Virus record (IMG/VR): IMGVR_UViG_3300045973_000298
Coordinates: 1 to 49,554 of that record
Origin: a virus
DNA length: 49,554 nt
Direction: 5' to 3' (one strand)
Part shown: piece after piece, positions 1 to 49,554 of the stretch
How positions within the stretch are numbered: position 1 is the stretch's first letter
Layout: each line of letters begins with the position of its first letter
Notes under the pieces: model-generated
Database searches by the model: none
What the model saw: the letters and a program-made list of their open reading frames with translations, nothing else
Told to the model about the DNA's origin: nothing
Program-made: the position numbers and the translations under genes

Positions 1-140
1 GACATGCTCTTGCCATCCTTGACGCCTACGACTGTGTTCTTGTTGAACGTGTCGATGCTGTAGCCAAGGGCTTCGAGCGCTGCCTTGATGCGGTTCTCAT
101 CAGTGAGCTTTGTCTTTTGGACGCTGCTATAGCACGGCAT
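1..140 (-). CDS. Small protein, 3' part cut off by window edge
   Basis: The first 46 residues are readable, starting MPCYSSVQKTKLTDENRIKA. The ATG is preceded by AAGGTGG five bases upstream, a good ribosome site, and overlaps the end of the gene at 127-474 by 14 bases, which implies translational coupling. The start weakly resembles small Ycf35/DUF1257-type proteins, which open with a short strand and then a helix containing 'ALxxLGY'. That is a family guess only. It is the most distal gene of the left operon seen here. Confidence 0.7.
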   Translation of the reverse strand, partial: MPCYSSVQKTKLTDENRIKAALEALGYSIDTFNKNTVVGVKDGKSM

Positions 141-474
141 TGGTGCCACCTTGCAGCGTGAGCCACTCATCGAGACGGTCTTTGTAGCAGGACGAATTGG
201 CAAGGCTCTTCTTGGCGTGCTCAATGTCCTCTGGCTTGAACAGGTCAGGGCGAGCGAGGATGACGAAGCACACGCCCACGTCCTCCTCATACCAGCCATT
301 GCCCTCGCGGGTGACGAAGTTGTACGGGCTGTCAGGCCAAAGGCACCGTGGCCACGTGCTCCACACGCTCTTGGCAACGCGAAAGCCCCCGTGTCCTGCT
401 GTGGACACGGAGACGATCCCCGGTGCAATTGCCGTAACTTGTTGTGACTCTCCCCACGGTGTCTTGAATCCCAT
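127..474 (-). CDS. DUF7007-like small phage protein
   Basis: A 115-residue protein. The N-terminus combines 'TPWGESQ', 'IAPGIVSVSTAGHGG' and then 'WYEEDV', a pattern I associate with the DUF7007 family of phage and plasmid proteins, whose function is unknown. The start is firm: GGAGG lies seven bases before the ATG. The next gene on the same strand starts within its last codons, so the two are probably coupled. No membrane segment or catalytic motif is visible. Confidence 0.8.
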   Translation of the reverse strand: MGFKTPWGESQQVTAIAPGIVSVSTAGHGGFRVAKSVWSTWPRCLWPDSPYNFVTREGNGWYEEDVGVCFVILARPDLFKPEDIEHAKKSLANSSCYKDRLDEWLTLQGGTNAVL

Positions 475-549
475 AACTTAACCTCCAATGATGTTTGTTG
501 ACTGAACAAGGGAGACGACAAGCACTAGGCTTATCGGCTCCATGAACAT

Positions 550-762
550 TCAAATGGTGTTCGTGTATTCAGCTTTGCGTGAGAGAGGGCCGGGGTGGTG
601 CCTTTCGTTGTAGGCGCGGCACATGGCTTGTGCCTCCTCTTCAGTGTCGGCATAGCCGAGCGTTGTCTTACGTGCTTGGGGGTCTGGCTCCCTGCCGTCT
701 GGCCAAGTTGGGTTAGGCTTCCACCAGTTGCACACAAAGACTCTATAGGCTTTCTTCGCCAT
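550..762 (-). CDS. Conserved small phage protein, unknown function
   Basis: A 70-residue protein beginning MAKKAYRVFVCNWWKPNP. The ATG at 762 is chosen because AAGGAG lies six bases upstream; the frame is open further upstream but without coding character. The C-terminal half (YADTEEEAQAMCRAYNERHH, then PGPLSRKAEY) is a pattern common to small phage accessory proteins, with an A-x-x-x-C-x-x-Y-N helix followed by PG-LSRKAEY. Function unknown. It lies 10 bases after the gene at 773-1030 in the same operon. Confidence 0.8.
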   Translation of the reverse strand: MAKKAYRVFVCNWWKPNPTWPDGREPDPQARKTTLGYADTEEEAQAMCRAYNERHHPGPLSRKAEYTNTI

Positions 763-772
763 GTCATGCTCC

Positions 773-1030
773 TTAGCGGTAGAAGGTACAGTCTTTGAAT
801 TGCATCTTGGCTTCACTGCGGCTGTTGGCTCTGACATAGGCTTCGCCCTCGTCATTCCAAGCGCACCACAGGTTCGAGGGGCCGCCCCAATAGGTGCCGC
901 CCTTGTCATAGCAACCCCCATCGCCGAGTGGCACGCGTTGCAGATGCACCTTGCCAGTGAGCTTGTCACTGTGCCTGCCCATAGGGGCACCGTATTTGCT
1001 GCTAACGTAAACCTCAAACGGCTTGTCCAT
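773..1030 (-). CDS. Conserved small phage protein, unknown function
   Basis: An 85-residue protein, MDKPFEVYVSSKYGAPMGRH at its start. AAGGA seven bases before the ATG at 1030 supports this start over the longer open frame to 1066. The pattern VYVSSKYGAPMGR, then a Gly-rich YDKGGTYWGGP, then a C-terminal YVRANSRSEAK helix, recurs in small phage proteins. The fold looks like a small alpha/beta unit. Function unknown. The spacer before it holds two hairpins (1053-1098). Confidence 0.8.
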   Translation of the reverse strand: MDKPFEVYVSSKYGAPMGRHSDKLTGKVHLQRVPLGDGGCYDKGGTYWGGPSNLWCAWNDEGEAYVRANSRSEAKMQFKDCTFYR

Positions 1031-1052
1031 GTTATTGTCCTTGGTTGTGAGA

Positions 1053-1068
1053 GATTGATAAACCAATC
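1053..1068 (-). repeat. 16-nt inverted repeat, near copy of 26385-26400
   Basis: On the - strand this reads GATTGGTTTATCAATC, a hairpin or operator-like inverted repeat (GATTG/CAATC). It differs by one base from GATTGGTTTACCAATC at 26385-26400. In both places it follows a strong hairpin and precedes the next gene, so it may be a protein- or RNA-level regulatory site. Confidence 0.55.
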
Positions 1069-1098
1069 GAAGGGTTTAGGCGTTAACCTAAACCCTTC
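1069..1098 (-). terminator. Intergenic 12-bp perfect hairpin, terminator- or processing-like
   Basis: GAAGGGTTTAGG (1069-1080) pairs perfectly with CCTAAACCCTTC (1087-1098) across a 6-base loop that contains GTTAAC. It sits between the genes ending at 1108 and starting at 1030. No T-tract follows on the - strand, so it may attenuate, protect a 3' end or be a processing site rather than a classical intrinsic terminator. Confidence 0.6.
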
Positions 1099-1107
1099 TC
1101 AGGACCA

Positions 1108-1845
1108 TCAAGCTGTCTTAGCCTGCTTTATCCAGCCCGGTGCTGGGGCCTTGCCTGCTTTCACGTTCTCGCCACGTTCATAGCCCATGTAATACTCGGG
1201 CGATGTCGGGTCATCGGGGTCATTGACGATTGGCGGGCTCTTGCCCATGCTGTCCATGTAGCCCATCATGTAGGGCACCCAATCGGCAGGGCGAGCGTCG
1301 TCAATGGTGACTTGATCGACTTGGTACATCTTGGCCATGAGACGCGCATCAGGCTTGCCTGCCATGACGCCGCGACTTAGCCCTGCCAAGATGTCACCTG
1401 TCATGAACTCGCGCGCTGTGCTGCCAATGGCGTTGACAGGGCGATCCATCGCAGCTTCGTAGGCGTCGCTGTCGCTGGCTAGCAGCTTAGACTCTGCCTT
1501 TGCTTCACGGATGAGCTTGTTGCCATTGTTGCCGCAATACTCACCGAGGCGCGCTCGATTGCCATAGCTATGGCAGCACTCTGCAAGTGCTTCGTCGCTG
1601 TCAGGCATGCTATCCCAGCCACAAGAGCGCTTGGCACTGGCAAGCTCTTTCTCGCCAATGGCATCGAGATCAATCTCGGACAGCTCAACGCTGTACTTGG
1701 CTTGCCCTTCGTTGTCCCTGCCACAGGCTTCGTCCATGTTCGTCACTTCGACGAAGTGATAGCGACGCTTTGCTACGTGGCGATAGAACTTGCCCCCGTA
1801 GTCAAGCATGTTCACATCGCCCATGTACTGCCATTTCGTTGCCAT
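1108..1845 (-). CDS. Hypothetical phage protein, 245 aa
   Basis: The largest gene of the left operon. The start MATKWQYMGDVNMLDYGG is supported by GAGG seven bases upstream. The N-terminal 45 residues look like a small beta sheet (WQYMGDVNMLDYGGKFYRHV). The middle is rich in Ala, Asp, Cys and Ser, with scattered Cys near residues 75-110 that do not make a clear zinc motif. The C-terminus has 'PADWVPYMMGYMDSMG' and 'EYYMGYERGENVKAGKAPAP', which looks like a repeated short MGY-containing segment. I do not recognise a family with a known function. It lies directly downstream of the hammerhead-like element at 1880-1932. Confidence 0.8.
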   Translation of the reverse strand: MATKWQYMGDVNMLDYGGKFYRHVAKRRYHFVEVTNMDEACGRDNEGQAKYSVELSEIDLDAIGEKELASAKRSCGWDSMPDSDEALAECCHSYGNRARLGEYCGNNGNKLIREAKAESKLLASDSDAYEAAMDRPVNAIGSTAREFMTGDILAGLSRGVMAGKPDARLMAKMYQVDQVTIDDARPADWVPYMMGYMDSMGKSPPIVNDPDDPTSPEYYMGYERGENVKAGKAPAPGWIKQAKTA

Positions 1846-1879
1846 ACTGTACCTCGCTTGTGAGAGTGAGAGACTGACG

Positions 1880-1932
1880 ACCCATCATCAGGCATGGCGA
1901 TACCATGCGACGCCCTTGCGGGCGTTTCGGGT
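1880..1932 (-). ncRNA. Type II hammerhead ribozyme-like element HH1
   Basis: Read on the - strand. Strand 2 of stem II is ACCC (1932-1929). The core GAAA (1928-1925) follows. Stem III CGCCC/GGGCG is closed by a GCAA tetraloop (1924-1911). The cleavage triplet GUC covers 1911-1909. Stem I GCAUGG/CCAUGC has a 5-base loop (1908-1892). The core CUGAUGA (1891-1885) leads into stem II strand 1, GGGU (1883-1880). Stems I and III are closed and stem II is open, which defines type II. Predicted cleavage lies between 1909 and 1908. One extra U (1884) sits between CUGAUGA and stem II and may slow the reaction. The element starts within the stop codon of the upstream gene. Confidence 0.8.
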
Positions 1933-2147
1933 TAGTAGCTTTCCAAGATGGTGTCTTGCTTGGACCAGATATTGCGAGCGCATAGCTGGTACTCTTCGCC
2001 GCGTTTCTTGGCGACAACCTTGGCGAGTATCATGGGTTCCGGCTTGCGCCGATACATGGCGCTGATGATCTCGCCAGACTTGGCACGGCGAACGAAGTAC
2101 AAGGCGAGAGAGGCGAGGTCTTTGGTCGGTTCAACGTTGTCTGGCAT
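1932..2147 (-). CDS. Hypothetical small phage protein, 71 aa
   Basis: Begins MPDNVEPTKDLASLALYFVR, with GGAG six bases before the ATG. It is a basic helix-rich protein with no recognised domain. It is flanked on both sides by hammerhead-like elements: HH2 (2174-2225) lies in its 5' leader and HH1 starts at its TAA stop. If both elements cleave, this gene would be released as its own short mRNA. Confidence 0.75.
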   Translation of the reverse strand: MPDNVEPTKDLASLALYFVRRAKSGEIISAMYRRKPEPMILAKVVAKKRGEEYQLCARNIWSKQDTILESY

Positions 2148-2173
2148 ATGCGCTCCAAGGGTTTGTGTTAACG

Positions 2174-2225
2174 ACGCTCATCAGGCATGGCGTTACCATG
2201 CTACGCTCTTGCGAGCGTTTCGCGT
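2174..2225 (-). ncRNA. Type II hammerhead ribozyme-like element HH2
   Basis: Read on the - strand. Stem II strand 2 is ACGC (2225-2222), then GAAA (2221-2218). Stem III CGCTC/GAGCG has a GCAA tetraloop (2217-2204). The cleavage triplet is GUA (2204-2202). Stem I GCAUGG/CCAUGC has a UAACG loop (2201-2185). CUGAUGA (2184-2178) and stem II strand 1 GCGU (2177-2174) complete the fold. All universally conserved core positions are present and the core has no insertion. Predicted cleavage is between 2202 and 2201. Relative to HH1, stem III changes on both strands and still pairs (CGCCC/GGGCG versus CGCTC/GAGCG), and stem II does the same. This covariation supports a conserved RNA. Confidence 0.85.
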
Positions 2226-2351
2226 TTACTTGTGAGACATGCTCTTGACCGTTGCCGCGTTAGTGCTCGCGACAGACGCCGCGACGCCCACTACAGCGAC
2301 GCCCATAGCTACAGCGAGAAACAAGGCAGAGAGATCAAAAAATCGTTTCAT
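2226..2351 (-). CDS. 41-aa small membrane or exported protein
   Basis: The protein is MKRFFDLSALFLAVAMGVAV followed by VGVAASVASTNAATVKSMSHK. AAGGA lies seven bases before the ATG. Two positive residues followed by about 20 hydrophobic residues give one membrane segment or an uncleaved signal, with a short polar tail. Small membrane proteins of this kind are common in phage accessory operons (lysis modulation, superinfection exclusion), but nothing here fixes the role. The TAA stop directly abuts hammerhead-like element HH2. Confidence 0.7.
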   Translation of the reverse strand: MKRFFDLSALFLAVAMGVAVVGVAASVASTNAATVKSMSHK

Positions 2352-2384
2352 AGCGTATTCCTTGGTGAGAGTGAGGGGAGCAAG

Positions 2385-2420
2385 GGAAGGGCTAAACCCA
2401 TTGCTAGGCTTAGCCCTTCC
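2385..2420 (-). terminator. Intergenic 11-bp hairpin
   Basis: GGAAGGGCTAA (2385-2395) pairs perfectly with TTAGCCCTTCC (2410-2420) across a 14-base loop, between the genes starting at 2864 and 2351. No clear T-tract follows on the - strand. As at 1069-1098, it may be an attenuator, a processing site or a 3'-end protector. Confidence 0.55.
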
Positions 2421-2429
2421 ATGAACCTC

Positions 2430-2864
2430 TTACTTGTCGTCTTTGGTCGCGAGCTTGGCACCCTCGGGACCGTCGATGAACGCCTTGATCTCGCCCGTGA
2501 TAGCGAGCAGCTTGGCCCATTGCCCCTTGTACAGGGTGACAGGGAATCGACCCAAGCCATAGACCGAGAGAGCGCCCTTCTCGCTGATCTTCATGGTGAC
2601 GCTACGTCCCTTGCCAGACTTGAGCGCCTCGTTCTCAGCCTTGAGACGAGCAATCTCTGCAGCGTAGTCGAAGGCAGGCGCCGGGGCCGCGACAACCGGC
2701 GCTGAGACAGGCTCAACCTTGGCGACAGGGGCCGCGATGGCTGGCGTTGCCTCTGCGACAACCGGCGCTGAGACAACGCTAGGCGTTGCGAGAGCCGCTT
2801 GTGCCGCGAGAGCGGCCGGGGACTTGGACTGGTTGAAGGCGTTGGATTGGTTATGCTTTGACAT
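2430..2864 (-). CDS. Conserved phage protein with GLGRFPVTLY motif
   Basis: A 144-residue protein. The start MSKHNQSNAFNQ at 2864 has GGAG six bases upstream, which is preferred over the ATG at 2876. Residues about 20-80 are low complexity, rich in Ala, Pro and Val (repeats of APVVAEA type), and are probably a flexible linker. A short helix (EIARLKAENEALK) follows, then a conserved C-terminal domain with 'EKGALSVYGLGRFPVTLYKG' and 'QWAKLLA'. This C-terminal domain is widespread in phages and plasmids and has no assigned function. It is the first gene of the left operon after the divergent spacer. Confidence 0.85.
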   Translation of the reverse strand: MSKHNQSNAFNQSKSPAALAAQAALATPSVVSAPVVAEATPAIAAPVAKVEPVSAPVVAAPAPAFDYAAEIARLKAENEALKSGKGRSVTMKISEKGALSVYGLGRFPVTLYKGQWAKLLAITGEIKAFIDGPEGAKLATKDDK

Positions 2865-2921
2865 GATAGACTCCATTGTTGGAAGGCCCGTAGCGCGGTA
2901 TTGCCTACAGGTGAGAGGTAG

Positions 2922-3010
2922 CCCTCCGTTGATTGCTCAAAGACCATCCGGCGCGGTATTCACGTTAACGCGAAACACGCTAAGCGGCTCTTGAGCAATC
3001 AACGGAAGGG
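2922..3010. repeat. Long inverted repeat in leader of left operon
   Basis: CCGTTGATTGCTCAA (2926-2940) is perfectly complementary to TTGAGCAATCAACGG (2991-3005). The flanking CCCT/AGGG extends the stem with one bulged A. The 50-base loop contains GTTAAC and GCGCGGTATT; the latter also occurs near 2894. The repeat lies upstream of the first - strand gene and could be a leader hairpin of that operon or a protein-binding cruciform. Confidence 0.65.
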
Positions 3011-3205
3011 ACGAGGATCTCAAACCCTCGTCAAACATCCGTGAAAGGGATACTCAAGAGGCAGAGTCATAGGTGATTGTCTCCACCGTTGTCAGCGGTG
3101 AAGGACATGCGGCCATGAATGGCGTAGGGTATCCCCGGGCAACGATATTCGCCCATTTCCCTTGGCAGGGGCCTTTCGGCAGGACCATAGCGCGTCTACG
3201 CTAAG

Positions 3206-3263
3206 GCGGCTCATCACCGCATTGTCTCTCGCTCAAAGGCGAGTGCGCCGCGTTTCTCGGCGC
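3206..3263. repeat. Three consecutive short hairpins
   Basis: GCGG/CCGC (3206-3220), CTCGC/GCGAG (3228-3243) and GCGCCG/CGGCGC (3245-3263) are adjacent perfect stems with loops of 6-7 bases. No gene covers them. They could be RNA structure in a leader transcribed leftward, or cruciform DNA in a control region. Confidence 0.5.
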
Positions 3264-3265
3264 TC

Positions 3266-4178
3266 ATACATGCAAACGCGAAAAAGCGCCGCCCGCAAAC
3301 GGACGCGAAAACGCTCAGGAAAATCAAAATAGCCGCAGCGCGTTAACCGAAATGCCCGCAAAATCGTTCACGAAAATCAAAATAAGGCCGCCGCTCGCAC
3401 AATGTGCGCAATTATCGTTAACGCCCATTCATGCGCCCTGGCACCCTACGCCATACCGGCGCGCCGTTTACGAAAAAGCGCAAGCGGACGCGCCGCCCTG
3501 CAAACGCGCCGCAAGCGTCCGCGCCGAATGCCTCAAAAACGAACGGAAACGCGCTTATTTCGCACGCTAAGCGCCGAACCCTTGCGCCGATACCTCCAAA
3601 AATAAAGCGCCGCAAAAGGCCGTTTCCGCTCCAAAAAACCGCAAGCTGAAATGTGCGCAACCATAGGCGTCACCCATAGGGCACCTAATACCGTTAACGT
3701 AAACGGCACACATAGGCGCACACGCTCGCCAGCAAAGCACGCAAGCGCAAGCGAACGCCCGCAAACAAAGCACTGAAAAACGAACGCTAAGCGCCCTACA
3801 AGCCACGAACGACCACTAGGCGCCATGCTCACCTGCATCGTACTCGAAACGCGCTAGAACGCAAGCGGGGCACCTAATACCGTTAACGTAAATCATCGCA
3901 CACAATGCGCAATTGTCCCACATTCCTCCCTCTCTTGTGTGCCAGCGCTAGACGTTATGCCGTACGCCATGCCATGCGGTAAACGTTAACGCGTAGCATA
4001 TGGCCACACCATGTCACGGGATGAAGGTGCGAAGCATACAGCAGGGGGGATGCCTGTGCTGTGATACCCATGTCGCCCTAATTTTTTGTGTGTGGCAGGA
4101 GTGAGTTATTGTAAACGCGTAGGAGCCTGCAGCCGTGTGCGCCGCGGATGCTGCGCATCTATTATATGTGAACGCAAA
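3266..4178. other. Gene-free T-poor spacer, possible origin or control region
   Basis: I find no gene with a ribosome site and sensible composition here. The + strand is strikingly poor in T over 3270-3830 (for example 4 T in 3481-3540) and rich in short words such as CGCAA, GCGCC and AAACG. AAAATCAAAATA occurs twice (3320-3331, 3373-3384). Variants of TGCGCAATT occur near 3404 and 3907. GTTAACG is repeated at 3344, 3416, 3693, 3882 and 3985. A perfect - strand TATAAT lies at 4161-4166 without a good -35. Position between divergent gene blocks suggests an origin or transcription control region, which is inference. Confidence 0.5.
3679..3892 (+). repeat. 25-bp direct repeat pair
   Basis: An identical 25-base sequence occurs at 3679-3703 and 3868-3892, 189 bases apart. 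It begins GGGCACCTAATACC and ends GTTAACGTAAA. The first copy continues into a GTAAAC word. Identical repeats in a gene-free spacer are typical of origin iterons or duplicated promoter/operator sites. Confidence 0.75.
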
Positions 4179-4223
4179 TCGAGCGTGTGTGCCCGCCGTG
4201 AAGCCGCTCGACTTTTTTCTTTT
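4179..4223 (+). terminator. Intrinsic terminator with no gene directly upstream
   Basis: TCGAGCG (4179-4185) pairs with CGCTCGA (4205-4211) and is followed by CTTTTTTCTTTT (4212-4223). This is a standard rho-independent terminator on the + strand. No + gene lies upstream within the window, so it should end a leader or small RNA transcribed from the spacer, or insulate the gene at 4291. Confidence 0.65.
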
Positions 4224-4290
4224 CGGGTGGGGCCACGGAAGTATTTGCTGTTAACATAATTGTGTGCTAGCCTTGTCGCTCGGAGGCTAC

Positions 4291-4788
4291 ATGACCCTGC
4301 AAGACGAAAAGGACAAGACCGCACGCATCACGATGCTCAACGCTTTGCAGAGCCAGCTGCAGCATGACTTGGTTGGAAAACGACTGACGCCTGCCACCAT
4401 AGAGATTGCCAAGGGTCGCGTGATGGAGGCGCTCGACGGCATCATGCAGGCGGGGCTCATCTCAGACGTTCCGCGCGTGGCCGTCCTGAAAGTCGAGAAT
4501 GACGCGCTGAGGGTCTACTCGGTACACGACAGTCAGCCACCGCGGTACGAGCATGACTGTGACAAGTGCGTGTGGCTCGGCTGCTCTGACCTGGCGGACC
4601 ACTGGTTCTGCCCCTCGGGTGGCTTTGGGCACCAGGGCTCCATCATCGCCCGCTTCAGCAGCGCAGGCAGCGACTACACCTCGATGCCTATTGGTCTGAG
4701 CACCCTTGAACAGGAGTGGCACGCCACGCTGCTCTCGCCACTTCGAATCAGCTATGAGATTGCCAAACAAAGGGGATTGGTGAAGTGA
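4291..4788 (+). CDS. Conserved phage protein with HDCDKC putative zinc site
   Basis: A 165-residue protein. The start MTLQDEKDKTARITML is chosen because GGAGG lies just upstream; the frame opens at 4264 without a ribosome site. The first 70 residues are helical. From about residue 87 'YEHDCDKCVWLGCSD' is followed by 'DHWFC' and 'IIARFSSAGSDYTSMP'. This arrangement, with Cys pairs that could hold a metal and then an IAR-F-S-x-Y-x-S strand, is a recurrent conserved phage domain of unknown function. It overlaps the next gene at its stop, so the two are coupled. Confidence 0.8.
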   Translation: MTLQDEKDKTARITMLNALQSQLQHDLVGKRLTPATIEIAKGRVMEALDGIMQAGLISDVPRVAVLKVENDALRVYSVHDSQPPRYEHDCDKCVWLGCSDLADHWFCPSGGFGHQGSIIARFSSAGSDYTSMPIGLSTLEQEWHATLLSPLRISYEIAKQRGLVK

Positions 4789-5117
4789 TGCAACACATGC
4801 ACTACAAGCTGAAGGGCCACGAGGCTGTGCCTTGCGAGCTGGATGACCCGGAGCTGCGCCTGCTGTGGAAGGACGGGTCAGCGCGTACTGTGAAGAAGAC
4901 GGTCGTAGGCAAGCATGAGGTCAGCACGGTCTTCCTCGCGACGAACCACAACTGGTTCGGTGGGCCGCCGCTCTTGTTCGAGACGATGATTTTCCCCGAG
5001 TGCTCCTACTGTGAGCGCTACTCGACGTGGGAGGAAGCAGAGGCTGGGCACGAGCTGGCTGTCGCGTCCTTGAAGAAGTCTCCCCTGCGTCGCCTGCTGA
5101 GCAAGTGGGTGAAGTGA
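4788..5117 (+). CDS. Conserved phage protein, ETMIF/TWEEAEAGH family
   Basis: A 109-residue protein starting MQHMHYKLKGHEAVPCELDD. The ATG overlaps the previous stop (TGATG); a GTG one codon upstream is an alternative. The middle 'VFLATNHNWFGGPPLLFETMIF' and the C-terminal 'RYSTWEEAEAGHELAVASL' recur in small phage proteins, often beside the gene type found just upstream here. Function unknown. The window of 5118-5157 that follows carries two GTTAAC words and AGGAGG before the next start. Confidence 0.8.
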   Translation: MQHMHYKLKGHEAVPCELDDPELRLLWKDGSARTVKKTVVGKHEVSTVFLATNHNWFGGPPLLFETMIFPECSYCERYSTWEEAEAGHELAVASLKKSPLRRLLSKWVK

Positions 5118-5157
5118 TGAGGCAGATGAATGTTAACGTTAACTAGGAGGCTAGGTT

Positions 5158-5352
5158 ATGGCTAAAGGAAAGTATGGACGGTCGAAGAAGCAACTTGTGC
5201 GAGTGTCTATTGGTCCTGTGTTCCGTGTTCTCAAGGTAGACCTCAGCGGCATCGAACCTGGGGATGACGAGGCTGTCGAGACACGGGATGGCCTACGAGC
5301 TGCGCAATTGGATCGCCGGCTTGGAACAAGGCTGGGAGATGCTCGCGCCTGA
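5158..5352 (+). CDS. Small basic hypothetical protein, possibly frameshifted
   Basis: A 64-residue product starting MAKGKYGRSKKQLVRVSIGP, with AGGAGG well placed before the ATG. The first 45 residues have good coding character (basic start, then beta strands). After 'GDDEAVETRDG' the sequence becomes Arg/Leu/Ala-rich and unconvincing. At the same place a better-looking frame opens in the +1 register (5288-5404). Either two short genes overlap or one gene carries a frameshift. Confidence 0.55.
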   Translation: MAKGKYGRSKKQLVRVSIGPVFRVLKVDLSGIEPGDDEAVETRDGLRAAQLDRRLGTRLGDARA

Positions 5353-5404
5353 TGGGAGTAGGTGCACTCCCGCCAAGCGCGTTACCGTCGTACGCATGAA
5401 GTAA
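5288..5404 (+). CDS. Short ORF, 38 aa, overlaps previous gene
   Basis: Reads MAYELRNWIAGLEQGWEMLA followed by PDGSRCTPAKRVTVVRMK. Composition is more protein-like than the overlapping tail of the gene at 5158, but no clear ribosome site precedes the ATG (CGAGACACGGG only). It could be a separate coupled gene or the true C-terminus of the upstream one reached by a frameshift. Confidence 0.45.
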   Translation: MAYELRNWIAGLEQGWEMLAPDGSRCTPAKRVTVVRMK

Positions 5405-5422
5405 ACGTTAACGTAAAATAGT

Positions 5423-5451
5423 TTGCATCACGATATACGTCGTGATAGTAT
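5423..5451 (+). promoter_or_regulatory. Putative promoter with operator inside the spacer
   Basis: TTGCAT (5423-5428) and TAGTAT (5446-5451) are separated by exactly 17 bases. A perfect inverted repeat, ATCACGA/TCGTGAT (5427-5446), fills the spacer. The downstream gene starts at 5472. A related half-site pair occurs at 7592-7619, so one repressor may control both. Confidence 0.5.
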
Positions 5452-5471
5452 TGTTTGAGGAGGCTAGATTC

Positions 5472-5795
5472 ATGAAACAGAAAAGTCCGACCGTCGCTTT
5501 CCTTCTCGCGTTCTTCTTCGGGCCGCTCGGGATGCTCTACACATCCTTCTCGGCGTTCTTCGTCTTCATGGTGATAGAGCTGCTGATGGCTGGGCTCGGC
5601 ATGTTCTTCATGAGCTTCGTCATCTTCTGCGTGCACTGCGCCTGCAACGTGTACATGGCGATAGAGCACAACAAGAAAGCGAAGGATTGGATTGCGCCAG
5701 CAGAGGTGCCGGTGGACACCTCGGCCTTCATCTTGAAGAACCTCCCACCGCGACAGAAGCTTGCAGCCAACGAAATCGACGGAGATGAGTTCTAA
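5472..5795 (+). CDS. Small membrane protein
   Basis: A 107-residue protein; the start MKQKSPTVAFLLAFFFGPLG follows GAGGAGG. Residues about 6-58 hold two or three hydrophobic segments (VAFLLAFFFGPLGMLY; FFVFMVIELLMAGLGMFFMS; FVIFCVHCACNVYMAI), and a charged tail of about 45 residues follows. The GPLGMLY turn after the first segment recalls TM2-like small membrane proteins. A role at the host envelope, such as superinfection exclusion, is possible but not shown. It is likely driven by the promoter at 5423-5451. Confidence 0.75.
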   Translation: MKQKSPTVAFLLAFFFGPLGMLYTSFSAFFVFMVIELLMAGLGMFFMSFVIFCVHCACNVYMAIEHNKKAKDWIAPAEVPVDTSAFILKNLPPRQKLAANEIDGDEF

Positions 5796-6052
5796 TGAGA
5801 GCGACAAAGCAACAGAAGGACAACGCCCGCATGATGACGCTGCGCTCGGTGTTGGCGTCTCTGATCGACGCTGGCATTGCGTCAGAGTCCGAAGTGCTTC
5901 AGGCCATGCTGGACATCCTGCCACCGGCTGAGCAGTTCCCTGACATGAGCATCACTGAGGTTGAATGCCGCAACGCCTTGCGCATGTTCATCTCGAAGGC
6001 TATCTCGATGCTGCGTGAAGAGGACGCACTTCACAAAAAGAAGAGGAAGTGA
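5795..6052 (+). CDS. Hypothetical helical protein, 85 aa
   Basis: Begins MRATKQQKDNARMMTLRSVL. The ATG overlaps the previous stop by one base (TAATG), so it is translationally coupled to the membrane protein. It is predicted to be nearly all helix, with acidic middle and a basic C-terminal tail (LHKKKRK). I do not recognise a family. Confidence 0.7.
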   Translation: MRATKQQKDNARMMTLRSVLASLIDAGIASESEVLQAMLDILPPAEQFPDMSITEVECRNALRMFISKAISMLREEDALHKKKRK

Positions 6053-6053
6053 A

Positions 6054-6320
6054 ATGGAGCACGTCAGCAGTATCGTTCAGCGCGTAGTTGCGCACATCAT
6101 GACTAAGAGAGGGCGTCGTACAATGAGTGAGCCAGTGGAGTTCGAGGGCTGTAGCTGTGAGGTTGAATCAACGAGCGCAATCCTCGTGGAGATTCCCGAA
6201 CACGGAGAGCTGTGGATTCCCAAGTCCCAGGTGCACGATGATTCAGAGGTCTATAAGAAGGGCACTGAAGGCAAGCTCGTCATCACCGCCTGGTTAGCGA
6301 CCCAGAAGGGTCTCGTTTAA
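6054..6320 (+). CDS. Conserved phage protein with WIPKSQ motif
   Basis: An 88-residue protein from the ATG at 6054 (AGAGGAA upstream). A second in-frame ATG at 6123, with GAGAGGG upstream, would give the conserved 65-residue core starting MSEPVEFEGCSCEVESTSAI. The pattern E-ST-AILVEIP, 'LWIPKSQVHDDSEV', 'GKLVITAWLATQKGL' is a common small phage and plasmid protein family of beta-rich fold and unknown role. Which start is used cannot be settled from sequence alone. Confidence 0.75.
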   Translation: MEHVSSIVQRVVAHIMTKRGRRTMSEPVEFEGCSCEVESTSAILVEIPEHGELWIPKSQVHDDSEVYKKGTEGKLVITAWLATQKGLV

Positions 6321-6357
6321 GTTTTCAATAATAGACTATTGCTGATTGGGAGTAGTT

Positions 6358-6702
6358 ATGAAATACCTCGCGCCAGTTTGGAGCGGTTCGCATTACGCAA
6401 TCGTTGCCGAAGGAGAGAATATGCACACGACGCTTGAATGGTTTCAGAAGCAGATGCTGGCCAGACTTGCGGCGAACGCGGGCAAATCAAAGGAAGACAA
6501 TCCACACTCGGTATTCGAGAGCATGGCGGACTCGTCCAATGCATTGCTCGATGCGCTCGGACACCAAGACTGCGATACCGCCGTCGCCCGAGCTGTGGAC
6601 GTAGCTATTCAGGCTTTGCAGATTGCAGAGCTTGCTATGGCTGCGGGCCAAGTTGAAGGAACCAGCAAGGCGCTCACGTCGAGCGCTCGACCGTTGGAAT
6701 GA
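6358..6702 (+). CDS. Hypothetical protein, 114 aa
   Basis: Start MKYLAPVWSGSHYAIVAEGE at 6358 with GGGAG upstream. The first 20 residues suggest beta strands and the rest is helical with an Ala-rich C-terminus (AIQALQIAELAMAAGQVE). No family recognised. The stop overlaps the upstream edge of the next open frame. Confidence 0.65.
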   Translation: MKYLAPVWSGSHYAIVAEGENMHTTLEWFQKQMLARLAANAGKSKEDNPHSVFESMADSSNALLDALGHQDCDTAVARAVDVAIQALQIAELAMAAGQVEGTSKALTSSARPLE

Positions 6703-6719
6703 CCAAACAGGAGAAGTAC

Positions 6720-6992
6720 ATGGCAAAGGCAAGACTCCCAGAATCCGTGAAGTTGTATCGTCAAATCGAAGTGGTGGCTGCGAAGATCGACACGCGCAAG
6801 AGATGGCTCGTCGGTGCAAAGGTGGCTGCTAAGGCAGCCCCGAAGAACACCGTCGCCAAAGACAAAGCGGTGACCGTTCTCAACGGCCATGTCACGGCAC
6901 TCAGCGAGCTGAAGAGCGCGCACCAAAATCTCAAAGAATCCTTCAAGACCGCCAAGCAAGCCGAGAAGGCTGCGAAGTCCACCAAAAGCTGA
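6720..6992 (+). CDS. Basic helical hypothetical protein, 90 aa
   Basis: MAKARLPESVKLYRQIEVVA at the start. AGGAG six bases before the ATG at 6720 favours it over the ATG at 6699, which overlaps the previous stop but lacks a ribosome site. Rich in Lys and Ala and probably a long coiled coil. It could bind nucleic acid non-specifically, which is inference only. A hairpin begins at its stop codon (6989-7021). Confidence 0.65.
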   Translation: MAKARLPESVKLYRQIEVVAAKIDTRKRWLVGAKVAAKAAPKNTVAKDKAVTVLNGHVTALSELKSAHQNLKESFKTAKQAEKAAKSTKS

Positions 6993-7021
6993 GGTCGGAT
7001 GTTTCCGACGTTTACCCTCAG
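6989..7021 (+). terminator. Nested hairpin at gene end
   Basis: GTCGGA/TCCGAC (6994-7009) forms a perfect stem with a TGTT loop, and CTGAG/CTCAG (6989-6993 with 7017-7021) can close around it. There is no T-tract. It is likely a weak terminator or 3'-end structure for the preceding genes. Confidence 0.4.
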
Positions 7022-7350
7022 TCGAATCTGTTCATGCGCTGACGCAATCGTGCGTGCGAGTGAGCAGTTAGATGCGGCCTGCACGAGACGCGTGGAACCG
7101 TCTTTTGAGAAGTACGCGTGCGGGCAACTTACAACCCTAAATAAACGCGTGACTGCGCGAGATGTCATTAGTCAGGGTCGTACAGGTTATCTGAGGGGCA
7201 GTACGACACGAACGGGCTCGGTGGGTTCCAACGACACTACGGAAGTAAAACAGTCGGCCACGCATGGGTGGGCACCCGTTCAAACGCGAATGAGTTCGTA
7301 TAAGTGAGATTCTGTTTACGGGTTACCGTTTACAAGAACTTGGAACTTGG
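7022..7350. other. Spacer with no supported gene
   Basis: The only long open frame (from 6999 to 7307) lacks a proper ribosome site and has atypical composition, so I treat the stretch as non-coding. Its right end holds GTTTACGGGTTACCGTTTAC (7314-7333), two copies of the GTTTAC word, and a doubled AACTTGG just before the hairpin at 7351. Confidence 0.45.
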
Positions 7351-7392
7351 CATAGGCTCCTCGTGTCGTACGACGATGAAGAGGAGCCTATG
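7351..7392 (+). promoter_or_regulatory. 12-bp hairpin hiding ribosome site and start codon
   Basis: CATAGGCTCCTC (7351-7362) is the exact reverse complement of GAGGAGCCTATG (7381-7392), which contains both the ribosome site (GAGGAG) and the ATG (7390) of the regulator gene. The loop holds the perfect DNA palindrome GTCGTACGAC (7365-7374). In RNA the stem should block translation initiation. In DNA the palindrome or the longer repeat could be the binding site of the dimeric regulator itself. Confidence 0.8.
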
Positions 7393-7578
7393 TCCAAGCC
7401 AAAGACCAAATCGAAACGCGGCCCAGGCCGTCCCCCAAAACCAGAGAACAAGAAGCTCGTAGTCGTAGGTACGCGTGTGTCCCCGCGTATCTTCGAGCTG
7501 CTCAAGAAGCGCGCGGATGCTTCGGAGTGCAGCGTCGGCCTGCTGCTGCGCACCATCTGTCGCGACGCCGTCAAGTAG
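7390..7578 (+). CDS. AT-hook plus ribbon-helix-helix DNA-binding protein
   Basis: A 62-residue protein. An AT-hook-like KRGPGRPPK lies at residues 9-17. A strand (KLVVVGTRVSP) followed by two helices (RIFELLKKRADA and VGLLLRTICRDAV) then gives the layout of a ribbon-helix-helix (CopG/Arc-type) protein. Such proteins bind palindromic operators as dimers and often repress their own gene. The start codon is buried in the hairpin at 7351-7392, so its output is probably tightly limited. Candidate operators are GTCGTACGAC within that hairpin and the ATCACGA/CACGATA pairs at 5427-5446 and 7592-7619. Confidence 0.75.
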   Translation: MSKPKTKSKRGPGRPPKPENKKLVVVGTRVSPRIFELLKKRADASECSVGLLLRTICRDAVK

Positions 7579-7591
7579 CAATCCCCTTGCA

Positions 7592-7619
7592 TATCGTGAC
7601 TTGTTCCTGTAACACGATA
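7592..7619 (+). promoter_or_regulatory. Putative operator, inverted repeat
   Basis: TATCGTG (7592-7598) and CACGATA (7613-7619) form an inverted repeat with a 14-base centre, upstream of the gene at 7645. The half-site (TATCGTG/CACGATA) matches that in the promoter spacer at 5427-5446. A further TCGTG lies at 7627. It is probably a repressor site, with the neighbouring ribbon-helix-helix protein as a candidate partner. Confidence 0.45.
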
Positions 7620-7644
7620 CCCCCATCGTGAAATAGGAGGTTGT

Positions 7645-8079
7645 GTGGCGAGAGAGCTTACGTGTGATGATGTTGGTTGTGCTTGTGGCGATAAGAACAT
7701 CCGTGTGAACCATGCCGCGGAGTTCGGATCGGTCGGGTGGTTGCTTGACCACCTAGAGCGCAACACGAAGAAGATGTTGAGCGTTGCAAAAGCGAAGAAC
7801 GCTGACTACGCCGGGGCGTCTGCTGACCCCTTCGGTAATTTTTCTCGTGTGGAGACACTAGGAATCTGCTCAACCGAGGTTGGGTTCCTGACGCGCATGA
7901 CGGACAAGTTGTGTCGAATTGCTTCGTTCGTGAAGCAGGGCAACCTGCAGGTGAAAGATGAGAGCGTGCAGGATACGCTGCTCGACTTGGCTAACTATGC
8001 GCTGCTCATGAGCGCTTACCTAGATTCAAAGAAGTATGATCACTCGAAGGTGGCAGGCTCGACGAGGCCCGCACCATGA
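7645..8079 (+). CDS. Nucleotide modification associated protein (DUF1599-like)
   Basis: A 144-residue protein with a GTG start just after AGGAGG. From about residue 50 it reads 'AKNADYAGASADPFGNFSRV', then 'TRMTDKLCRIASFV', 'DESVQDTLLDLANYALLMSA'. This K-x-x-DY, PF-NF, R-x-x-DK-x-R, DE-x-x-DTL-DLA-Y pattern is that of nucleotide modification associated domain 1 (DUF1599, MazG-like helical fold), found in phages and in some cases linked to modified-base metabolism. The N-terminal 30 residues add a short Cys-containing segment (CDDVGCACGD). A role in nucleotide pools or base modification is inferred from the family. Confidence 0.75.
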   Translation: MARELTCDDVGCACGDKNIRVNHAAEFGSVGWLLDHLERNTKKMLSVAKAKNADYAGASADPFGNFSRVETLGICSTEVGFLTRMTDKLCRIASFVKQGNLQVKDESVQDTLLDLANYALLMSAYLDSKKYDHSKVAGSTRPAP

Positions 8080-8354
8080 GAACCCGTGTGCTCGCCGCTA
8101 CCCGTCTGGCGCGGGAGGTAGCGGCATGGAAGAAGAGATTTACGCAAGCAAAGGACCGGCTGAGGTACGCCAGCAAGAAGTTTGATCAGCTCACCGACGA
8201 GGCCGCCAAAGCAGTTTGGTTTGAGGAGATTCAGCACCGGAAAGCTGTGGCGACCAATTGTCACGCCGCTCTAGTGCAAAGTCGTCGGCAGCTAGAGCTA
8301 CATACACTGCATGAACAACGTGAGGTTAAGCATGTCCGCTCCCGCTTCAGCTGA
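8076..8354 (+). CDS. Hypothetical coiled-coil protein, 92 aa
   Basis: Begins MRTRVLAATRLAREVAAWKK; the ATG overlaps the stop of the previous gene. It is predicted to be helical throughout, rich in Arg, Lys, Gln and His (FTQAKDRLRYASKKFDQL). Its last codons overlap the start of the ligase gene, so these three genes form a coupled group. No family recognised. Confidence 0.65.
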   Translation: MRTRVLAATRLAREVAAWKKRFTQAKDRLRYASKKFDQLTDEAAKAVWFEEIQHRKAVATNCHAALVQSRRQLELHTLHEQREVKHVRSRFS

Positions 8355-9648
8355 GATTACCCTCTTTCAAAACAACGGACGCGGTGAGAGGCCACAGGTC
8401 TGGATCGGTAAACGCCTTGGGGCAACTGTTCACGTACAGTGGGGCCAGGCTGGCGGTAAACTGCAAGCTACGTCCACCGTGCACGAGATTGTGAATGAGG
8501 GAAGGAAGAACGAACGTCACCCAAACCAAGCTGCGCAAGATGCGCTCGACCGTCTCGTGAAGCTGAAGAAGCGAGAGGGATACACCGAGCAGGAGCACAC
8601 CATCGCCGAACAGGAGAACGCAGCGAAGTACGTCACGCTCGACTTCGACGACCTGCCGAGCAACCTGTGCTTCTATAAGCCGAACAAGAACGTTTCGGTG
8701 AAGATGACAAAGCTCATGGCAGGCGGCGGGGGCATCTACACGCGCAAGCGCGACGGAGAAATGTTCGCCATCGTCGTGAACAACGACCGTCAGGTGGACA
8801 TCTACTCGCGGCGCATGCACAAGCACCACGACAACGAGACTGCAGAGTTTCCCTGGTCTGCCCGCTTCCCGCACGTTGTGGATGCCGTGTTGGCGCTGAA
8901 CCTGCCGCCGAAGACGGTCCTGCTCGCAGAGATGATCATGAACAGAAACGGGGCTGATGACTTTCAGCACGTGACGACGGTGACGCGCTCGCTGACGCCG
9001 CGGGCGCTGGCGAGGCAGAAGTCTGATGGCCACCTCTCTGCATACGTCTGGGACTTGGCGTTCTTTGCGGGGCAGCCGTGTGCGTCCTCGCACCACGTCA
9101 ACTATCGCCTGGAATGGATCAAGTCTCGCATCACAGGAAGCAAGCACCTGATTCCTGTCGAGACATTCAACTACGACGACGCTGAGGCAGCGCTGCAGTC
9201 AGCTAAGGTGAACGGGTGGGAAGGCTTCGTTGTCGTAGACCCCGAGGCCGTCTATGAAGACCGCGCCTGGAGCTTCAAGGGCAAGCCCGACCGCCCCTCC
9301 ACATGCGTGAAGCTCAAGCCGCACATGGAGGGGGATTTCCTCGTAAACTTCGACCCTGCCGATGGGGTCGGCAGCTTCGGCAACGGCAAGAAGGCGGGAG
9401 GCGTCGGTGCGGTGGCATGCTTTGCCAAGAGGGCCGGTGAGCTTGTTTACGTCGGCGACTGTGGGACGGGGCTTACTGACGAGCAGGTGAAGTCGTTTGC
9501 CAAAGCGAAGTATCCGCAGGTATGGGAAATCCAGTTCGCAGAGTTCACACCCAAGGGGATGATGCGGCATGCTCAATTTCTGCGTGTGCGCGACGACAAG
9601 ACCGTGGATGAAATCTTTGAGATGCCAGAAGCAGGAGAAGACGAATGA
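8332..9648 (+). CDS. ATP-dependent DNA ligase with N-terminal WGR-like domain
   Basis: A 438-residue protein. The ATG at 8332 is preceded by GTGAGG; an ATG at 8311 would add seven residues. Residues about 8-85 look like a WGR domain (strands around 'VWIGKRLGATVHVQWGQAGG', then a helix with 'AAQDALDRLVKLKKREGY'). The nucleotidyltransferase part follows. Motif I is KRDGEM, with the adenylated Lys near residue 139; motif III is LLAEMIM near 199; motif IV is EGFVVVD; motif V is VKLKP near 324. A C-terminal OB-like region ends the protein. It seals nicks in phage DNA. WGR domains bind nicked or broken ends in PARP-type proteins, so the fusion would help target damage or replication nicks. Confidence 0.85.
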   Translation: MSAPASAEITLFQNNGRGERPQVWIGKRLGATVHVQWGQAGGKLQATSTVHEIVNEGRKNERHPNQAAQDALDRLVKLKKREGYTEQEHTIAEQENAAKYVTLDFDDLPSNLCFYKPNKNVSVKMTKLMAGGGGIYTRKRDGEMFAIVVNNDRQVDIYSRRMHKHHDNETAEFPWSARFPHVVDAVLALNLPPKTVLLAEMIMNRNGADDFQHVTTVTRSLTPRALARQKSDGHLSAYVWDLAFFAGQPCASSHHVNYRLEWIKSRITGSKHLIPVETFNYDDAEAALQSAKVNGWEGFVVVDPEAVYEDRAWSFKGKPDRPSTCVKLKPHMEGDFLVNFDPADGVGSFGNGKKAGGVGAVACFAKRAGELVYVGDCGTGLTDEQVKSFAKAKYPQVWEIQFAEFTPKGMMRHAQFLRVRDDKTVDEIFEMPEAGEDE

Positions 9649-9848
9649 GCCCCAAGCGTATATTTTACCGCGAAGGCCGTACCATAAACATGGGCAACTA
9701 CGAGTCGATCAAGGTCGAGATCGAGATGGAAAGCGAGACTACAGACGACACGCCTGAAGGTCGCCTGAAGGCTTTGAAGAGCTTGCGTGACGAGGTACGA
9801 ACGTTTCTCGACCGTGAAGCACGGCTGTTCAAGAAGAGGGGTGTATAA
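9645..9848 (+). CDS. Conserved small phage protein, 67 aa
   Basis: Begins MSPKRIFYREGRTINMGNYE. AGGAGAAGACGA precedes the ATG, which overlaps the ligase stop. A beta-strand segment (RTINMGNYESIKVEIEMES) and then a helix (EGRLKALKSLRDEVRTFLDR) give a compact layout seen in small phage proteins encoded near replication genes. Function unknown. It ends within the first codon of the next gene. Confidence 0.7.
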   Translation: MSPKRIFYREGRTINMGNYESIKVEIEMESETTDDTPEGRLKALKSLRDEVRTFLDREARLFKKRGV

Positions 9849-10111
9849 TGCCACCGAAGACCAACTACCAGATGTGGGTCGAGCGCGCCGACCCGTCATT
9901 GCCTACCGCAAAGGCCATGCGTCGCCTACGCAAGAAGACGGGGCTGTCGCAGCGGCAGTTTGGCAAGCTCGCCAAGTTCAGCCAAGGATACCTTGGCATG
10001 ATCGAGCGTGGCATCTGCCAGCCGAAGTACAACACCCTGACCCGCGTCATCAAGGCGTTCAACAAGCTGGGGGTGCCATGCTCCCACGAAGACTTTGGAT
10101 TTACCGAATGA
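9848..10111 (+). CDS. Helix-turn-helix (Xre/Cro-type) protein
   Basis: An 87-residue protein with AGAGGGG before the ATG. Residues about 21-75 match the Xre fold: 'AMRRLRKKTGLSQRQFGKLA' holds helices 1-2, 'FSQGYLGMIERGICQPKYNT' the recognition helix and turn, and 'LTRVIKAFNKLGV' the closing helices. It probably binds DNA as a dimer to regulate phage transcription. The targets are unknown and no obvious palindrome lies in its own leader, which is within the previous gene. Confidence 0.8.
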   Translation: MPPKTNYQMWVERADPSLPTAKAMRRLRKKTGLSQRQFGKLAKFSQGYLGMIERGICQPKYNTLTRVIKAFNKLGVPCSHEDFGFTE

Positions 10112-10458
10112 AATACCAGCTGGTTTCAGCGCTACGCGAAGAAGGCACCCCTGTTGCATTGGACGGTCAGAAGGTGGGCAAGGCATATCCGTTCATCGAG
10201 CCTCGCGATGTGCTGGTGCTGCGCACCACACGGCCGACAAGCTCCGAGGATGTGCGACTGATCGCCCAGTCTCTCCATCAATCCTTGAAGATGCCAGTGC
10301 TCATCGTAGACAGCTCGATTGAAGTGCTGGTGCTGCGTGTGGTGCCGGGCACCATCACGAGGTTTGTGCGTCATCATGCACTAGCGCTGCTCGCAGGCAT
10401 TGCTGCATTATGGTTTACGACTCGTGCCAAGTTTGCGCTCCGCTCACCAAAAGCGTAG
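10108..10458 (+). CDS. Hypothetical protein with C-terminal membrane segment
   Basis: A 116-residue protein starting MKYQLVSALREEGTPVALDG; the ATG overlaps the stop of the regulator gene. Residues 1-80 look like a small alpha/beta domain with two strand-helix units (VLVLRTTRPTSSEDVRLIAQ; MPVLIVDSSIEVLVLRVV). A hydrophobic stretch near the C-terminus (HALALLAGIAALWFTT) could anchor it in the membrane. No family recognised. Confidence 0.65.
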   Translation: MKYQLVSALREEGTPVALDGQKVGKAYPFIEPRDVLVLRTTRPTSSEDVRLIAQSLHQSLKMPVLIVDSSIEVLVLRVVPGTITRFVRHHALALLAGIAALWFTTRAKFALRSPKA

Positions 10459-10460
10459 AC

Positions 10461-10489
10461 TTGACGCCAACAAGGGGTCAGCATATCTC
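10461..10489 (+). promoter_or_regulatory. Weak sigma70-like promoter candidate
   Basis: TTGACG (10461-10466), a 17-base spacer and TATCTC (10484-10489) precede the gene at 10529. GTAAAC and AAGGAG follow. The -35 is good and the -10 poor, so this may need an activator or may not be real. It is the only sizeable spacer between 9645 and 12857. Confidence 0.35.
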
Positions 10490-10528
10490 GACTCGACCTG
10501 TACGTTATTGTAAACTCTAAGGAGCACC

Positions 10529-10939
10529 ATGCGGCTCGCGATAAAGATTGACCAAGTGTTGTCTGAGGATTCGACACAGACATTGAAGCTGCTGGACCGT
10601 CGTCCCGCCGAAATTGACGATACGATGACCAAGGGTGGTGGCCCCGGCATCGTTCTCGTACCGGCGAACACCACCGACCTTCAGGTACCTCTCGGGTTGA
10701 TTGCGGACTGTCAGTACGTGTTCATCGAAACGGATTTCCCCATCATTGCAAAGCTCGGCGGTACAGAAGCGGCACGCGCGCTGAACCTCACGCCGCGTGT
10801 TACGATGAACGGTGCCCAGCGCATCGTAGACGTAAAAGGCAAGATCCTCTTGATCACGAATGGCGTGACATCTCTGTACCTATCGAACGAGTCGCTCACG
10901 GACGTGGCAACGGTGCTCGTCAAGCTGGCTGGTGTGTAG
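10529..10939 (+). CDS. Hypothetical beta-rich protein, probably virion-associated
   Basis: A 136-residue protein; AAGGAG lies five bases before the ATG. It begins MRLAIKIDQVLSEDSTQTLK and is mostly beta strand, with 'PGIVLVPANTTDLQVPLGLI' and 'KGKILLITNGVTSLYLSN'. The even beta pattern and the way it opens the gene run leading to the portal suggest a structural or decoration protein. That is inference from position; no family is recognised. Confidence 0.65.
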   Translation: MRLAIKIDQVLSEDSTQTLKLLDRRPAEIDDTMTKGGGPGIVLVPANTTDLQVPLGLIADCQYVFIETDFPIIAKLGGTEAARALNLTPRVTMNGAQRIVDVKGKILLITNGVTSLYLSNESLTDVATVLVKLAGV

Positions 10940-11214
10940 TGCAGGGTCTTCAGCTTCAAGAGCTGCTCGCGAAGGTGCAGCAGGACGACCTGTCCAAAGC
11001 TGAGGCTCGCGTGGAAGCCGAGCGCGCAGCTCGCGCCAAGATTCACAGAGAGCAAGGCAGCGGCTTGACCATCAACCAGATGGTGGAGCAGTTGTCGAAA
11101 GAAGAAGAAGAGGGTAAGGCCGACGACCAGCCCGCACTGCAACTTCACAAGAAGGAGACCACCGATGCCCCAAAACGAACAGCCAACGGATTCTTCCCCC
11201 CGCCCCCAAAGTGA
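10939..11214 (+). CDS. Charged coiled-coil hypothetical protein, 91 aa
   Basis: A GTG start overlaps the previous stop (TAGTG). The sequence is Glu/Lys/Ala-rich (ARVEAERAARAKIHREQGSG), helical, and ends in a Pro-rich tail (FFPPPPK). Its last 50 bases overlap the next gene in another frame. Function unknown. Confidence 0.6.
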   Translation: MQGLQLQELLAKVQQDDLSKAEARVEAERAARAKIHREQGSGLTINQMVEQLSKEEEEGKADDQPALQLHKKETTDAPKRTANGFFPPPPK

Positions 11215-11353
11215 GCGGACTGTTTTTCGTTGCGGTGGTTGTGGCGCTACTCACTCGCAAAAGGGGGAGTGCCCCTACTGCGCGTCCTCGAAGAACAAGG
11301 CGCTTGAGAACCAAGTCACCAAACAACTAACCGACAACGACCTCTTCAAATGA
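11165..11353 (+). CDS. Small zinc-ribbon protein
   Basis: A 62-residue protein with AAGGAGA before the ATG. CGGC and CPYC pairs (FRCGGCGATHSQKGECPYCA) form a four-Cys zinc ribbon between a disordered N-terminus (QPTDSSPRPQSE) and a charged C-terminal helix. It overlaps the preceding gene by 50 bases and the following gene by 4, so translation of the set is coupled. A nucleic-acid or protein-docking role is likely for this fold, but the target is unknown. Confidence 0.7.
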   Translation: MPQNEQPTDSSPRPQSERTVFRCGGCGATHSQKGECPYCASSKNKALENQVTKQLTDNDLFK

Positions 11354-11991
11354 GCAAAATCGTCATTCCCGTAAGTACGCTGTCGTCGCTGCAGAAGTCT
11401 GATGCTTCGCTGAAGATTCTCGTGTTGCGCGCTTCGTCTGCGGGACGGCGCTCGATGGCAGGTAGCATCGCTGAGCGTTTGACCGAGGTCATCACGAATC
11501 AGGTCAAAGACGCTGAGGTCAAGAAGCTCGACCTCGGGCGCATGGTGCTCGCCTCTGGTGCACAAGCTGCGTGGCCGAGCCCCTACAACGATCCTGAGTC
11601 CGACATGTTCGTGCCACAAGACGAAATGCCCACGGTGTACGAGGCGCTCGTGCAGTGCGACATCGTCATCGTGGCCACCGATGTGCACTGGGGATTCCCC
11701 AACCGTCACTTCGTCTGCATGGCTGAGCGGCTGCAGGCGTTCAAGACGGGCATGGACTCGGGCCAAGTGAAGATGCGCAACAAGATTGCTGCTGTGATCG
11801 CCACGTCACAATACGGCGGCGCGAACACGGTGGCGTCTCAAATCACACAGCTGTTTTCAATCCTGAGTTTTACCGTGCCTGGGCACTGTGTTATCACGGC
11901 GATGGAGTCGGAGAAGTCTGACGCGGGCACCGACGTAAACACGGCAGGCATGTCGTTGGTCGATGCTGCAATGGCTTTGCGGAGAACGTAA
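11350..11991 (+). CDS. Flavodoxin-fold NAD(P)H-dependent reductase-like protein
   Basis: A 213-residue protein. After a 20-residue extension, 'LKILVLRASSAGRRSMAGSI' matches the first strand, phosphate loop and helix of NADPH-dependent FMN reductases. 'MPTVYEALVQCDIVIVATDV' followed by 'HWGFPN' fits the second flavin-binding loop. 'KIAAVIATSQYGGANTVASQ' fits the third. It should bind FMN and pass electrons from NAD(P)H. The redox partner is unknown; candidates include host or phage ribonucleotide reduction or modified-base synthesis. Its place just before the portal is unusual for a metabolic gene. Confidence 0.75.
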   Translation: MSKIVIPVSTLSSLQKSDASLKILVLRASSAGRRSMAGSIAERLTEVITNQVKDAEVKKLDLGRMVLASGAQAAWPSPYNDPESDMFVPQDEMPTVYEALVQCDIVIVATDVHWGFPNRHFVCMAERLQAFKTGMDSGQVKMRNKIAAVIATSQYGGANTVASQITQLFSILSFTVPGHCVITAMESEKSDAGTDVNTAGMSLVDAAMALRRT

Positions 11992-11992
11992 A

Positions 11993-12853
11993 ATGCGAGA
12001 TACGGACGCAGACCTTGGCATCTTCGACGTGCAGAAACTTGATGCGGAGCCAGTGCTCCTGTTCGACATGGCACCCGAGGGCGCGAAGGCCAAGATGGCA
12101 ACCATCGTGCCGCCGAACACCAAGTGCTCCTCTTGCTACCACTATCAGGACCAGAACACTGCGTGCACCATCGGCACCAAGCCCAGCAAGTGTGGGATCG
12201 GTAACAACTCGGCGGATGGCTACGCACCGCTCATCATGAACGAAGAGGCTGCCGAGGCTTGGAAGACCAAGCGCATGGGCACCACGGCGCATGGTGGGCG
12301 CGTTGGCAAAGAGTCCCTGCGCCTGGAGACTCCCAAGTTCAAGATCGAAATTCTGGGCGACGAGAAGCTCACGCTGTCGCTGGAAGCCCCGTTGCGCAAG
12401 TCAGTCGAGCACCGCCCGCCGTCATCCTGGCTGCGGTACATGTCGCGATATGTAACCAAAGGTGAGCCACAGTTCGTGGCGGCAGGCATTTGGTGGGATC
12501 GCTGCACGAAGCTGCCTACGACGCTGGAGAAGGGGCTCTTCCAAGAGATCATGACCCGCACCCCTACCGATGCCGAGATTGCTCGCGCAGAGGCAGCCAC
12601 GCGCTGCCCTGACGGGCTTTCGAAGAGTGAGTGGCGTCGTCGCCTGGTCAAGGGGGACGCGGACGCTCCGGTGAGCCCCGAGTCGCCCAAAGAAACCAGT
12701 GAAGGCTCCGAGGAAGACCCGAAGGCCGTCCTGCGCACTGACAAGGCCAAGCAGTTCTACCGCGACCTGAAGGCGAGCGGGACCGCTCCGAGTGAATCAG
12801 CCAGCACGTATGCCAAGGGACGCGGCGGCGCTGCCAAAAAGTCTGGGGAATAA
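11993..12853 (+). CDS. Hypothetical protein with N-terminal Cys cluster, precedes portal
   Basis: A 286-residue protein from the ATG at 11993 (GGAGAAC upstream). At about residues 44-64 'CSSCYHYQDQNTACTIG' followed by 'CGIG' provides four Cys for a possible metal site. A basic middle holds 'SSWLRYMSRYVTKGE'. The C-terminus is low complexity and acidic (SPESPKETSEGSEEDPK), ending in Lys/Gly. It is placed directly before the portal with a 3-base gap. A role in packaging or portal assembly is possible, but I do not recognise a family. Confidence 0.7.
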   Translation: MRDTDADLGIFDVQKLDAEPVLLFDMAPEGAKAKMATIVPPNTKCSSCYHYQDQNTACTIGTKPSKCGIGNNSADGYAPLIMNEEAAEAWKTKRMGTTAHGGRVGKESLRLETPKFKIEILGDEKLTLSLEAPLRKSVEHRPPSSWLRYMSRYVTKGEPQFVAAGIWWDRCTKLPTTLEKGLFQEIMTRTPTDAEIARAEAATRCPDGLSKSEWRRRLVKGDADAPVSPESPKETSEGSEEDPKAVLRTDKAKQFYRDLKASGTAPSESASTYAKGRGGAAKKSGE

Positions 12854-12856
12854 GCT

Positions 12857-14539
12857 GTGGGAACAGAGATAACGGTTCCTTCTGGCGTCCTCTCCAAAGC
12901 TGTCGATGCTCAGCTTGAGTTGGCGCTCTTGGAAAAAGAGCGGCGTGAGCAGGCTCTTGACGACTCCTCATCCGATGACTCGCTGGAGACCACCGGCAAG
13001 ATGGGTCCGAAGTCGTTCTTGAACGACCCCTTCATGTTGCTTGACCAGATGGGGCTCAACTACCGCTCGGTGCCCAGTGCGCTCACCTACGAGACGCTGC
13101 GCATGATGACGGAGAAGAACGCCATCATCGCTGCCATCATTCAGACCAGAATCAATCAGGTCTACTCGGCCTGCATCCGACAGCGAAACAAGTACAGCAT
13201 CGGCTTCACCATCTCACACGTGGACCCGAGCAAGCGGCTATCCAGCGGCGAGCGTGCAACGGTCGAGCACATCACGCGCTTCATGGAGAACTGTGGCGAC
13301 TCGCGACCTTATGGCCGCGACCCGTTCGACCTCTACGTGAAGAAGACCGTGCGCGAGCGTCTCACCTTCGACCAGACGTGCTCCGAGGTCGTGAACACGT
13401 ATGGCGGCCAGCCACACGAGTTCATCCATGTTCCCGCGGACACCATTCGCATCCGTCGTATGCCGATGCGTTACGGTCGCCCACAGACTGAAAAAGAATG
13501 GCGCGAGCTTCCTCGCTACGTTCAAGTGGTCGATGGCGTTATCGTAAACGACTATACCGAAGACGAAATGATCTTCGGCATCTCCAACCCGCGCGCTGAC
13601 CTGCGTGGGAACGGATACGGCTGGTCCGAGCTGGAGATGCTCATCGCGACCATCACCAGCCACCTCTGGGCTGAGCAATGGAACCAACGCATCTTCTCAC
13701 AAGGCTCCACGATCAAAGGCATCGTGAACTTTGCGGGTAAGGTGCCGAGGGACCAGCTCGAAGCATTCCGTCGTCAGTGGCTGAGCCAAATCTCGGGCGT
13801 GAACAACGCCTGGCGCTCGCCCGTCACGAACGTCGAGAACATGCAGTGGATTCCGATGCAGATGTCCAACCTGGACATGGGCTACCAGCAATGGATGGAA
13901 TATCTCATCAAGGTCACGTGCGCGTGCTACTTGATCGATCCTGCTGAGATCAACTTCGACGTGCGCGGTGGCGTTGGCCAGCAGCCCATGTTCATGACTG
14001 GCAACGAAGCGCAGCAGAAAGTCTCGAAGGACCGCGGGCTCCAGCCGCTGCTTCGCCACTTCTCTGGTTTGTTTACGCGCAACATCGTGCAGCGCATCGA
14101 CCCGAACTTTATGTTCGAGTTCAAGGGGCTCGACGCACAGAGCGAGACGCAGGCCATCGAGCTGCGCATGAAGGAAGCTCAGACCTACAAGACGCTGAAC
14201 GAGATTCGCTCTGGCGAAGACTTGGACCCGGTCGAGCATGGCGATACCGTCATGAACCCCGTGTACATCGGCTACGTGCAGCAGCTCGCAGCAGCAGAGC
14301 AACAAGCTCAGCAGGCCGCTGCAGCTCCTGGCCAGCCGGGGCAACCTGGCGCAGCACAAGCAGGCGCACCACCCGCGCAGCTGCCTCCGCTGCCAGGTGC
14401 GAAAGAAGACAAGAAGGACGATGACGCCGGGCAAGAACAACAGGCACCCAGCCACCGCTCGGTAGAAGATTGGGAGTTCAGCTTGCATGCCTCCCTGAAA
14501 CACGATTTGGAGAAGGCGCTGAGCGTCTTCGACATGTGA
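12857..14539 (+). CDS. Portal protein
   Basis: A 560-residue protein from a GTG start. The portal forms the dodecameric ring at one capsid vertex through which DNA is pumped and ejected. Features typical of myovirus portals are 'LTYETLRMMTEKNAIIAAII' near residue 75 (N-terminal helix), 'VHVPADTIRIRRM'-like strand segments at about 190-205, the wing and stem region around 'GNGYGWSELEMLIATITSHL' and 'FSQGSTIKGIVNFAGKVP', and a long C-terminal helix. The last 90 residues are Ala/Gln/Pro-rich linker (QQAAAAPGQPGQPGAAQAG), then an acidic helix. The missing large terminase would normally lie nearby. Confidence 0.9.
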   Translation: MGTEITVPSGVLSKAVDAQLELALLEKERREQALDDSSSDDSLETTGKMGPKSFLNDPFMLLDQMGLNYRSVPSALTYETLRMMTEKNAIIAAIIQTRINQVYSACIRQRNKYSIGFTISHVDPSKRLSSGERATVEHITRFMENCGDSRPYGRDPFDLYVKKTVRERLTFDQTCSEVVNTYGGQPHEFIHVPADTIRIRRMPMRYGRPQTEKEWRELPRYVQVVDGVIVNDYTEDEMIFGISNPRADLRGNGYGWSELEMLIATITSHLWAEQWNQRIFSQGSTIKGIVNFAGKVPRDQLEAFRRQWLSQISGVNNAWRSPVTNVENMQWIPMQMSNLDMGYQQWMEYLIKVTCACYLIDPAEINFDVRGGVGQQPMFMTGNEAQQKVSKDRGLQPLLRHFSGLFTRNIVQRIDPNFMFEFKGLDAQSETQAIELRMKEAQTYKTLNEIRSGEDLDPVEHGDTVMNPVYIGYVQQLAAAEQQAQQAAAAPGQPGQPGAAQAGAPPAQLPPLPGAKEDKKDDDAGQEQQAPSHRSVEDWEFSLHASLKHDLEKALSVFDM

Positions 14540-14546
14540 GGTCACT

Positions 14547-15734
14547 GTGAGCGATTCATCGGGTATCTTCTTCGTCTTGCAAAAGGGTCCGAAGCTCGCA
14601 GGCTCCGTCGCATCCACGCGAGGTACGTGGAGCACCAATCCAGGCAAGGGGCACAAAGCGAGCGAGGAGTACCTGCACGCAGGTCACGCGGCCACGGCCG
14701 CGAGTCGCGCTGCACACACCAGTGGCTCACTTGAAGACCATCACAAGGCTGTTGCCTCTCACGAAGCAGCGAAGAAGTTGTCCCCGCCACACAGCATCGC
14801 GGAGAAGGGGCACGACCGCGCTATCCGCGAGCACAAGGACATCATCCACACGAAGTCCAAGGTGCTCGCCGCAAAGGGTGCAGAGCACGCCGCGAAAGAG
14901 AAGGCCAAAGCCTCGCACGCGGAGCAGCAGGCCATCTTCGATAAGCTGAAGGCTGAGGGTGGCCCGACATCGGTGCTGCTCCATCTGCACGAAGAGAACC
15001 AGAAGATGAAGCGCCGAGGGCCAGAGCATGAGGTGCTGCACCCTGGAACGCCGGAGCACGACCGCGCGGTCGAGCAGCAGAAAGATTTACGTCGAGAAAA
15101 AACTCTCCGTGGCCAGAAGGGCAAGAAAAGCATGACGACGGAAGACCCGCCTGACCTGCAGAAGAAGCGAAAGAAAAAACCGCTGGTCGAGGTGGAGAAG
15201 TCAGAATTGCCTGACTGGTTCAAGTCTACGCTGTACGACCAGAGCAAGATTCGCCAGAAGAATCCCGTCAGCCCCGCGCTGAAGGCCAAAGCACAGAAGA
15301 TGCGGACGCAAACGGCGCAGGCCATTTCCGAGGATGCCTCTGCCTCTTCGTCTGAGCCCAAGAAAAAGTTTACGATGAACGATTACAAGCAGGCCAAGCA
15401 GACGCAGCTTGGTGAAAAACACCTCGAACAAGTGCGGCGCAGCCTCACCAAGGAGAATGAGATGGATAAGTCCGAGCTTCCAGAATGGTTCCAACAAGAG
15501 TTGATTCGCAAGGGGTTGTGGAAGCAGGCCAAGAAGATGGTGAGCGGCGGGAAGCCGGCACCTGCCAAAAAGTTTACGTCAGCTAAAGCTCCCGCGAGTG
15601 AGGAGCTTTCTTCTGCCGAAGCACACGCTGTGAAGCGTCCGAGTGCCATTGGGTCAGCCTTTCGCGCTGCAGCGGACAATAAGTCCGAGCTGCCCGAGTG
15701 GTTCCAGGGTGTGAACCCTGCCAACCGAGACTGA
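14547..15734 (+). CDS. His/Ala/Lys-rich helical protein with three KSELPxWF motifs
   Basis: A 395-residue protein with a GTG start. Residues about 25-130 are helical and unusually rich in His, Ala and Lys (YLHAGHAATAASRAAHTSGS; HHKAVASHEAAKK). The same style appears in the proteins at 32616, 33638 and 34907. A disordered Lys-rich half follows, with three copies of a short motif: EKSELPDWF near residue 217, DKSELPEWF near 307 and NKSELPEWF near 379, the last close to the C-terminus. Repeated short motifs on a flexible chain suggest multivalent docking to a partner, plausibly the portal or capsid. Function unknown. Confidence 0.7.
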   Translation: MSDSSGIFFVLQKGPKLAGSVASTRGTWSTNPGKGHKASEEYLHAGHAATAASRAAHTSGSLEDHHKAVASHEAAKKLSPPHSIAEKGHDRAIREHKDIIHTKSKVLAAKGAEHAAKEKAKASHAEQQAIFDKLKAEGGPTSVLLHLHEENQKMKRRGPEHEVLHPGTPEHDRAVEQQKDLRREKTLRGQKGKKSMTTEDPPDLQKKRKKKPLVEVEKSELPDWFKSTLYDQSKIRQKNPVSPALKAKAQKMRTQTAQAISEDASASSSEPKKKFTMNDYKQAKQTQLGEKHLEQVRRSLTKENEMDKSELPEWFQQELIRKGLWKQAKKMVSGGKPAPAKKFTSAKAPASEELSSAEAHAVKRPSAIGSAFRAAADNKSELPEWFQGVNPANRD

Positions 15735-15735
15735 G

Positions 15736-16593
15736 ATGAAGAAAGGTGCCTACGCCGAGACCGTGTTTGGCGGTCCCCAGCATCCAGAGGCCAATGCACC
15801 CATGACACTGATTGACCCCGAGCATATCGGGCATGGTCAGTGGCGTGGACGCAAGAAGCCCAAGAAGGGTGCGATCTCGGCGAACGCCTTCTTCCCTGGC
15901 AAAGAGCCCAAGTTCAAGCACAGCGACCCGAGCCTGCAGTACCCGCTCATCGCTGCATCACTGGACCCTGAACCCATTGCGCTGGTGATCGCGCCATCAC
16001 TCTGCAAGGGGTTCAAGCACACTGAGATGAAGCCGGTGGACCAGCTCAACCCCTATGAGATGGGGCAAGAGATCAAGAACCTGGCCTGGCTCATTGAGAG
16101 TGCGGAGAGTCGCACCACCCCGAACTTCGAGGCTATCCGGCAAATGCGCCAGCGCCTGCTTGCCATTCGGGAGAACATCGATCTACGACACCAGCTGCGT
16201 TGTTCGTTGGGGCTGGAGAAGGGCTTCCCTACGGGGAAGAAACCAGAGCTGGCCGCCGCGGGTGATAAGCCTGCGAAGCATGCAAAGCGTGGAGTGAATC
16301 CGCAGACTGGCAAGCAGAAGTACGACTATGCAGAACCGAAGGCTGGCAAATCTTCGGCGTCGGCACCCAAAGCACCGGGAAAAGACGAGAAGCCTCTGCG
16401 CCATACTCATGCCACGGTCTCTGCACGCTTGAGTGTCCATCCGACTGAGCTGCATGAGTTGGCGCAGAAGACTTCTGCCAAAGAGTTCGAAGCGCATTTG
16501 CGTACACACAAACTAGCGGATCTCGTTCAACACGGCATCCACTCCCACGACTTGAAAGAACTTCACCGCGAGTTGAGTGCCAAGCGCGGCTAG
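15736..16593 (+). CDS. Hypothetical basic head-module protein
   Basis: A 285-residue protein starting MKKGAYAETVFGGPQHPEAN. Residues 100-165 are helical (NPYEMGQEIKNLAWLIESAE). The region 175-230 is a Lys/Ala/Pro-rich linker. The C-terminal 60 residues are again His- and Leu-rich helices (HPTELHELAQKTSAKEFEAH; IHSHDLKELHRELSAK), echoing the previous gene. No catalytic motif is visible. Its position between the portal and the large ATPase-like gene suggests a virion or assembly role. Confidence 0.65.
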   Translation: MKKGAYAETVFGGPQHPEANAPMTLIDPEHIGHGQWRGRKKPKKGAISANAFFPGKEPKFKHSDPSLQYPLIAASLDPEPIALVIAPSLCKGFKHTEMKPVDQLNPYEMGQEIKNLAWLIESAESRTTPNFEAIRQMRQRLLAIRENIDLRHQLRCSLGLEKGFPTGKKPELAAAGDKPAKHAKRGVNPQTGKQKYDYAEPKAGKSSASAPKAPGKDEKPLRHTHATVSARLSVHPTELHELAQKTSAKEFEAHLRTHKLADLVQHGIHSHDLKELHRELSAKRG

Positions 16594-16624
16594 TCTATCT
16601 TCAGCGTCTAAGGTAGGGCACCAC

Positions 16625-19600
16625 ATGGCTGAAGGACGAGAATTTGTAGAGCCCGCTCTACGAGACATGCACCGGCTGATGACCAAGCTGTTCTACCGTC
16701 AGATGGCCGAGATGAACAAAGACATCCTGCGCGTCATCACAGGCGGCCCAGCGCTGCACAAGAGCGTCTGCCTCGAAGAGGGCGAGCCCGTGCTGAAAGC
16801 GCGAGCCGACCCGCTCTCTGCGGGCTCGCGCGGCGGCAAGTGGTATCGAGACAGCCACAACAAGATTCGCTACGGTGAGAAGCCGTCAGCGCAGATCAAG
16901 ACCAAGATTCCCGATGCGGCGAGCGCCCAGCTCGAAGCGAACTTCCAGCTCGCCATGTCGGTAGGCGACATGCGTTGCTTGCTGAACTTCATCGCTGCGA
17001 ATGACGTGCAGCTCACGAGCAACGATGCCATGACCATCGCGAACCTCGGCGCCACCGCGCGCACCTCGGGCTCGTCGATGAAGGACACCTTCGCCAATTA
17101 CCTCACCGATGTAGAGGTCGGTGAGTACGACGAGAACGGCGACCTGATTGACGGCTCCGCTGAAGCTCCGAGCGAAGACGACATCGCCTACCTCTGGAAC
17201 CGCTACGTTGACGGCTGGGAAGCCCTCTCCAAGACGGATGGCTTCGCCACAGCGATGACCACAGCTACCCAGCGCATCACCGAGAAGAGCGCGAAGATCA
17301 CCACGAAGCTGGGCGAGCTGACAGACACGATCCACGCACTCGCCACGGACGTGCTGCGCGAGAAGCCCCCAGTGGTTGCGCTGAAGTTCCTGGCCGCAAT
17401 GCTGCTACACGATTGGGCGTACGTGGGCACGGAGGCTGAGGAGAAGTCCGGGCACCGCAAGGTGGACGACAGCGAGCTTGGCCGCTTGGTGATTTCCGAC
17501 AAGGGTGTGATGGAAGGCATCCTGCACACGGACGACCTTTCCGCTTCGCAAGTCCTCCTGTTGGTATTGGCTGCGAAGCAGCATCTTGCTTCAATGGAGC
17601 TGCGACTTGCATCTGTGGGCTCAGACGACCTGGCCTTCAGCTTTCAATGGTTCGGCAACCACTTCGACCTGACGGACACGTTCTTTGCCGCGTACGAGAA
17701 AGAGCACGAGCGCTTCCTCACGGACGGTGAGAAGGATAAATACTGCGAGTGCTTTGGGCATTTGTGCAAGACGTTCTTCGAGCTGCTCGATGATGCCAAC
17801 CGAGGCAGAGACGGTCAGTCCATCGCAAAAGTGCTGCACGGCTGGGTGCCAGCAGACAAGATTCTTTCGGACGCGATGGCTGCCACAGACATCATCAGCG
17901 CGTTTACAGAATTTCAGGCGCTTCGCGCCGCAGCCCTGAAGGCGCAGGAGGCAGACGAGTGGGACGCCTCTCCGCGCATGAAGACGCGTGTGTCTCCGCA
18001 AACGCTGAACTGGATGCAGACGGTTCGCCGCGGCATTGACATCACTGCAGACCACAATGCCGTGGTGGCTTTTACTGACATGCTCATTGAGCAGCAGCTG
18101 GAGCCCCGCGCAATCATCCTCGCGCCCATTGCATCCCTCCCACACTGGCAGGCGACCATTGACCGTTTGCGCCCCGGCTCGCGCGTACTCGTGATTGAGC
18201 CACACAAGTCGCGAGCCCAGAAGATCAAGGCGCTCAAGACGGCAGAGTCTACCAAAGCCGAGTTCGTCCTCATGTCGCACGAAGACGCCGAGGAATACAG
18301 CGATGCCACTCTCGACAAGACCCGGAAGCCAACGCACTTGCGCGACGCAGACGGTGTTCTCGTGCGTGATGAGAATGGAGATCCTGTCGAGCATCCCGAG
18401 AAGAAAGGTCCGGTGGACCTGAACAAGCTGGCACGCCTGCACGCTCAGGATGACCTGCAGGGTGCAATCACTCTACTGCGCGGCGTACTGTTCGTGGACG
18501 ATGCACACAATAGCATCAAGGGGCGGGGCACGGGGTCGGTTGCGATTCAGCAACACCTTGGGCAGCGCACCTTCGCGTTTCTGCTGTCAGCGACGCCGAT
18601 GCGCCACGGGCCTGTTGGCATGTACGACATGCTCTCTGTTGTTCGCCCAGACGCCACCGGGCCGTCCAAAGCGCAGTGGCTCAGTCGGATGCTAGTTCAC
18701 ACGATTGACCCGTCCACAGGCAAGCTGGCACCAACGAGTGTCGGGCGTATTTCAGAGCTGACTGAAGACCTCGCACCATTCGTTTACGGAAACGCAGAGA
18801 TCGCCTCAGTCATCTTGATCGGTTTCGACGACGAGAAGCATGAGCAGATGTTCGACAAGCTGCTCCATGAGGCAATCGAAGAGGCAAAGCCGGTCCTCAA
18901 AGGCAAAGCAGAGACCGTCGAGTACCTGCTGCTGTTTGAGAAGCTCGGCGAGCTGCAGCAGGTGATGCTCACGCCAGCGCTGCTCAAGCCAAACTGGAAG
19001 AAGCGGTCGCCTGCTCTGCAGGCTGCCGTCGAAACGATCATGACCCACTGCGAAGAGGCGCCAGAGAAGCCAGTCGTTGTTTTCTCTGGTGAGCCCAAGG
19101 TGTTCGAGCTGCTCTCTCAAGAGCTGGTGAAAGAGGGCGTGCAGCTCGGGCAGATTGCGAGTGTCACGTCTGAGACACCGATTGAGCAGCGCAATGCCGT
19201 TCAGGATGCTGCCAACATCCAAAAGCTCTCCGTGGTGATGGTTGCGCTCGGCGCAGGCGGGGCAGGGTTCAACCTGCAGCGCAGCGGTGGCCTGATGCTG
19301 TTCTTGGACCGGGGCACGTCGCCGCTCGATGTGGCCGAGGCTGTGGGCCGTCTGCAACCCGCGGGTGCACTGGGCTCGAAGGCAGCGCAGCAAGCTGTGC
19401 GCGTGGATTTCGCCTACCCTCACGCGGGCTCAGACATCGTCATGCAGCTCACCGTGCAAGCCGTGGCAAACCTGCTGAAGGCGCTCGCGGAGGGTAAGGT
19501 CACTCCTGAAGAGTTCACGAACCTGCGCGCAACGTTCAAAGAGACTTTTGGCACGGACATGCCAACGGCTGCCAAGATCCGCCGTGAGTTCGACATGAAC

Positions 19601-20053
19601 GCGGTAGCCCCGGCGAACTTCCCAAAGGCAATGCAGAAGGAGCACTTCAAACCGAAGAAGCTTCGCCCTCTGCAGCCCGAGCCCGAGTACCTGCCAGCGG
19701 AGGAGAGCCCGTATCAAGACGGGGGTGACCTCGAAGTGTTCTATCAGATGGTGCTCACGTCCAATGCGACGACTGCACGCGACCTCGCTACTGGGTATCT
19801 GCGCGAGGAGGTCGGAGAGGAGGACTGGAACCGCGCTCCAGTGCCAGGAGAGGGCACGACACCGGAGAAGGCGATGGCCTTTGCCAAAGAGGTTTTCCGT
19901 AAGCTGCTGGAGACGGGCGGTATCTACGAGCGCGTGCCTGACCCCTCAGTGAGTCCGCTCTCTGCCCGCGGGCTAGAGCCTGAAGAGCCCGAGGAAGAGG
20001 GCGCACCGAAAGATGACTCCGACGCACCAGCGCCCGCCAAAGGAGGAGAATAA
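16625..20053 (+). CDS. Giant SF2/SNF2-like ATPase with degenerate Walker A, head module
   Basis: A 1142-residue protein; the ATG at 16625 follows AAGGTAGGG. The N-terminal 450 residues are mostly helical and include a Gly/Arg segment near residue 70 (SAGSRGGKWYRDSHNKIRYG). Residues about 465-920 follow the SF2/SNF2 layout. Motif Ia is AIILAPIASLPHW (about 497), motif II is LFVDDAH (about 620), motif III is LLSATPMRHG (about 655), then come a lobe-2 start VVVFSGEPKVFE, motif V LGAGGAGFNLQ (about 876) and motif VI EAVGRLQP (about 907). Where a GxGKT Walker A should be, the sequence is RRGIDITADHNAVV, with no Lys. It may be a non-hydrolysing remodelled helicase fold. Virion-packaged helicase-like proteins such as P1 DarB are a possible parallel. 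Confidence 0.75.
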   Translation: MAEGREFVEPALRDMHRLMTKLFYRQMAEMNKDILRVITGGPALHKSVCLEEGEPVLKARADPLSAGSRGGKWYRDSHNKIRYGEKPSAQIKTKIPDAASAQLEANFQLAMSVGDMRCLLNFIAANDVQLTSNDAMTIANLGATARTSGSSMKDTFANYLTDVEVGEYDENGDLIDGSAEAPSEDDIAYLWNRYVDGWEALSKTDGFATAMTTATQRITEKSAKITTKLGELTDTIHALATDVLREKPPVVALKFLAAMLLHDWAYVGTEAEEKSGHRKVDDSELGRLVISDKGVMEGILHTDDLSASQVLLLVLAAKQHLASMELRLASVGSDDLAFSFQWFGNHFDLTDTFFAAYEKEHERFLTDGEKDKYCECFGHLCKTFFELLDDANRGRDGQSIAKVLHGWVPADKILSDAMAATDIISAFTEFQALRAAALKAQEADEWDASPRMKTRVSPQTLNWMQTVRRGIDITADHNAVVAFTDMLIEQQLEPRAIILAPIASLPHWQATIDRLRPGSRVLVIEPHKSRAQKIKALKTAESTKAEFVLMSHEDAEEYSDATLDKTRKPTHLRDADGVLVRDENGDPVEHPEKKGPVDLNKLARLHAQDDLQGAITLLRGVLFVDDAHNSIKGRGTGSVAIQQHLGQRTFAFLLSATPMRHGPVGMYDMLSVVRPDATGPSKAQWLSRMLVHTIDPSTGKLAPTSVGRISELTEDLAPFVYGNAEIASVILIGFDDEKHEQMFDKLLHEAIEEAKPVLKGKAETVEYLLLFEKLGELQQVMLTPALLKPNWKKRSPALQAAVETIMTHCEEAPEKPVVVFSGEPKVFELLSQELVKEGVQLGQIASVTSETPIEQRNAVQDAANIQKLSVVMVALGAGGAGFNLQRSGGLMLFLDRGTSPLDVAEAVGRLQPAGALGSKAAQQAVRVDFAYPHAGSDIVMQLTVQAVANLLKALAEGKVTPEEFTNLRATFKETFGTDMPTAAKIRREFDMNAVAPANFPKAMQKEHFKPKKLRPLQPEPEYLPAEESPYQDGGDLEVFYQMVLTSNATTARDLATGYLREEVGEEDWNRAPVPGEGTTPEKAMAFAKEVFRKLLETGGIYERVPDPSVSPLSARGLEPEEPEEEGAPKDDSDAPAPAKGGE

Positions 20054-20448
20054 TGCACGCGCATCCGCAGCCCCACATCGTCAAGAAGGGTGGCAAGGTG
20101 ATCTCGATCACGCTCTACAAACCCGAGGACATCGTGCCCGGCATTGAGAGCGCAGACGACCTCGCGAAGGCAATGGACTTCTTCAAGCACCCATTCGTGT
20201 TTCAGCGCATCCCTCCGACGAAGCATGCGCGTCGCTGGTTCGTGGTGAAGGTGCGCCCAGCGTTGCGCTGGTTCTGCAAGATGTACCAGCAGGACGTGCC
20301 GCCGTGGCTGAATGGCAACGGCATCTACGACGCGATGAGCCCCGAGGAGCGCCAAGAGATTTTCGGACAGCCCGAGCTGACCGTCCAAGAGTTTGATGAT
20401 GACGACGCCCCACCACCTGAAGAAGAAGGCGAAGAGCCACCCAAATGA
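20053..20448 (+). CDS. Hypothetical protein with acidic tail, 131 aa
   Basis: The ATG overlaps the stop of the large ATPase-like gene. It begins MHAHPQPHIVKKGGKVISIT, has a central segment 'FVFQRIPPTKHARRWFVVKV' and 'LRWFCKMYQQDVPPWLNGNG', and ends with an acidic Pro-rich tail (DDDDAPPPEEEGEEPPK). It overlaps the MuF-like gene by 4 bases. No family recognised; probably a partner of a neighbouring head protein. Confidence 0.65.
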   Translation: MHAHPQPHIVKKGGKVISITLYKPEDIVPGIESADDLAKAMDFFKHPFVFQRIPPTKHARRWFVVKVRPALRWFCKMYQQDVPPWLNGNGIYDAMSPEERQEIFGQPELTVQEFDDDDAPPPEEEGEEPPK

Positions 20449-21350
20449 CTGACCTATTCACAGCACAGCAGCTCAAGGTCATCGAGCAGATCATCGGCGA
20501 ATACCTGAGCACCTACATGTTCACAGTGACGGGATTGAAGCTCCCGCGTCGCGTGATGAATCGCCTGCGTCGCCTCGGCTTTATCGACGATGAGAAGACG
20601 CTGGAGCTGATCACGCGAGCCTTTCAGTACGGGCTTTACGTCATGGCGTACGGCAAGGATGCCGACACGTTGACCCTGGAGGAGTTCATTCAGGAGTTCA
20701 AAGACAGCCCGACCCCGCTTGGCCCCAACGAGCGCGCTGCGCTGCGCACTGTGCGGCAGAGCACGTATACGCATATCAAGCATCTGGAGAAGACCATCGT
20801 CACGCAAACGGGGCGAATCCTCGACCAAGGTAACAAGGAGTTTCAGCGCCAGGCGGCCATGAAGATTCAAGAAGAGCTGGCTGCAGGCATCGCGCAGCGT
20901 AAGACCATCAAACAAGTAGCGTCAGCGATGCGCAGCTCAACGATGGTTTACGCAAAAAACTTCTACATGGTGGCGGCCACTGAGCTGAACAACGCCTACA
21001 GTGCGGGACGAGCCCAATCAATCATAGCTCGGCACCCCGGCGAAGACCCCCGCGTTTACAAAATTCCAAGGAAAGACTGCTGCGTTCATTGCAAGCGGCT
21101 ATACTTGAAGAAGGACGGCGTGACGCCCAAGGTGTTTCGCATGTCCAAGTTGGTGGGGAACGGCAACAACATCGGGCGCAGCAAAGCGGAATGGAAGCCG
21201 GTCATTGAGAGCACGCACCCAGAGTGCCGCTGCCTGTTGTTCGAGCTGCCGAAGGGTTTCGGGTTTGACGCTACTGGTCGAATGGTCTACCAGGGCATGA
21301 AGAAATCGACTATCTTTGATACAGTAATGCAGAGGCACAAGGCGGCATAG
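20445..21350 (+). CDS. MuF-like minor head protein
   Basis: A 301-residue protein. The C-terminal 150 residues match the phage Mu gpF family. A helix 'KNFYMVAATELNNAYSAGRA' carries the conserved TE-x-N motif. It is followed by 'RKDCCVHCKRLY' and by 'THPECRCLLFEL', the Cys/His pairs that close the domain. The N-terminal half is helical. MuF proteins sit inside or at the portal vertex and act in head assembly and DNA ejection. The gene overlaps its upstream neighbour by 4 bases and is followed within 2 bases by the next. Confidence 0.85.
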   Translation: MTDLFTAQQLKVIEQIIGEYLSTYMFTVTGLKLPRRVMNRLRRLGFIDDEKTLELITRAFQYGLYVMAYGKDADTLTLEEFIQEFKDSPTPLGPNERAALRTVRQSTYTHIKHLEKTIVTQTGRILDQGNKEFQRQAAMKIQEELAAGIAQRKTIKQVASAMRSSTMVYAKNFYMVAATELNNAYSAGRAQSIIARHPGEDPRVYKIPRKDCCVHCKRLYLKKDGVTPKVFRMSKLVGNGNNIGRSKAEWKPVIESTHPECRCLLFELPKGFGFDATGRMVYQGMKKSTIFDTVMQRHKAA

Positions 21351-21352
21351 GC

Positions 21353-21700
21353 ATGGCAAAGAAGACGCAACGAAAGCACCACAAGTACACGGCTAGTCGC
21401 GAGCTGCCGGGCGGCATCGTGGAGTATGATGAGCCGAGTGCAACTGGCATACGCAAAGTGCGTGTGAAGTCGAAGCAGCATCAGGCTGCCGCGACGCGTG
21501 CTCCCGCTCAAGACGAGACGCTCAATAACGTCAACTTCAACGGTGAGCCTTTTGATGCCGCAACCTTTGCCTCGCTGGGCAAGGTTGTTGGCATGTCGTC
21601 CAACCGGAAGGTCGTGCGCGACCGCTTCGGCTCCCTCTGGGGAATCAAAGATGGGCACTTGATTCACCTCAGCTTCGATCATGAAAATGGGCTGGAGTAA
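21353..21700 (+). CDS. Hypothetical protein between MuF and kinase, 115 aa
   Basis: Begins MAKKTQRKHHKYTASRELPG. The first 55 residues are basic and probably disordered; the rest is a small beta-rich domain (RKVVRDRFGSLWGIKDGHLI). It ends 2 bases before the GTG of the kinase-like gene. Tight spacing suggests the two products act together, perhaps as a partner or substrate. No family recognised. Confidence 0.65.
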   Translation: MAKKTQRKHHKYTASRELPGGIVEYDEPSATGIRKVRVKSKQHQAAATRAPAQDETLNNVNFNGEPFDAATFASLGKVVGMSSNRKVVRDRFGSLWGIKDGHLIHLSFDHENGLE

Positions 21701-21702
21701 CC

Positions 21703-22527
21703 GTGTCGATCTTTCGTGAAACGCTCGACAGTCAAAAAGCTCCGCTGAAGACGATGGGCATTGGCAAATTCAATGCCCAGCTTGCCGAGTTCCCCAACGG
21801 CATCAAAGCCATCGTCAAGACGCAAATGTTCGACAACAGCGACTTCCGTGGCATCCCGCGTGACACGATGCACATGCGCGAGGTGATGGCATATCGCTTC
21901 GACCAGGAAGTGCTCAAGTTCAACATTGTCCCCGAAACGTACCTCACGCGCGTCGGGATGCGAAAAGCGTCCACGCAAGAGTTCGTTAGCGGAAATGCCT
22001 GTGGCGAGATCGTGCCGAAGATTTTCGACAAGTCGCTGCCAGACTGGAAAGAGCGCGTCGCCAAGCTCGCGTCGCTTCTCCCTCACAAAGAAGTCGAGAA
22101 GCTGGTCATCTTTGACTTGGTTGTAGGCAACCGCGACCGACATGCACGCAATGCACTCTTCAGCATTGACCTCGGCAAAGCGTGGGCCATCGACAACGGG
22201 GCCGCGTTCGGTACGAGCTTCCAGATGTACCGCAACGTCTTTCACAAATACTTCTACCTCAAGAACTTCCGCCCCTCTGACGAAGCAATGAAAGCCGTCG
22301 CAAGTGTGACGCGCGAAGCCTGTGATGATGTGCTCATTTGGCTGTCACAGCGCGAGCGCGACGCAGTGTGGGCACGGTCGCAGTATATCCTCCAGCATCG
22401 TGACCGACTCGACTATTGGTCCCTCAGCAAGGGCTCTCTCGGCACCAATGACTTCCCCAGTCACAGCCGTTGGATGCGCGCATTTCTGCACCGTCAAGAC
22501 CAACCAGAACTTACCCTCCCCTTCTAA
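21703..22527 (+). CDS. PI3/4-kinase- or HipA-like protein kinase
   Basis: A 274-residue protein with a GTG start. Kinase features are complete. IKAIVK has the ATP-binding Lys near residue 39, and MREVMAYRFDQ has the pairing Glu near 60. The hinge region is followed by the catalytic loop 'VVGNRDRHARNALF' (Asp about 145, Asn about 150) and by 'AWAIDNGAAFG' with the metal-binding Asp near 164. GNxDRH-x-x-N followed by IDxG is the signature of PI3/4-kinase, actin-fragmin-kinase and HipA-like folds. The likely target is a protein, of virion or host. Position in the head module suggests the enzyme could be carried in the particle. Confidence 0.8.
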   Translation: MSIFRETLDSQKAPLKTMGIGKFNAQLAEFPNGIKAIVKTQMFDNSDFRGIPRDTMHMREVMAYRFDQEVLKFNIVPETYLTRVGMRKASTQEFVSGNACGEIVPKIFDKSLPDWKERVAKLASLLPHKEVEKLVIFDLVVGNRDRHARNALFSIDLGKAWAIDNGAAFGTSFQMYRNVFHKYFYLKNFRPSDEAMKAVASVTREACDDVLIWLSQRERDAVWARSQYILQHRDRLDYWSLSKGSLGTNDFPSHSRWMRAFLHRQDQPELTLPF

Positions 22528-22592
22528 GCCCTAGCCTTCTCACGTAAACTTCGGTAAACACACTTGCACCGTACAGGAATTTCCGTGTACGT

Positions 22593-23714
22593 TTGCGTGA
22601 AGTGTACCGAAACGTGACACCTGGCATGTTGAATGGGCGAGCCAAGGCGCAGGGCAAGAAGCCTTCAGACTTCAGCCAAGTCGAGATGGAGCGAGGAATC
22701 AAGCATGAGTTGGAGCACACGAAAGACCGTCTCGTCGCTCGCCAAATCGCGCTCGATCATCTCGCTGATGACCCCAACTACTACACGAAGCTGAAACAAC
22801 GTATGAACAAAGCCGACACATTTGTTGTTTACAAGCCAGCCTCCGTTGACCTCCTCAAAAGCGAGGGCGAAGACGATGGTCGTAAGATTGGCGGCTACTG
22901 CTCGACCGAGGCGCTCGACCGGCAGAACGAAGTCGTGTTTGGCAAAGGCTTGGACTTCGCCGAGTTTTTGAACTTCGGGTATTTCAACGACAACCACAAT
23001 CAGAAGACCTCAGCGGTGCTGGGTGTTCCCGAGCGTGTGCGCTACGACATCGGCAAGGGCTGGTGGACAGAAGGCCGTATCCTCAAGACCAAGGCAGGCG
23101 ATGAAATCGTCGAGCTTGCCAAAGCCCTCACCGACACCAAGCGAAAGCTCGGATTCTCCATCGAAGGCAAGATCACAGAGCGCGACGGTAACAAGATCCG
23201 AAAGGCTATCATCCGTAACGTGGCCATCACCAACTGTCCCGTTAACGTCAACTGCACATGGGAACTACTCAGTAAGGCGTTCAGCGACGGACTCGACGGC
23301 GACGACCTTCGTCGATCTGAGTCCTATCTACACAACGACTTCGTACGGTCCCTGGTAGCAGGCACAGGCCCCGGCAGCACCGCTGCAACTGGTGGCACGG
23401 GCGGCGCGGTTCTCAAGATGGAAGACCTTGAGAAGGACGAGATCAAACACGTTTACAAGTGCTCCAAATGCGACAAGGGCTTCGGCACCGAAGCCGCGTT
23501 TGACAAGCACGCCAAAGTCCACTCGGACAGCGGCTCACTGAAGATCACTACTTTCGACCCACAAGAACTTGTGCGGACTCGAAAGGGGATGATGACGGCG
23601 CAGGAAGCGGTTCGATTGGTAAAATCTATTCACCCCGAGTGGAGTGATCTGGTTTGCCTCCGAGCGGCACGATTCGCGCTATTGCGAACAATCGCACAGG
23701 AAGGAGGTGAATAG
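22593..23714 (+). CDS. Prohead protease with DUF5661-like start and C2H2 zinc finger
   Basis: A 373-residue protein from a TTG start; an ATG at 22626 is an alternative. Residues 31-66 resemble DUF5661 (ERGIKHELEHTKD, then ALDHLADDPNYY). Residues about 98-230 are the head maturation protease: 'YCSTEALDRQNEVVFGKG', His135 in NDNHNQ, Ser189 in GFSIEG, and 'AIIRNVAITNCPVNVN'. Near the C-terminus C290-x2-C293-x12-H306-x3-H310, with the Tyr and two Phe at the classical hydrophobic positions, is a textbook C2H2 zinc finger. The protease should cleave the scaffold and capsid during maturation. The finger is an unusual addition that could bind DNA or a head protein. The 65-base leader holds two GTAAAC words. 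Confidence 0.85.
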   Translation: MREVYRNVTPGMLNGRAKAQGKKPSDFSQVEMERGIKHELEHTKDRLVARQIALDHLADDPNYYTKLKQRMNKADTFVVYKPASVDLLKSEGEDDGRKIGGYCSTEALDRQNEVVFGKGLDFAEFLNFGYFNDNHNQKTSAVLGVPERVRYDIGKGWWTEGRILKTKAGDEIVELAKALTDTKRKLGFSIEGKITERDGNKIRKAIIRNVAITNCPVNVNCTWELLSKAFSDGLDGDDLRRSESYLHNDFVRSLVAGTGPGSTAATGGTGGAVLKMEDLEKDEIKHVYKCSKCDKGFGTEAAFDKHAKVHSDSGSLKITTFDPQELVRTRKGMMTAQEAVRLVKSIHPEWSDLVCLRAARFALLRTIAQEGGE

Positions 23715-23717
23715 ATT

Positions 23718-23987
23718 ATGCCAATGAACACGCCAGTACAGCATCCGTTGTTCCGTAGTGGTCTCGATGTCAGCAGCGCCAGCACGGGCTTCTGCTTTAT
23801 CGACACCGGCTTTGTCCGAAAAGTGGAGCACTTCAGTTTGAGCTTCCTCGATTCGGCAGGCAAGGATGAGGCGAAATACGATTGGGTCGAGGTTAGCCCC
23901 GGCCAAGTCAAAGTTTCGATCCTCAAAGCAGCGGGAACTGCTGCTGACACCGCCGTCAACTTCTCGTGGTTCGCCACGGGATTCTGA
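23718..23987 (+). CDS. Small beta-rich head-module protein, possible decoration protein
   Basis: An 89-residue protein with a strong GGAGG-type site before its ATG. It begins MPMNTPVQHPLFRSGLDVSS and alternates hydrophobic and polar residues (VEHFSLSFLDSAG; WVEVSPGQVKVSILKAAG), which indicates a beta sheet. Small beta proteins between protease and capsid genes are often capsid decoration or head-completion proteins. That assignment rests on position only. Confidence 0.6.
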   Translation: MPMNTPVQHPLFRSGLDVSSASTGFCFIDTGFVRKVEHFSLSFLDSAGKDEAKYDWVEVSPGQVKVSILKAAGTAADTAVNFSWFATGF

Positions 23988-24031
23988 CATCTCCGTTTTG
24001 AGTAAACGCAACGAACAAAGGAAGAAATGAA

Positions 24032-24829
24032 ATGGGAGCAAAACCCGAAGTGAATGAGGAGGCGATGCTGAAGGCTCTTTCGGAGCTGGAAGACGATCTC
24101 CTCAAGGCAACCAAGAAGCACAAAGGCAAGGGCAAGGATGACGACAGCGATTCCGACGACAAGGAATCTGCGTCGTCTGGCTCGTTCGAAAGCATCAGCG
24201 AGACCAAGAAGAGCCACGTCCGTAAGGACCGCTCTCCTCGCGAGAAGATGCCGTCGTCCACCGACGAAGCCAATGAGCACCTCGACCCGAGCGCGGGCGC
24301 GGGTCCGAAAGCCGACATGTCCACGGGCAAGTCCTTTCGTGATTCGTCACGTGAGTCGTCCAACATCCGCAAGGGTATGGATGCCTCGCCGTTCCTCGAA
24401 GGACTCGTTGACAACGTCAGCGACGAAATCGACGGCATGCGCAAAGCCATCGTTTATGTCCAAGACATGAACATGGCCGCGATGTCGGAGCAGGGTGCGT
24501 TCAACCAAAAGTTGAGCAAAGCCATCGTCGCGATGGGCAACCTGATCACCGAACAAAACGAGATGCTGAAGAGCCTCGGTGGCCGCCCCGCTGGTGTCCG
24601 CAAGTCGGTGACCAACGTCTCGGAAGTGCATGAGCGCTTCGAGAAATCCGGCGCTGGAGCCGGTGGCGAGTTCCAGTTTGACCGCAACACGGTGCTCCGC
24701 AAGGCCGTCGAGATGGTCGAACAGGGCAAGCTGCCTGGCACGGTCGTCATTGGGTACGAAACCACCGGCTCGATGGAGCCGCAATTCCAGAAATCCGTCT
24801 ACGACGAACTTCTGAAAAGCTCGCACTGA
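24032..24829 (+). CDS. Scaffold-like capsid assembly protein
   Basis: A 265-residue protein immediately before the capsid gene. It is highly charged and low in hydrophobics. An N-terminal helix 'EEAMLKALSELEDDLLKATK' is followed by a long Asp/Ser/Lys-rich disordered part, a helix bundle around 'SDEIDGMRKAIVYVQDMNMA' and 'LSKAIVAMGNLITEQNEMLK', and a C-terminal 'LRKAVEMVEQGKLPG'. Charge, helix content and position fit a scaffolding protein that the protease at 22593 would remove. Sequence similarity to a known scaffold is not claimed. Confidence 0.7.
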   Translation: MGAKPEVNEEAMLKALSELEDDLLKATKKHKGKGKDDDSDSDDKESASSGSFESISETKKSHVRKDRSPREKMPSSTDEANEHLDPSAGAGPKADMSTGKSFRDSSRESSNIRKGMDASPFLEGLVDNVSDEIDGMRKAIVYVQDMNMAAMSEQGAFNQKLSKAIVAMGNLITEQNEMLKSLGGRPAGVRKSVTNVSEVHERFEKSGAGAGGEFQFDRNTVLRKAVEMVEQGKLPGTVVIGYETTGSMEPQFQKSVYDELLKSSH

Positions 24830-24858
24830 GCCCTTTGGGCAAAGGAAGGAACTGAACC

Positions 24859-26283
24859 ATGATTGCAATTCAAGATTATGAAGGCGGGCAACAGGGCTTT
24901 GGCATCGGAAATATGAACGATGTCGAGCAACTGAACAAAGCCCTCACTGCCGGCGCTGACCGGCCTGTCTCGACTGGCGGCGGCGCACTTCGCGTGGAGA
25001 GCCTTGAGGCGACCCTGCGCATCGTCACGTTCACCCTTCAGAACATCAAGTTCTGGAAGGCCATCCCGAAACTCCCGGCGTTCAACACCGTCGAAGAGTA
25101 CAACATCCTTGACCAGTACGGTAACGATGCTGGTCCGTTCACCACCGAGGGGGAGCTTCCGCAAGGCCAAGATTCCTCGTACAATCGGCGCGTGGCGTAT
25201 GTGAAATTCCTCGGCACGACGCGAGAAGTTTCGCATCCGATGACGCTGGTGAAACCGGCCCATGGCTCGGTCATCAGCCTCGAAACCCAGAACGGCGCTG
25301 TCTGGCTGTTGGAACGTTTGGAGCGCGCTCTGTTCTCCGGTCGCTCCGACCTCGTTCCGCAATCGTTCGACGGCATCGACAAGCAGATCCTCGACGGCTG
25401 CGGCATCACCAATCCATTGACCATGGACCCGGTGAACAGCTTCAACACGGTGATCGATCTCCGCGGGAAGTACCCCGGCGAAGACAACATCGAAGAGGCC
25501 GCGAACTTCATCAGCCAGAACTACGGAACCCCGACCAAGGCGTACTTCGCGCCGAAGCCGATGTCCGAGCTGGCGAAGAGCTTCTATCCTCGTGAGCGCG
25601 TGACGTTGCCGTACCCGACCGATGGTCGTGTTGGCCTCGCGGTCACGTCGATGGTGACGCAAGCCGGCCTCGTTCAGTTCGAGCAGGACGTGTTCCTCCG
25701 CTCGGGCAAGAACAACGGCGTGAAGGTCGCTCCTGCGGCGTCCACGTCGGGCAATGCCCCGTTGCCGCCGACCGTGGCAGTGCAAACGGCCCCCGGTGCC
25801 GTGGCCGGTTCGAAGTTCGTGGCCGCTGACGCGGGTGCGTACTTCTACCGCATCACGTCCGTGAACCGCTTCGGCGAATCGAGCGCGGTGAACCTCGCTG
25901 GCGCCGTGACCTACGCCGCGGCCGATGGCGCGACCCTGCGCATCACCGATGGTGGTGGCGCGAACCCAGCGACGGCGTACAAGGTCTACCGGACCAAAGT
26001 CGGTCAGGCCCAAGCGCTCGCGCAGGACATGATCACCATCCCGGCATCGGGTGGCGCGACCACGGACTTCACTGACCTGAACTGGTACTTGCCGGGCTGC
26101 TCACGCGGCTACATGCTGCAAGAGAACCTGCAGGCGCTGTCGGTTCGTCAGCTCAGCCAGATGATGAAGATTCCGCTCGCAACCATCGCGGCCTCAATCC
26201 GCTGGATGCAGCTGATCTATTTGACGCCAATCGTCTACTCGCCGAAGCGTCATGTCATCTTCCTCAACGTTGGTGATGCCTAA
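24859..26283 (+). CDS. Major capsid protein with inserted beta-sandwich domain
   Basis: A 474-residue protein with AAGGAAGG before the ATG. It follows the protease and scaffold and is followed by a strong terminator, as expected for the most expressed gene. The HK97-like part has an N-terminal arm, 'FWKAIPKLPAFNTVEEYNIL', an E-loop region near residues 85-125 and 'LLERLERALFSG'. Residues about 300-410 are an insertion resembling a fibronectin III or Ig-like sandwich (AGAYFYRITSVNRFGESSAV; then YKVYRTK), after which the capsid fold resumes (LSQMMKIPLATIAASIRWMQ). Such insertions usually project from the shell and may bind surfaces or stabilise capsomers. Confidence 0.85.
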   Translation: MIAIQDYEGGQQGFGIGNMNDVEQLNKALTAGADRPVSTGGGALRVESLEATLRIVTFTLQNIKFWKAIPKLPAFNTVEEYNILDQYGNDAGPFTTEGELPQGQDSSYNRRVAYVKFLGTTREVSHPMTLVKPAHGSVISLETQNGAVWLLERLERALFSGRSDLVPQSFDGIDKQILDGCGITNPLTMDPVNSFNTVIDLRGKYPGEDNIEEAANFISQNYGTPTKAYFAPKPMSELAKSFYPRERVTLPYPTDGRVGLAVTSMVTQAGLVQFEQDVFLRSGKNNGVKVAPAASTSGNAPLPPTVAVQTAPGAVAGSKFVAADAGAYFYRITSVNRFGESSAVNLAGAVTYAAADGATLRITDGGGANPATAYKVYRTKVGQAQALAQDMITIPASGGATTDFTDLNWYLPGCSRGYMLQENLQALSVRQLSQMMKIPLATIAASIRWMQLIYLTPIVYSPKRHVIFLNVGDA

Positions 26284-26319
26284 GTCCCAGCAGTGAGCTT
26301 TGCCTGAGAAGGTAGAGAG

Positions 26320-26361
26320 GAGGGTGGGGAGGCTTTGAACCTCCCCACCCTCTTTCCTTTT
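26320..26361 (+). terminator. Strong intrinsic terminator after capsid gene
   Basis: A perfect 13-bp stem, GAGGGTGGGGAGG (26320-26332) with its complement (26340-26352), has a 7-base loop and is followed by TTTCCTTTT. It should end the head transcript or set a high capsid to tail ratio. Confidence 0.9.
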
Positions 26362-26384
26362 GGGCCTAGTTGCGTTTGACTTTT

Positions 26385-26400
26385 GATTGGTTTACCAATC
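26385..26400 (+). repeat. 16-nt inverted repeat, near copy of 1053-1068
   Basis: GATTGGTTTACCAATC is a hairpin or operator. Two further GTTTAC words follow (26412, 26422) before the gene at 26444. The near-identical - strand site at 1053-1068 also follows a hairpin. It may control the start of the tail transcript. Confidence 0.55.
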
Positions 26401-26443
26401 GGTCCCAAGCGTTTACTAGGCGTTTACCAAACGGAGATTCCAA

Positions 26444-26953
26444 ATGGCACACATCACGATTTGCTCAGACCACAAGAATGAACAGCTCCACACTTCTTTC
26501 GGCACCTTCGTCTTTGACGTAAATGGCGAGTGCAAACTCGACCCAGAGATCGCGCGCCTGGCGCTCGCGAAGTACAAGCCTACGATGTGGGCCAAGAAGC
26601 TCGGTAAACCTGTCGTAGAGGCGCCTGTTGCTGCAGGCCCTGTGAAGAAGTCTGAAGCGCCGACCGACGACAACAACTTCGGATTCGACCCCAATGTGCA
26701 CGTCAGCAAGGCCGCGCGAGAGGCAATCAAGAACGGCCAGCTCTCCTCGGATGAGGTCATGGACCAACGCCGCGCAGCTATGTCGTCCACCGAGGGGCCG
26801 AAGACGAGCCTCGCCGAAGACCTCGTGAAGGGCGGCGGCGTTGTACTGCCCAAGAAGCCTGCGTTGAAGGCTGTCGAAGACGTTTCTGAAGAAGCACTTC
26901 CGCAGAAAGCGAAATCTGGTAAGCTCGACAAGAAGAAACGTAAACACGGGTAA
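26444..26953 (+). CDS. Hypothetical protein after capsid gene, 169 aa
   Basis: Begins MAHITICSDHKNEQLHTSFG with GGAG upstream. The first 50 residues form a small beta/alpha domain (FGTFVFDVNGECKLDPEIAR). The rest is a long charged, probably disordered region ending in Lys/Arg (KLDKKKRKHG). Proteins with a short folded head and a basic tail often follow the capsid gene in myoviruses and may serve in head completion. No function is assigned. Confidence 0.65.
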   Translation: MAHITICSDHKNEQLHTSFGTFVFDVNGECKLDPEIARLALAKYKPTMWAKKLGKPVVEAPVAAGPVKKSEAPTDDNNFGFDPNVHVSKAAREAIKNGQLSSDEVMDQRRAAMSSTEGPKTSLAEDLVKGGGVVLPKKPALKAVEDVSEEALPQKAKSGKLDKKKRKHG

Positions 26954-26964
26954 ACGGGAGCATC

Positions 26965-27741
26965 GTGGTGGCACTAGCCTCGCTAACGGACATCACGCCG
27001 AAGTTCATCAAAGAGAACTATCTCGGTATCGAGCTGCTCAATCCGATTTCGAATGAGCCGCTCTCCGAATCGTTTTACCAGATGCACATCAACATCGCGC
27101 AGAGCATCTTCGAGCGCGAGTGCGGCGTCACCCTTGAAGAGACGCAGATCACCGCCGAGCTTCACGACTACCTGATTCAGGACTACCACCTGTTTGCGTT
27201 TCTGAGCCTCTATAAGCCCCCGGTGCTGGAGATCACGCAAGTGGCTCTGCGCTATCCATCGAACAACGTGGACACTGTCTTCCCGCTGGAGTGGGCGCGG
27301 CTGCAGGCCCCCAACCAGCTACAGCTCGTGCCAACACAGGGAACGCTCAGTCAGGTGCTTATTGGGCAGTCAGGCTCGTATCTGCCGCTCATCTTCTCAG
27401 GTATCGGCTACCTACCTCAGCTCTTCCGCATCTCGTACAAAGCAGGCTTCCCTCCAGGGACGCTGCCCTACGACATTCTGGATGCAATCTGTAAGCTCGC
27501 GACGATCAGCATCTTCGCCGCGCGCTCAGACACGATCTTCCCTCCGGGGCTCACGAGCTTGTCTCTCGGCATCGACGGGCTCAGCCAAAGCTTTGGCATC
27601 CTGAACAACGGGCAACTCCCTGCCGTGTTCGGCTCGCGCATTGGCTACTACCGCACTGAGTTGTATGGCAGCGGTCCTGGCACCGGCTTCTTATACGACA
27701 TCCGAACCCGGTATCACGGGATTCCGATGCAGGTGGCATAA
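26965..27741 (+). CDS. Neck or head-tail connector protein, 258 aa
   Basis: GTG start with GGGAG upstream. The layout is a helical N-terminus (ITPKFIKENYLGIELLN) and then 'DYLIQDYHLFAFLSLYKPPV' and strands 'LEITQVALRYP'. The middle 'LPQLFRISYKAGFPPGTLPY' is followed by 'LDAICKLATISIFAA', resembling the family of connector/adaptor proteins that begin a run of neck genes. The assignment rests mainly on order: capsid, neck genes, sheath. Confidence 0.65.
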   Translation: MVALASLTDITPKFIKENYLGIELLNPISNEPLSESFYQMHINIAQSIFERECGVTLEETQITAELHDYLIQDYHLFAFLSLYKPPVLEITQVALRYPSNNVDTVFPLEWARLQAPNQLQLVPTQGTLSQVLIGQSGSYLPLIFSGIGYLPQLFRISYKAGFPPGTLPYDILDAICKLATISIFAARSDTIFPPGLTSLSLGIDGLSQSFGILNNGQLPAVFGSRIGYYRTELYGSGPGTGFLYDIRTRYHGIPMQVA

Positions 27742-27743
27742 CC

Positions 27744-28484
27744 GTGGCCATGCAACCATTGGGCGGCGTGCCCCGTGGCAGTTTCGCGGGCTTTCGTTCC
27801 GACTTCATGCCCCCTGCGTTTACGCAGGCAATCGAGAGCAAGGGCTACCGATGCCGGTGGGAGAAGTCGATTCTTTGTGCCAACCGTGGTGACGAAGACC
27901 TCGACCGCCACAAGCTCACCTGTTCGGTTTGTCATGGCGGCTTCATCTACTACGACCCACAGACGGTCGAAGTGCTTATGACCAGCCTGTCGATCAAAGA
28001 GTTCTATCGCACCGAGGGGCGCTTCGACGTAGGCACTGTGCTCGTCACACTCACGGCTGAGAACCGCATCGGCGTCTGGGATCGCCTCACGATGCTCGAC
28101 TCTCGCATGCGTTACTCTGAAGTGCTTCGCCGCGGCGCGGGGTTGGTGGACAGGCTCAAGTACCCCGCGCTCGACGTGGAGAAGCTGTACGCGTTTACGG
28201 GAGTCAACAAGACGACCGATTACTTGGTGGACGTAGACTTCACCATCAACACGGACGGGAATATCCAGTGGATAAACCCACCCGGTAAAGACGTTGCGCT
28301 GGGCGTAAACTATTACCGCACTCCCGCTTACATCATTCTCGACTTGGCACACCACATCCGTGATACTCAGGTTGCGCCCAGCGGCGTAGCACCCCCAGCG
28401 CAGAACGGGGCGTTTACTCAAATGCCGATGCAGGGAATGGCGAAGCTGGACTACTTGGTACTGGACGAGGCGTTGACGAAGTGA
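27744..28484 (+). CDS. Neck-region structural protein with Cys cluster, 246 aa
   Basis: GTG start 2 bases after the previous stop. Residues about 35-70 hold CRWEKSILC and a later CSVCHGG, a possible four-Cys zinc site. The rest is beta-rich (GTVLVTLTAENRIGVWDRLT; DYLVDVDFTINTDGNIQW), as expected for a head-completion or tail-attachment protein. It overlaps the next gene by 4 bases. Assigned from position and fold impression. Confidence 0.6.
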   Translation: MAMQPLGGVPRGSFAGFRSDFMPPAFTQAIESKGYRCRWEKSILCANRGDEDLDRHKLTCSVCHGGFIYYDPQTVEVLMTSLSIKEFYRTEGRFDVGTVLVTLTAENRIGVWDRLTMLDSRMRYSEVLRRGAGLVDRLKYPALDVEKLYAFTGVNKTTDYLVDVDFTINTDGNIQWINPPGKDVALGVNYYRTPAYIILDLAHHIRDTQVAPSGVAPPAQNGAFTQMPMQGMAKLDYLVLDEALTK

Positions 28485-29239
28485 TCACCATCGACACATC
28501 GAGCATGATGCAGGGCGTGACGGAGCTGACGAACGAGCAGTTCAAGTTCCTCATCGACCGCCTTGTCGATGTCGGTGAGATGGCTCGCGCTGAGATCCGC
28601 TCTATCGCTGAGAAGAAGCTCTCGGCACGCACGTACATGGAGTACATGAAGGGGCTGCAAGAGCCACTGCTCGTCGAGCGCAACGGCGTGACGCTGACCC
28701 TTGTTGGCGATCTGCCGAACATGCTGGAGCAGGGCTTTCCATCCTTCGACATGAAGCCTGGCATCTTGAAGGGCGCTCCGTACAAAGACGTGCATTTCGA
28801 GTACGCCGAGAAGTCTACTCCGAAGGGTCCGCCTACGCTCTCTCCTGCCGCCGCCTCGTCTTTGAAGGCCGCGGTGAAGAAGGGCAAAGAGAAGCTCGGC
28901 AAAGGCGCAGGGACGTTCGTTGCACGAGGGGGCAACTTCAAGGCCGAGAACGCTGGTACGACAGCTGGTGGGGTGCCAAAGGCACCACCGGGCAAGACCT
29001 GGACGACATCGAAATCTTCAGGCGCTCGCAAAGAGGTGATGATGATCGGTGGCAAGGAGGTTGCCAGCACGAAGGCAACGACTTTCCGCCGCGTGTCGAA
29101 AAACTCTCCCGACGACAAGTTCTGGCACCCAGGTCTGAGTAAGTTCGAAGCTGTGAACGGGTTTGACCAGGCGGCCATCGTCATAGAAGAAGCGCTGCCA
29201 AAGATACTGGCTGACATGCCGGGAACACCAAATGGATAA
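28481..29239 (+). CDS. HK97 gp10-like head-tail joining protein
   Basis: A 252-residue protein, GTG start. An N-terminal helix (LTNEQFKFLIDRLVDVGEMA) is followed by beta strands 'GVTLTLVGDLPNMLEQGF', a Lys/Ala/Pro/Gly linker (about residues 105-175), and 'TFRRVSKNSPDDKFWHPGLS' near the C-terminus. The Arg-Val-Ser and W-HPG elements with a closing helix recall gp10-like neck proteins that join the head to the tail. It overlaps the next gene by 8 bases. Confidence 0.6.
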   Translation: MITIDTSSMMQGVTELTNEQFKFLIDRLVDVGEMARAEIRSIAEKKLSARTYMEYMKGLQEPLLVERNGVTLTLVGDLPNMLEQGFPSFDMKPGILKGAPYKDVHFEYAEKSTPKGPPTLSPAAASSLKAAVKKGKEKLGKGAGTFVARGGNFKAENAGTTAGGVPKAPPGKTWTTSKSSGARKEVMMIGGKEVASTKATTFRRVSKNSPDDKFWHPGLSKFEAVNGFDQAAIVIEEALPKILADMPGTPNG

Positions 29240-29918
29240 TCCAGGCGATTCGCTCATCCCCGCGGGACCATTCCCCACCATCGAGTTCATGCTCGTGCGT
29301 CTATTGCGGGCTGGTCTTCAGGCTTTGTACGCCGACCTGTCAGTCATCGACATGCTCTTTCCCATGCTGACGGCAGACGAGCTGGAGCAGCTCAAAGGTT
29401 ATTTCAGGGAGCACCAGAACATCGAGGTGGTGCACAACTTCCCTCGCCGAGGGGCAACGGTCCCTGTGATCGCGCTGTCGCTCGCGGCAGAATCGGAAGA
29501 CGGCACCAAAGACACGCTCGGCTACTTCATAGACGAGCTTACAAACTCGATGGGGCTCGAAGTAGACGAGGTTCGCGGCATCGCGATGCGCTCGACCTAC
29601 AACGTCATGGTGTTTACGCAAGATCGCGATTTCACCATTCACTTCTACAACATCCTCAAAGCCATCATGCTGCTCAACATCGACACGTTGGCCGGCATCG
29701 GCATGCACGACATTCAGTTTTCGGGGAACGATTTTCGCTTTGAGGACGACAGCTACTTTCCCACGTTCGTGTACTCGCGGATGCTCACGATCAGCGCGCT
29801 GCACTACGACGTGGTGCTTCAGACTTCTAAGATGTTGCAGAAGCTGGTGTTCTCGTTGCGCGTCGGCAGTACGGCATCCATTGACGAAGACACGATTGTG
29901 TCGCAGTCAGAACTGTAG
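29232..29918 (+). CDS. Tail terminator- or neck-like protein, 228 aa
   Basis: Starts MDNPGDSLIPAGPFPTIEFM, overlapping the previous gene. An N-terminal helix (EFMLVRLLRAGLQALYADLS) leads to a beta-rich core (GATVPVIALSLAAESEDGTK; AMRSTYNVMVFTQDRDFTIH). One long helix packed on a sheet and the place directly before the sheath fit a tail terminator that caps the tube and sheath. I am moderately sure of the role and do not recognise a named family. Confidence 0.6.
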   Translation: MDNPGDSLIPAGPFPTIEFMLVRLLRAGLQALYADLSVIDMLFPMLTADELEQLKGYFREHQNIEVVHNFPRRGATVPVIALSLAAESEDGTKDTLGYFIDELTNSMGLEVDEVRGIAMRSTYNVMVFTQDRDFTIHFYNILKAIMLLNIDTLAGIGMHDIQFSGNDFRFEDDSYFPTFVYSRMLTISALHYDVVLQTSKMLQKLVFSLRVGSTASIDEDTIVSQSEL

Positions 29919-29929
29919 AGGTAAACGTT

Positions 29930-30169
29930 ATGGCCAAGTTCACACCGAAGATGTTTACGCCAGCCATTTTGGAGACCCCTCCAGCACCTGTTGCTTCCCC
30001 TCAGCCGTTGCCTTCAGCGCCTCCTCCGGTTAAGGAGTCGGCGTTGACTTTTGACATGTATTGTTCCGTACGCAAGATTCCGGTAATGAACAGACCGGGC
30101 TTACGAGCGTATACGAAAATTCAGTCGGCTTCACTCCCTGAGTGGGACCGAGCCTTTTTGACCTATTGA
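29930..30169 (+). CDS. Hypothetical small protein before sheath, 79 aa
   Basis: Begins MAKFTPKMFTPAILETPPAP with GAGG and GTAAAC just upstream of the ATG. The first 38 residues are Pro/Ala-rich linker. The last 40 form a compact basic segment (MYCSVRKIPVMNRPGLRAYT; LPEWDRAFLTY). Function unknown. Confidence 0.65.
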   Translation: MAKFTPKMFTPAILETPPAPVASPQPLPSAPPPVKESALTFDMYCSVRKIPVMNRPGLRAYTKIQSASLPEWDRAFLTY

Positions 30170-30179
30170 GGAGACAAAG

Positions 30180-32609
30180 ATGACTCAGCGCGTACTTTTC
30201 AATGGCGTCGTTCTGGTTCGACCCGGTGGTGCAACGAAGATTGACGCCAGTGCGTTCGAGGGCGTCTCGATTGCTGGCATCGGCGTTGTCGCCCTGGTCG
30301 GCGAAGCTGACGCTGGTGAGCCCAATGTCATCAACATCTTCTCGAACGCTGGGGCGATGAAGAAATACTTCCGCTCTGGTCCTCTCGCGAACATGTCCGG
30401 GCTCGCATTTCGCGCGACGGGCGACCCACGCATCGGTGCGGGTGCCAGCAGCGTGGTGGCCATCAAGGTCAACCAAGCGGTGGCTGCCACGGCGACGCTG
30501 CAGGGCCGTGGGGTGGCAAACGCAACCCTCACAGGTACTGGGCTGTTCCCCTTCTCCTTGCTGGCTTCTGGGGCACTGAAGCTGGACGTGAACGGCGTCA
30601 TCGAAGTCGGTGCCGGTGCGGTGTTCACAGGTAACCAGGCCAGCATGACGGGCTCGGCGGGTACGTTCGCAGCCGCTGCCAGTGAGACCATGACGATCAA
30701 GATGGGGCTCACCGGCCTGGTGCAGACCATCACGTTTGGTGCTGAGGCGAGTGTTGCGGAGTACGCGGCGACGATCAACGACCAGTTGAGCGGTGGCTCC
30801 TGCACGGTCTTCGGCGGCCAGCTCAAAGCGTTCTGCGACATCAAAGGGTCGTCTTCGAAGATCGAGATTCTGACCCTCTCGGGTACGTTGGCGGCGAAAA
30901 CGGGCCTGTCGGTTTCGGCGGCCGTTTCTGTCGGAAGCAACGTGGCCAACCTGGCTGCAGTCACCTATGCTGAGTTCGCGTCCATCGTTGGCGCAGCTTA
31001 CACGGGCATCACGATCACAGGCGGTGGCGCGGGCCAGGGTGCCACGCTGACATCGAACCTCTCGGGCGCAGGCTCGTCGATACAGGTGCAGAGCGGCACG
31101 GTTCAAGCAGCCCTCGTTCTCCCTACGACGCTGTTCGAGTCCACGTCGGCAACCAACGTCATGGTGCTCACGGCGCTGCAGTACGGCACGATGGGCAACC
31201 TGATCGCCTACAAGGTCGCGGACTCTGCCGGTGGCAAAGTGCTGACGATCTCGCAGCTCGACGGTACGACCCAGCGTACAGAAACGTCTCCAGTGCTTGG
31301 CGCGGTCGCGAAGCTGAGCGTCCAGTACGCGGGAGCCAGCGCGGCATCGTTGCTGACTGTCAACGCAACGGGGCTCACGACGAGCTGCACGAATCCCGCC
31401 GAGAACTTGAGCTGTCCATTTACGCAATATGCGTCAATTCAGGACTTGGCGAACTTCATCAACATGCAGGCCGGGTACACGGCTACGGTGCTGGCACTCA
31501 ACCCGTACGCTGATCTTTCGGCGAACCTCGACTACGTGACTGGCGCAGACATCAAAGCTGCAGCAGTGTCGCTGTTCGGCAAGCTGATGGATGTCATCAA
31601 CTGGGTTAACCAAAACTCTGCACTCGTGTCGGCTACTCGCGTAGTGAACGGCCCGTCAGCTCCGGTTGCGGTTGGACCGCTTCCGCTCGCTGGTGGTGCA
31701 CGGGGCAACTCAACCAACAGCAACTGGCAAACAGGGTTCAACCAGCTCGGTACGGTGCGTGTGAATCAGGTGGCTCCGCTCATCGCGTACGACCTTACGG
31801 CTGACGGCCTGGGCTCGACAGCGACAGTGGATGCCGTGAACGCGCAATGTGACGCGCACTGCTCATACTACTCGTCCACGGGTGGTAAGAGCGAACGCCA
31901 AGCCTTCCTGTCGAAGTATGGCGACAAGGCGACCATCAAGGCCGCGGCACAAATACTCAACTCCCCTGACTCATGCTTGGTCGGCGTGCAGAATCCGACC
32001 ATCCTCGGCGAAGATGGCAGCCTGACGAAGTACCCCGCCTACGCGCAGGCAGTTGCTGCCGCGTCGATGCGCGCTGGTGCCGAGCTTGGCGAGCCCCTGA
32101 CGTACAAGTTCATCAAGTTCTTCGGGCTCGAAACACATGCGAGCTGGAGCCCAGCACTCGATGCCGCCGAGATGATCCTCGCGGGCGTCATGTTCGCAGA
32201 GCAGGTGGCTGGCCAGGGCTTCCGCTTCGTCAAGGGCATCACAACGTACACCCGGTCGGACAACGATGCCTACACCGAAGAGAGCGTCGTCCAGGGCTGG
32301 AAGAACGTGGCTTACGAGCTGCGCACCGTGCTGGAGAACACCTACACGGGTCGCCGTGCGAACCCCGCAACGATTCAAGGCATCAAGCAAACGGCCGCGA
32401 ACAAGCTCGACGTGCTCAAGCGCGAGGGGCAGATCGTTGACTCTGTGCTCACGGATGGTACGCGGCTCAACGCTTGGCGTAACCTCGTCGTGGCCACGGT
32501 CCCAGGCAAGCCAGACACGGTCGCCATCAGCGTCACTGTGAGCCCAGTCTCAGGTATCAACTTCACCCTCAACACCGTGACCCTGGTCCCGGCTCAGCTG
32601 TCCGCGTAA
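30180..32609 (+). CDS. Contractile tail sheath protein
   Basis: An 809-residue protein with GAGGAG before its ATG. The C-terminal 250 residues are typical of sheath proteins: 'GEDGSLTKYPAYAQAVAAAS', 'LGEPLTYKFIKFFGLETH', 'AEMILAGVMFAEQVAGQGFR', 'VVQGWKNVAYELRTVLENTY', ending in a beta hairpin that inserts into a neighbouring subunit. The N-terminal 550 residues are Thr/Ser/Gly/Ala-rich beta domains, larger than in small myoviruses, and probably face outward. It forms the contractile sheath around the tube and defines this as a myovirus. Confidence 0.9.
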   Translation: MTQRVLFNGVVLVRPGGATKIDASAFEGVSIAGIGVVALVGEADAGEPNVINIFSNAGAMKKYFRSGPLANMSGLAFRATGDPRIGAGASSVVAIKVNQAVAATATLQGRGVANATLTGTGLFPFSLLASGALKLDVNGVIEVGAGAVFTGNQASMTGSAGTFAAAASETMTIKMGLTGLVQTITFGAEASVAEYAATINDQLSGGSCTVFGGQLKAFCDIKGSSSKIEILTLSGTLAAKTGLSVSAAVSVGSNVANLAAVTYAEFASIVGAAYTGITITGGGAGQGATLTSNLSGAGSSIQVQSGTVQAALVLPTTLFESTSATNVMVLTALQYGTMGNLIAYKVADSAGGKVLTISQLDGTTQRTETSPVLGAVAKLSVQYAGASAASLLTVNATGLTTSCTNPAENLSCPFTQYASIQDLANFINMQAGYTATVLALNPYADLSANLDYVTGADIKAAAVSLFGKLMDVINWVNQNSALVSATRVVNGPSAPVAVGPLPLAGGARGNSTNSNWQTGFNQLGTVRVNQVAPLIAYDLTADGLGSTATVDAVNAQCDAHCSYYSSTGGKSERQAFLSKYGDKATIKAAAQILNSPDSCLVGVQNPTILGEDGSLTKYPAYAQAVAAASMRAGAELGEPLTYKFIKFFGLETHASWSPALDAAEMILAGVMFAEQVAGQGFRFVKGITTYTRSDNDAYTEESVVQGWKNVAYELRTVLENTYTGRRANPATIQGIKQTAANKLDVLKREGQIVDSVLTDGTRLNAWRNLVVATVPGKPDTVAISVTVSPVSGINFTLNTVTLVPAQLSA

Positions 32610-32615
32610 TCGCGA

Positions 32616-33641
32616 ATGACGACGCTCCCCTACATTGATCGTGTTCGTTTGGAGAAAGCCCGCCGCTTTGTCTCCTTCGAACATATCAAGGAGCGTGGTC
32701 ATGAGCCCGCGTCCCCGCAGGCTGGACACAAACCAGCCACAGGCGCGTACGACCCCCGTGATGTTGCTGAGACAAAGGTCAGCTCGCGAAAGGCCCCTAA
32801 TCCACACGCGTTTACCCCAGAGGATAAAGAGCACCACGCGCGTGATGTCGAGATCAAAATGCACGCCGCAAAGGTGGCATACAATCTCGATGCCCACGCC
32901 AAAACGGGGCACGCCGAGCACAAACATATGGCGGACTACCATACCGCCAAAATCAAAGAGCACGAGCACGCAACTGCAGCGCAGAACCGCTCGCGCTACG
33001 AAAACTGGGACGGGGAGGCACACCATAAAGAGAAGGCGAGCATGTACTCTGCCGCTGCCAAGGTGTCCCTAACGCGCGCAGTTGGCGCTGAGCAAACGCG
33101 AAAAAAACTAGAGAGCGAAAAGCCGAAGCGCCGAAAGCGCGAGCGGCTCGGCGCGGAAGAGATCCGTGAGAAGCATGTGGCTCGGGCTGCCGCGGTAAAA
33201 GAGAACTACAAGCGCTTCATGGAAAAGAAGAAAGCTGCTGAGCCCACGGAGAAATCAATGCGACTGCACAAGTCCGAAAAGCCTGTTTCCGACGCGTACC
33301 TTAAAGCTCGCGCGAAGGTGGGCAGTCTGGAAAAGAAGCTGGTTGCTCTGCATCACCAGCGCAAGGGTGGCGGTGATGTGAGCCACATGCACATTGCTGT
33401 TGCGGCGGATGCTGCACGACGTGGCCATGAGGCAGCGCAAATGCACGCAACGAGCCCAGAGCATGTGGACATGCACGAGCGCCGCGCTGAGCTATGCAAG
33501 GTGATCGCGGACAGTGCACATGCCCACTCGATTCAGGGCAAGTCCATGAGCGGTATACGCAAAGCCCTTCGCTGTGTTGACGCTGGCTATGATGTTCACG
33601 TAAACCAAAACGGGCAGTGGTACTACGGAGCGCAACAATGA
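32616..33641 (+). CDS. His/Ala/Lys-rich helical protein, tail module copy 1
   Basis: A 341-residue protein just after the sheath. It is very rich in His, Ala, Lys and Glu, in helices of regular spacing (IKMHAAKVAYNLDAHAKTGH; HKHMADYHTAKIKEHEHATA). A second helical part near residues 235-310 (SHMHIAVAADAARRGHEAAQ) precedes a C-terminal beta hairpin 'DVHVNQNGQWYYGAQQ'. It resembles the proteins at 33638, 34907 and 14547 in style. His in both faces of the helices could bind metal or buffer charge. Function unknown. Confidence 0.7.
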   Translation: MTTLPYIDRVRLEKARRFVSFEHIKERGHEPASPQAGHKPATGAYDPRDVAETKVSSRKAPNPHAFTPEDKEHHARDVEIKMHAAKVAYNLDAHAKTGHAEHKHMADYHTAKIKEHEHATAAQNRSRYENWDGEAHHKEKASMYSAAAKVSLTRAVGAEQTRKKLESEKPKRRKRERLGAEEIREKHVARAAAVKENYKRFMEKKKAAEPTEKSMRLHKSEKPVSDAYLKARAKVGSLEKKLVALHHQRKGGGDVSHMHIAVAADAARRGHEAAQMHATSPEHVDMHERRAELCKVIADSAHAHSIQGKSMSGIRKALRCVDAGYDVHVNQNGQWYYGAQQ

Positions 33642-34354
33642 GCGGCAACGATTTCAGGGGTTTTGGTGGCCAGACCGAATACGTCGGCTTCGGCAGCCTC
33701 GCGAAGGCAGAATCGGACAAACCTGCCGATGCAACAACCCTGACGCTGCAAGCACACAAAGCAGGCAAGGCGGCACACGCGGCTTCGAAAGACGATAAGG
33801 TCAGCTCGCATGACAAGATGCAACATCATCTGAACGCCTCAGCGTGTCATGCAACGGCTGCTTCTACGCACGGGGCACTGGCTGAGAAAGCCCATCAGGC
33901 AGGTGACAAGAAGGGTGCTGCCTACCACAACAACGCCGCACAGATACACCGGCAGAGCGATCAATATCACCAAAGCCGCGCCGTAAATCACAGCATGCAG
34001 GCGGAAGACGCCCACAAATCACTGAGGAGTGACGACATGGATTTCAACGATTTTTTCAAGAGCGAAGACAAGTGCAGCGAGTGTGGTCATGACTTGGAGA
34101 AGAGCGGTGACAACACCGTTGCCAAGCAGAACAAGCATGGCAAGAAGCATGCGGGTCCGAAAGGCTCGGGCTTCGTGGACCATCACCGCGGGCACGGCGG
34201 CAACGAGCACAAGAAGAACAAGACTGAGAAGTCAGAGTCGCAAGAGCTGACCTTCCAGAAGGCTTTCCCTGTCACCGACTCATTCCGTGCGGTTGAGTAC
34301 GTGGCGGAAGACGGTCAAGTGTTCTCGTCGATGGACCAGCTGCAGCTCAAGTAA
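33638..34354 (+). CDS. His/Ala/Lys-rich helical protein, tail module copy 2
   Basis: A 238-residue protein; GGAG lies seven bases before the ATG at 33638. Residues about 30-130 are His/Ala helices (QAHKAGKAAHAASKDDKVSS; MQHHLNASACHATAASTHGA). CSECGHD near residue 146 offers a CxxC pair, followed by a Lys/His/Gly-rich run (KKHAGPKGSGFVDHHRGHGG). The last 45 residues are beta-like and end 'GQVFSSMDQLQLK'. It overlaps the preceding gene by 4 bases. Likely a virion-associated protein; function unknown. Confidence 0.7.
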   Translation: MSGNDFRGFGGQTEYVGFGSLAKAESDKPADATTLTLQAHKAGKAAHAASKDDKVSSHDKMQHHLNASACHATAASTHGALAEKAHQAGDKKGAAYHNNAAQIHRQSDQYHQSRAVNHSMQAEDAHKSLRSDDMDFNDFFKSEDKCSECGHDLEKSGDNTVAKQNKHGKKHAGPKGSGFVDHHRGHGGNEHKKNKTEKSESQELTFQKAFPVTDSFRAVEYVAEDGQVFSSMDQLQLK

Positions 34355-34390
34355 TTTCCGTTTACCTGAAGATGGCAAGGAGACCATAAC

Positions 34391-34894
34391 ATGGCAACCA
34401 ATGTATTCAGCGGAGCCCGCGCCGTCTTCAAGGTTGACGACCAGAAGATCGCTTTCGCTAGCAACGTCGATGTGTCGGAAGAGATCATGTACGAGCCCGT
34501 GGATGTGCTCGACAACATCGAGGTGATGGAGCACGTGCCTGTTGGCTACCGTGTCACCATCTCGTGCGGCATCTTCCGCACCGTCAAGAGCACGATCTGG
34601 GACAATAGCTCCCTGATGAAGACGCCTGCCAACGTTGCGACCGGCAACGGCGTCAAGCAGGGGCTCTCGGGCTCTGTGCGCGACATGGGCATCTACCCGA
34701 AGGTCGGGCACATCCTGACCTCGGGCGTCATGACCGTGTCGCTCTACGACCGGCTCTCGACGCACCTCATCACGTTGCAGGACGTGAAGGCACAGACGTA
34801 CAACTTCTCCGTCACGGCTCGCGGCATTGTCGCGCAGAACCTGACCTTCGTTGCAATCCGCGCCAGAGAAGAAGGCGACGACACCGTTACCTGA
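34391..34894 (+). CDS. Tail tube protein
   Basis: A 167-residue protein. Starts MATNVFSGARAVFKVDDQKI and is almost all beta strand (VGYRVTISCGIFRTVKSTIW; GHILTSGVMTVSLYDRLSTH; DVKAQTYNFSVTARGIVAQN). Size, beta content and position after the sheath and before the chaperone and tape measure are those of the tube protein, which polymerises as stacked hexameric rings through which DNA passes. The 36-base leader holds GTTTAC. Confidence 0.85.
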   Translation: MATNVFSGARAVFKVDDQKIAFASNVDVSEEIMYEPVDVLDNIEVMEHVPVGYRVTISCGIFRTVKSTIWDNSSLMKTPANVATGNGVKQGLSGSVRDMGIYPKVGHILTSGVMTVSLYDRLSTHLITLQDVKAQTYNFSVTARGIVAQNLTFVAIRAREEGDDTVT

Positions 34895-34906
34895 TGAGGT
34901 CGTCTT

Positions 34907-35644
34907 ATGGACGCGTCAAACGACCACGGTGAGGCGATTACTGCCGCCGTCGCTGCCACAAAAGCCACACGGGTACACGCCATCAAGACAGGTGGCGCGG
35001 TCCCGTCGCACAAGCACGAGCAGGCTGCGAACCTGTGGCACAATGCACACAAGCTTTCGGTGGCTGCTGCATCAGACGCAGAGCACAAGGCGAAGTACGC
35101 CACTACACCCGAAGAGCACAAAGCTGCCACGCAGTCGCTCCAGAACCACCAGCGGCTCGCGCACGTAGCCAAGCAGCACTTCGACGAGCATACGCAGCAC
35201 GCGTACGTGGCCAAGAAGAACGAGAGCCTGCAGGCGACACACAAGGAAGCGCAGAAGACTGCCAAGCGCGAGCACGTTGCGAAGCAGAAGGCTGCAGCGA
35301 AGACGCAGCAGCAGGCTATAGCAACGGCGCACAAGGACCGTTACGAAGAGGTCAACACTGCTGTGAAGCAGGCGAAGAAGGCCACGCAGTTGATCGAGCA
35401 CTACAAGATCGCGCGCGGCGGGAAGCACCCGCACTCACGCCACTACCACGCCGCCGCCAATTGGTGGCAGCACGCCAGCAATCTTCACGCAGAGCACGCT
35501 GCAACCGAGAAAGACCCGGAGCGCAAAAAGCTGCACCTGGAGCACAGCGCCAAGGCCAAAGAAAAGGCGACTACGCACAAGCAGTTCGGTGATACACTCG
35601 CAGAGCGCGAGAAGCTACAAGCCAAGGTGGGGGAGACCCCATAG
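34907..35644 (+). CDS. His/Ala/Lys-rich helical protein, tail module copy 3
   Basis: A 245-residue protein; GAGG precedes the ATG. It has two helical blocks of similar make-up: 'HKHEQAANLWHNAHKLSVAA' near residue 30 and 'SRHYHAAANWWQHASNLHAE' near residue 180. Both give H-x-x-AA-x-W-x-x-A/H and look like an internal duplication, joined by a Lys/Gln coiled coil. It lies between the tube and chaperone genes, which are usually adjacent. Function unknown. Confidence 0.7.
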   Translation: MDASNDHGEAITAAVAATKATRVHAIKTGGAVPSHKHEQAANLWHNAHKLSVAAASDAEHKAKYATTPEEHKAATQSLQNHQRLAHVAKQHFDEHTQHAYVAKKNESLQATHKEAQKTAKREHVAKQKAAAKTQQQAIATAHKDRYEEVNTAVKQAKKATQLIEHYKIARGGKHPHSRHYHAAANWWQHASNLHAEHAATEKDPERKKLHLEHSAKAKEKATTHKQFGDTLAEREKLQAKVGETP

Positions 35645-35703
35645 CTCACGCATCTTCATTGCCAACCTACTTTACCTGCCAATCACAACCAACTGGAGCC
35701 TCT

Positions 35704-36141
35704 ATGGAAGTCGAACAAGTCGCGCCTCCCGCAGCTGAAAAAACCCGCTTCGAAGACACCACGGATATTGGAGGGACGGTTGTTGTAAACGTCGTTCCTG
35801 CCAAAAAGTTTGCAAAGCAGCAGATGTTTTCCGTGGTCTACACGAGCCCCGCAGGTGAAGAGCTGACCGGCAACTTCATCGTCAAGCGCATGGCTCTTGG
35901 AGAGCAGTCACAGGTTGGCGTCACAAAAGCGATGCTCGCCCGCAGTCTGCAGGTGGACTCGGGCACCGATACGTTGCTTCACATGTTCTCCTACCTGCAG
36001 CACGCGCTGCTCGACAAACCGGAGTGGTTCAAGCCAGCCGAGATGTTCGACGAGGATCTCATTCTGGCCGTTTACCGGAGGTGCCTCGCTTTTGAGGCGT
36101 CGTTTCGCAAGTCTGTATCAAAACAAGGAGCTGGAGATTAG
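35704..36141 (+). CDS. Tail assembly chaperone, first product (gpG-like)
   Basis: A 145-residue protein from the ATG at 35704, chosen for GGAG five bases upstream; the frame opens at 35659 without a site. A disordered start is followed by a small beta domain (MFSVVYTSPAGEELTGNFIV) and helices (LLHMFSYLQHALLDKPEWFK; DEDLILAVYRRCLAFEASFR). Position before the tape measure and the overlap with a second frame (from 36161, or by frameshift) match tail assembly chaperone pairs that coat the tape measure during tail building. Confidence 0.7.
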   Translation: MEVEQVAPPAAEKTRFEDTTDIGGTVVVNVVPAKKFAKQQMFSVVYTSPAGEELTGNFIVKRMALGEQSQVGVTKAMLARSLQVDSGTDTLLHMFSYLQHALLDKPEWFKPAEMFDEDLILAVYRRCLAFEASFRKSVSKQGAGD

Positions 36142-36160
36142 GCGTGAAGCCAAGAGGCGC

Positions 36161-36529
36161 ATGCAAACGCGCTTCCTGGTTCGTTGGTGGAGCAAGAAGT
36201 ACAATCTGCCACCGACCGATCCACGCTACTTGGCGTACACACAAGAGGATTTGCTGCTAGAGTTCTACGAAGACGTTTACGAAAAGAAGCCGAGCTTCAC
36301 GGTAGACGGGGATGACGATGTCGGCGATGCAGATGAGGACATCGAGTTTGAGAGCAGCGGCGACGCCTTGATGGACGAGATCGCAAGGCGAGAGGCACGG
36401 GGAGAAGACACGAGCGACTTGCTCGATGCCGTTGACCCGCCGAAGCCTGCAAAGCGCGTAGTGGTTAAAACCACTGAGGCGGTTGAGCCAGCGCCATTGA
36501 TTACGGACGGGTCATTTGTAGTGAGGTAG
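36161..36529 (+). CDS. Tail assembly chaperone, second product (gpT-like)
   Basis: A 122-residue product if started at the ATG at 36161 (AAGAGG three bases upstream). The conserved part is 'MQTRFLVRWWSKKYNLPPTD' then 'YLAYTQEDLLLEFYEDVYEK', a family found before tape measure genes. The acidic C-terminus ends 4 bases before the tape measure. The frame is +1 relative to the gene at 35704 and stays open far upstream, so a gpG-gpGT style fusion by +1 or -2 frameshifting is possible. I see no classical slippery heptamer; TTTC at 36106 is the best +1 candidate. Independent reinitiation is equally likely. Confidence 0.65.
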   Translation: MQTRFLVRWWSKKYNLPPTDPRYLAYTQEDLLLEFYEDVYEKKPSFTVDGDDDVGDADEDIEFESSGDALMDEIARREARGEDTSDLLDAVDPPKPAKRVVVKTTEAVEPAPLITDGSFVVR

Positions 36530-36532
36530 CAG

Positions 36533-38539
36533 ATGGCAGATACGAAGCTCAAAATAACAATCGACGAGAAGCTGTTTGGGCAGTCTGTCCAGAAAGCTAT
36601 GGCCGGTCTCGAATCGCAGACTCTCGCGACGCAAGAGAAGGTCCGCCGAGCTGCCGACGCCGCCAAGACCAACAAGAGCATTGCACAGACCACTACCGAT
36701 CCTGTCGAGGAGCGCGTAGCAAAAATGCGCTCCAAGCGCGCCAACAAAGAGGCTGAGGACGCGACGAAGTTCCTGCTGAAGCAGAACGACATCTACGCGC
36801 GAGCGCGCGAGCTTACGGAAAAGAAGCACTACGCGAAAGCCAAGACGCTGCTGAAGGACTTCAACCGCGAGCAGGAGCGCGAAGCCCAAGGGCTGAAGCC
36901 ACACGAGGCTGCAAGGGGCGGTTGGCTGTATGGCCGCCGTGGCACGGCGGTAGGACAGCAGTTAGAGCGCAAAGGCATTACCGACAATGACGTGCAGCGT
37001 AGCGCCATGCGCAGCGACGTGATGAAGAACACGGCGATGCAGGGGCTGCAATCCGCGCTGAGCATCACCACGGGAGGGATGGGCAATGGCATCCTGAACA
37101 ACTTCATGAATGGGGGTATCGTCGGTGGCGCGGCGAAGTCTATTCTCGACATCGGGTCTTACTCGATTAACGAAGGGTTGCAGGTCGGCCAACAGCGCCG
37201 CAACCTGGCGAAGCAGTACGCAGGCGCTTGGACCGAGCTTGGCGACAAGGGGCCTAACCGCACCAGCCGCTATCACGCAGCCACGGAGATCGGATGGAAC
37301 GCTGGCTTGGACTACGAGCAGTCTGCCGCGATGGGCGCGCAAGCGGCCCGACACGGCGCAGCGCCTGGAGCAATGAGGGGCATCGGCTTGATGCAGAGCC
37401 GTCTTGGCATGGGCCAGGAAGCCATCAACTTTGCTGGTGCAGCTGCAAAGTTTGGGCGTGACCGCACAGTTTTAGGTGCTGATGGTAAGGCCATGGGCGA
37501 AGGGGAGAAGCAGAGCCGCTTCCTCATGCTCGCCGTGGAGCAGGGAACCAAGTCCGGTCTCGCGAAAGCACGCATCCCCGAATTTCTGAACGCACAGACA
37601 GCGATCATGTCCAGCTTCAGTCTCGGGCAAAAGGGCGACCAGCTCAACGTCATGGGGATACTGACTGAGTTGGGGCAGAAGGGGTTCAAAGGGGATCAGG
37701 GTGTCGGAGCATACAAGGGCATGCAGGCAGCGGCAACAGGCGGCAAGACTGAGCTTGGTCGCGCGATAGCTTTGAAGGTAGCAGGGTGGGGAAACCCCGG
37801 AGTCTCATACGCAGACGCCACCATGAACATGGAAGAGGCTGGCCGCACCATGACGCCTGCCTACTTCAACAAACTCGTGACCGAGTACCGTCGCGTAACA
37901 GGCGGCGACGAAGGCACAGCCCGCATGAAGATGGCGGAAAATATGGGCATGAAGCAGAAGGAGGCTGAAGGCATTATGCGGAGCCCCTTCAGCGCGAAAG
38001 CGCTGTCTGACAAAGATGTGCAGAACGCGAAGAAGACAGAAGACGAACTTGTGCGAATGGGGGATCTCAAGACGCCAATCGACGATTTCCAGAAAAAATC
38101 CGCGGACACCTTTGAGAAGATGTTCGAAAGCGAGTCCTTTCAAACAAGCATGAAGACGATCACAGATTTGCTGGGCAATGCAGTAAGCGGCTTCGCCACA
38201 GCGACGCAGACGGCCATTGATGCGGCGGTCGCGTCCGCTAGGGCAATCTCTGATACCTTTGGTGGTGCCAAAGACTTTGTCACCGGAAAGACCGGCAGCA
38301 ATAACATACTCAATCAGGTTAGGGAGGAGCAAGCTACCGCCGAGGCAGCACGTGTGCAGGCTGAGTTCGTCGAGAAGCAGCGGATGATCGCGGATAAAAA
38401 CGGCGACACCGTTGATGAGTTCGGCAAGGTCATAAAGAAGTTCAGTGCTGCAATAGACGACCTCGTCCTTCGTGGGCCTGGTGATAAAGGCCCAACGACG
38501 AAGAAGCCTTCTTCAAATGGCGCAGTGCCGGCACGATAA
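36533..38539 (+). CDS. Tape measure protein
   Basis: A 668-residue protein after the chaperone pair. Long helical stretches (AKTLLKDFNREQEREAQGLK), Gly/Ala-rich middle segments (GIVGGAAKSILDIGSYSING-like), and a C-terminal coiled coil (EEQATAEAARVQAEFVEKQR) are typical. It sets tail length during assembly. With about 0.15 nm per residue the tail would be near 100 nm, which is family knowledge applied here. No lytic transglycosylase or peptidase motif is visible. Confidence 0.8.
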   Translation: MADTKLKITIDEKLFGQSVQKAMAGLESQTLATQEKVRRAADAAKTNKSIAQTTTDPVEERVAKMRSKRANKEAEDATKFLLKQNDIYARARELTEKKHYAKAKTLLKDFNREQEREAQGLKPHEAARGGWLYGRRGTAVGQQLERKGITDNDVQRSAMRSDVMKNTAMQGLQSALSITTGGMGNGILNNFMNGGIVGGAAKSILDIGSYSINEGLQVGQQRRNLAKQYAGAWTELGDKGPNRTSRYHAATEIGWNAGLDYEQSAAMGAQAARHGAAPGAMRGIGLMQSRLGMGQEAINFAGAAAKFGRDRTVLGADGKAMGEGEKQSRFLMLAVEQGTKSGLAKARIPEFLNAQTAIMSSFSLGQKGDQLNVMGILTELGQKGFKGDQGVGAYKGMQAAATGGKTELGRAIALKVAGWGNPGVSYADATMNMEEAGRTMTPAYFNKLVTEYRRVTGGDEGTARMKMAENMGMKQKEAEGIMRSPFSAKALSDKDVQNAKKTEDELVRMGDLKTPIDDFQKKSADTFEKMFESESFQTSMKTITDLLGNAVSGFATATQTAIDAAVASARAISDTFGGAKDFVTGKTGSNNILNQVREEQATAEAARVQAEFVEKQRMIADKNGDTVDEFGKVIKKFSAAIDDLVLRGPGDKGPTTKKPSSNGAVPAR

Positions 38540-39954
38540 TGGCGTACGAAAACAACAAGTCAGGCATCTACTACCAAAACTCGACATGCCGCATCGAGTT
38601 GACGACGCAACCTACGAAGACCAAGGGGTCGGCGACGTACTTTTCCAAGACGCAGGAGGTGATCTCCTGCTCCCTCAGTAAGGCGGCTGGCGAAGCAAGT
38701 GGGCACTTCTCTTTGGAGCTGCTTCCGCACACGCACGACTGGCTCAAGATCATTCGTCCCGACGACTGGGTTAACATCTATCTCGACAACGGACGTGATG
38801 GCGGCGAAGTCCTTGCGATGACGGGGCTGGTCGATACCATTCAACGGTCGCGGCAGGTGCAGCCAGGCACAGGCGCAACATCTACAACCATCAGTGTGGC
38901 GGGTCGCGATCTTGGAAAGGTGCTTCTGGAGACAGACCCTGTTGCTGATCCGAAGCTGACGCGGGATTTGGACGGCTTGTCCTTTATGGACGGTGTGCAG
39001 TCGAACTTCACAGACCGCATCAATGAGACCGCTGCTGGTGCAGTCGAGCGTGTATTCGCCACGTACTTCGGACCTACGGAGACAACGGCAGCGCTGGCGC
39101 ACTCATTTGCGGGGCAGTTTCAGTTGCCAGACGGCGGGCGCTTCTACAATCAGGACGGAAGCGGTGCTTTTGTGCTTGACCTGGACAGCAGCATAAAAAG
39201 CAGCGATGGCAAGCTGAAGGACGAGCTGAAGGTCACGATCTCTGCGCTACCTAACCTGTCGCAGTCGATGTGGTCGCTCATTCAGCATCTTGCGAACTTG
39301 GACTTCAACCGGCTGTTCGTCGAAATGATCGTGCCTGCTGGCGGAACCAAACCAAAGCCGACACTCTGGCTGCGCCCACACCCGTTTTCCGCTGCAGATT
39401 TTGATGCGTTGCCCAGCATCAAGTTTGACATAAACGAGACGTTTCAGGACAGCCTTGGGCTATCCTCACACGAGATCAAAAACTGGATACGCGTGGACAG
39501 CTCTGTCTCGAACAGCCCAGTAACCACGAACGTCGCAGCTGTGACGCATCTCGGGTACTACAATAAAGACAGCATCCAGAAGCACGGGCTCAAGCGCCTC
39601 GACCGTGACACGATGTTCAACGCCGAAGGTGACATCATTCCCGGTTTGCAGCAGTGCACGGATCAGTTCCTAGAATGGTACTGGAACGCAGAAGAGCTGT
39701 ACAGTGGCTCCATCGTCTCGCGCTTGCGCCCAGACCTTCGTCTGACGCAGCGGCTTGACTACGCTGACGGGGCTGACCAGTACAGCTTCATCATCGAGAG
39801 CTACCAGCACCAATGGTCGTACCCGAATAAGGCGTCTACAACGGTACACGTATCCCGCGGTCGCCTGCAGCCTGCGCGCATCGAGGCCAAGGATGAGATC
39901 ATTGCCGGTGGCATAGGTCTGATCTCTTCGCTTTATGGTGGGGGTCCGCAGTGA
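38539..39954 (+). CDS. Baseplate hub protein (gpD/gp27-like)
   Basis: A 471-residue protein whose ATG overlaps the tape measure stop. The order 'EVISCSLSKAAGEASGHFSL', 'RPDDWVNIYLDNGRDGGEVL', 'TISVAGRDLGKVLLETD' is that of the hub family: two tube-like barrels, with the G-R-D-L segment shared by late control D and hub proteins. The C-terminal part has 'DRDTMFNAEGDIIPGLQQCT' and strand 'QYSFIIESYQHQWSY'. It forms the trimeric hub joining tube and spike. It overlaps the spike gene by 4 bases. Confidence 0.8.
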   Translation: MAYENNKSGIYYQNSTCRIELTTQPTKTKGSATYFSKTQEVISCSLSKAAGEASGHFSLELLPHTHDWLKIIRPDDWVNIYLDNGRDGGEVLAMTGLVDTIQRSRQVQPGTGATSTTISVAGRDLGKVLLETDPVADPKLTRDLDGLSFMDGVQSNFTDRINETAAGAVERVFATYFGPTETTAALAHSFAGQFQLPDGGRFYNQDGSGAFVLDLDSSIKSSDGKLKDELKVTISALPNLSQSMWSLIQHLANLDFNRLFVEMIVPAGGTKPKPTLWLRPHPFSAADFDALPSIKFDINETFQDSLGLSSHEIKNWIRVDSSVSNSPVTTNVAAVTHLGYYNKDSIQKHGLKRLDRDTMFNAEGDIIPGLQQCTDQFLEWYWNAEELYSGSIVSRLRPDLRLTQRLDYADGADQYSFIIESYQHQWSYPNKASTTVHVSRGRLQPARIEAKDEIIAGGIGLISSLYGGGPQ

Positions 39955-40835
39955 CGACGCATCAATCATCTTTGCTGGAGTCGCCGGCCTATCGCATGTG
40001 CCCCGAGGGGAACATGACATACCCAATCCTCGGTGTGGTCGTTGGCATCGTGTACCCCGACGAAGAGGAGAGCCAACACAAGTGCGGCGTCGAGTACGAG
40101 ATTCGCCCACTGTTGAACGGCCTGCCACACCTCAAAAACGTCCCCGTCGCTCAAGGTTTCAACTACTACGGCGATGGCACAGAGGAGATTTTGAAAGTCG
40201 CCAGCAAGCCCGCAGACCCGAGCGGCACGGCGTTCGGAAGCGACGGCAAGCTGCCCCCTCAACGGTCAGACGGTGATGTTGTTGTCATTGCGTTCATACA
40301 GGCTATGTGGACACGTCCGGTAATCATCGGGCGCTGGGCGCACGACCGCAATCCTGTGCGTGCGAAGAACCCCGCGAAAGCGGCCACGGAGATCAAACAG
40401 AAGAATTTCACGAAGGGTAAGACTGCACGCACGACCATCACCAATGGCACAAAAGTGATGGTCGATGAGAGCGGCAACGTCTCTATCATCCTCGGCAAGC
40501 ACACGGATGACGACGCGGTTTCAGACAAGAAAAAGCTCACGGTGCTCAAGAGTGATGGCACAACGCCTGTTTTTTGCATCAACAACACGGGTGGGTCATG
40601 GAAGATCGACTTTGGTGCTCCTGATGGCGAGCCGCTCCCGCTGGGCGGCAAGCTGAAGACTTTCCTCGGCAAGATGATTACTGCGTGGAGTGAACACACG
40701 CACGACATCTCTGGGTTGAAGGATTCGGGCACGTCTGGCGGCTCCGTTACCGGCACCCTTGGTGCTGCGGACAAGGTAGAAGACCCTGACGATTGGCTCT
40801 CTGACTGGATCAAGAGTACAAAGGTGGCACCATGA
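39951..40835 (+). CDS. Baseplate spike protein (gpV/gp5-like OB domain)
   Basis: A 294-residue protein with a GTG start. An OB-fold start 'YPILGVVVGIVYPDEEESQH' is followed by 'VAQGFNYYGDGTEEILKVAS', 'GDVVVIAFIQAMWTRPVIIG' and then repeated short strands 'TTITNGTKVMVDESGNVSII'. The last is the triple beta-helix needle pattern. The C-terminus has HTHDISG, an HxH element typical of spike tips or fibres that hold iron. It is the membrane-piercing spike. It overlaps the next gene by 4 bases. Confidence 0.8.
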   Translation: MTTHQSSLLESPAYRMCPEGNMTYPILGVVVGIVYPDEEESQHKCGVEYEIRPLLNGLPHLKNVPVAQGFNYYGDGTEEILKVASKPADPSGTAFGSDGKLPPQRSDGDVVVIAFIQAMWTRPVIIGRWAHDRNPVRAKNPAKAATEIKQKNFTKGKTARTTITNGTKVMVDESGNVSIILGKHTDDDAVSDKKKLTVLKSDGTTPVFCINNTGGSWKIDFGAPDGEPLPLGGKLKTFLGKMITAWSEHTHDISGLKDSGTSGGSVTGTLGAADKVEDPDDWLSDWIKSTKVAP

Positions 40836-42883
40836 GAAAGAAAGCAGGGCCAGCACCTACGGGCGGTTACCCAGACACAGTTGATCTGGAGGGCATCAGC
40901 CAAAAAGATTTTCTTCGCTATACAGGTGACGCGAACAACAAGGGGCCAAACAACTACTATGGGTTTTGGGTTATCAACGTTGCGTCTAAGCGCTTGGTTG
41001 ACTCGATCTACTTGTATCCCAATCCACAGTCGATCCAAATGTCGGAACCCGCAGCCTCGACCATTCAAGCAATGCAGGGTGGCGGCAAGTACCTAGAGCG
41101 CCGGGGCAACCTGTTCAAGGACATTACTGTCAGTGGCACCACGGGATACATGCCCTACAAGCGAGCCATTGCGCAAAGCCGCGAATTTGATCAGCGCTTT
41201 CGTTTTCATGAAAACGAAGAGGTGGCGGGCCACCTCTTCCCAGTTTCGGGGTACGCCAAATTTCACGAGTTGCGTAACTTCTACAGGGGCTACCAGAACC
41301 AGCTGCGCACTGAGAGCCGAGATGTGGCGAGCAACTTGCGCTTCGTTTGGGTAAACCACAAAGACGAAGAATACTTCGTGGTGGAACCTCTCGACTTCAG
41401 GACGACGCGCGACAAGAGCAAACCTCTGAACTACGAGTACAGCATCCCTATGAAGTTCATCGAGGTGCTCGACAAGGCTCTCGTGGATTGGAATGACCCG
41501 ATTCTGCCGACGACAACCAAATTCGGTAAGGTGCTCGCAGGCATCGCAGCCGCAAGAAAGTGGTTGGCTAAGGTGGCCCGCTTGATCAATCAGGTGAAGG
41601 CGCTCATCAACACTATGGTGGCTGCAGTTCGCGCTGTTGTTGAGACCGCGCTGCACCTCATGGATTCGGTTTACGCCGCGGTGGATAGTTTCGTAAACGC
41701 GACGCTCGATGCTGTTCAGCTGCCACAGAGCGTCGTTGTGGCCACCGCACGCGCCTGGGCACAAGTGCTCGATGTCGCCTACGAAATTGGCTTCACGCTC
41801 ACCACAGAAACGGTTGCGGCAGTGCTGGACCTGCGGCAGTCCTGCAACATATTTGCGGCAGAGACGGACCTGTTCAAGAGTTCAATGACGGATGGATACA
41901 CGAAGTTGCTCGCCCGCTTCCCTGCCCCGGAGGGTACAATCCGTGGTTCTGAATCGGAAGCTGCAGACATCACCAGCGCTGGTAGCTCTCAAGTCACGAC
42001 GCAGAGCTTCGTCCTGCTCTTCGGAGAGACGTTGCAGATGTTTGCTGCGCGCGTGCTCGGGGACGCAGCGCGCTTCTTAGAGATCGTTGTCCTCAACAAC
42101 TTCATGGCTCCTTACGTCTCGCCTAACGATAGTGAGCGCCTACCAAACACATGCTGCCCTGGAGACGCTGTGAAATGCCCGTCTCAGGCGACCTCCCCCG
42201 AGAAGCAGCAGGCAGTGCAGCCACCCGACGAGCCACCAGGAAGCAAGCCTGACACACAGGTGGGGCAAGCGACGGACGGCACCTTTGACCTGCTGGTTGC
42301 GGACCTCACCGCGCTCCTTGAGGGCTGGCTAATTGACCGCTGGAAGGGGTTCGTCTGTGAGTTCCTCTCGGGCACAGGGGCCGGGCAGGTTGCTTTGATC
42401 GCCAGCAACACAGAGAACGTTCTCACGTTTCAAACGCCACTGGCGGTGCCGGCAGACAGGTCAACAATTTACGTGATTCGCCCTGTAACTCGAACCACTG
42501 TGACAAACCCTGCGCTAGCGGCTCTGGGAATTGACATAGCGCTGACGCAGGACAAAGACCTCGCGAAGGTTGCAACGGGTGACTTACAGAAGATCCGTGG
42601 CTTCGCAAATGTTCAGCAGGCTGTAGACAGCAAATTCGGCACGGAGCAGGGGACTCTGGTGGCGCACAATTTCTTTGGAATCAAGGCGCAGCCTGGCCGC
42701 CGTGCAGACCAGCAGAGCCTGGCCGAGCTAAGCGTAAACGCTCGACGCACGCTATTGTCTGACCCACGCATTAGAGCTATACGTCGGCTCAGTTACTCTG
42801 CCGTCAAGGATGTCGTAAACTTTACAGGCGAAATAGAGCTGAGCATGGGTGGCGTGACTCAGACGATTAGCGGAGCAACTTGA
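40832..42883 (+). CDS. Baseplate protein with LysM-like and gp25-like parts
   Basis: A 683-residue protein. The N-terminal 230 residues are a beta domain with 'YGFWVINVASKRLVDSIYLY' and 'GNLFKDITVSGTTGYMPYKR'. A long helical region follows (residues 240-340). Near residue 390 'TTQSFVLLFGETLQMFAARV' then 'FLEIVVLNNFMAPYVS' looks like a LysM/gp53-type fold. A Pro-rich linker, a beta segment and the C-terminal 'AELSVNARRTLLSDPRIRAI' with 'DVVNFTGEIELSMGG' resemble gp25-type wedge proteins. This suggests a fusion of baseplate parts that are separate genes in other phages. Confidence 0.65.
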   Translation: MRKKAGPAPTGGYPDTVDLEGISQKDFLRYTGDANNKGPNNYYGFWVINVASKRLVDSIYLYPNPQSIQMSEPAASTIQAMQGGGKYLERRGNLFKDITVSGTTGYMPYKRAIAQSREFDQRFRFHENEEVAGHLFPVSGYAKFHELRNFYRGYQNQLRTESRDVASNLRFVWVNHKDEEYFVVEPLDFRTTRDKSKPLNYEYSIPMKFIEVLDKALVDWNDPILPTTTKFGKVLAGIAAARKWLAKVARLINQVKALINTMVAAVRAVVETALHLMDSVYAAVDSFVNATLDAVQLPQSVVVATARAWAQVLDVAYEIGFTLTTETVAAVLDLRQSCNIFAAETDLFKSSMTDGYTKLLARFPAPEGTIRGSESEAADITSAGSSQVTTQSFVLLFGETLQMFAARVLGDAARFLEIVVLNNFMAPYVSPNDSERLPNTCCPGDAVKCPSQATSPEKQQAVQPPDEPPGSKPDTQVGQATDGTFDLLVADLTALLEGWLIDRWKGFVCEFLSGTGAGQVALIASNTENVLTFQTPLAVPADRSTIYVIRPVTRTTVTNPALAALGIDIALTQDKDLAKVATGDLQKIRGFANVQQAVDSKFGTEQGTLVAHNFFGIKAQPGRRADQQSLAELSVNARRTLLSDPRIRAIRRLSYSAVKDVVNFTGEIELSMGGVTQTISGAT

Positions 42884-42884
42884 G

Positions 42885-44783
42885 ATGGCCGTCGAGCTGA
42901 AACTGTTTCCCGAGATCCTCAACCGCATGGTCGCTACCGTCCGTGCGGAGAGCGATATTACGGACTTCAACGTTGGCTCGGTCGTGCGCTCCATCCTCGA
43001 AGCTGCAGCTCTCCAAGACGCTGACCAGCACGTACAGCTGGCGCGCTTGGAAGACCTCTTCAGCATCGACCTGGCTTCGGGGGCTGACCTCGACAAGCGG
43101 GCCAAGGACTACTCAGGGTTGGTGGCTCCACGCTACTCTGCCGCGCAGAGTGCTGGCTTTGTGACGGTTGGCGACACGACGGTGACGCGCAAGAAGAGTG
43201 GACTGCTCACGTCGTCTATCGCGATAGGCGCAGCCACGCTGCTCGTCACGCCAGACACCGGCATGCTGTTCGCCGATTTCCCGGCAACGGGTAAGCTGAT
43301 TATCGAGCGTGAGTCTGGTCTGCGGGAGTCCGTAACGTACACGAGCAAGACTGGGCCTAACCAATTCAACCTGGCGACGTACCCAATCTACGCGCATGCG
43401 GCGGGGGTCACGCTGATCCTGTCTCAGCAGGGCGTTGATCGTCTTGTCCCTCCTCTGACCAAAGTGTCGGTGCCTGCAACGGTGGACAGCTCTCAAATCG
43501 ACTTTGAGACGACGGCGTCGGCTACGTTTTACGATGGGGAAGCGTCTGTTGTCGCTCCTGTGCGCTCGAAGCTGCCCGGGTTCGATAAGAACGTGGCGGA
43601 TGGCTACATCAGCACCTTCGCATCTCTCCCATTCCCCACTGCCACCGTCACGAACACCTCGACGCTTGCGGGTGGCCGCGACCGCGAAACAGACGATGAA
43701 TTTCGTGCACGCATCAAGAACACTGTCGCCACGTGGAACGGGGGCACCAAGCCTGCCATCGAGGCAGCCGCGGCCAAGGTAAAGCTCGCGTCGGGCCAGC
43801 GTGTAGTCTCAGCGCAGCTCGTTGAACCAGTGATGCCTGGCGACCCTTCCGTCCTTTACATCGACGACGGCGCAGGGTTCATCCCGCCGACGATTCGCGT
43901 GGACACGCCCGAGGTCATCATCCAGAAGGCTGAGCCCGGACAATCGCGTGGCAAGGTCGTCAACTACCCGATCTTGGATGGCACGCTGCGTATCTTTCGA
44001 AGCATCCTGAGTGGCGCTCAGACAGCGGGTGTCCCGACGATTACTGTCGTGGGAAACACACTGACGCACGCTGGTGCCGTGTTCGCATCTTCATTGGCGG
44101 CGACGCCACACTTTCTCGTAGACTCGAACAAGAACGTGTTCAAGATCATGGGTGCGACGGGAGGGTCTTCTGTGGACCTCGATGGTCCGCCCGTCACGCC
44201 AATCGCAGGCGAGAACTACTTCATCGTGGACTTGAATGGCACCAACGTGCTGGACCAAGAGAGCTTGTCTGTGGATTACACAACGGGGAACATCCAGTTT
44301 CTCGGGATCGCGCTGTCGTCGGTGCCAAACAACAACGCCGAGGGTGTGATTGCCATGCGCGAGAACTACCCCAACCTCCCCATTGTCGGAGCGCCCGCGT
44401 ACCAATACTACGGTGGCCTCATTCAAGAGGTGCAGCGCGTGGTCAACGGCGTGCCGAGCGACCCGTACAACTACCCGGGTGTGAAGGGTGCTGGCGCACG
44501 CGTGCAGGTGACAACGCCACAGATTCTCAACGTCGTGCTCTCACTCGGAATCACAGCGCCACCCGGTGTTGCTGAAGAAACGTTGTACACGCCTATCAAG
44601 CGGGCCATCATGGGCTATGTGAACAACCTCGGAATTGGCGATGACGTTGTGGTCTCTGAGATCATCCGCATTGCACAAGAGAACGGTGCGGCAGACACGC
44701 GCATGATCTCACCAACGTCAAACAGGATCGTTCTCGATGGCGAACTTGCTCGTACAAGCCTTGCTCTTATAACTATCTCATAG
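42885..44783 (+). CDS. Baseplate wedge protein J-like (gp6/gpJ family)
   Basis: A 632-residue protein. The N-terminus 'ITDFNVGSVVRSILEAAALQ' and 'GADLDKRAKDYSG', and the central 'NTSTLAGGRDRETDDEFRAR' followed by 'TKPAIEAAAAKV', are the Baseplate_J signature (the G-R-D-x-E-x-D-x-x-x-R motif near residue 265). The middle also has Ig-like or beta insertions. The C-terminus contains 'RAIMGYVNNLGIGDDVVVSE'. Its dimers form the wedge ring that triggers sheath contraction. Confidence 0.9.
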   Translation: MAVELKLFPEILNRMVATVRAESDITDFNVGSVVRSILEAAALQDADQHVQLARLEDLFSIDLASGADLDKRAKDYSGLVAPRYSAAQSAGFVTVGDTTVTRKKSGLLTSSIAIGAATLLVTPDTGMLFADFPATGKLIIERESGLRESVTYTSKTGPNQFNLATYPIYAHAAGVTLILSQQGVDRLVPPLTKVSVPATVDSSQIDFETTASATFYDGEASVVAPVRSKLPGFDKNVADGYISTFASLPFPTATVTNTSTLAGGRDRETDDEFRARIKNTVATWNGGTKPAIEAAAAKVKLASGQRVVSAQLVEPVMPGDPSVLYIDDGAGFIPPTIRVDTPEVIIQKAEPGQSRGKVVNYPILDGTLRIFRSILSGAQTAGVPTITVVGNTLTHAGAVFASSLAATPHFLVDSNKNVFKIMGATGGSSVDLDGPPVTPIAGENYFIVDLNGTNVLDQESLSVDYTTGNIQFLGIALSSVPNNNAEGVIAMRENYPNLPIVGAPAYQYYGGLIQEVQRVVNGVPSDPYNYPGVKGAGARVQVTTPQILNVVLSLGITAPPGVAEETLYTPIKRAIMGYVNNLGIGDDVVVSEIIRIAQENGAADTRMISPTSNRIVLDGELARTSLALITIS

Positions 44784-44794
44784 TGGTGAAATAG

Positions 44795-46978
44795 ATGGCC
44801 AGCGCGCAGATAAAAGTAAACGGTTCATTCGGGAGTCGCGAAGACCTCCTCATTGGCGCGTCCATCACGCTCACGAATGGTGACAACACTGGTGCCACTT
44901 CCTGGCTGTGGGAGCTGGCCGACGCACCAGAAGGGTCTCTTGCCGTCAGCTCCTTCTCTGGGTTTACGTCCAACACTGCCACCATCACCCTCGACAAAGA
45001 GGGGACGTACCTATTTAAGTTAACCGTAAACGGTACTCTGCAGGACGTACAGTACGCCGCCATTCTTTCACAGCACACTGGACTGCGTGTTCCCGCTGCC
45101 GGTGAGACCTACCAAGCAAGCCCTGAAAAGGGTTGGGCGCTGACGGTCAACCGGGATTTCGCCAAGCTGGAGCGCGACCAACGCCAATCCCACAAGCTCA
45201 CCGCTATCGCCGCTGACACGATCAGCATCGGCCCAGTCTACGCTGATTCTATTGGCGTTCTGGCGAACGGCGATTCGCTCATGACGGTGCGCCCTGCGTC
45301 CGCACTCGCAATGGGCTCCAGCCGCAACGTCATGTGGGCGCTAAACTCCGCTGTCGCGGGTGAGCCTGTAGCGCTCATGACCCTCGGACTCACCGAGGTC
45401 GTTTCGACGTTCAACACCAGCGCGTCCTCGTTCGGCGCACCTGTTTACTTGAGCGACACTGCAGGCGGGGTCTCCCTCACTGCTGGCACGTTGCCTGTCG
45501 CCATTGGCAAGGTGTTCACGCTTGCGAATCCTGGGCGCTTCTTTTTTGCACCCGAGAGTACCGTTGCAAGCTCTTTGGCAAACACGACGCCTTCACAAAT
45601 TGATGCGGCTGACACTGGGTCCGCAGGAGCTGACGGGTACGCTGCGCGCTCGGACCACCAGCACGCCGTGAACACGGGAAGTTCTGGAGACGTGGTCCCG
45701 CTCAATGACACAGCGTCCGGTGGCACGTCTCCAAAGCTGGCGCGCATCGATCATGCACACACGCATGGATCACTTACGGACCCAGCTGCACACGCTGTAG
45801 CAACGGCCTTCGCCAACGGGTTCATCTCTAGCGCGTCACAGTTGAAGCTCAACAACCTTCCGACGAACGCCGCCCCAATCACCAGCTCGCCGCCCGCTGC
45901 TGTTACAGCAGCAGCCAGCGTTGTTGGTGCCTCGACAGAAGCTGCGCGTGCCGACCATAAGCATGATGTGAGCACTGCAATCGTGGGGGCGATTGCCCTG
46001 GACGATGTGGCTAGCGCTGGCTCTTCCTCTTCTCTTGCGCGTGCAGACCACTTGCATGGTTTCGCAGCGTCTCTTGTGGACCCGACCAACGTCACCGCTG
46101 GCGATGCTGCCGCTGTTGGTGTAGCTACTACGCCGTCGCGTTCAGACCACAAACACGACGTGAGCACTGCAGCAGCAGGCGCCATTGTGGTGGGTGCTTC
46201 CGCGGCAGAGGGCTCTGCTTCATCGTTGGCGCGCTCTGACCACACACACAGCCTGGCGTCCCCGGCAGCACCCGCAGATGTCACCAAAGACACGGCAAGC
46301 GCGGGGAGCAGCTTCAACGTCGCGCGAGCAGACCACAAACATGACGTGACCACTGCAGCCCCTGCGGCAACGGGCGTCGCTACTGCTTCAGCAGACGGTT
46401 CAGCAACGACGCTGGCGCGCTCTGATCACGCACACCAGAGCAACACAGCTCCGGTTGACGTAACCAAAGCAGCAGCAGCAATTGGCACATCGGGTGAGCC
46501 AGCGCGTGCCGATCACAAACACGATGTGAGCACCGCCGCGGCGGCTTCTGTCAGCACGAGCACCACGAACGCAGAGGGCGCAGCAACGACGCTGGCGCGC
46601 TCTGACCACACGCACGCAGTGAGCGTCGGTGCAAGCCAAGCTACGGCCGGCACCGACGCTACCACTGCATCGGCGACCGACGTGCTGATGACGGGGATGA
46701 CGCTCACGCCAGGCGCTGGTGATTACTTTGCGAGCTTTTCGGCAGACGCCGATCACAGCTCACCGACCGACACGGTCACGATCTCGCTTTATGTGAACAG
46801 CGTTCAGGTCGCGAACAGTGAACGCGCAATCATCCCAGGCGCGTTGCGTTCACCTCTCGTGCTGACGTACCTGCTCACGGGTGTTGCAGCGGCACAGGCA
46901 ATAGAGATCAAGTGGCGCACAAGTGCTGCCACTGCGACGGTACACAAACGGGCACTGACTCTACTCAAGGTAGGCTAA
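44795..46978 (+). CDS. Tail fibre with ten DHxH metal-binding-type repeats
   Basis: A 727-residue protein. Residues about 15-95 look like a PKD/Ig domain (GDNTGATSWLWELADAPEGS; EGTYLFKLTVNG). Residues about 285-610 hold ten motifs ARxDHxH or LARSDHxH (DHQH, DHAH, DHKH, DHLH, DHKH, DHTH, DHKH, DHAH, DHKH, DHTH), spaced roughly 30 residues apart in Ala/Ser/Thr-rich linkers. HxH in T4 gp37 coordinates iron along the trimer axis, and the same is likely here. The last 100 residues form a beta domain (DTVTISLYVNSVQVANSERA) that may be the receptor-binding tip. Confidence 0.8.
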   Translation: MASAQIKVNGSFGSREDLLIGASITLTNGDNTGATSWLWELADAPEGSLAVSSFSGFTSNTATITLDKEGTYLFKLTVNGTLQDVQYAAILSQHTGLRVPAAGETYQASPEKGWALTVNRDFAKLERDQRQSHKLTAIAADTISIGPVYADSIGVLANGDSLMTVRPASALAMGSSRNVMWALNSAVAGEPVALMTLGLTEVVSTFNTSASSFGAPVYLSDTAGGVSLTAGTLPVAIGKVFTLANPGRFFFAPESTVASSLANTTPSQIDAADTGSAGADGYAARSDHQHAVNTGSSGDVVPLNDTASGGTSPKLARIDHAHTHGSLTDPAAHAVATAFANGFISSASQLKLNNLPTNAAPITSSPPAAVTAAASVVGASTEAARADHKHDVSTAIVGAIALDDVASAGSSSSLARADHLHGFAASLVDPTNVTAGDAAAVGVATTPSRSDHKHDVSTAAAGAIVVGASAAEGSASSLARSDHTHSLASPAAPADVTKDTASAGSSFNVARADHKHDVTTAAPAATGVATASADGSATTLARSDHAHQSNTAPVDVTKAAAAIGTSGEPARADHKHDVSTAAAASVSTSTTNAEGAATTLARSDHTHAVSVGASQATAGTDATTASATDVLMTGMTLTPGAGDYFASFSADADHSSPTDTVTISLYVNSVQVANSERAIIPGALRSPLVLTYLLTGVAAAQAIEIKWRTSAATATVHKRALTLLKVG

Positions 46979-46988
46979 GGAGAATCAT

Positions 46989-47396
46989 ATGGGTTTCACG
47001 CAGGCATTGGATAACGAGATTCTGGACCACCTCTTGAGTCGAGCGGCGATGACGCTGAATCCAACGACGTTCTACATTGGGCTCTCCACGTCCTTGCCCA
47101 CGAACGTCGGAGGCAACTTCGTTGAGCCCGTTGGCAACGGCTATGCACGCAAGGGGCCGCTGAACAACGATGCCACCATGTGGCCCGCGGCGTCAGCCGG
47201 GTCGAAGAGCAACGGCAGCCTCGTCGTGTTTGACCAAGCTACCGGCTCGTGGGGCACGGTTGGGTGGTTTGGCATCTTCTCTGCTCTCTCAGGCGGCGTG
47301 CCGATCTTCTGGGGTCCGCTGACGAGCACCAAGACGCCCGCATCCGGCGACACACTCAAGTTCCCGATTGGCACTCTCGTCGTCTCGCAAGCGTAA
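46989..47396 (+). CDS. Conserved tail-associated protein, 135 aa
   Basis: Begins MGFTQALDNEILDHLLSRAA with AAGGAGA upstream. Features are an N-terminal helix, then 'NPTTFYIGLSTSLPTNVGGN' and 'NGYARKGPLNNDATMWPAAS' and a beta C-terminus (WFGIFSALSGGVPIFWGPLT). This order, with FYIGLST near the start and a W-PA-x-x-G segment, recurs in small phage structural proteins encoded beside fibres. Probably a fibre cap or adhesin component. Confidence 0.7.
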   Translation: MGFTQALDNEILDHLLSRAAMTLNPTTFYIGLSTSLPTNVGGNFVEPVGNGYARKGPLNNDATMWPAASAGSKSNGSLVVFDQATGSWGTVGWFGIFSALSGGVPIFWGPLTSTKTPASGDTLKFPIGTLVVSQA

Positions 47397-47405
47397 GGAG
47401 CGAAC

Positions 47406-48428
47406 ATGACCGCGGCTTACTCAACAGGATCGGGCACTCCTGACCAGTTTTACCTGGCACTGCGCACTGCCATGCTGGCGAACGGTTGGACCGAACACGA
47501 CGTTATCAGCAACACGACTGGGGCTCGCGACGTTGTGTTCAAAAGCTCTCCGCTCGACGCAACGGCGCTCAACTGCGCGTTCATTCGAGTCAGGATGGCA
47601 ACGAACCCGGTATGGGGATTCAACGTCTATACCGACTGGGACGCCACCACGCATGTCGGCATGAACGCGGGCGTGGACTCGCAAAACTTCCAGCAGTCTG
47701 GCGCGTTCGCATATTGGATTCGCGTAAACGAGTTTGCAGTCACGTTCTGCAACAACATTGGTGGCACGTACAAAAAATGGTACGCGGGCTTTGTTCGCCG
47801 CGCGCTTCCCGCAAACAAGGCGGGCATGACGAAGACCACGCAGGGCTACTCGGCGGGTGTCGCGACAATGAACGTCGCAAGCGACATGACGGCAAAGCTG
47901 AAGGTCGGCCAATGGGTGCAGATCATCAACTACAACCACACGAGCGGCTCGGCGAACGCATCCAACTCTGAAAAGATGGTGATTCAGAGCATTGCGTCGG
48001 GCAGCATCACATTCACAGGCAACACCACGCTGGCGTATGACACTGGGGCGATTATTGGAGAGAACGTGCTCCCGGTGATCTCCACACAGGTCGAAGGCCC
48101 GAACACAATGGCAGGCAAGATGCCTGTGGCTCAGGACGGCTTTTACCAAGCAAACGGCCTTCCCGTTACTGTGGATGTTCTCGTGCTTGGCTCCCTGGCG
48201 ACGCCGAGCATGTCCACGAACGAGTACGTCCCCGGTATGTTCTCTGCGTCCACGAACGGCGCCAGCTCACTTCACAAAGGTTTCATCGGCTATCTCTACC
48301 ACTGGATCTGCACGGGATGGGGCTCGCAGGTGAACGAGGACATCATGGACGACGGGACAAAGACGTACATGGTGCTCTTTGCGCAGGCGGCCGGTTCGTT
48401 CACGGGTGCAATGGGGCCGCGCGAGTAA
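47406..48428 (+). CDS. Tail-associated structural protein, 340 aa
   Basis: Starts MTAAYSTGSGTPDQFYLALR with AAGGAG upstream. An N-terminal alpha/beta part (FYLALRTAMLANGWTEHDVI) is followed by a long beta-rich region (VWGFNVYTDWDATTHVGMNA; ITFTGNTTLAYDTGAIIGEN) and a C-terminal 'HKGFIGYLYHWICTGWGSQV'. Position among fibre genes and the composition (Thr, Asn, Gly, aromatic) suggest a receptor-binding or fibre-tip protein. No named family recognised. Confidence 0.65.
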   Translation: MTAAYSTGSGTPDQFYLALRTAMLANGWTEHDVISNTTGARDVVFKSSPLDATALNCAFIRVRMATNPVWGFNVYTDWDATTHVGMNAGVDSQNFQQSGAFAYWIRVNEFAVTFCNNIGGTYKKWYAGFVRRALPANKAGMTKTTQGYSAGVATMNVASDMTAKLKVGQWVQIINYNHTSGSANASNSEKMVIQSIASGSITFTGNTTLAYDTGAIIGENVLPVISTQVEGPNTMAGKMPVAQDGFYQANGLPVTVDVLVLGSLATPSMSTNEYVPGMFSASTNGASSLHKGFIGYLYHWICTGWGSQVNEDIMDDGTKTYMVLFAQAAGSFTGAMGPRE

Positions 48429-48431
48429 GCG

Positions 48432-48629
48432 ATGGCGACGTTTAACGTGCTATTTGCGGTGCAGTACGACAACAGTGTCACCACTGGTCAGGACCAGGAT
48501 GGCAAGATCGTTCTGCCAACAGATGCAAGCGCCGACACAACGCCGATGACGCTGTTGAAGCACTCCCCTGTGTACTTCAAAGGCATTGTCGCAACGTTCA
48601 ACATGCTACCGATACGCCCGAGGGACTAA
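48432..48629 (+). CDS. Small tail protein, truncated-looking paralogue of next gene
   Basis: A 65-residue protein. Its first 25 residues (MATFNVLFAVQYDNSVTTGQ, then DQDG) closely match the start of the following protein (MATFQVLFVVEYDNGTTKGQ, then DQDG). The C-terminus differs (LLKHSPVYFKGIVATFNMLP). The two genes share the sequence AAGCGATGGCGACGTT around their start codons, so this is a recent tandem duplication of at least the 5' end. Neither has a strong ribosome site. Confidence 0.65.
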   Translation: MATFNVLFAVQYDNSVTTGQDQDGKIVLPTDASADTTPMTLLKHSPVYFKGIVATFNMLPIRPRD

Positions 48630-48632
48630 GCG

Positions 48633-49160
48633 ATGGCGACGTTCCAGGTACTCTTCGTCGTCGAGTACGACAACGGCACGACCAAGGGGCAGGACCAAGA
48701 TGGCGTCATCACGTTTGGCGTGGAGACCGCCAGCAACGCGCCGACCGAGATTGGGGGCACATGCTCTGCCACAGGGTCTGCAGTTGGCGGACTAGCTGTA
48801 GACTACGAAGCTGGTGGAGCATGCGCCGGCTCAGCCACAGTTAGCGGCACCATTGAGCTGTTCAACGAGAACATGGCGGGCACCTGTGATGCTGTCGCCA
48901 CAGTCGCTGGTACACTTGACCTTTTCAACGGGAGCCTCGCTGGTAGCTGTGAGGCGGTTGGTGACGTGTCGGGCTCGCTGGCGCGAGAGATACCTCTTGG
49001 CGGGAGCTGCAGCGCGCTCGGGAGCGCGGTAGCAACTGCGCAGTTTACACTGAACATGGAGGGAACTTGCAGCGCGACAGGTACGGTGCAGGCAACCGCA
49101 TCACTTGCGCCATACATCCCTGTCCTTCCAACCTCGATCCCTTCGATTTACGGACACTAA
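48633..49160 (+). CDS. Cys-repeat beta protein, possible solenoid spike
   Basis: A 175-residue protein. After the shared 25-residue head, six repeats of 20-21 residues follow. Each has G-x-C-x-A at its start and alternating small and hydrophobic residues after (GTCSATGSAVGGLAV; GTCDAVATVAGTLDL; GTCSATGTVQATASL). Cys fall at residues 44, 64, 85, 106, 126 and 146, so they would stack in register on a beta solenoid or a repeated sandwich. A short Pro/Ile tail ends it. A stalk or adhesive part of the fibre complex is likely; no family recognised. Confidence 0.7.
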   Translation: MATFQVLFVVEYDNGTTKGQDQDGVITFGVETASNAPTEIGGTCSATGSAVGGLAVDYEAGGACAGSATVSGTIELFNENMAGTCDAVATVAGTLDLFNGSLAGSCEAVGDVSGSLAREIPLGGSCSALGSAVATAQFTLNMEGTCSATGTVQATASLAPYIPVLPTSIPSIYGH

Positions 49161-49163
49161 GCA

Positions 49164-49502
49164 ATGGCATACGGACAAGAGGCATATGGCAAAGCAGTCG
49201 CGCCAATCTCATCGTTCGGCATCAAGAGTGTCGAAGCGATTGATTTTGGACATCTGCTCGTCACGTTCAGTCAGGCCATTGTCGTTGACCAAAACGTGTA
49301 CGACCCCTCCAATTACGTGATCACAGTTCGATACGGACGAGCGCGCACCATCTTCGTCAAGAAGGTGACGCCGAGCGACCTCACCTTTGCAAACACTGTG
49401 CTGCTCACCTTGAAGAACGGCGTGATCGCTCGCGGCCAATACCGACTGACAGTGGTGCGGCTGACCTCTGTCTATGGGCAGTCGATTGAAGGCACAGCAT
49501 GA
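49164..49502 (+). CDS. Ig-like beta protein of fibre region, 112 aa
   Basis: Begins MAYGQEAYGKAVAPISSFGI. The strand pattern 'SVEAIDFGHLLVTFSQAIVV', 'SNYVITVRYG', 'NTVLLTLKNGVIARGQYRLT' is that of a single bacterial Ig-like domain of the type 'v-x-F-s-x-x-v ... Y-x-v'. It overlaps the next gene by 4 bases. Probably part of the tail tip or fibre base. Confidence 0.65.
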   Translation: MAYGQEAYGKAVAPISSFGIKSVEAIDFGHLLVTFSQAIVVDQNVYDPSNYVITVRYGRARTIFVKKVTPSDLTFANTVLLTLKNGVIARGQYRLTVVRLTSVYGQSIEGTA

Positions 49503-49554
49503 CAGCATATCGCTTTACATCAGTCGCTCCGTTGCCGATCCCGCTGAGAGACCA
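49499..49554 (+). CDS. Start of a further tail gene, cut by window edge
   Basis: The ATG overlaps the previous stop (ATGA). Only 18 residues are visible, MTAYRFTSVAPLPIPLRD. Coupling and position suggest another tail or fibre protein. Nothing more can be said. Confidence 0.55.
   Translation, partial: MTAYRFTSVAPLPIPLRD

Follow-up and report, generated by a model that had tools for sequence, protein, structure and literature searches.

Two paralogous type II hammerhead ribozymes overlap stop codons in a phage gene cluster and are predicted to cut its polycistronic message

Two paralogous type II hammerhead ribozymes lie on the minus strand of IMG/VR virus record IMGVR_UViG_3300045973_000298 (the window, analysed at its full length of 49,554 nucleotides), and we consider it likely that they cut the leftward polycistronic transcript of this phage co-transcriptionally. 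Each predicted ribozyme overlaps a gene's stop codon, and 26-34 bases separate it from the start codon of the gene that follows, so that the long transcript is probably split into pieces with one gene each. The preliminary description of this DNA had reported one element, at 2174-2225, which is real, but had missed the second copy at 1880-1933 (Table 1).

The window (~57% G+C) encodes a portal, an SPO1-like major head protein (39% identical to relatives of Bacillus phage SPO1), tail sheath, baseplate, helicase and DNA ligase, and is thus a phage genome. The ribozymes sit in a leftward cluster of small genes, divergent from the structural genes. The 41-aa gene had no match in PHROG or Pfam, relatives of the 71-aa protein were absent from PHROGs, IMG/VR (close-relative search) and phage records, and for the 245-aa gene neither a Pfam match nor IMG/VR relatives were found.

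Table 1. Features of the ribozyme-bearing gene cluster, in window coordinates
Feature	Position	Strand	Basis or remark
Hairpin GGAAGGGCTAAGCC...GGGTTTAGCCCTTCC	2382..2422	-	Sequence; junction upstream of 41-aa gene
41-aa gene	2226..2351	-	One predicted membrane segment (by eye); TAA 2228-2226 overlaps first base of copy 1
Type II hammerhead copy 1	2174..2226	-	Sequence and covariance models
Copy 1 stem II	ACGC 2225-2222 / GCGT 2177-2174	-	Open
Copy 1 GAAA core	2221-2218	-	Sequence
Copy 1 stem III	2218-2213/2208-2203	-	Closed by GCAA loop
Copy 1 cleavage triplet GUA	A17 = 2202	-	Predicted cut between 2202 and 2201
Copy 1 stem I	2201-2196/2190-2185	-	Closed, 5-nt loop UAACG
Copy 1 CUGAUGA	2184-2178	-	Sequence
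Predicted 293-nt RNA	1909..2201	-	Released if both copies cut; carries 71-aa gene only
Putative ribosome-binding site GGAG of 71-aa gene	2156-2153	-	
71-aa gene	1932..2147	-	Between both ribozymes; ATG at 2147; TAA 1934-1932 overlaps copy 2
Type II hammerhead copy 2	1880..1933	-	Covariance models; 90% identical repeat of copy 1
Copy 2 conserved A	1933	-	Sequence
Copy 2 stem II	1932-1929/1883-1880	-	Sequence
Copy 2 stem III	1925-1920/1915-1910	-	Sequence
Copy 2 cleavage triplet GUC	C17 = 1909	-	Predicted cut between 1909 and 1908
Copy 2 stem I	1908-1903/1897-1892	-	Sequence
Copy 2 CUGAUGA	1891-1885	-	Followed by extra U at 1884
Competing 7-bp hairpin CUGAUGA(UGGG)UCGUCAG	1874..1891	-	Would sequester copy 2 catalytic core
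245-aa gene	1108..1845	-	Downstream of copy 2
Terminator-like hairpin, 13 bp	1069..1098	-	After 245-aa gene

Read on the minus strand, copy 1 runs TAA-ACGC-GAAA-CGCTC-GCAA-GAGCG-TA-GCATGG-TAACG-CCATGC-CTGATGA-GCGT, and every hammerhead element that the preliminary description had named was found in the order and at the coordinates given there. It had also placed stem II at the base after the TAA of the 41-aa gene; the position is right (2225 after 2226), but the element also includes the final base of that TAA, a conserved A (2226), so that ribozyme and stop codon overlap instead of lying side by side. The core (C3-U4-G5-A6-N7-G8-A9 and G12-A13-A14 with A15.1-U16.1, seen as CUGAUGA and GAAA...GU) is intact in both copies and its bases are identical between them; position 17, which has to be A, C or U, is A in copy 1 and C in copy 2. 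Stems I and III are closed and stem II is open in both, and all 16 pairs are formed in alignment to the independent model described below. The copies share a 49-nt repeat of 90% identity with six substitutions, four of which make up two compensatory pairs (stem II G-C to C-G, stem III U-A to C-G), the other two being the change of base 17 from A to C, both cleavable, and one change in loop I. Nothing is inserted between A9 and stem II in copy 1, and one extra U is present there in copy 2. Counting against cutting by copy 1, its GUA triplet is rare (1 of 116 other elements, among the matches listed); GUA is usually cleaved more slowly than GUC.

A covariance-model search, proposed as a check in the preliminary description, gave opposite answers with two models. 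Rfam RF02276 (Hammerhead_II) matched copy 1 end to end with 21.7 bits and copy 2 (match 1874-1932) with 26.7 bits, both below its gathering score of 37, which taken to the letter is the covariance-model half of the refuting outcome named in the preliminary description, whereas an independent model, built from 35 other phages' elements that share the window geometry (taken from the motif matches listed, with the window left out), gave 63.8 bits for copy 1 (E 2e-15) and 57.1 bits for copy 2 (E 1.4e-13). In the 35-element alignment 99.5% of cells pair and 13 of the 16 pairs have changes on both sides, with a covariation score of 0.919; shuffled alignments gave 0.189, and sliding gave no more than 0.144. 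The Rfam gathering score is a curated threshold and not a structural feature; at this cut-off RF02276 reports 2 and misses 12 of 14 other phage loci with textbook subclass members, and misses all 19 elements of three multi-copy arrays (L214-L216), and it is therefore not a fair test of the window elements. The standard threshold thus misses most of a common phage subclass. As printed, RF02276 has stem II pairs that seem one position off the C11.1-G10.1 pair, an offset that could add to the low scores of elements with a 4-bp stem II. Partial matches to the element turned up in a BLAST search of phage records, and the two examined, in Pseudomonas phage tf and Vibrio phage 1.139, were rejected as ribozymes by the independent model. 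Core, permutation, compensatory changes, independent model and phage genes together support the original assignment to a type II hammerhead at a phage gene junction.

The 2.9 million viral contigs of IMG/VR were scanned with a motif in which the core bases and the GNAA loop were fixed and all stems were left free. At least 119 contig stretches matched, and with the intact core 114 of 122 distinct matches, among those listed, form complete stems III and I. Were structure alone selected, altering an unpaired catalytic base should leave many stem-forming elements. In the same contigs, G at position 17 returned 2 stretches (0/2 forming stems), a G5A core returned 7 (0/7) and a G12A core returned 62 (0 of the 50 distinct matches scored). 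These single changes, which should block cleavage, combined gave 0/59 stem-forming matches, among the distinct matches scored, against the proportion above for the intact core, which argues that selection acts on cutting and not on folding alone; as the mutant-core scans returned no stems, they also make the rate of chance, structure-free matches visible. A stricter later scan, with a pattern that included neither stem II nor the conserved A, gave 33 fresh elements, all of which had every stem paired and the conserved A (33/33); this pattern matched 64 stretches in viral contigs compared to 2 in 257 billion bases of prokaryotic genomes.

In 90 of 116 elements, among the matches listed, a frame of at least 50 codons has its stop codon ending 0-9 nt upstream of G12, compared to 4.7% of random positions, and the commonest spacing is 4 nt, so the last bases of the stop codon are usually the first bases of the ribozyme. 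Stop adjacency was also seen in the fresh set (28/33, null 4.3%). Downstream, 86 of 107 elements have a start codon with a ribosome-binding site no more than 90 nt away (null 28%), at a median distance of 29 nt from CUGAUGA, both among the matches listed. With the independent model, 24 of 50 whole virus records hold at least two copies, always on one strand within a record, and some hold up to nine, at close to one per gene or junction. In the 43-kb phage L214 each of nine successive gene junctions has an element, and the single genes between them measure ~67-258 aa. Across L214-L217 and L219, all of them other uncultured phages, type II hammerheads were observed in runs of four to nine, one gene junction after the next. 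The window pair, with its 293-nt spacing and the 71-aa gene in between, is a small-scale example of such arrays; no further copy was found in the window, where the next best site (41591-41635, 17.1 bits) holds stem II and core fragments only.

The predicted cuts would occur during transcription of the leftward message. Each would leave an upstream mRNA that closes with the stem III hairpin and a 2',3'-cyclic phosphate and a downstream mRNA beginning with the stem I hairpin at a 5'-OH, with the next ribosome-binding site intact, and the 71-aa gene would be freed as a separate 293-nt message (5'-OH at 2201, 2',3'-cyclic phosphate at 1909). As both predicted cut sites fall between a stop codon and the next ribosome-binding site, complete coding units would be left. 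We infer that both copies cut and that they do so in infected cells. It is plausible that the stem III and stem I hairpin ends shield the products against exonucleases, and the purpose would be to make the stability and translation of each gene independent of its neighbours. More tentatively, the pseudoknot-free subclass, which overlaps stop codons and recurs up to nine times along successive gene junctions, might serve as punctuation in mainly lytic phages, with the terminating ribosome covering stem II and the GAAA strand; if this is true, cutting would be timed by translation of the upstream gene.

Several other readings of the pair were weighed against co-transcriptional cutting by both copies. 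Chance resemblance, to which the sub-threshold Rfam scores of both copies could point, was rejected on the E values of the independent model and on the occurrence of two copies with compensatory changes, and its probability is negligible. The elements might instead be selected as structured hairpins, for the protection of RNA ends or the spacing of genes, and not for cutting: stems I and III fold into stable hairpins, and plain hairpins mark other junctions of this operon (2382-2422 and 1069-1098). Hairpins, however, need neither CUGAUGA nor GAAA nor a non-G base at position 17, the unpaired catalytic bases are strictly kept, and none of the 59 matches with a change that should block cleavage forms stems; the core-mutant scans rule out structure without catalysis as the main reading, and we judge it quite improbable. 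The pair would be an excision unit if ligation closed the 293-nt RNA into a circle that encodes the 71-aa protein, as two same-strand ribozymes exactly flanking one gene might suggest, and RtcB-type ligases are suited to the 5'-OH and 2',3'-cyclic phosphate ends that cutting would leave. Arrays in other phages, however, flank many different genes, and in the available text of PMC3088659 spliced or circular products were sought in comparable arrays and none were seen, making excision highly improbable.

The remaining alternative concerns copy 2, where the competing hairpin is the minimum-energy fold once the tail is transcribed (-28.5 compared to -25.1 kcal/mol for the ribozyme fold, a gap of 3.4 kcal/mol) and the computed probability of native stem II at equilibrium is 0.01. 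Copy 1 alone would then be active, and copy 2 would be decaying or a switch, its core trapped by the extra U and the downstream UCGUCAG. This appears unlikely, given that the ribozyme fold of copy 2 has the lowest energy as long as the tail is not yet transcribed, which makes co-transcriptional cutting possible, and that 25 of 116 phage elements, among the matches listed and belonging to many different phages, also have an extra U before stem II (one further element has A), so that it is tolerated. Core-complementary tails are, moreover, only weakly enriched across the class (8 compared to 3.9 expected, Watson-Crick pairs). As a general class feature the core-sequestering tail was rejected, the enrichment being weak and some cases being related sequences, and the tail was therefore kept as a local feature of copy 2 only. 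The competing hairpin may slow copy 2 or lock the product after cleavage.

The subclass to which the window copies belong has a 6-bp stem I, a 5-nt loop I and a 4-bp stem II, usually without a pseudoknot, whereas in the longer form stem II is usually 3 bp long and 54 of 68 elements, among the matches listed, have a loop I pseudoknot of 4 bp or more. Loop I of the subclass follows U-N-R-N-G, with U first in 53/54, a purine third in 49/54 and G fifth in 47/54, and an invariant A precedes stem II in 54/54. The loop UAACG of copy 1 could pair with CGUUA after stem II, and copy 2 is without such a match; a loop I pseudoknot was rejected as a subclass rule, since 25 of 48 elements are without a complementary stretch of at least 3 nt and only copy 1 reaches 5 (matches listed). 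Since the U-turn consensus is U-N-R, a turned loop may take the place of the pseudoknot in the docking of loop I.

Elements of this kind are already known. In the available text of Perreault et al. (2011; PMC3088659), natural type II hammerheads and their pseudoknots are described, clustered around single prophage genes, with cleavage seen for three natural tandem arrays in vitro and for one array in E. coli, and mRNA processing is proposed; as type II hammerheads flanking prophage genes were published there, the novelty that the preliminary description implied goes beyond what that literature allows. Compared to the published type II set, as far as the available text and RF02276 describe it, the window elements have the 6-bp stem I, 5-nt U-N-R-N-G loop and 4-bp stem II, fall under the Rfam cut-off and overlap a stop codon, and most published elements, and apparently the Rfam model too, rest on the loop I pseudoknot that the window subclass is generally without. 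The same available text yielded no description of an extra U between CUGAUGA and stem II. In a partial literature search we found no earlier report of stop-codon overlap of phage hammerheads, of long one-per-junction arrays, or of a pseudoknot-free subclass falling under the Rfam threshold. Faecalibacterium phage FP_Mushu (MG711460, 2237-2302), a phage with a cultured host, carries an unannotated type II hammerhead that, as in the window, overlaps a stop codon (that of AUV61518.1) and is followed by another gene, here within 20 nt, and that has an extra U before stem II (as copy 2); unlike the window elements it is a single copy with a GCCC/GGGC loop I pseudoknot and A at N7. Tandem hammerheads likewise cut out unit-length RNA in retrozymes, viroid satellites and other hammerhead circular RNAs, but those are of types I or III and mostly make non-coding circles, whereas the window has type II elements between the protein genes of a DNA phage. 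With two copies in a 350-base segment, predicted cut sites and a nearly fixed stop overlap, the mRNA-processing idea and the question of whether translation gates cutting become directly testable, and both bear on the purpose of hammerheads in phage genomes, a question since 2011.

The nearest relatives by the 148-aa gene of the window (L004 and L005) had no such element in their available sequence, so the element is not essential to the lineage; a distant relative with this gene (35% identity) has two elements, one directly after a TAA. A Hammerhead_HH9-like match of 15.9 bits (plus strand, 2044-2094) falls within the 71-aa gene in antisense orientation, and the 2382-2422 hairpin also gave a chance match to a miRNA-like fold. 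Upstream of the 148-aa gene is a 19-nt inverted repeat, 95% complementary, with its arms 50 nt apart (2922-2940 and 2991-3009). An exact 25-nt repeat, GGGCACCTAATACCGTTAACGTAAA, occurs at 3679-3703 and 3868-3892, and many GTTAACG motifs are found in the 3.3-4.3 kb region between the divergent gene clusters; the repeat and the motifs are possibly phage promoters or an origin.
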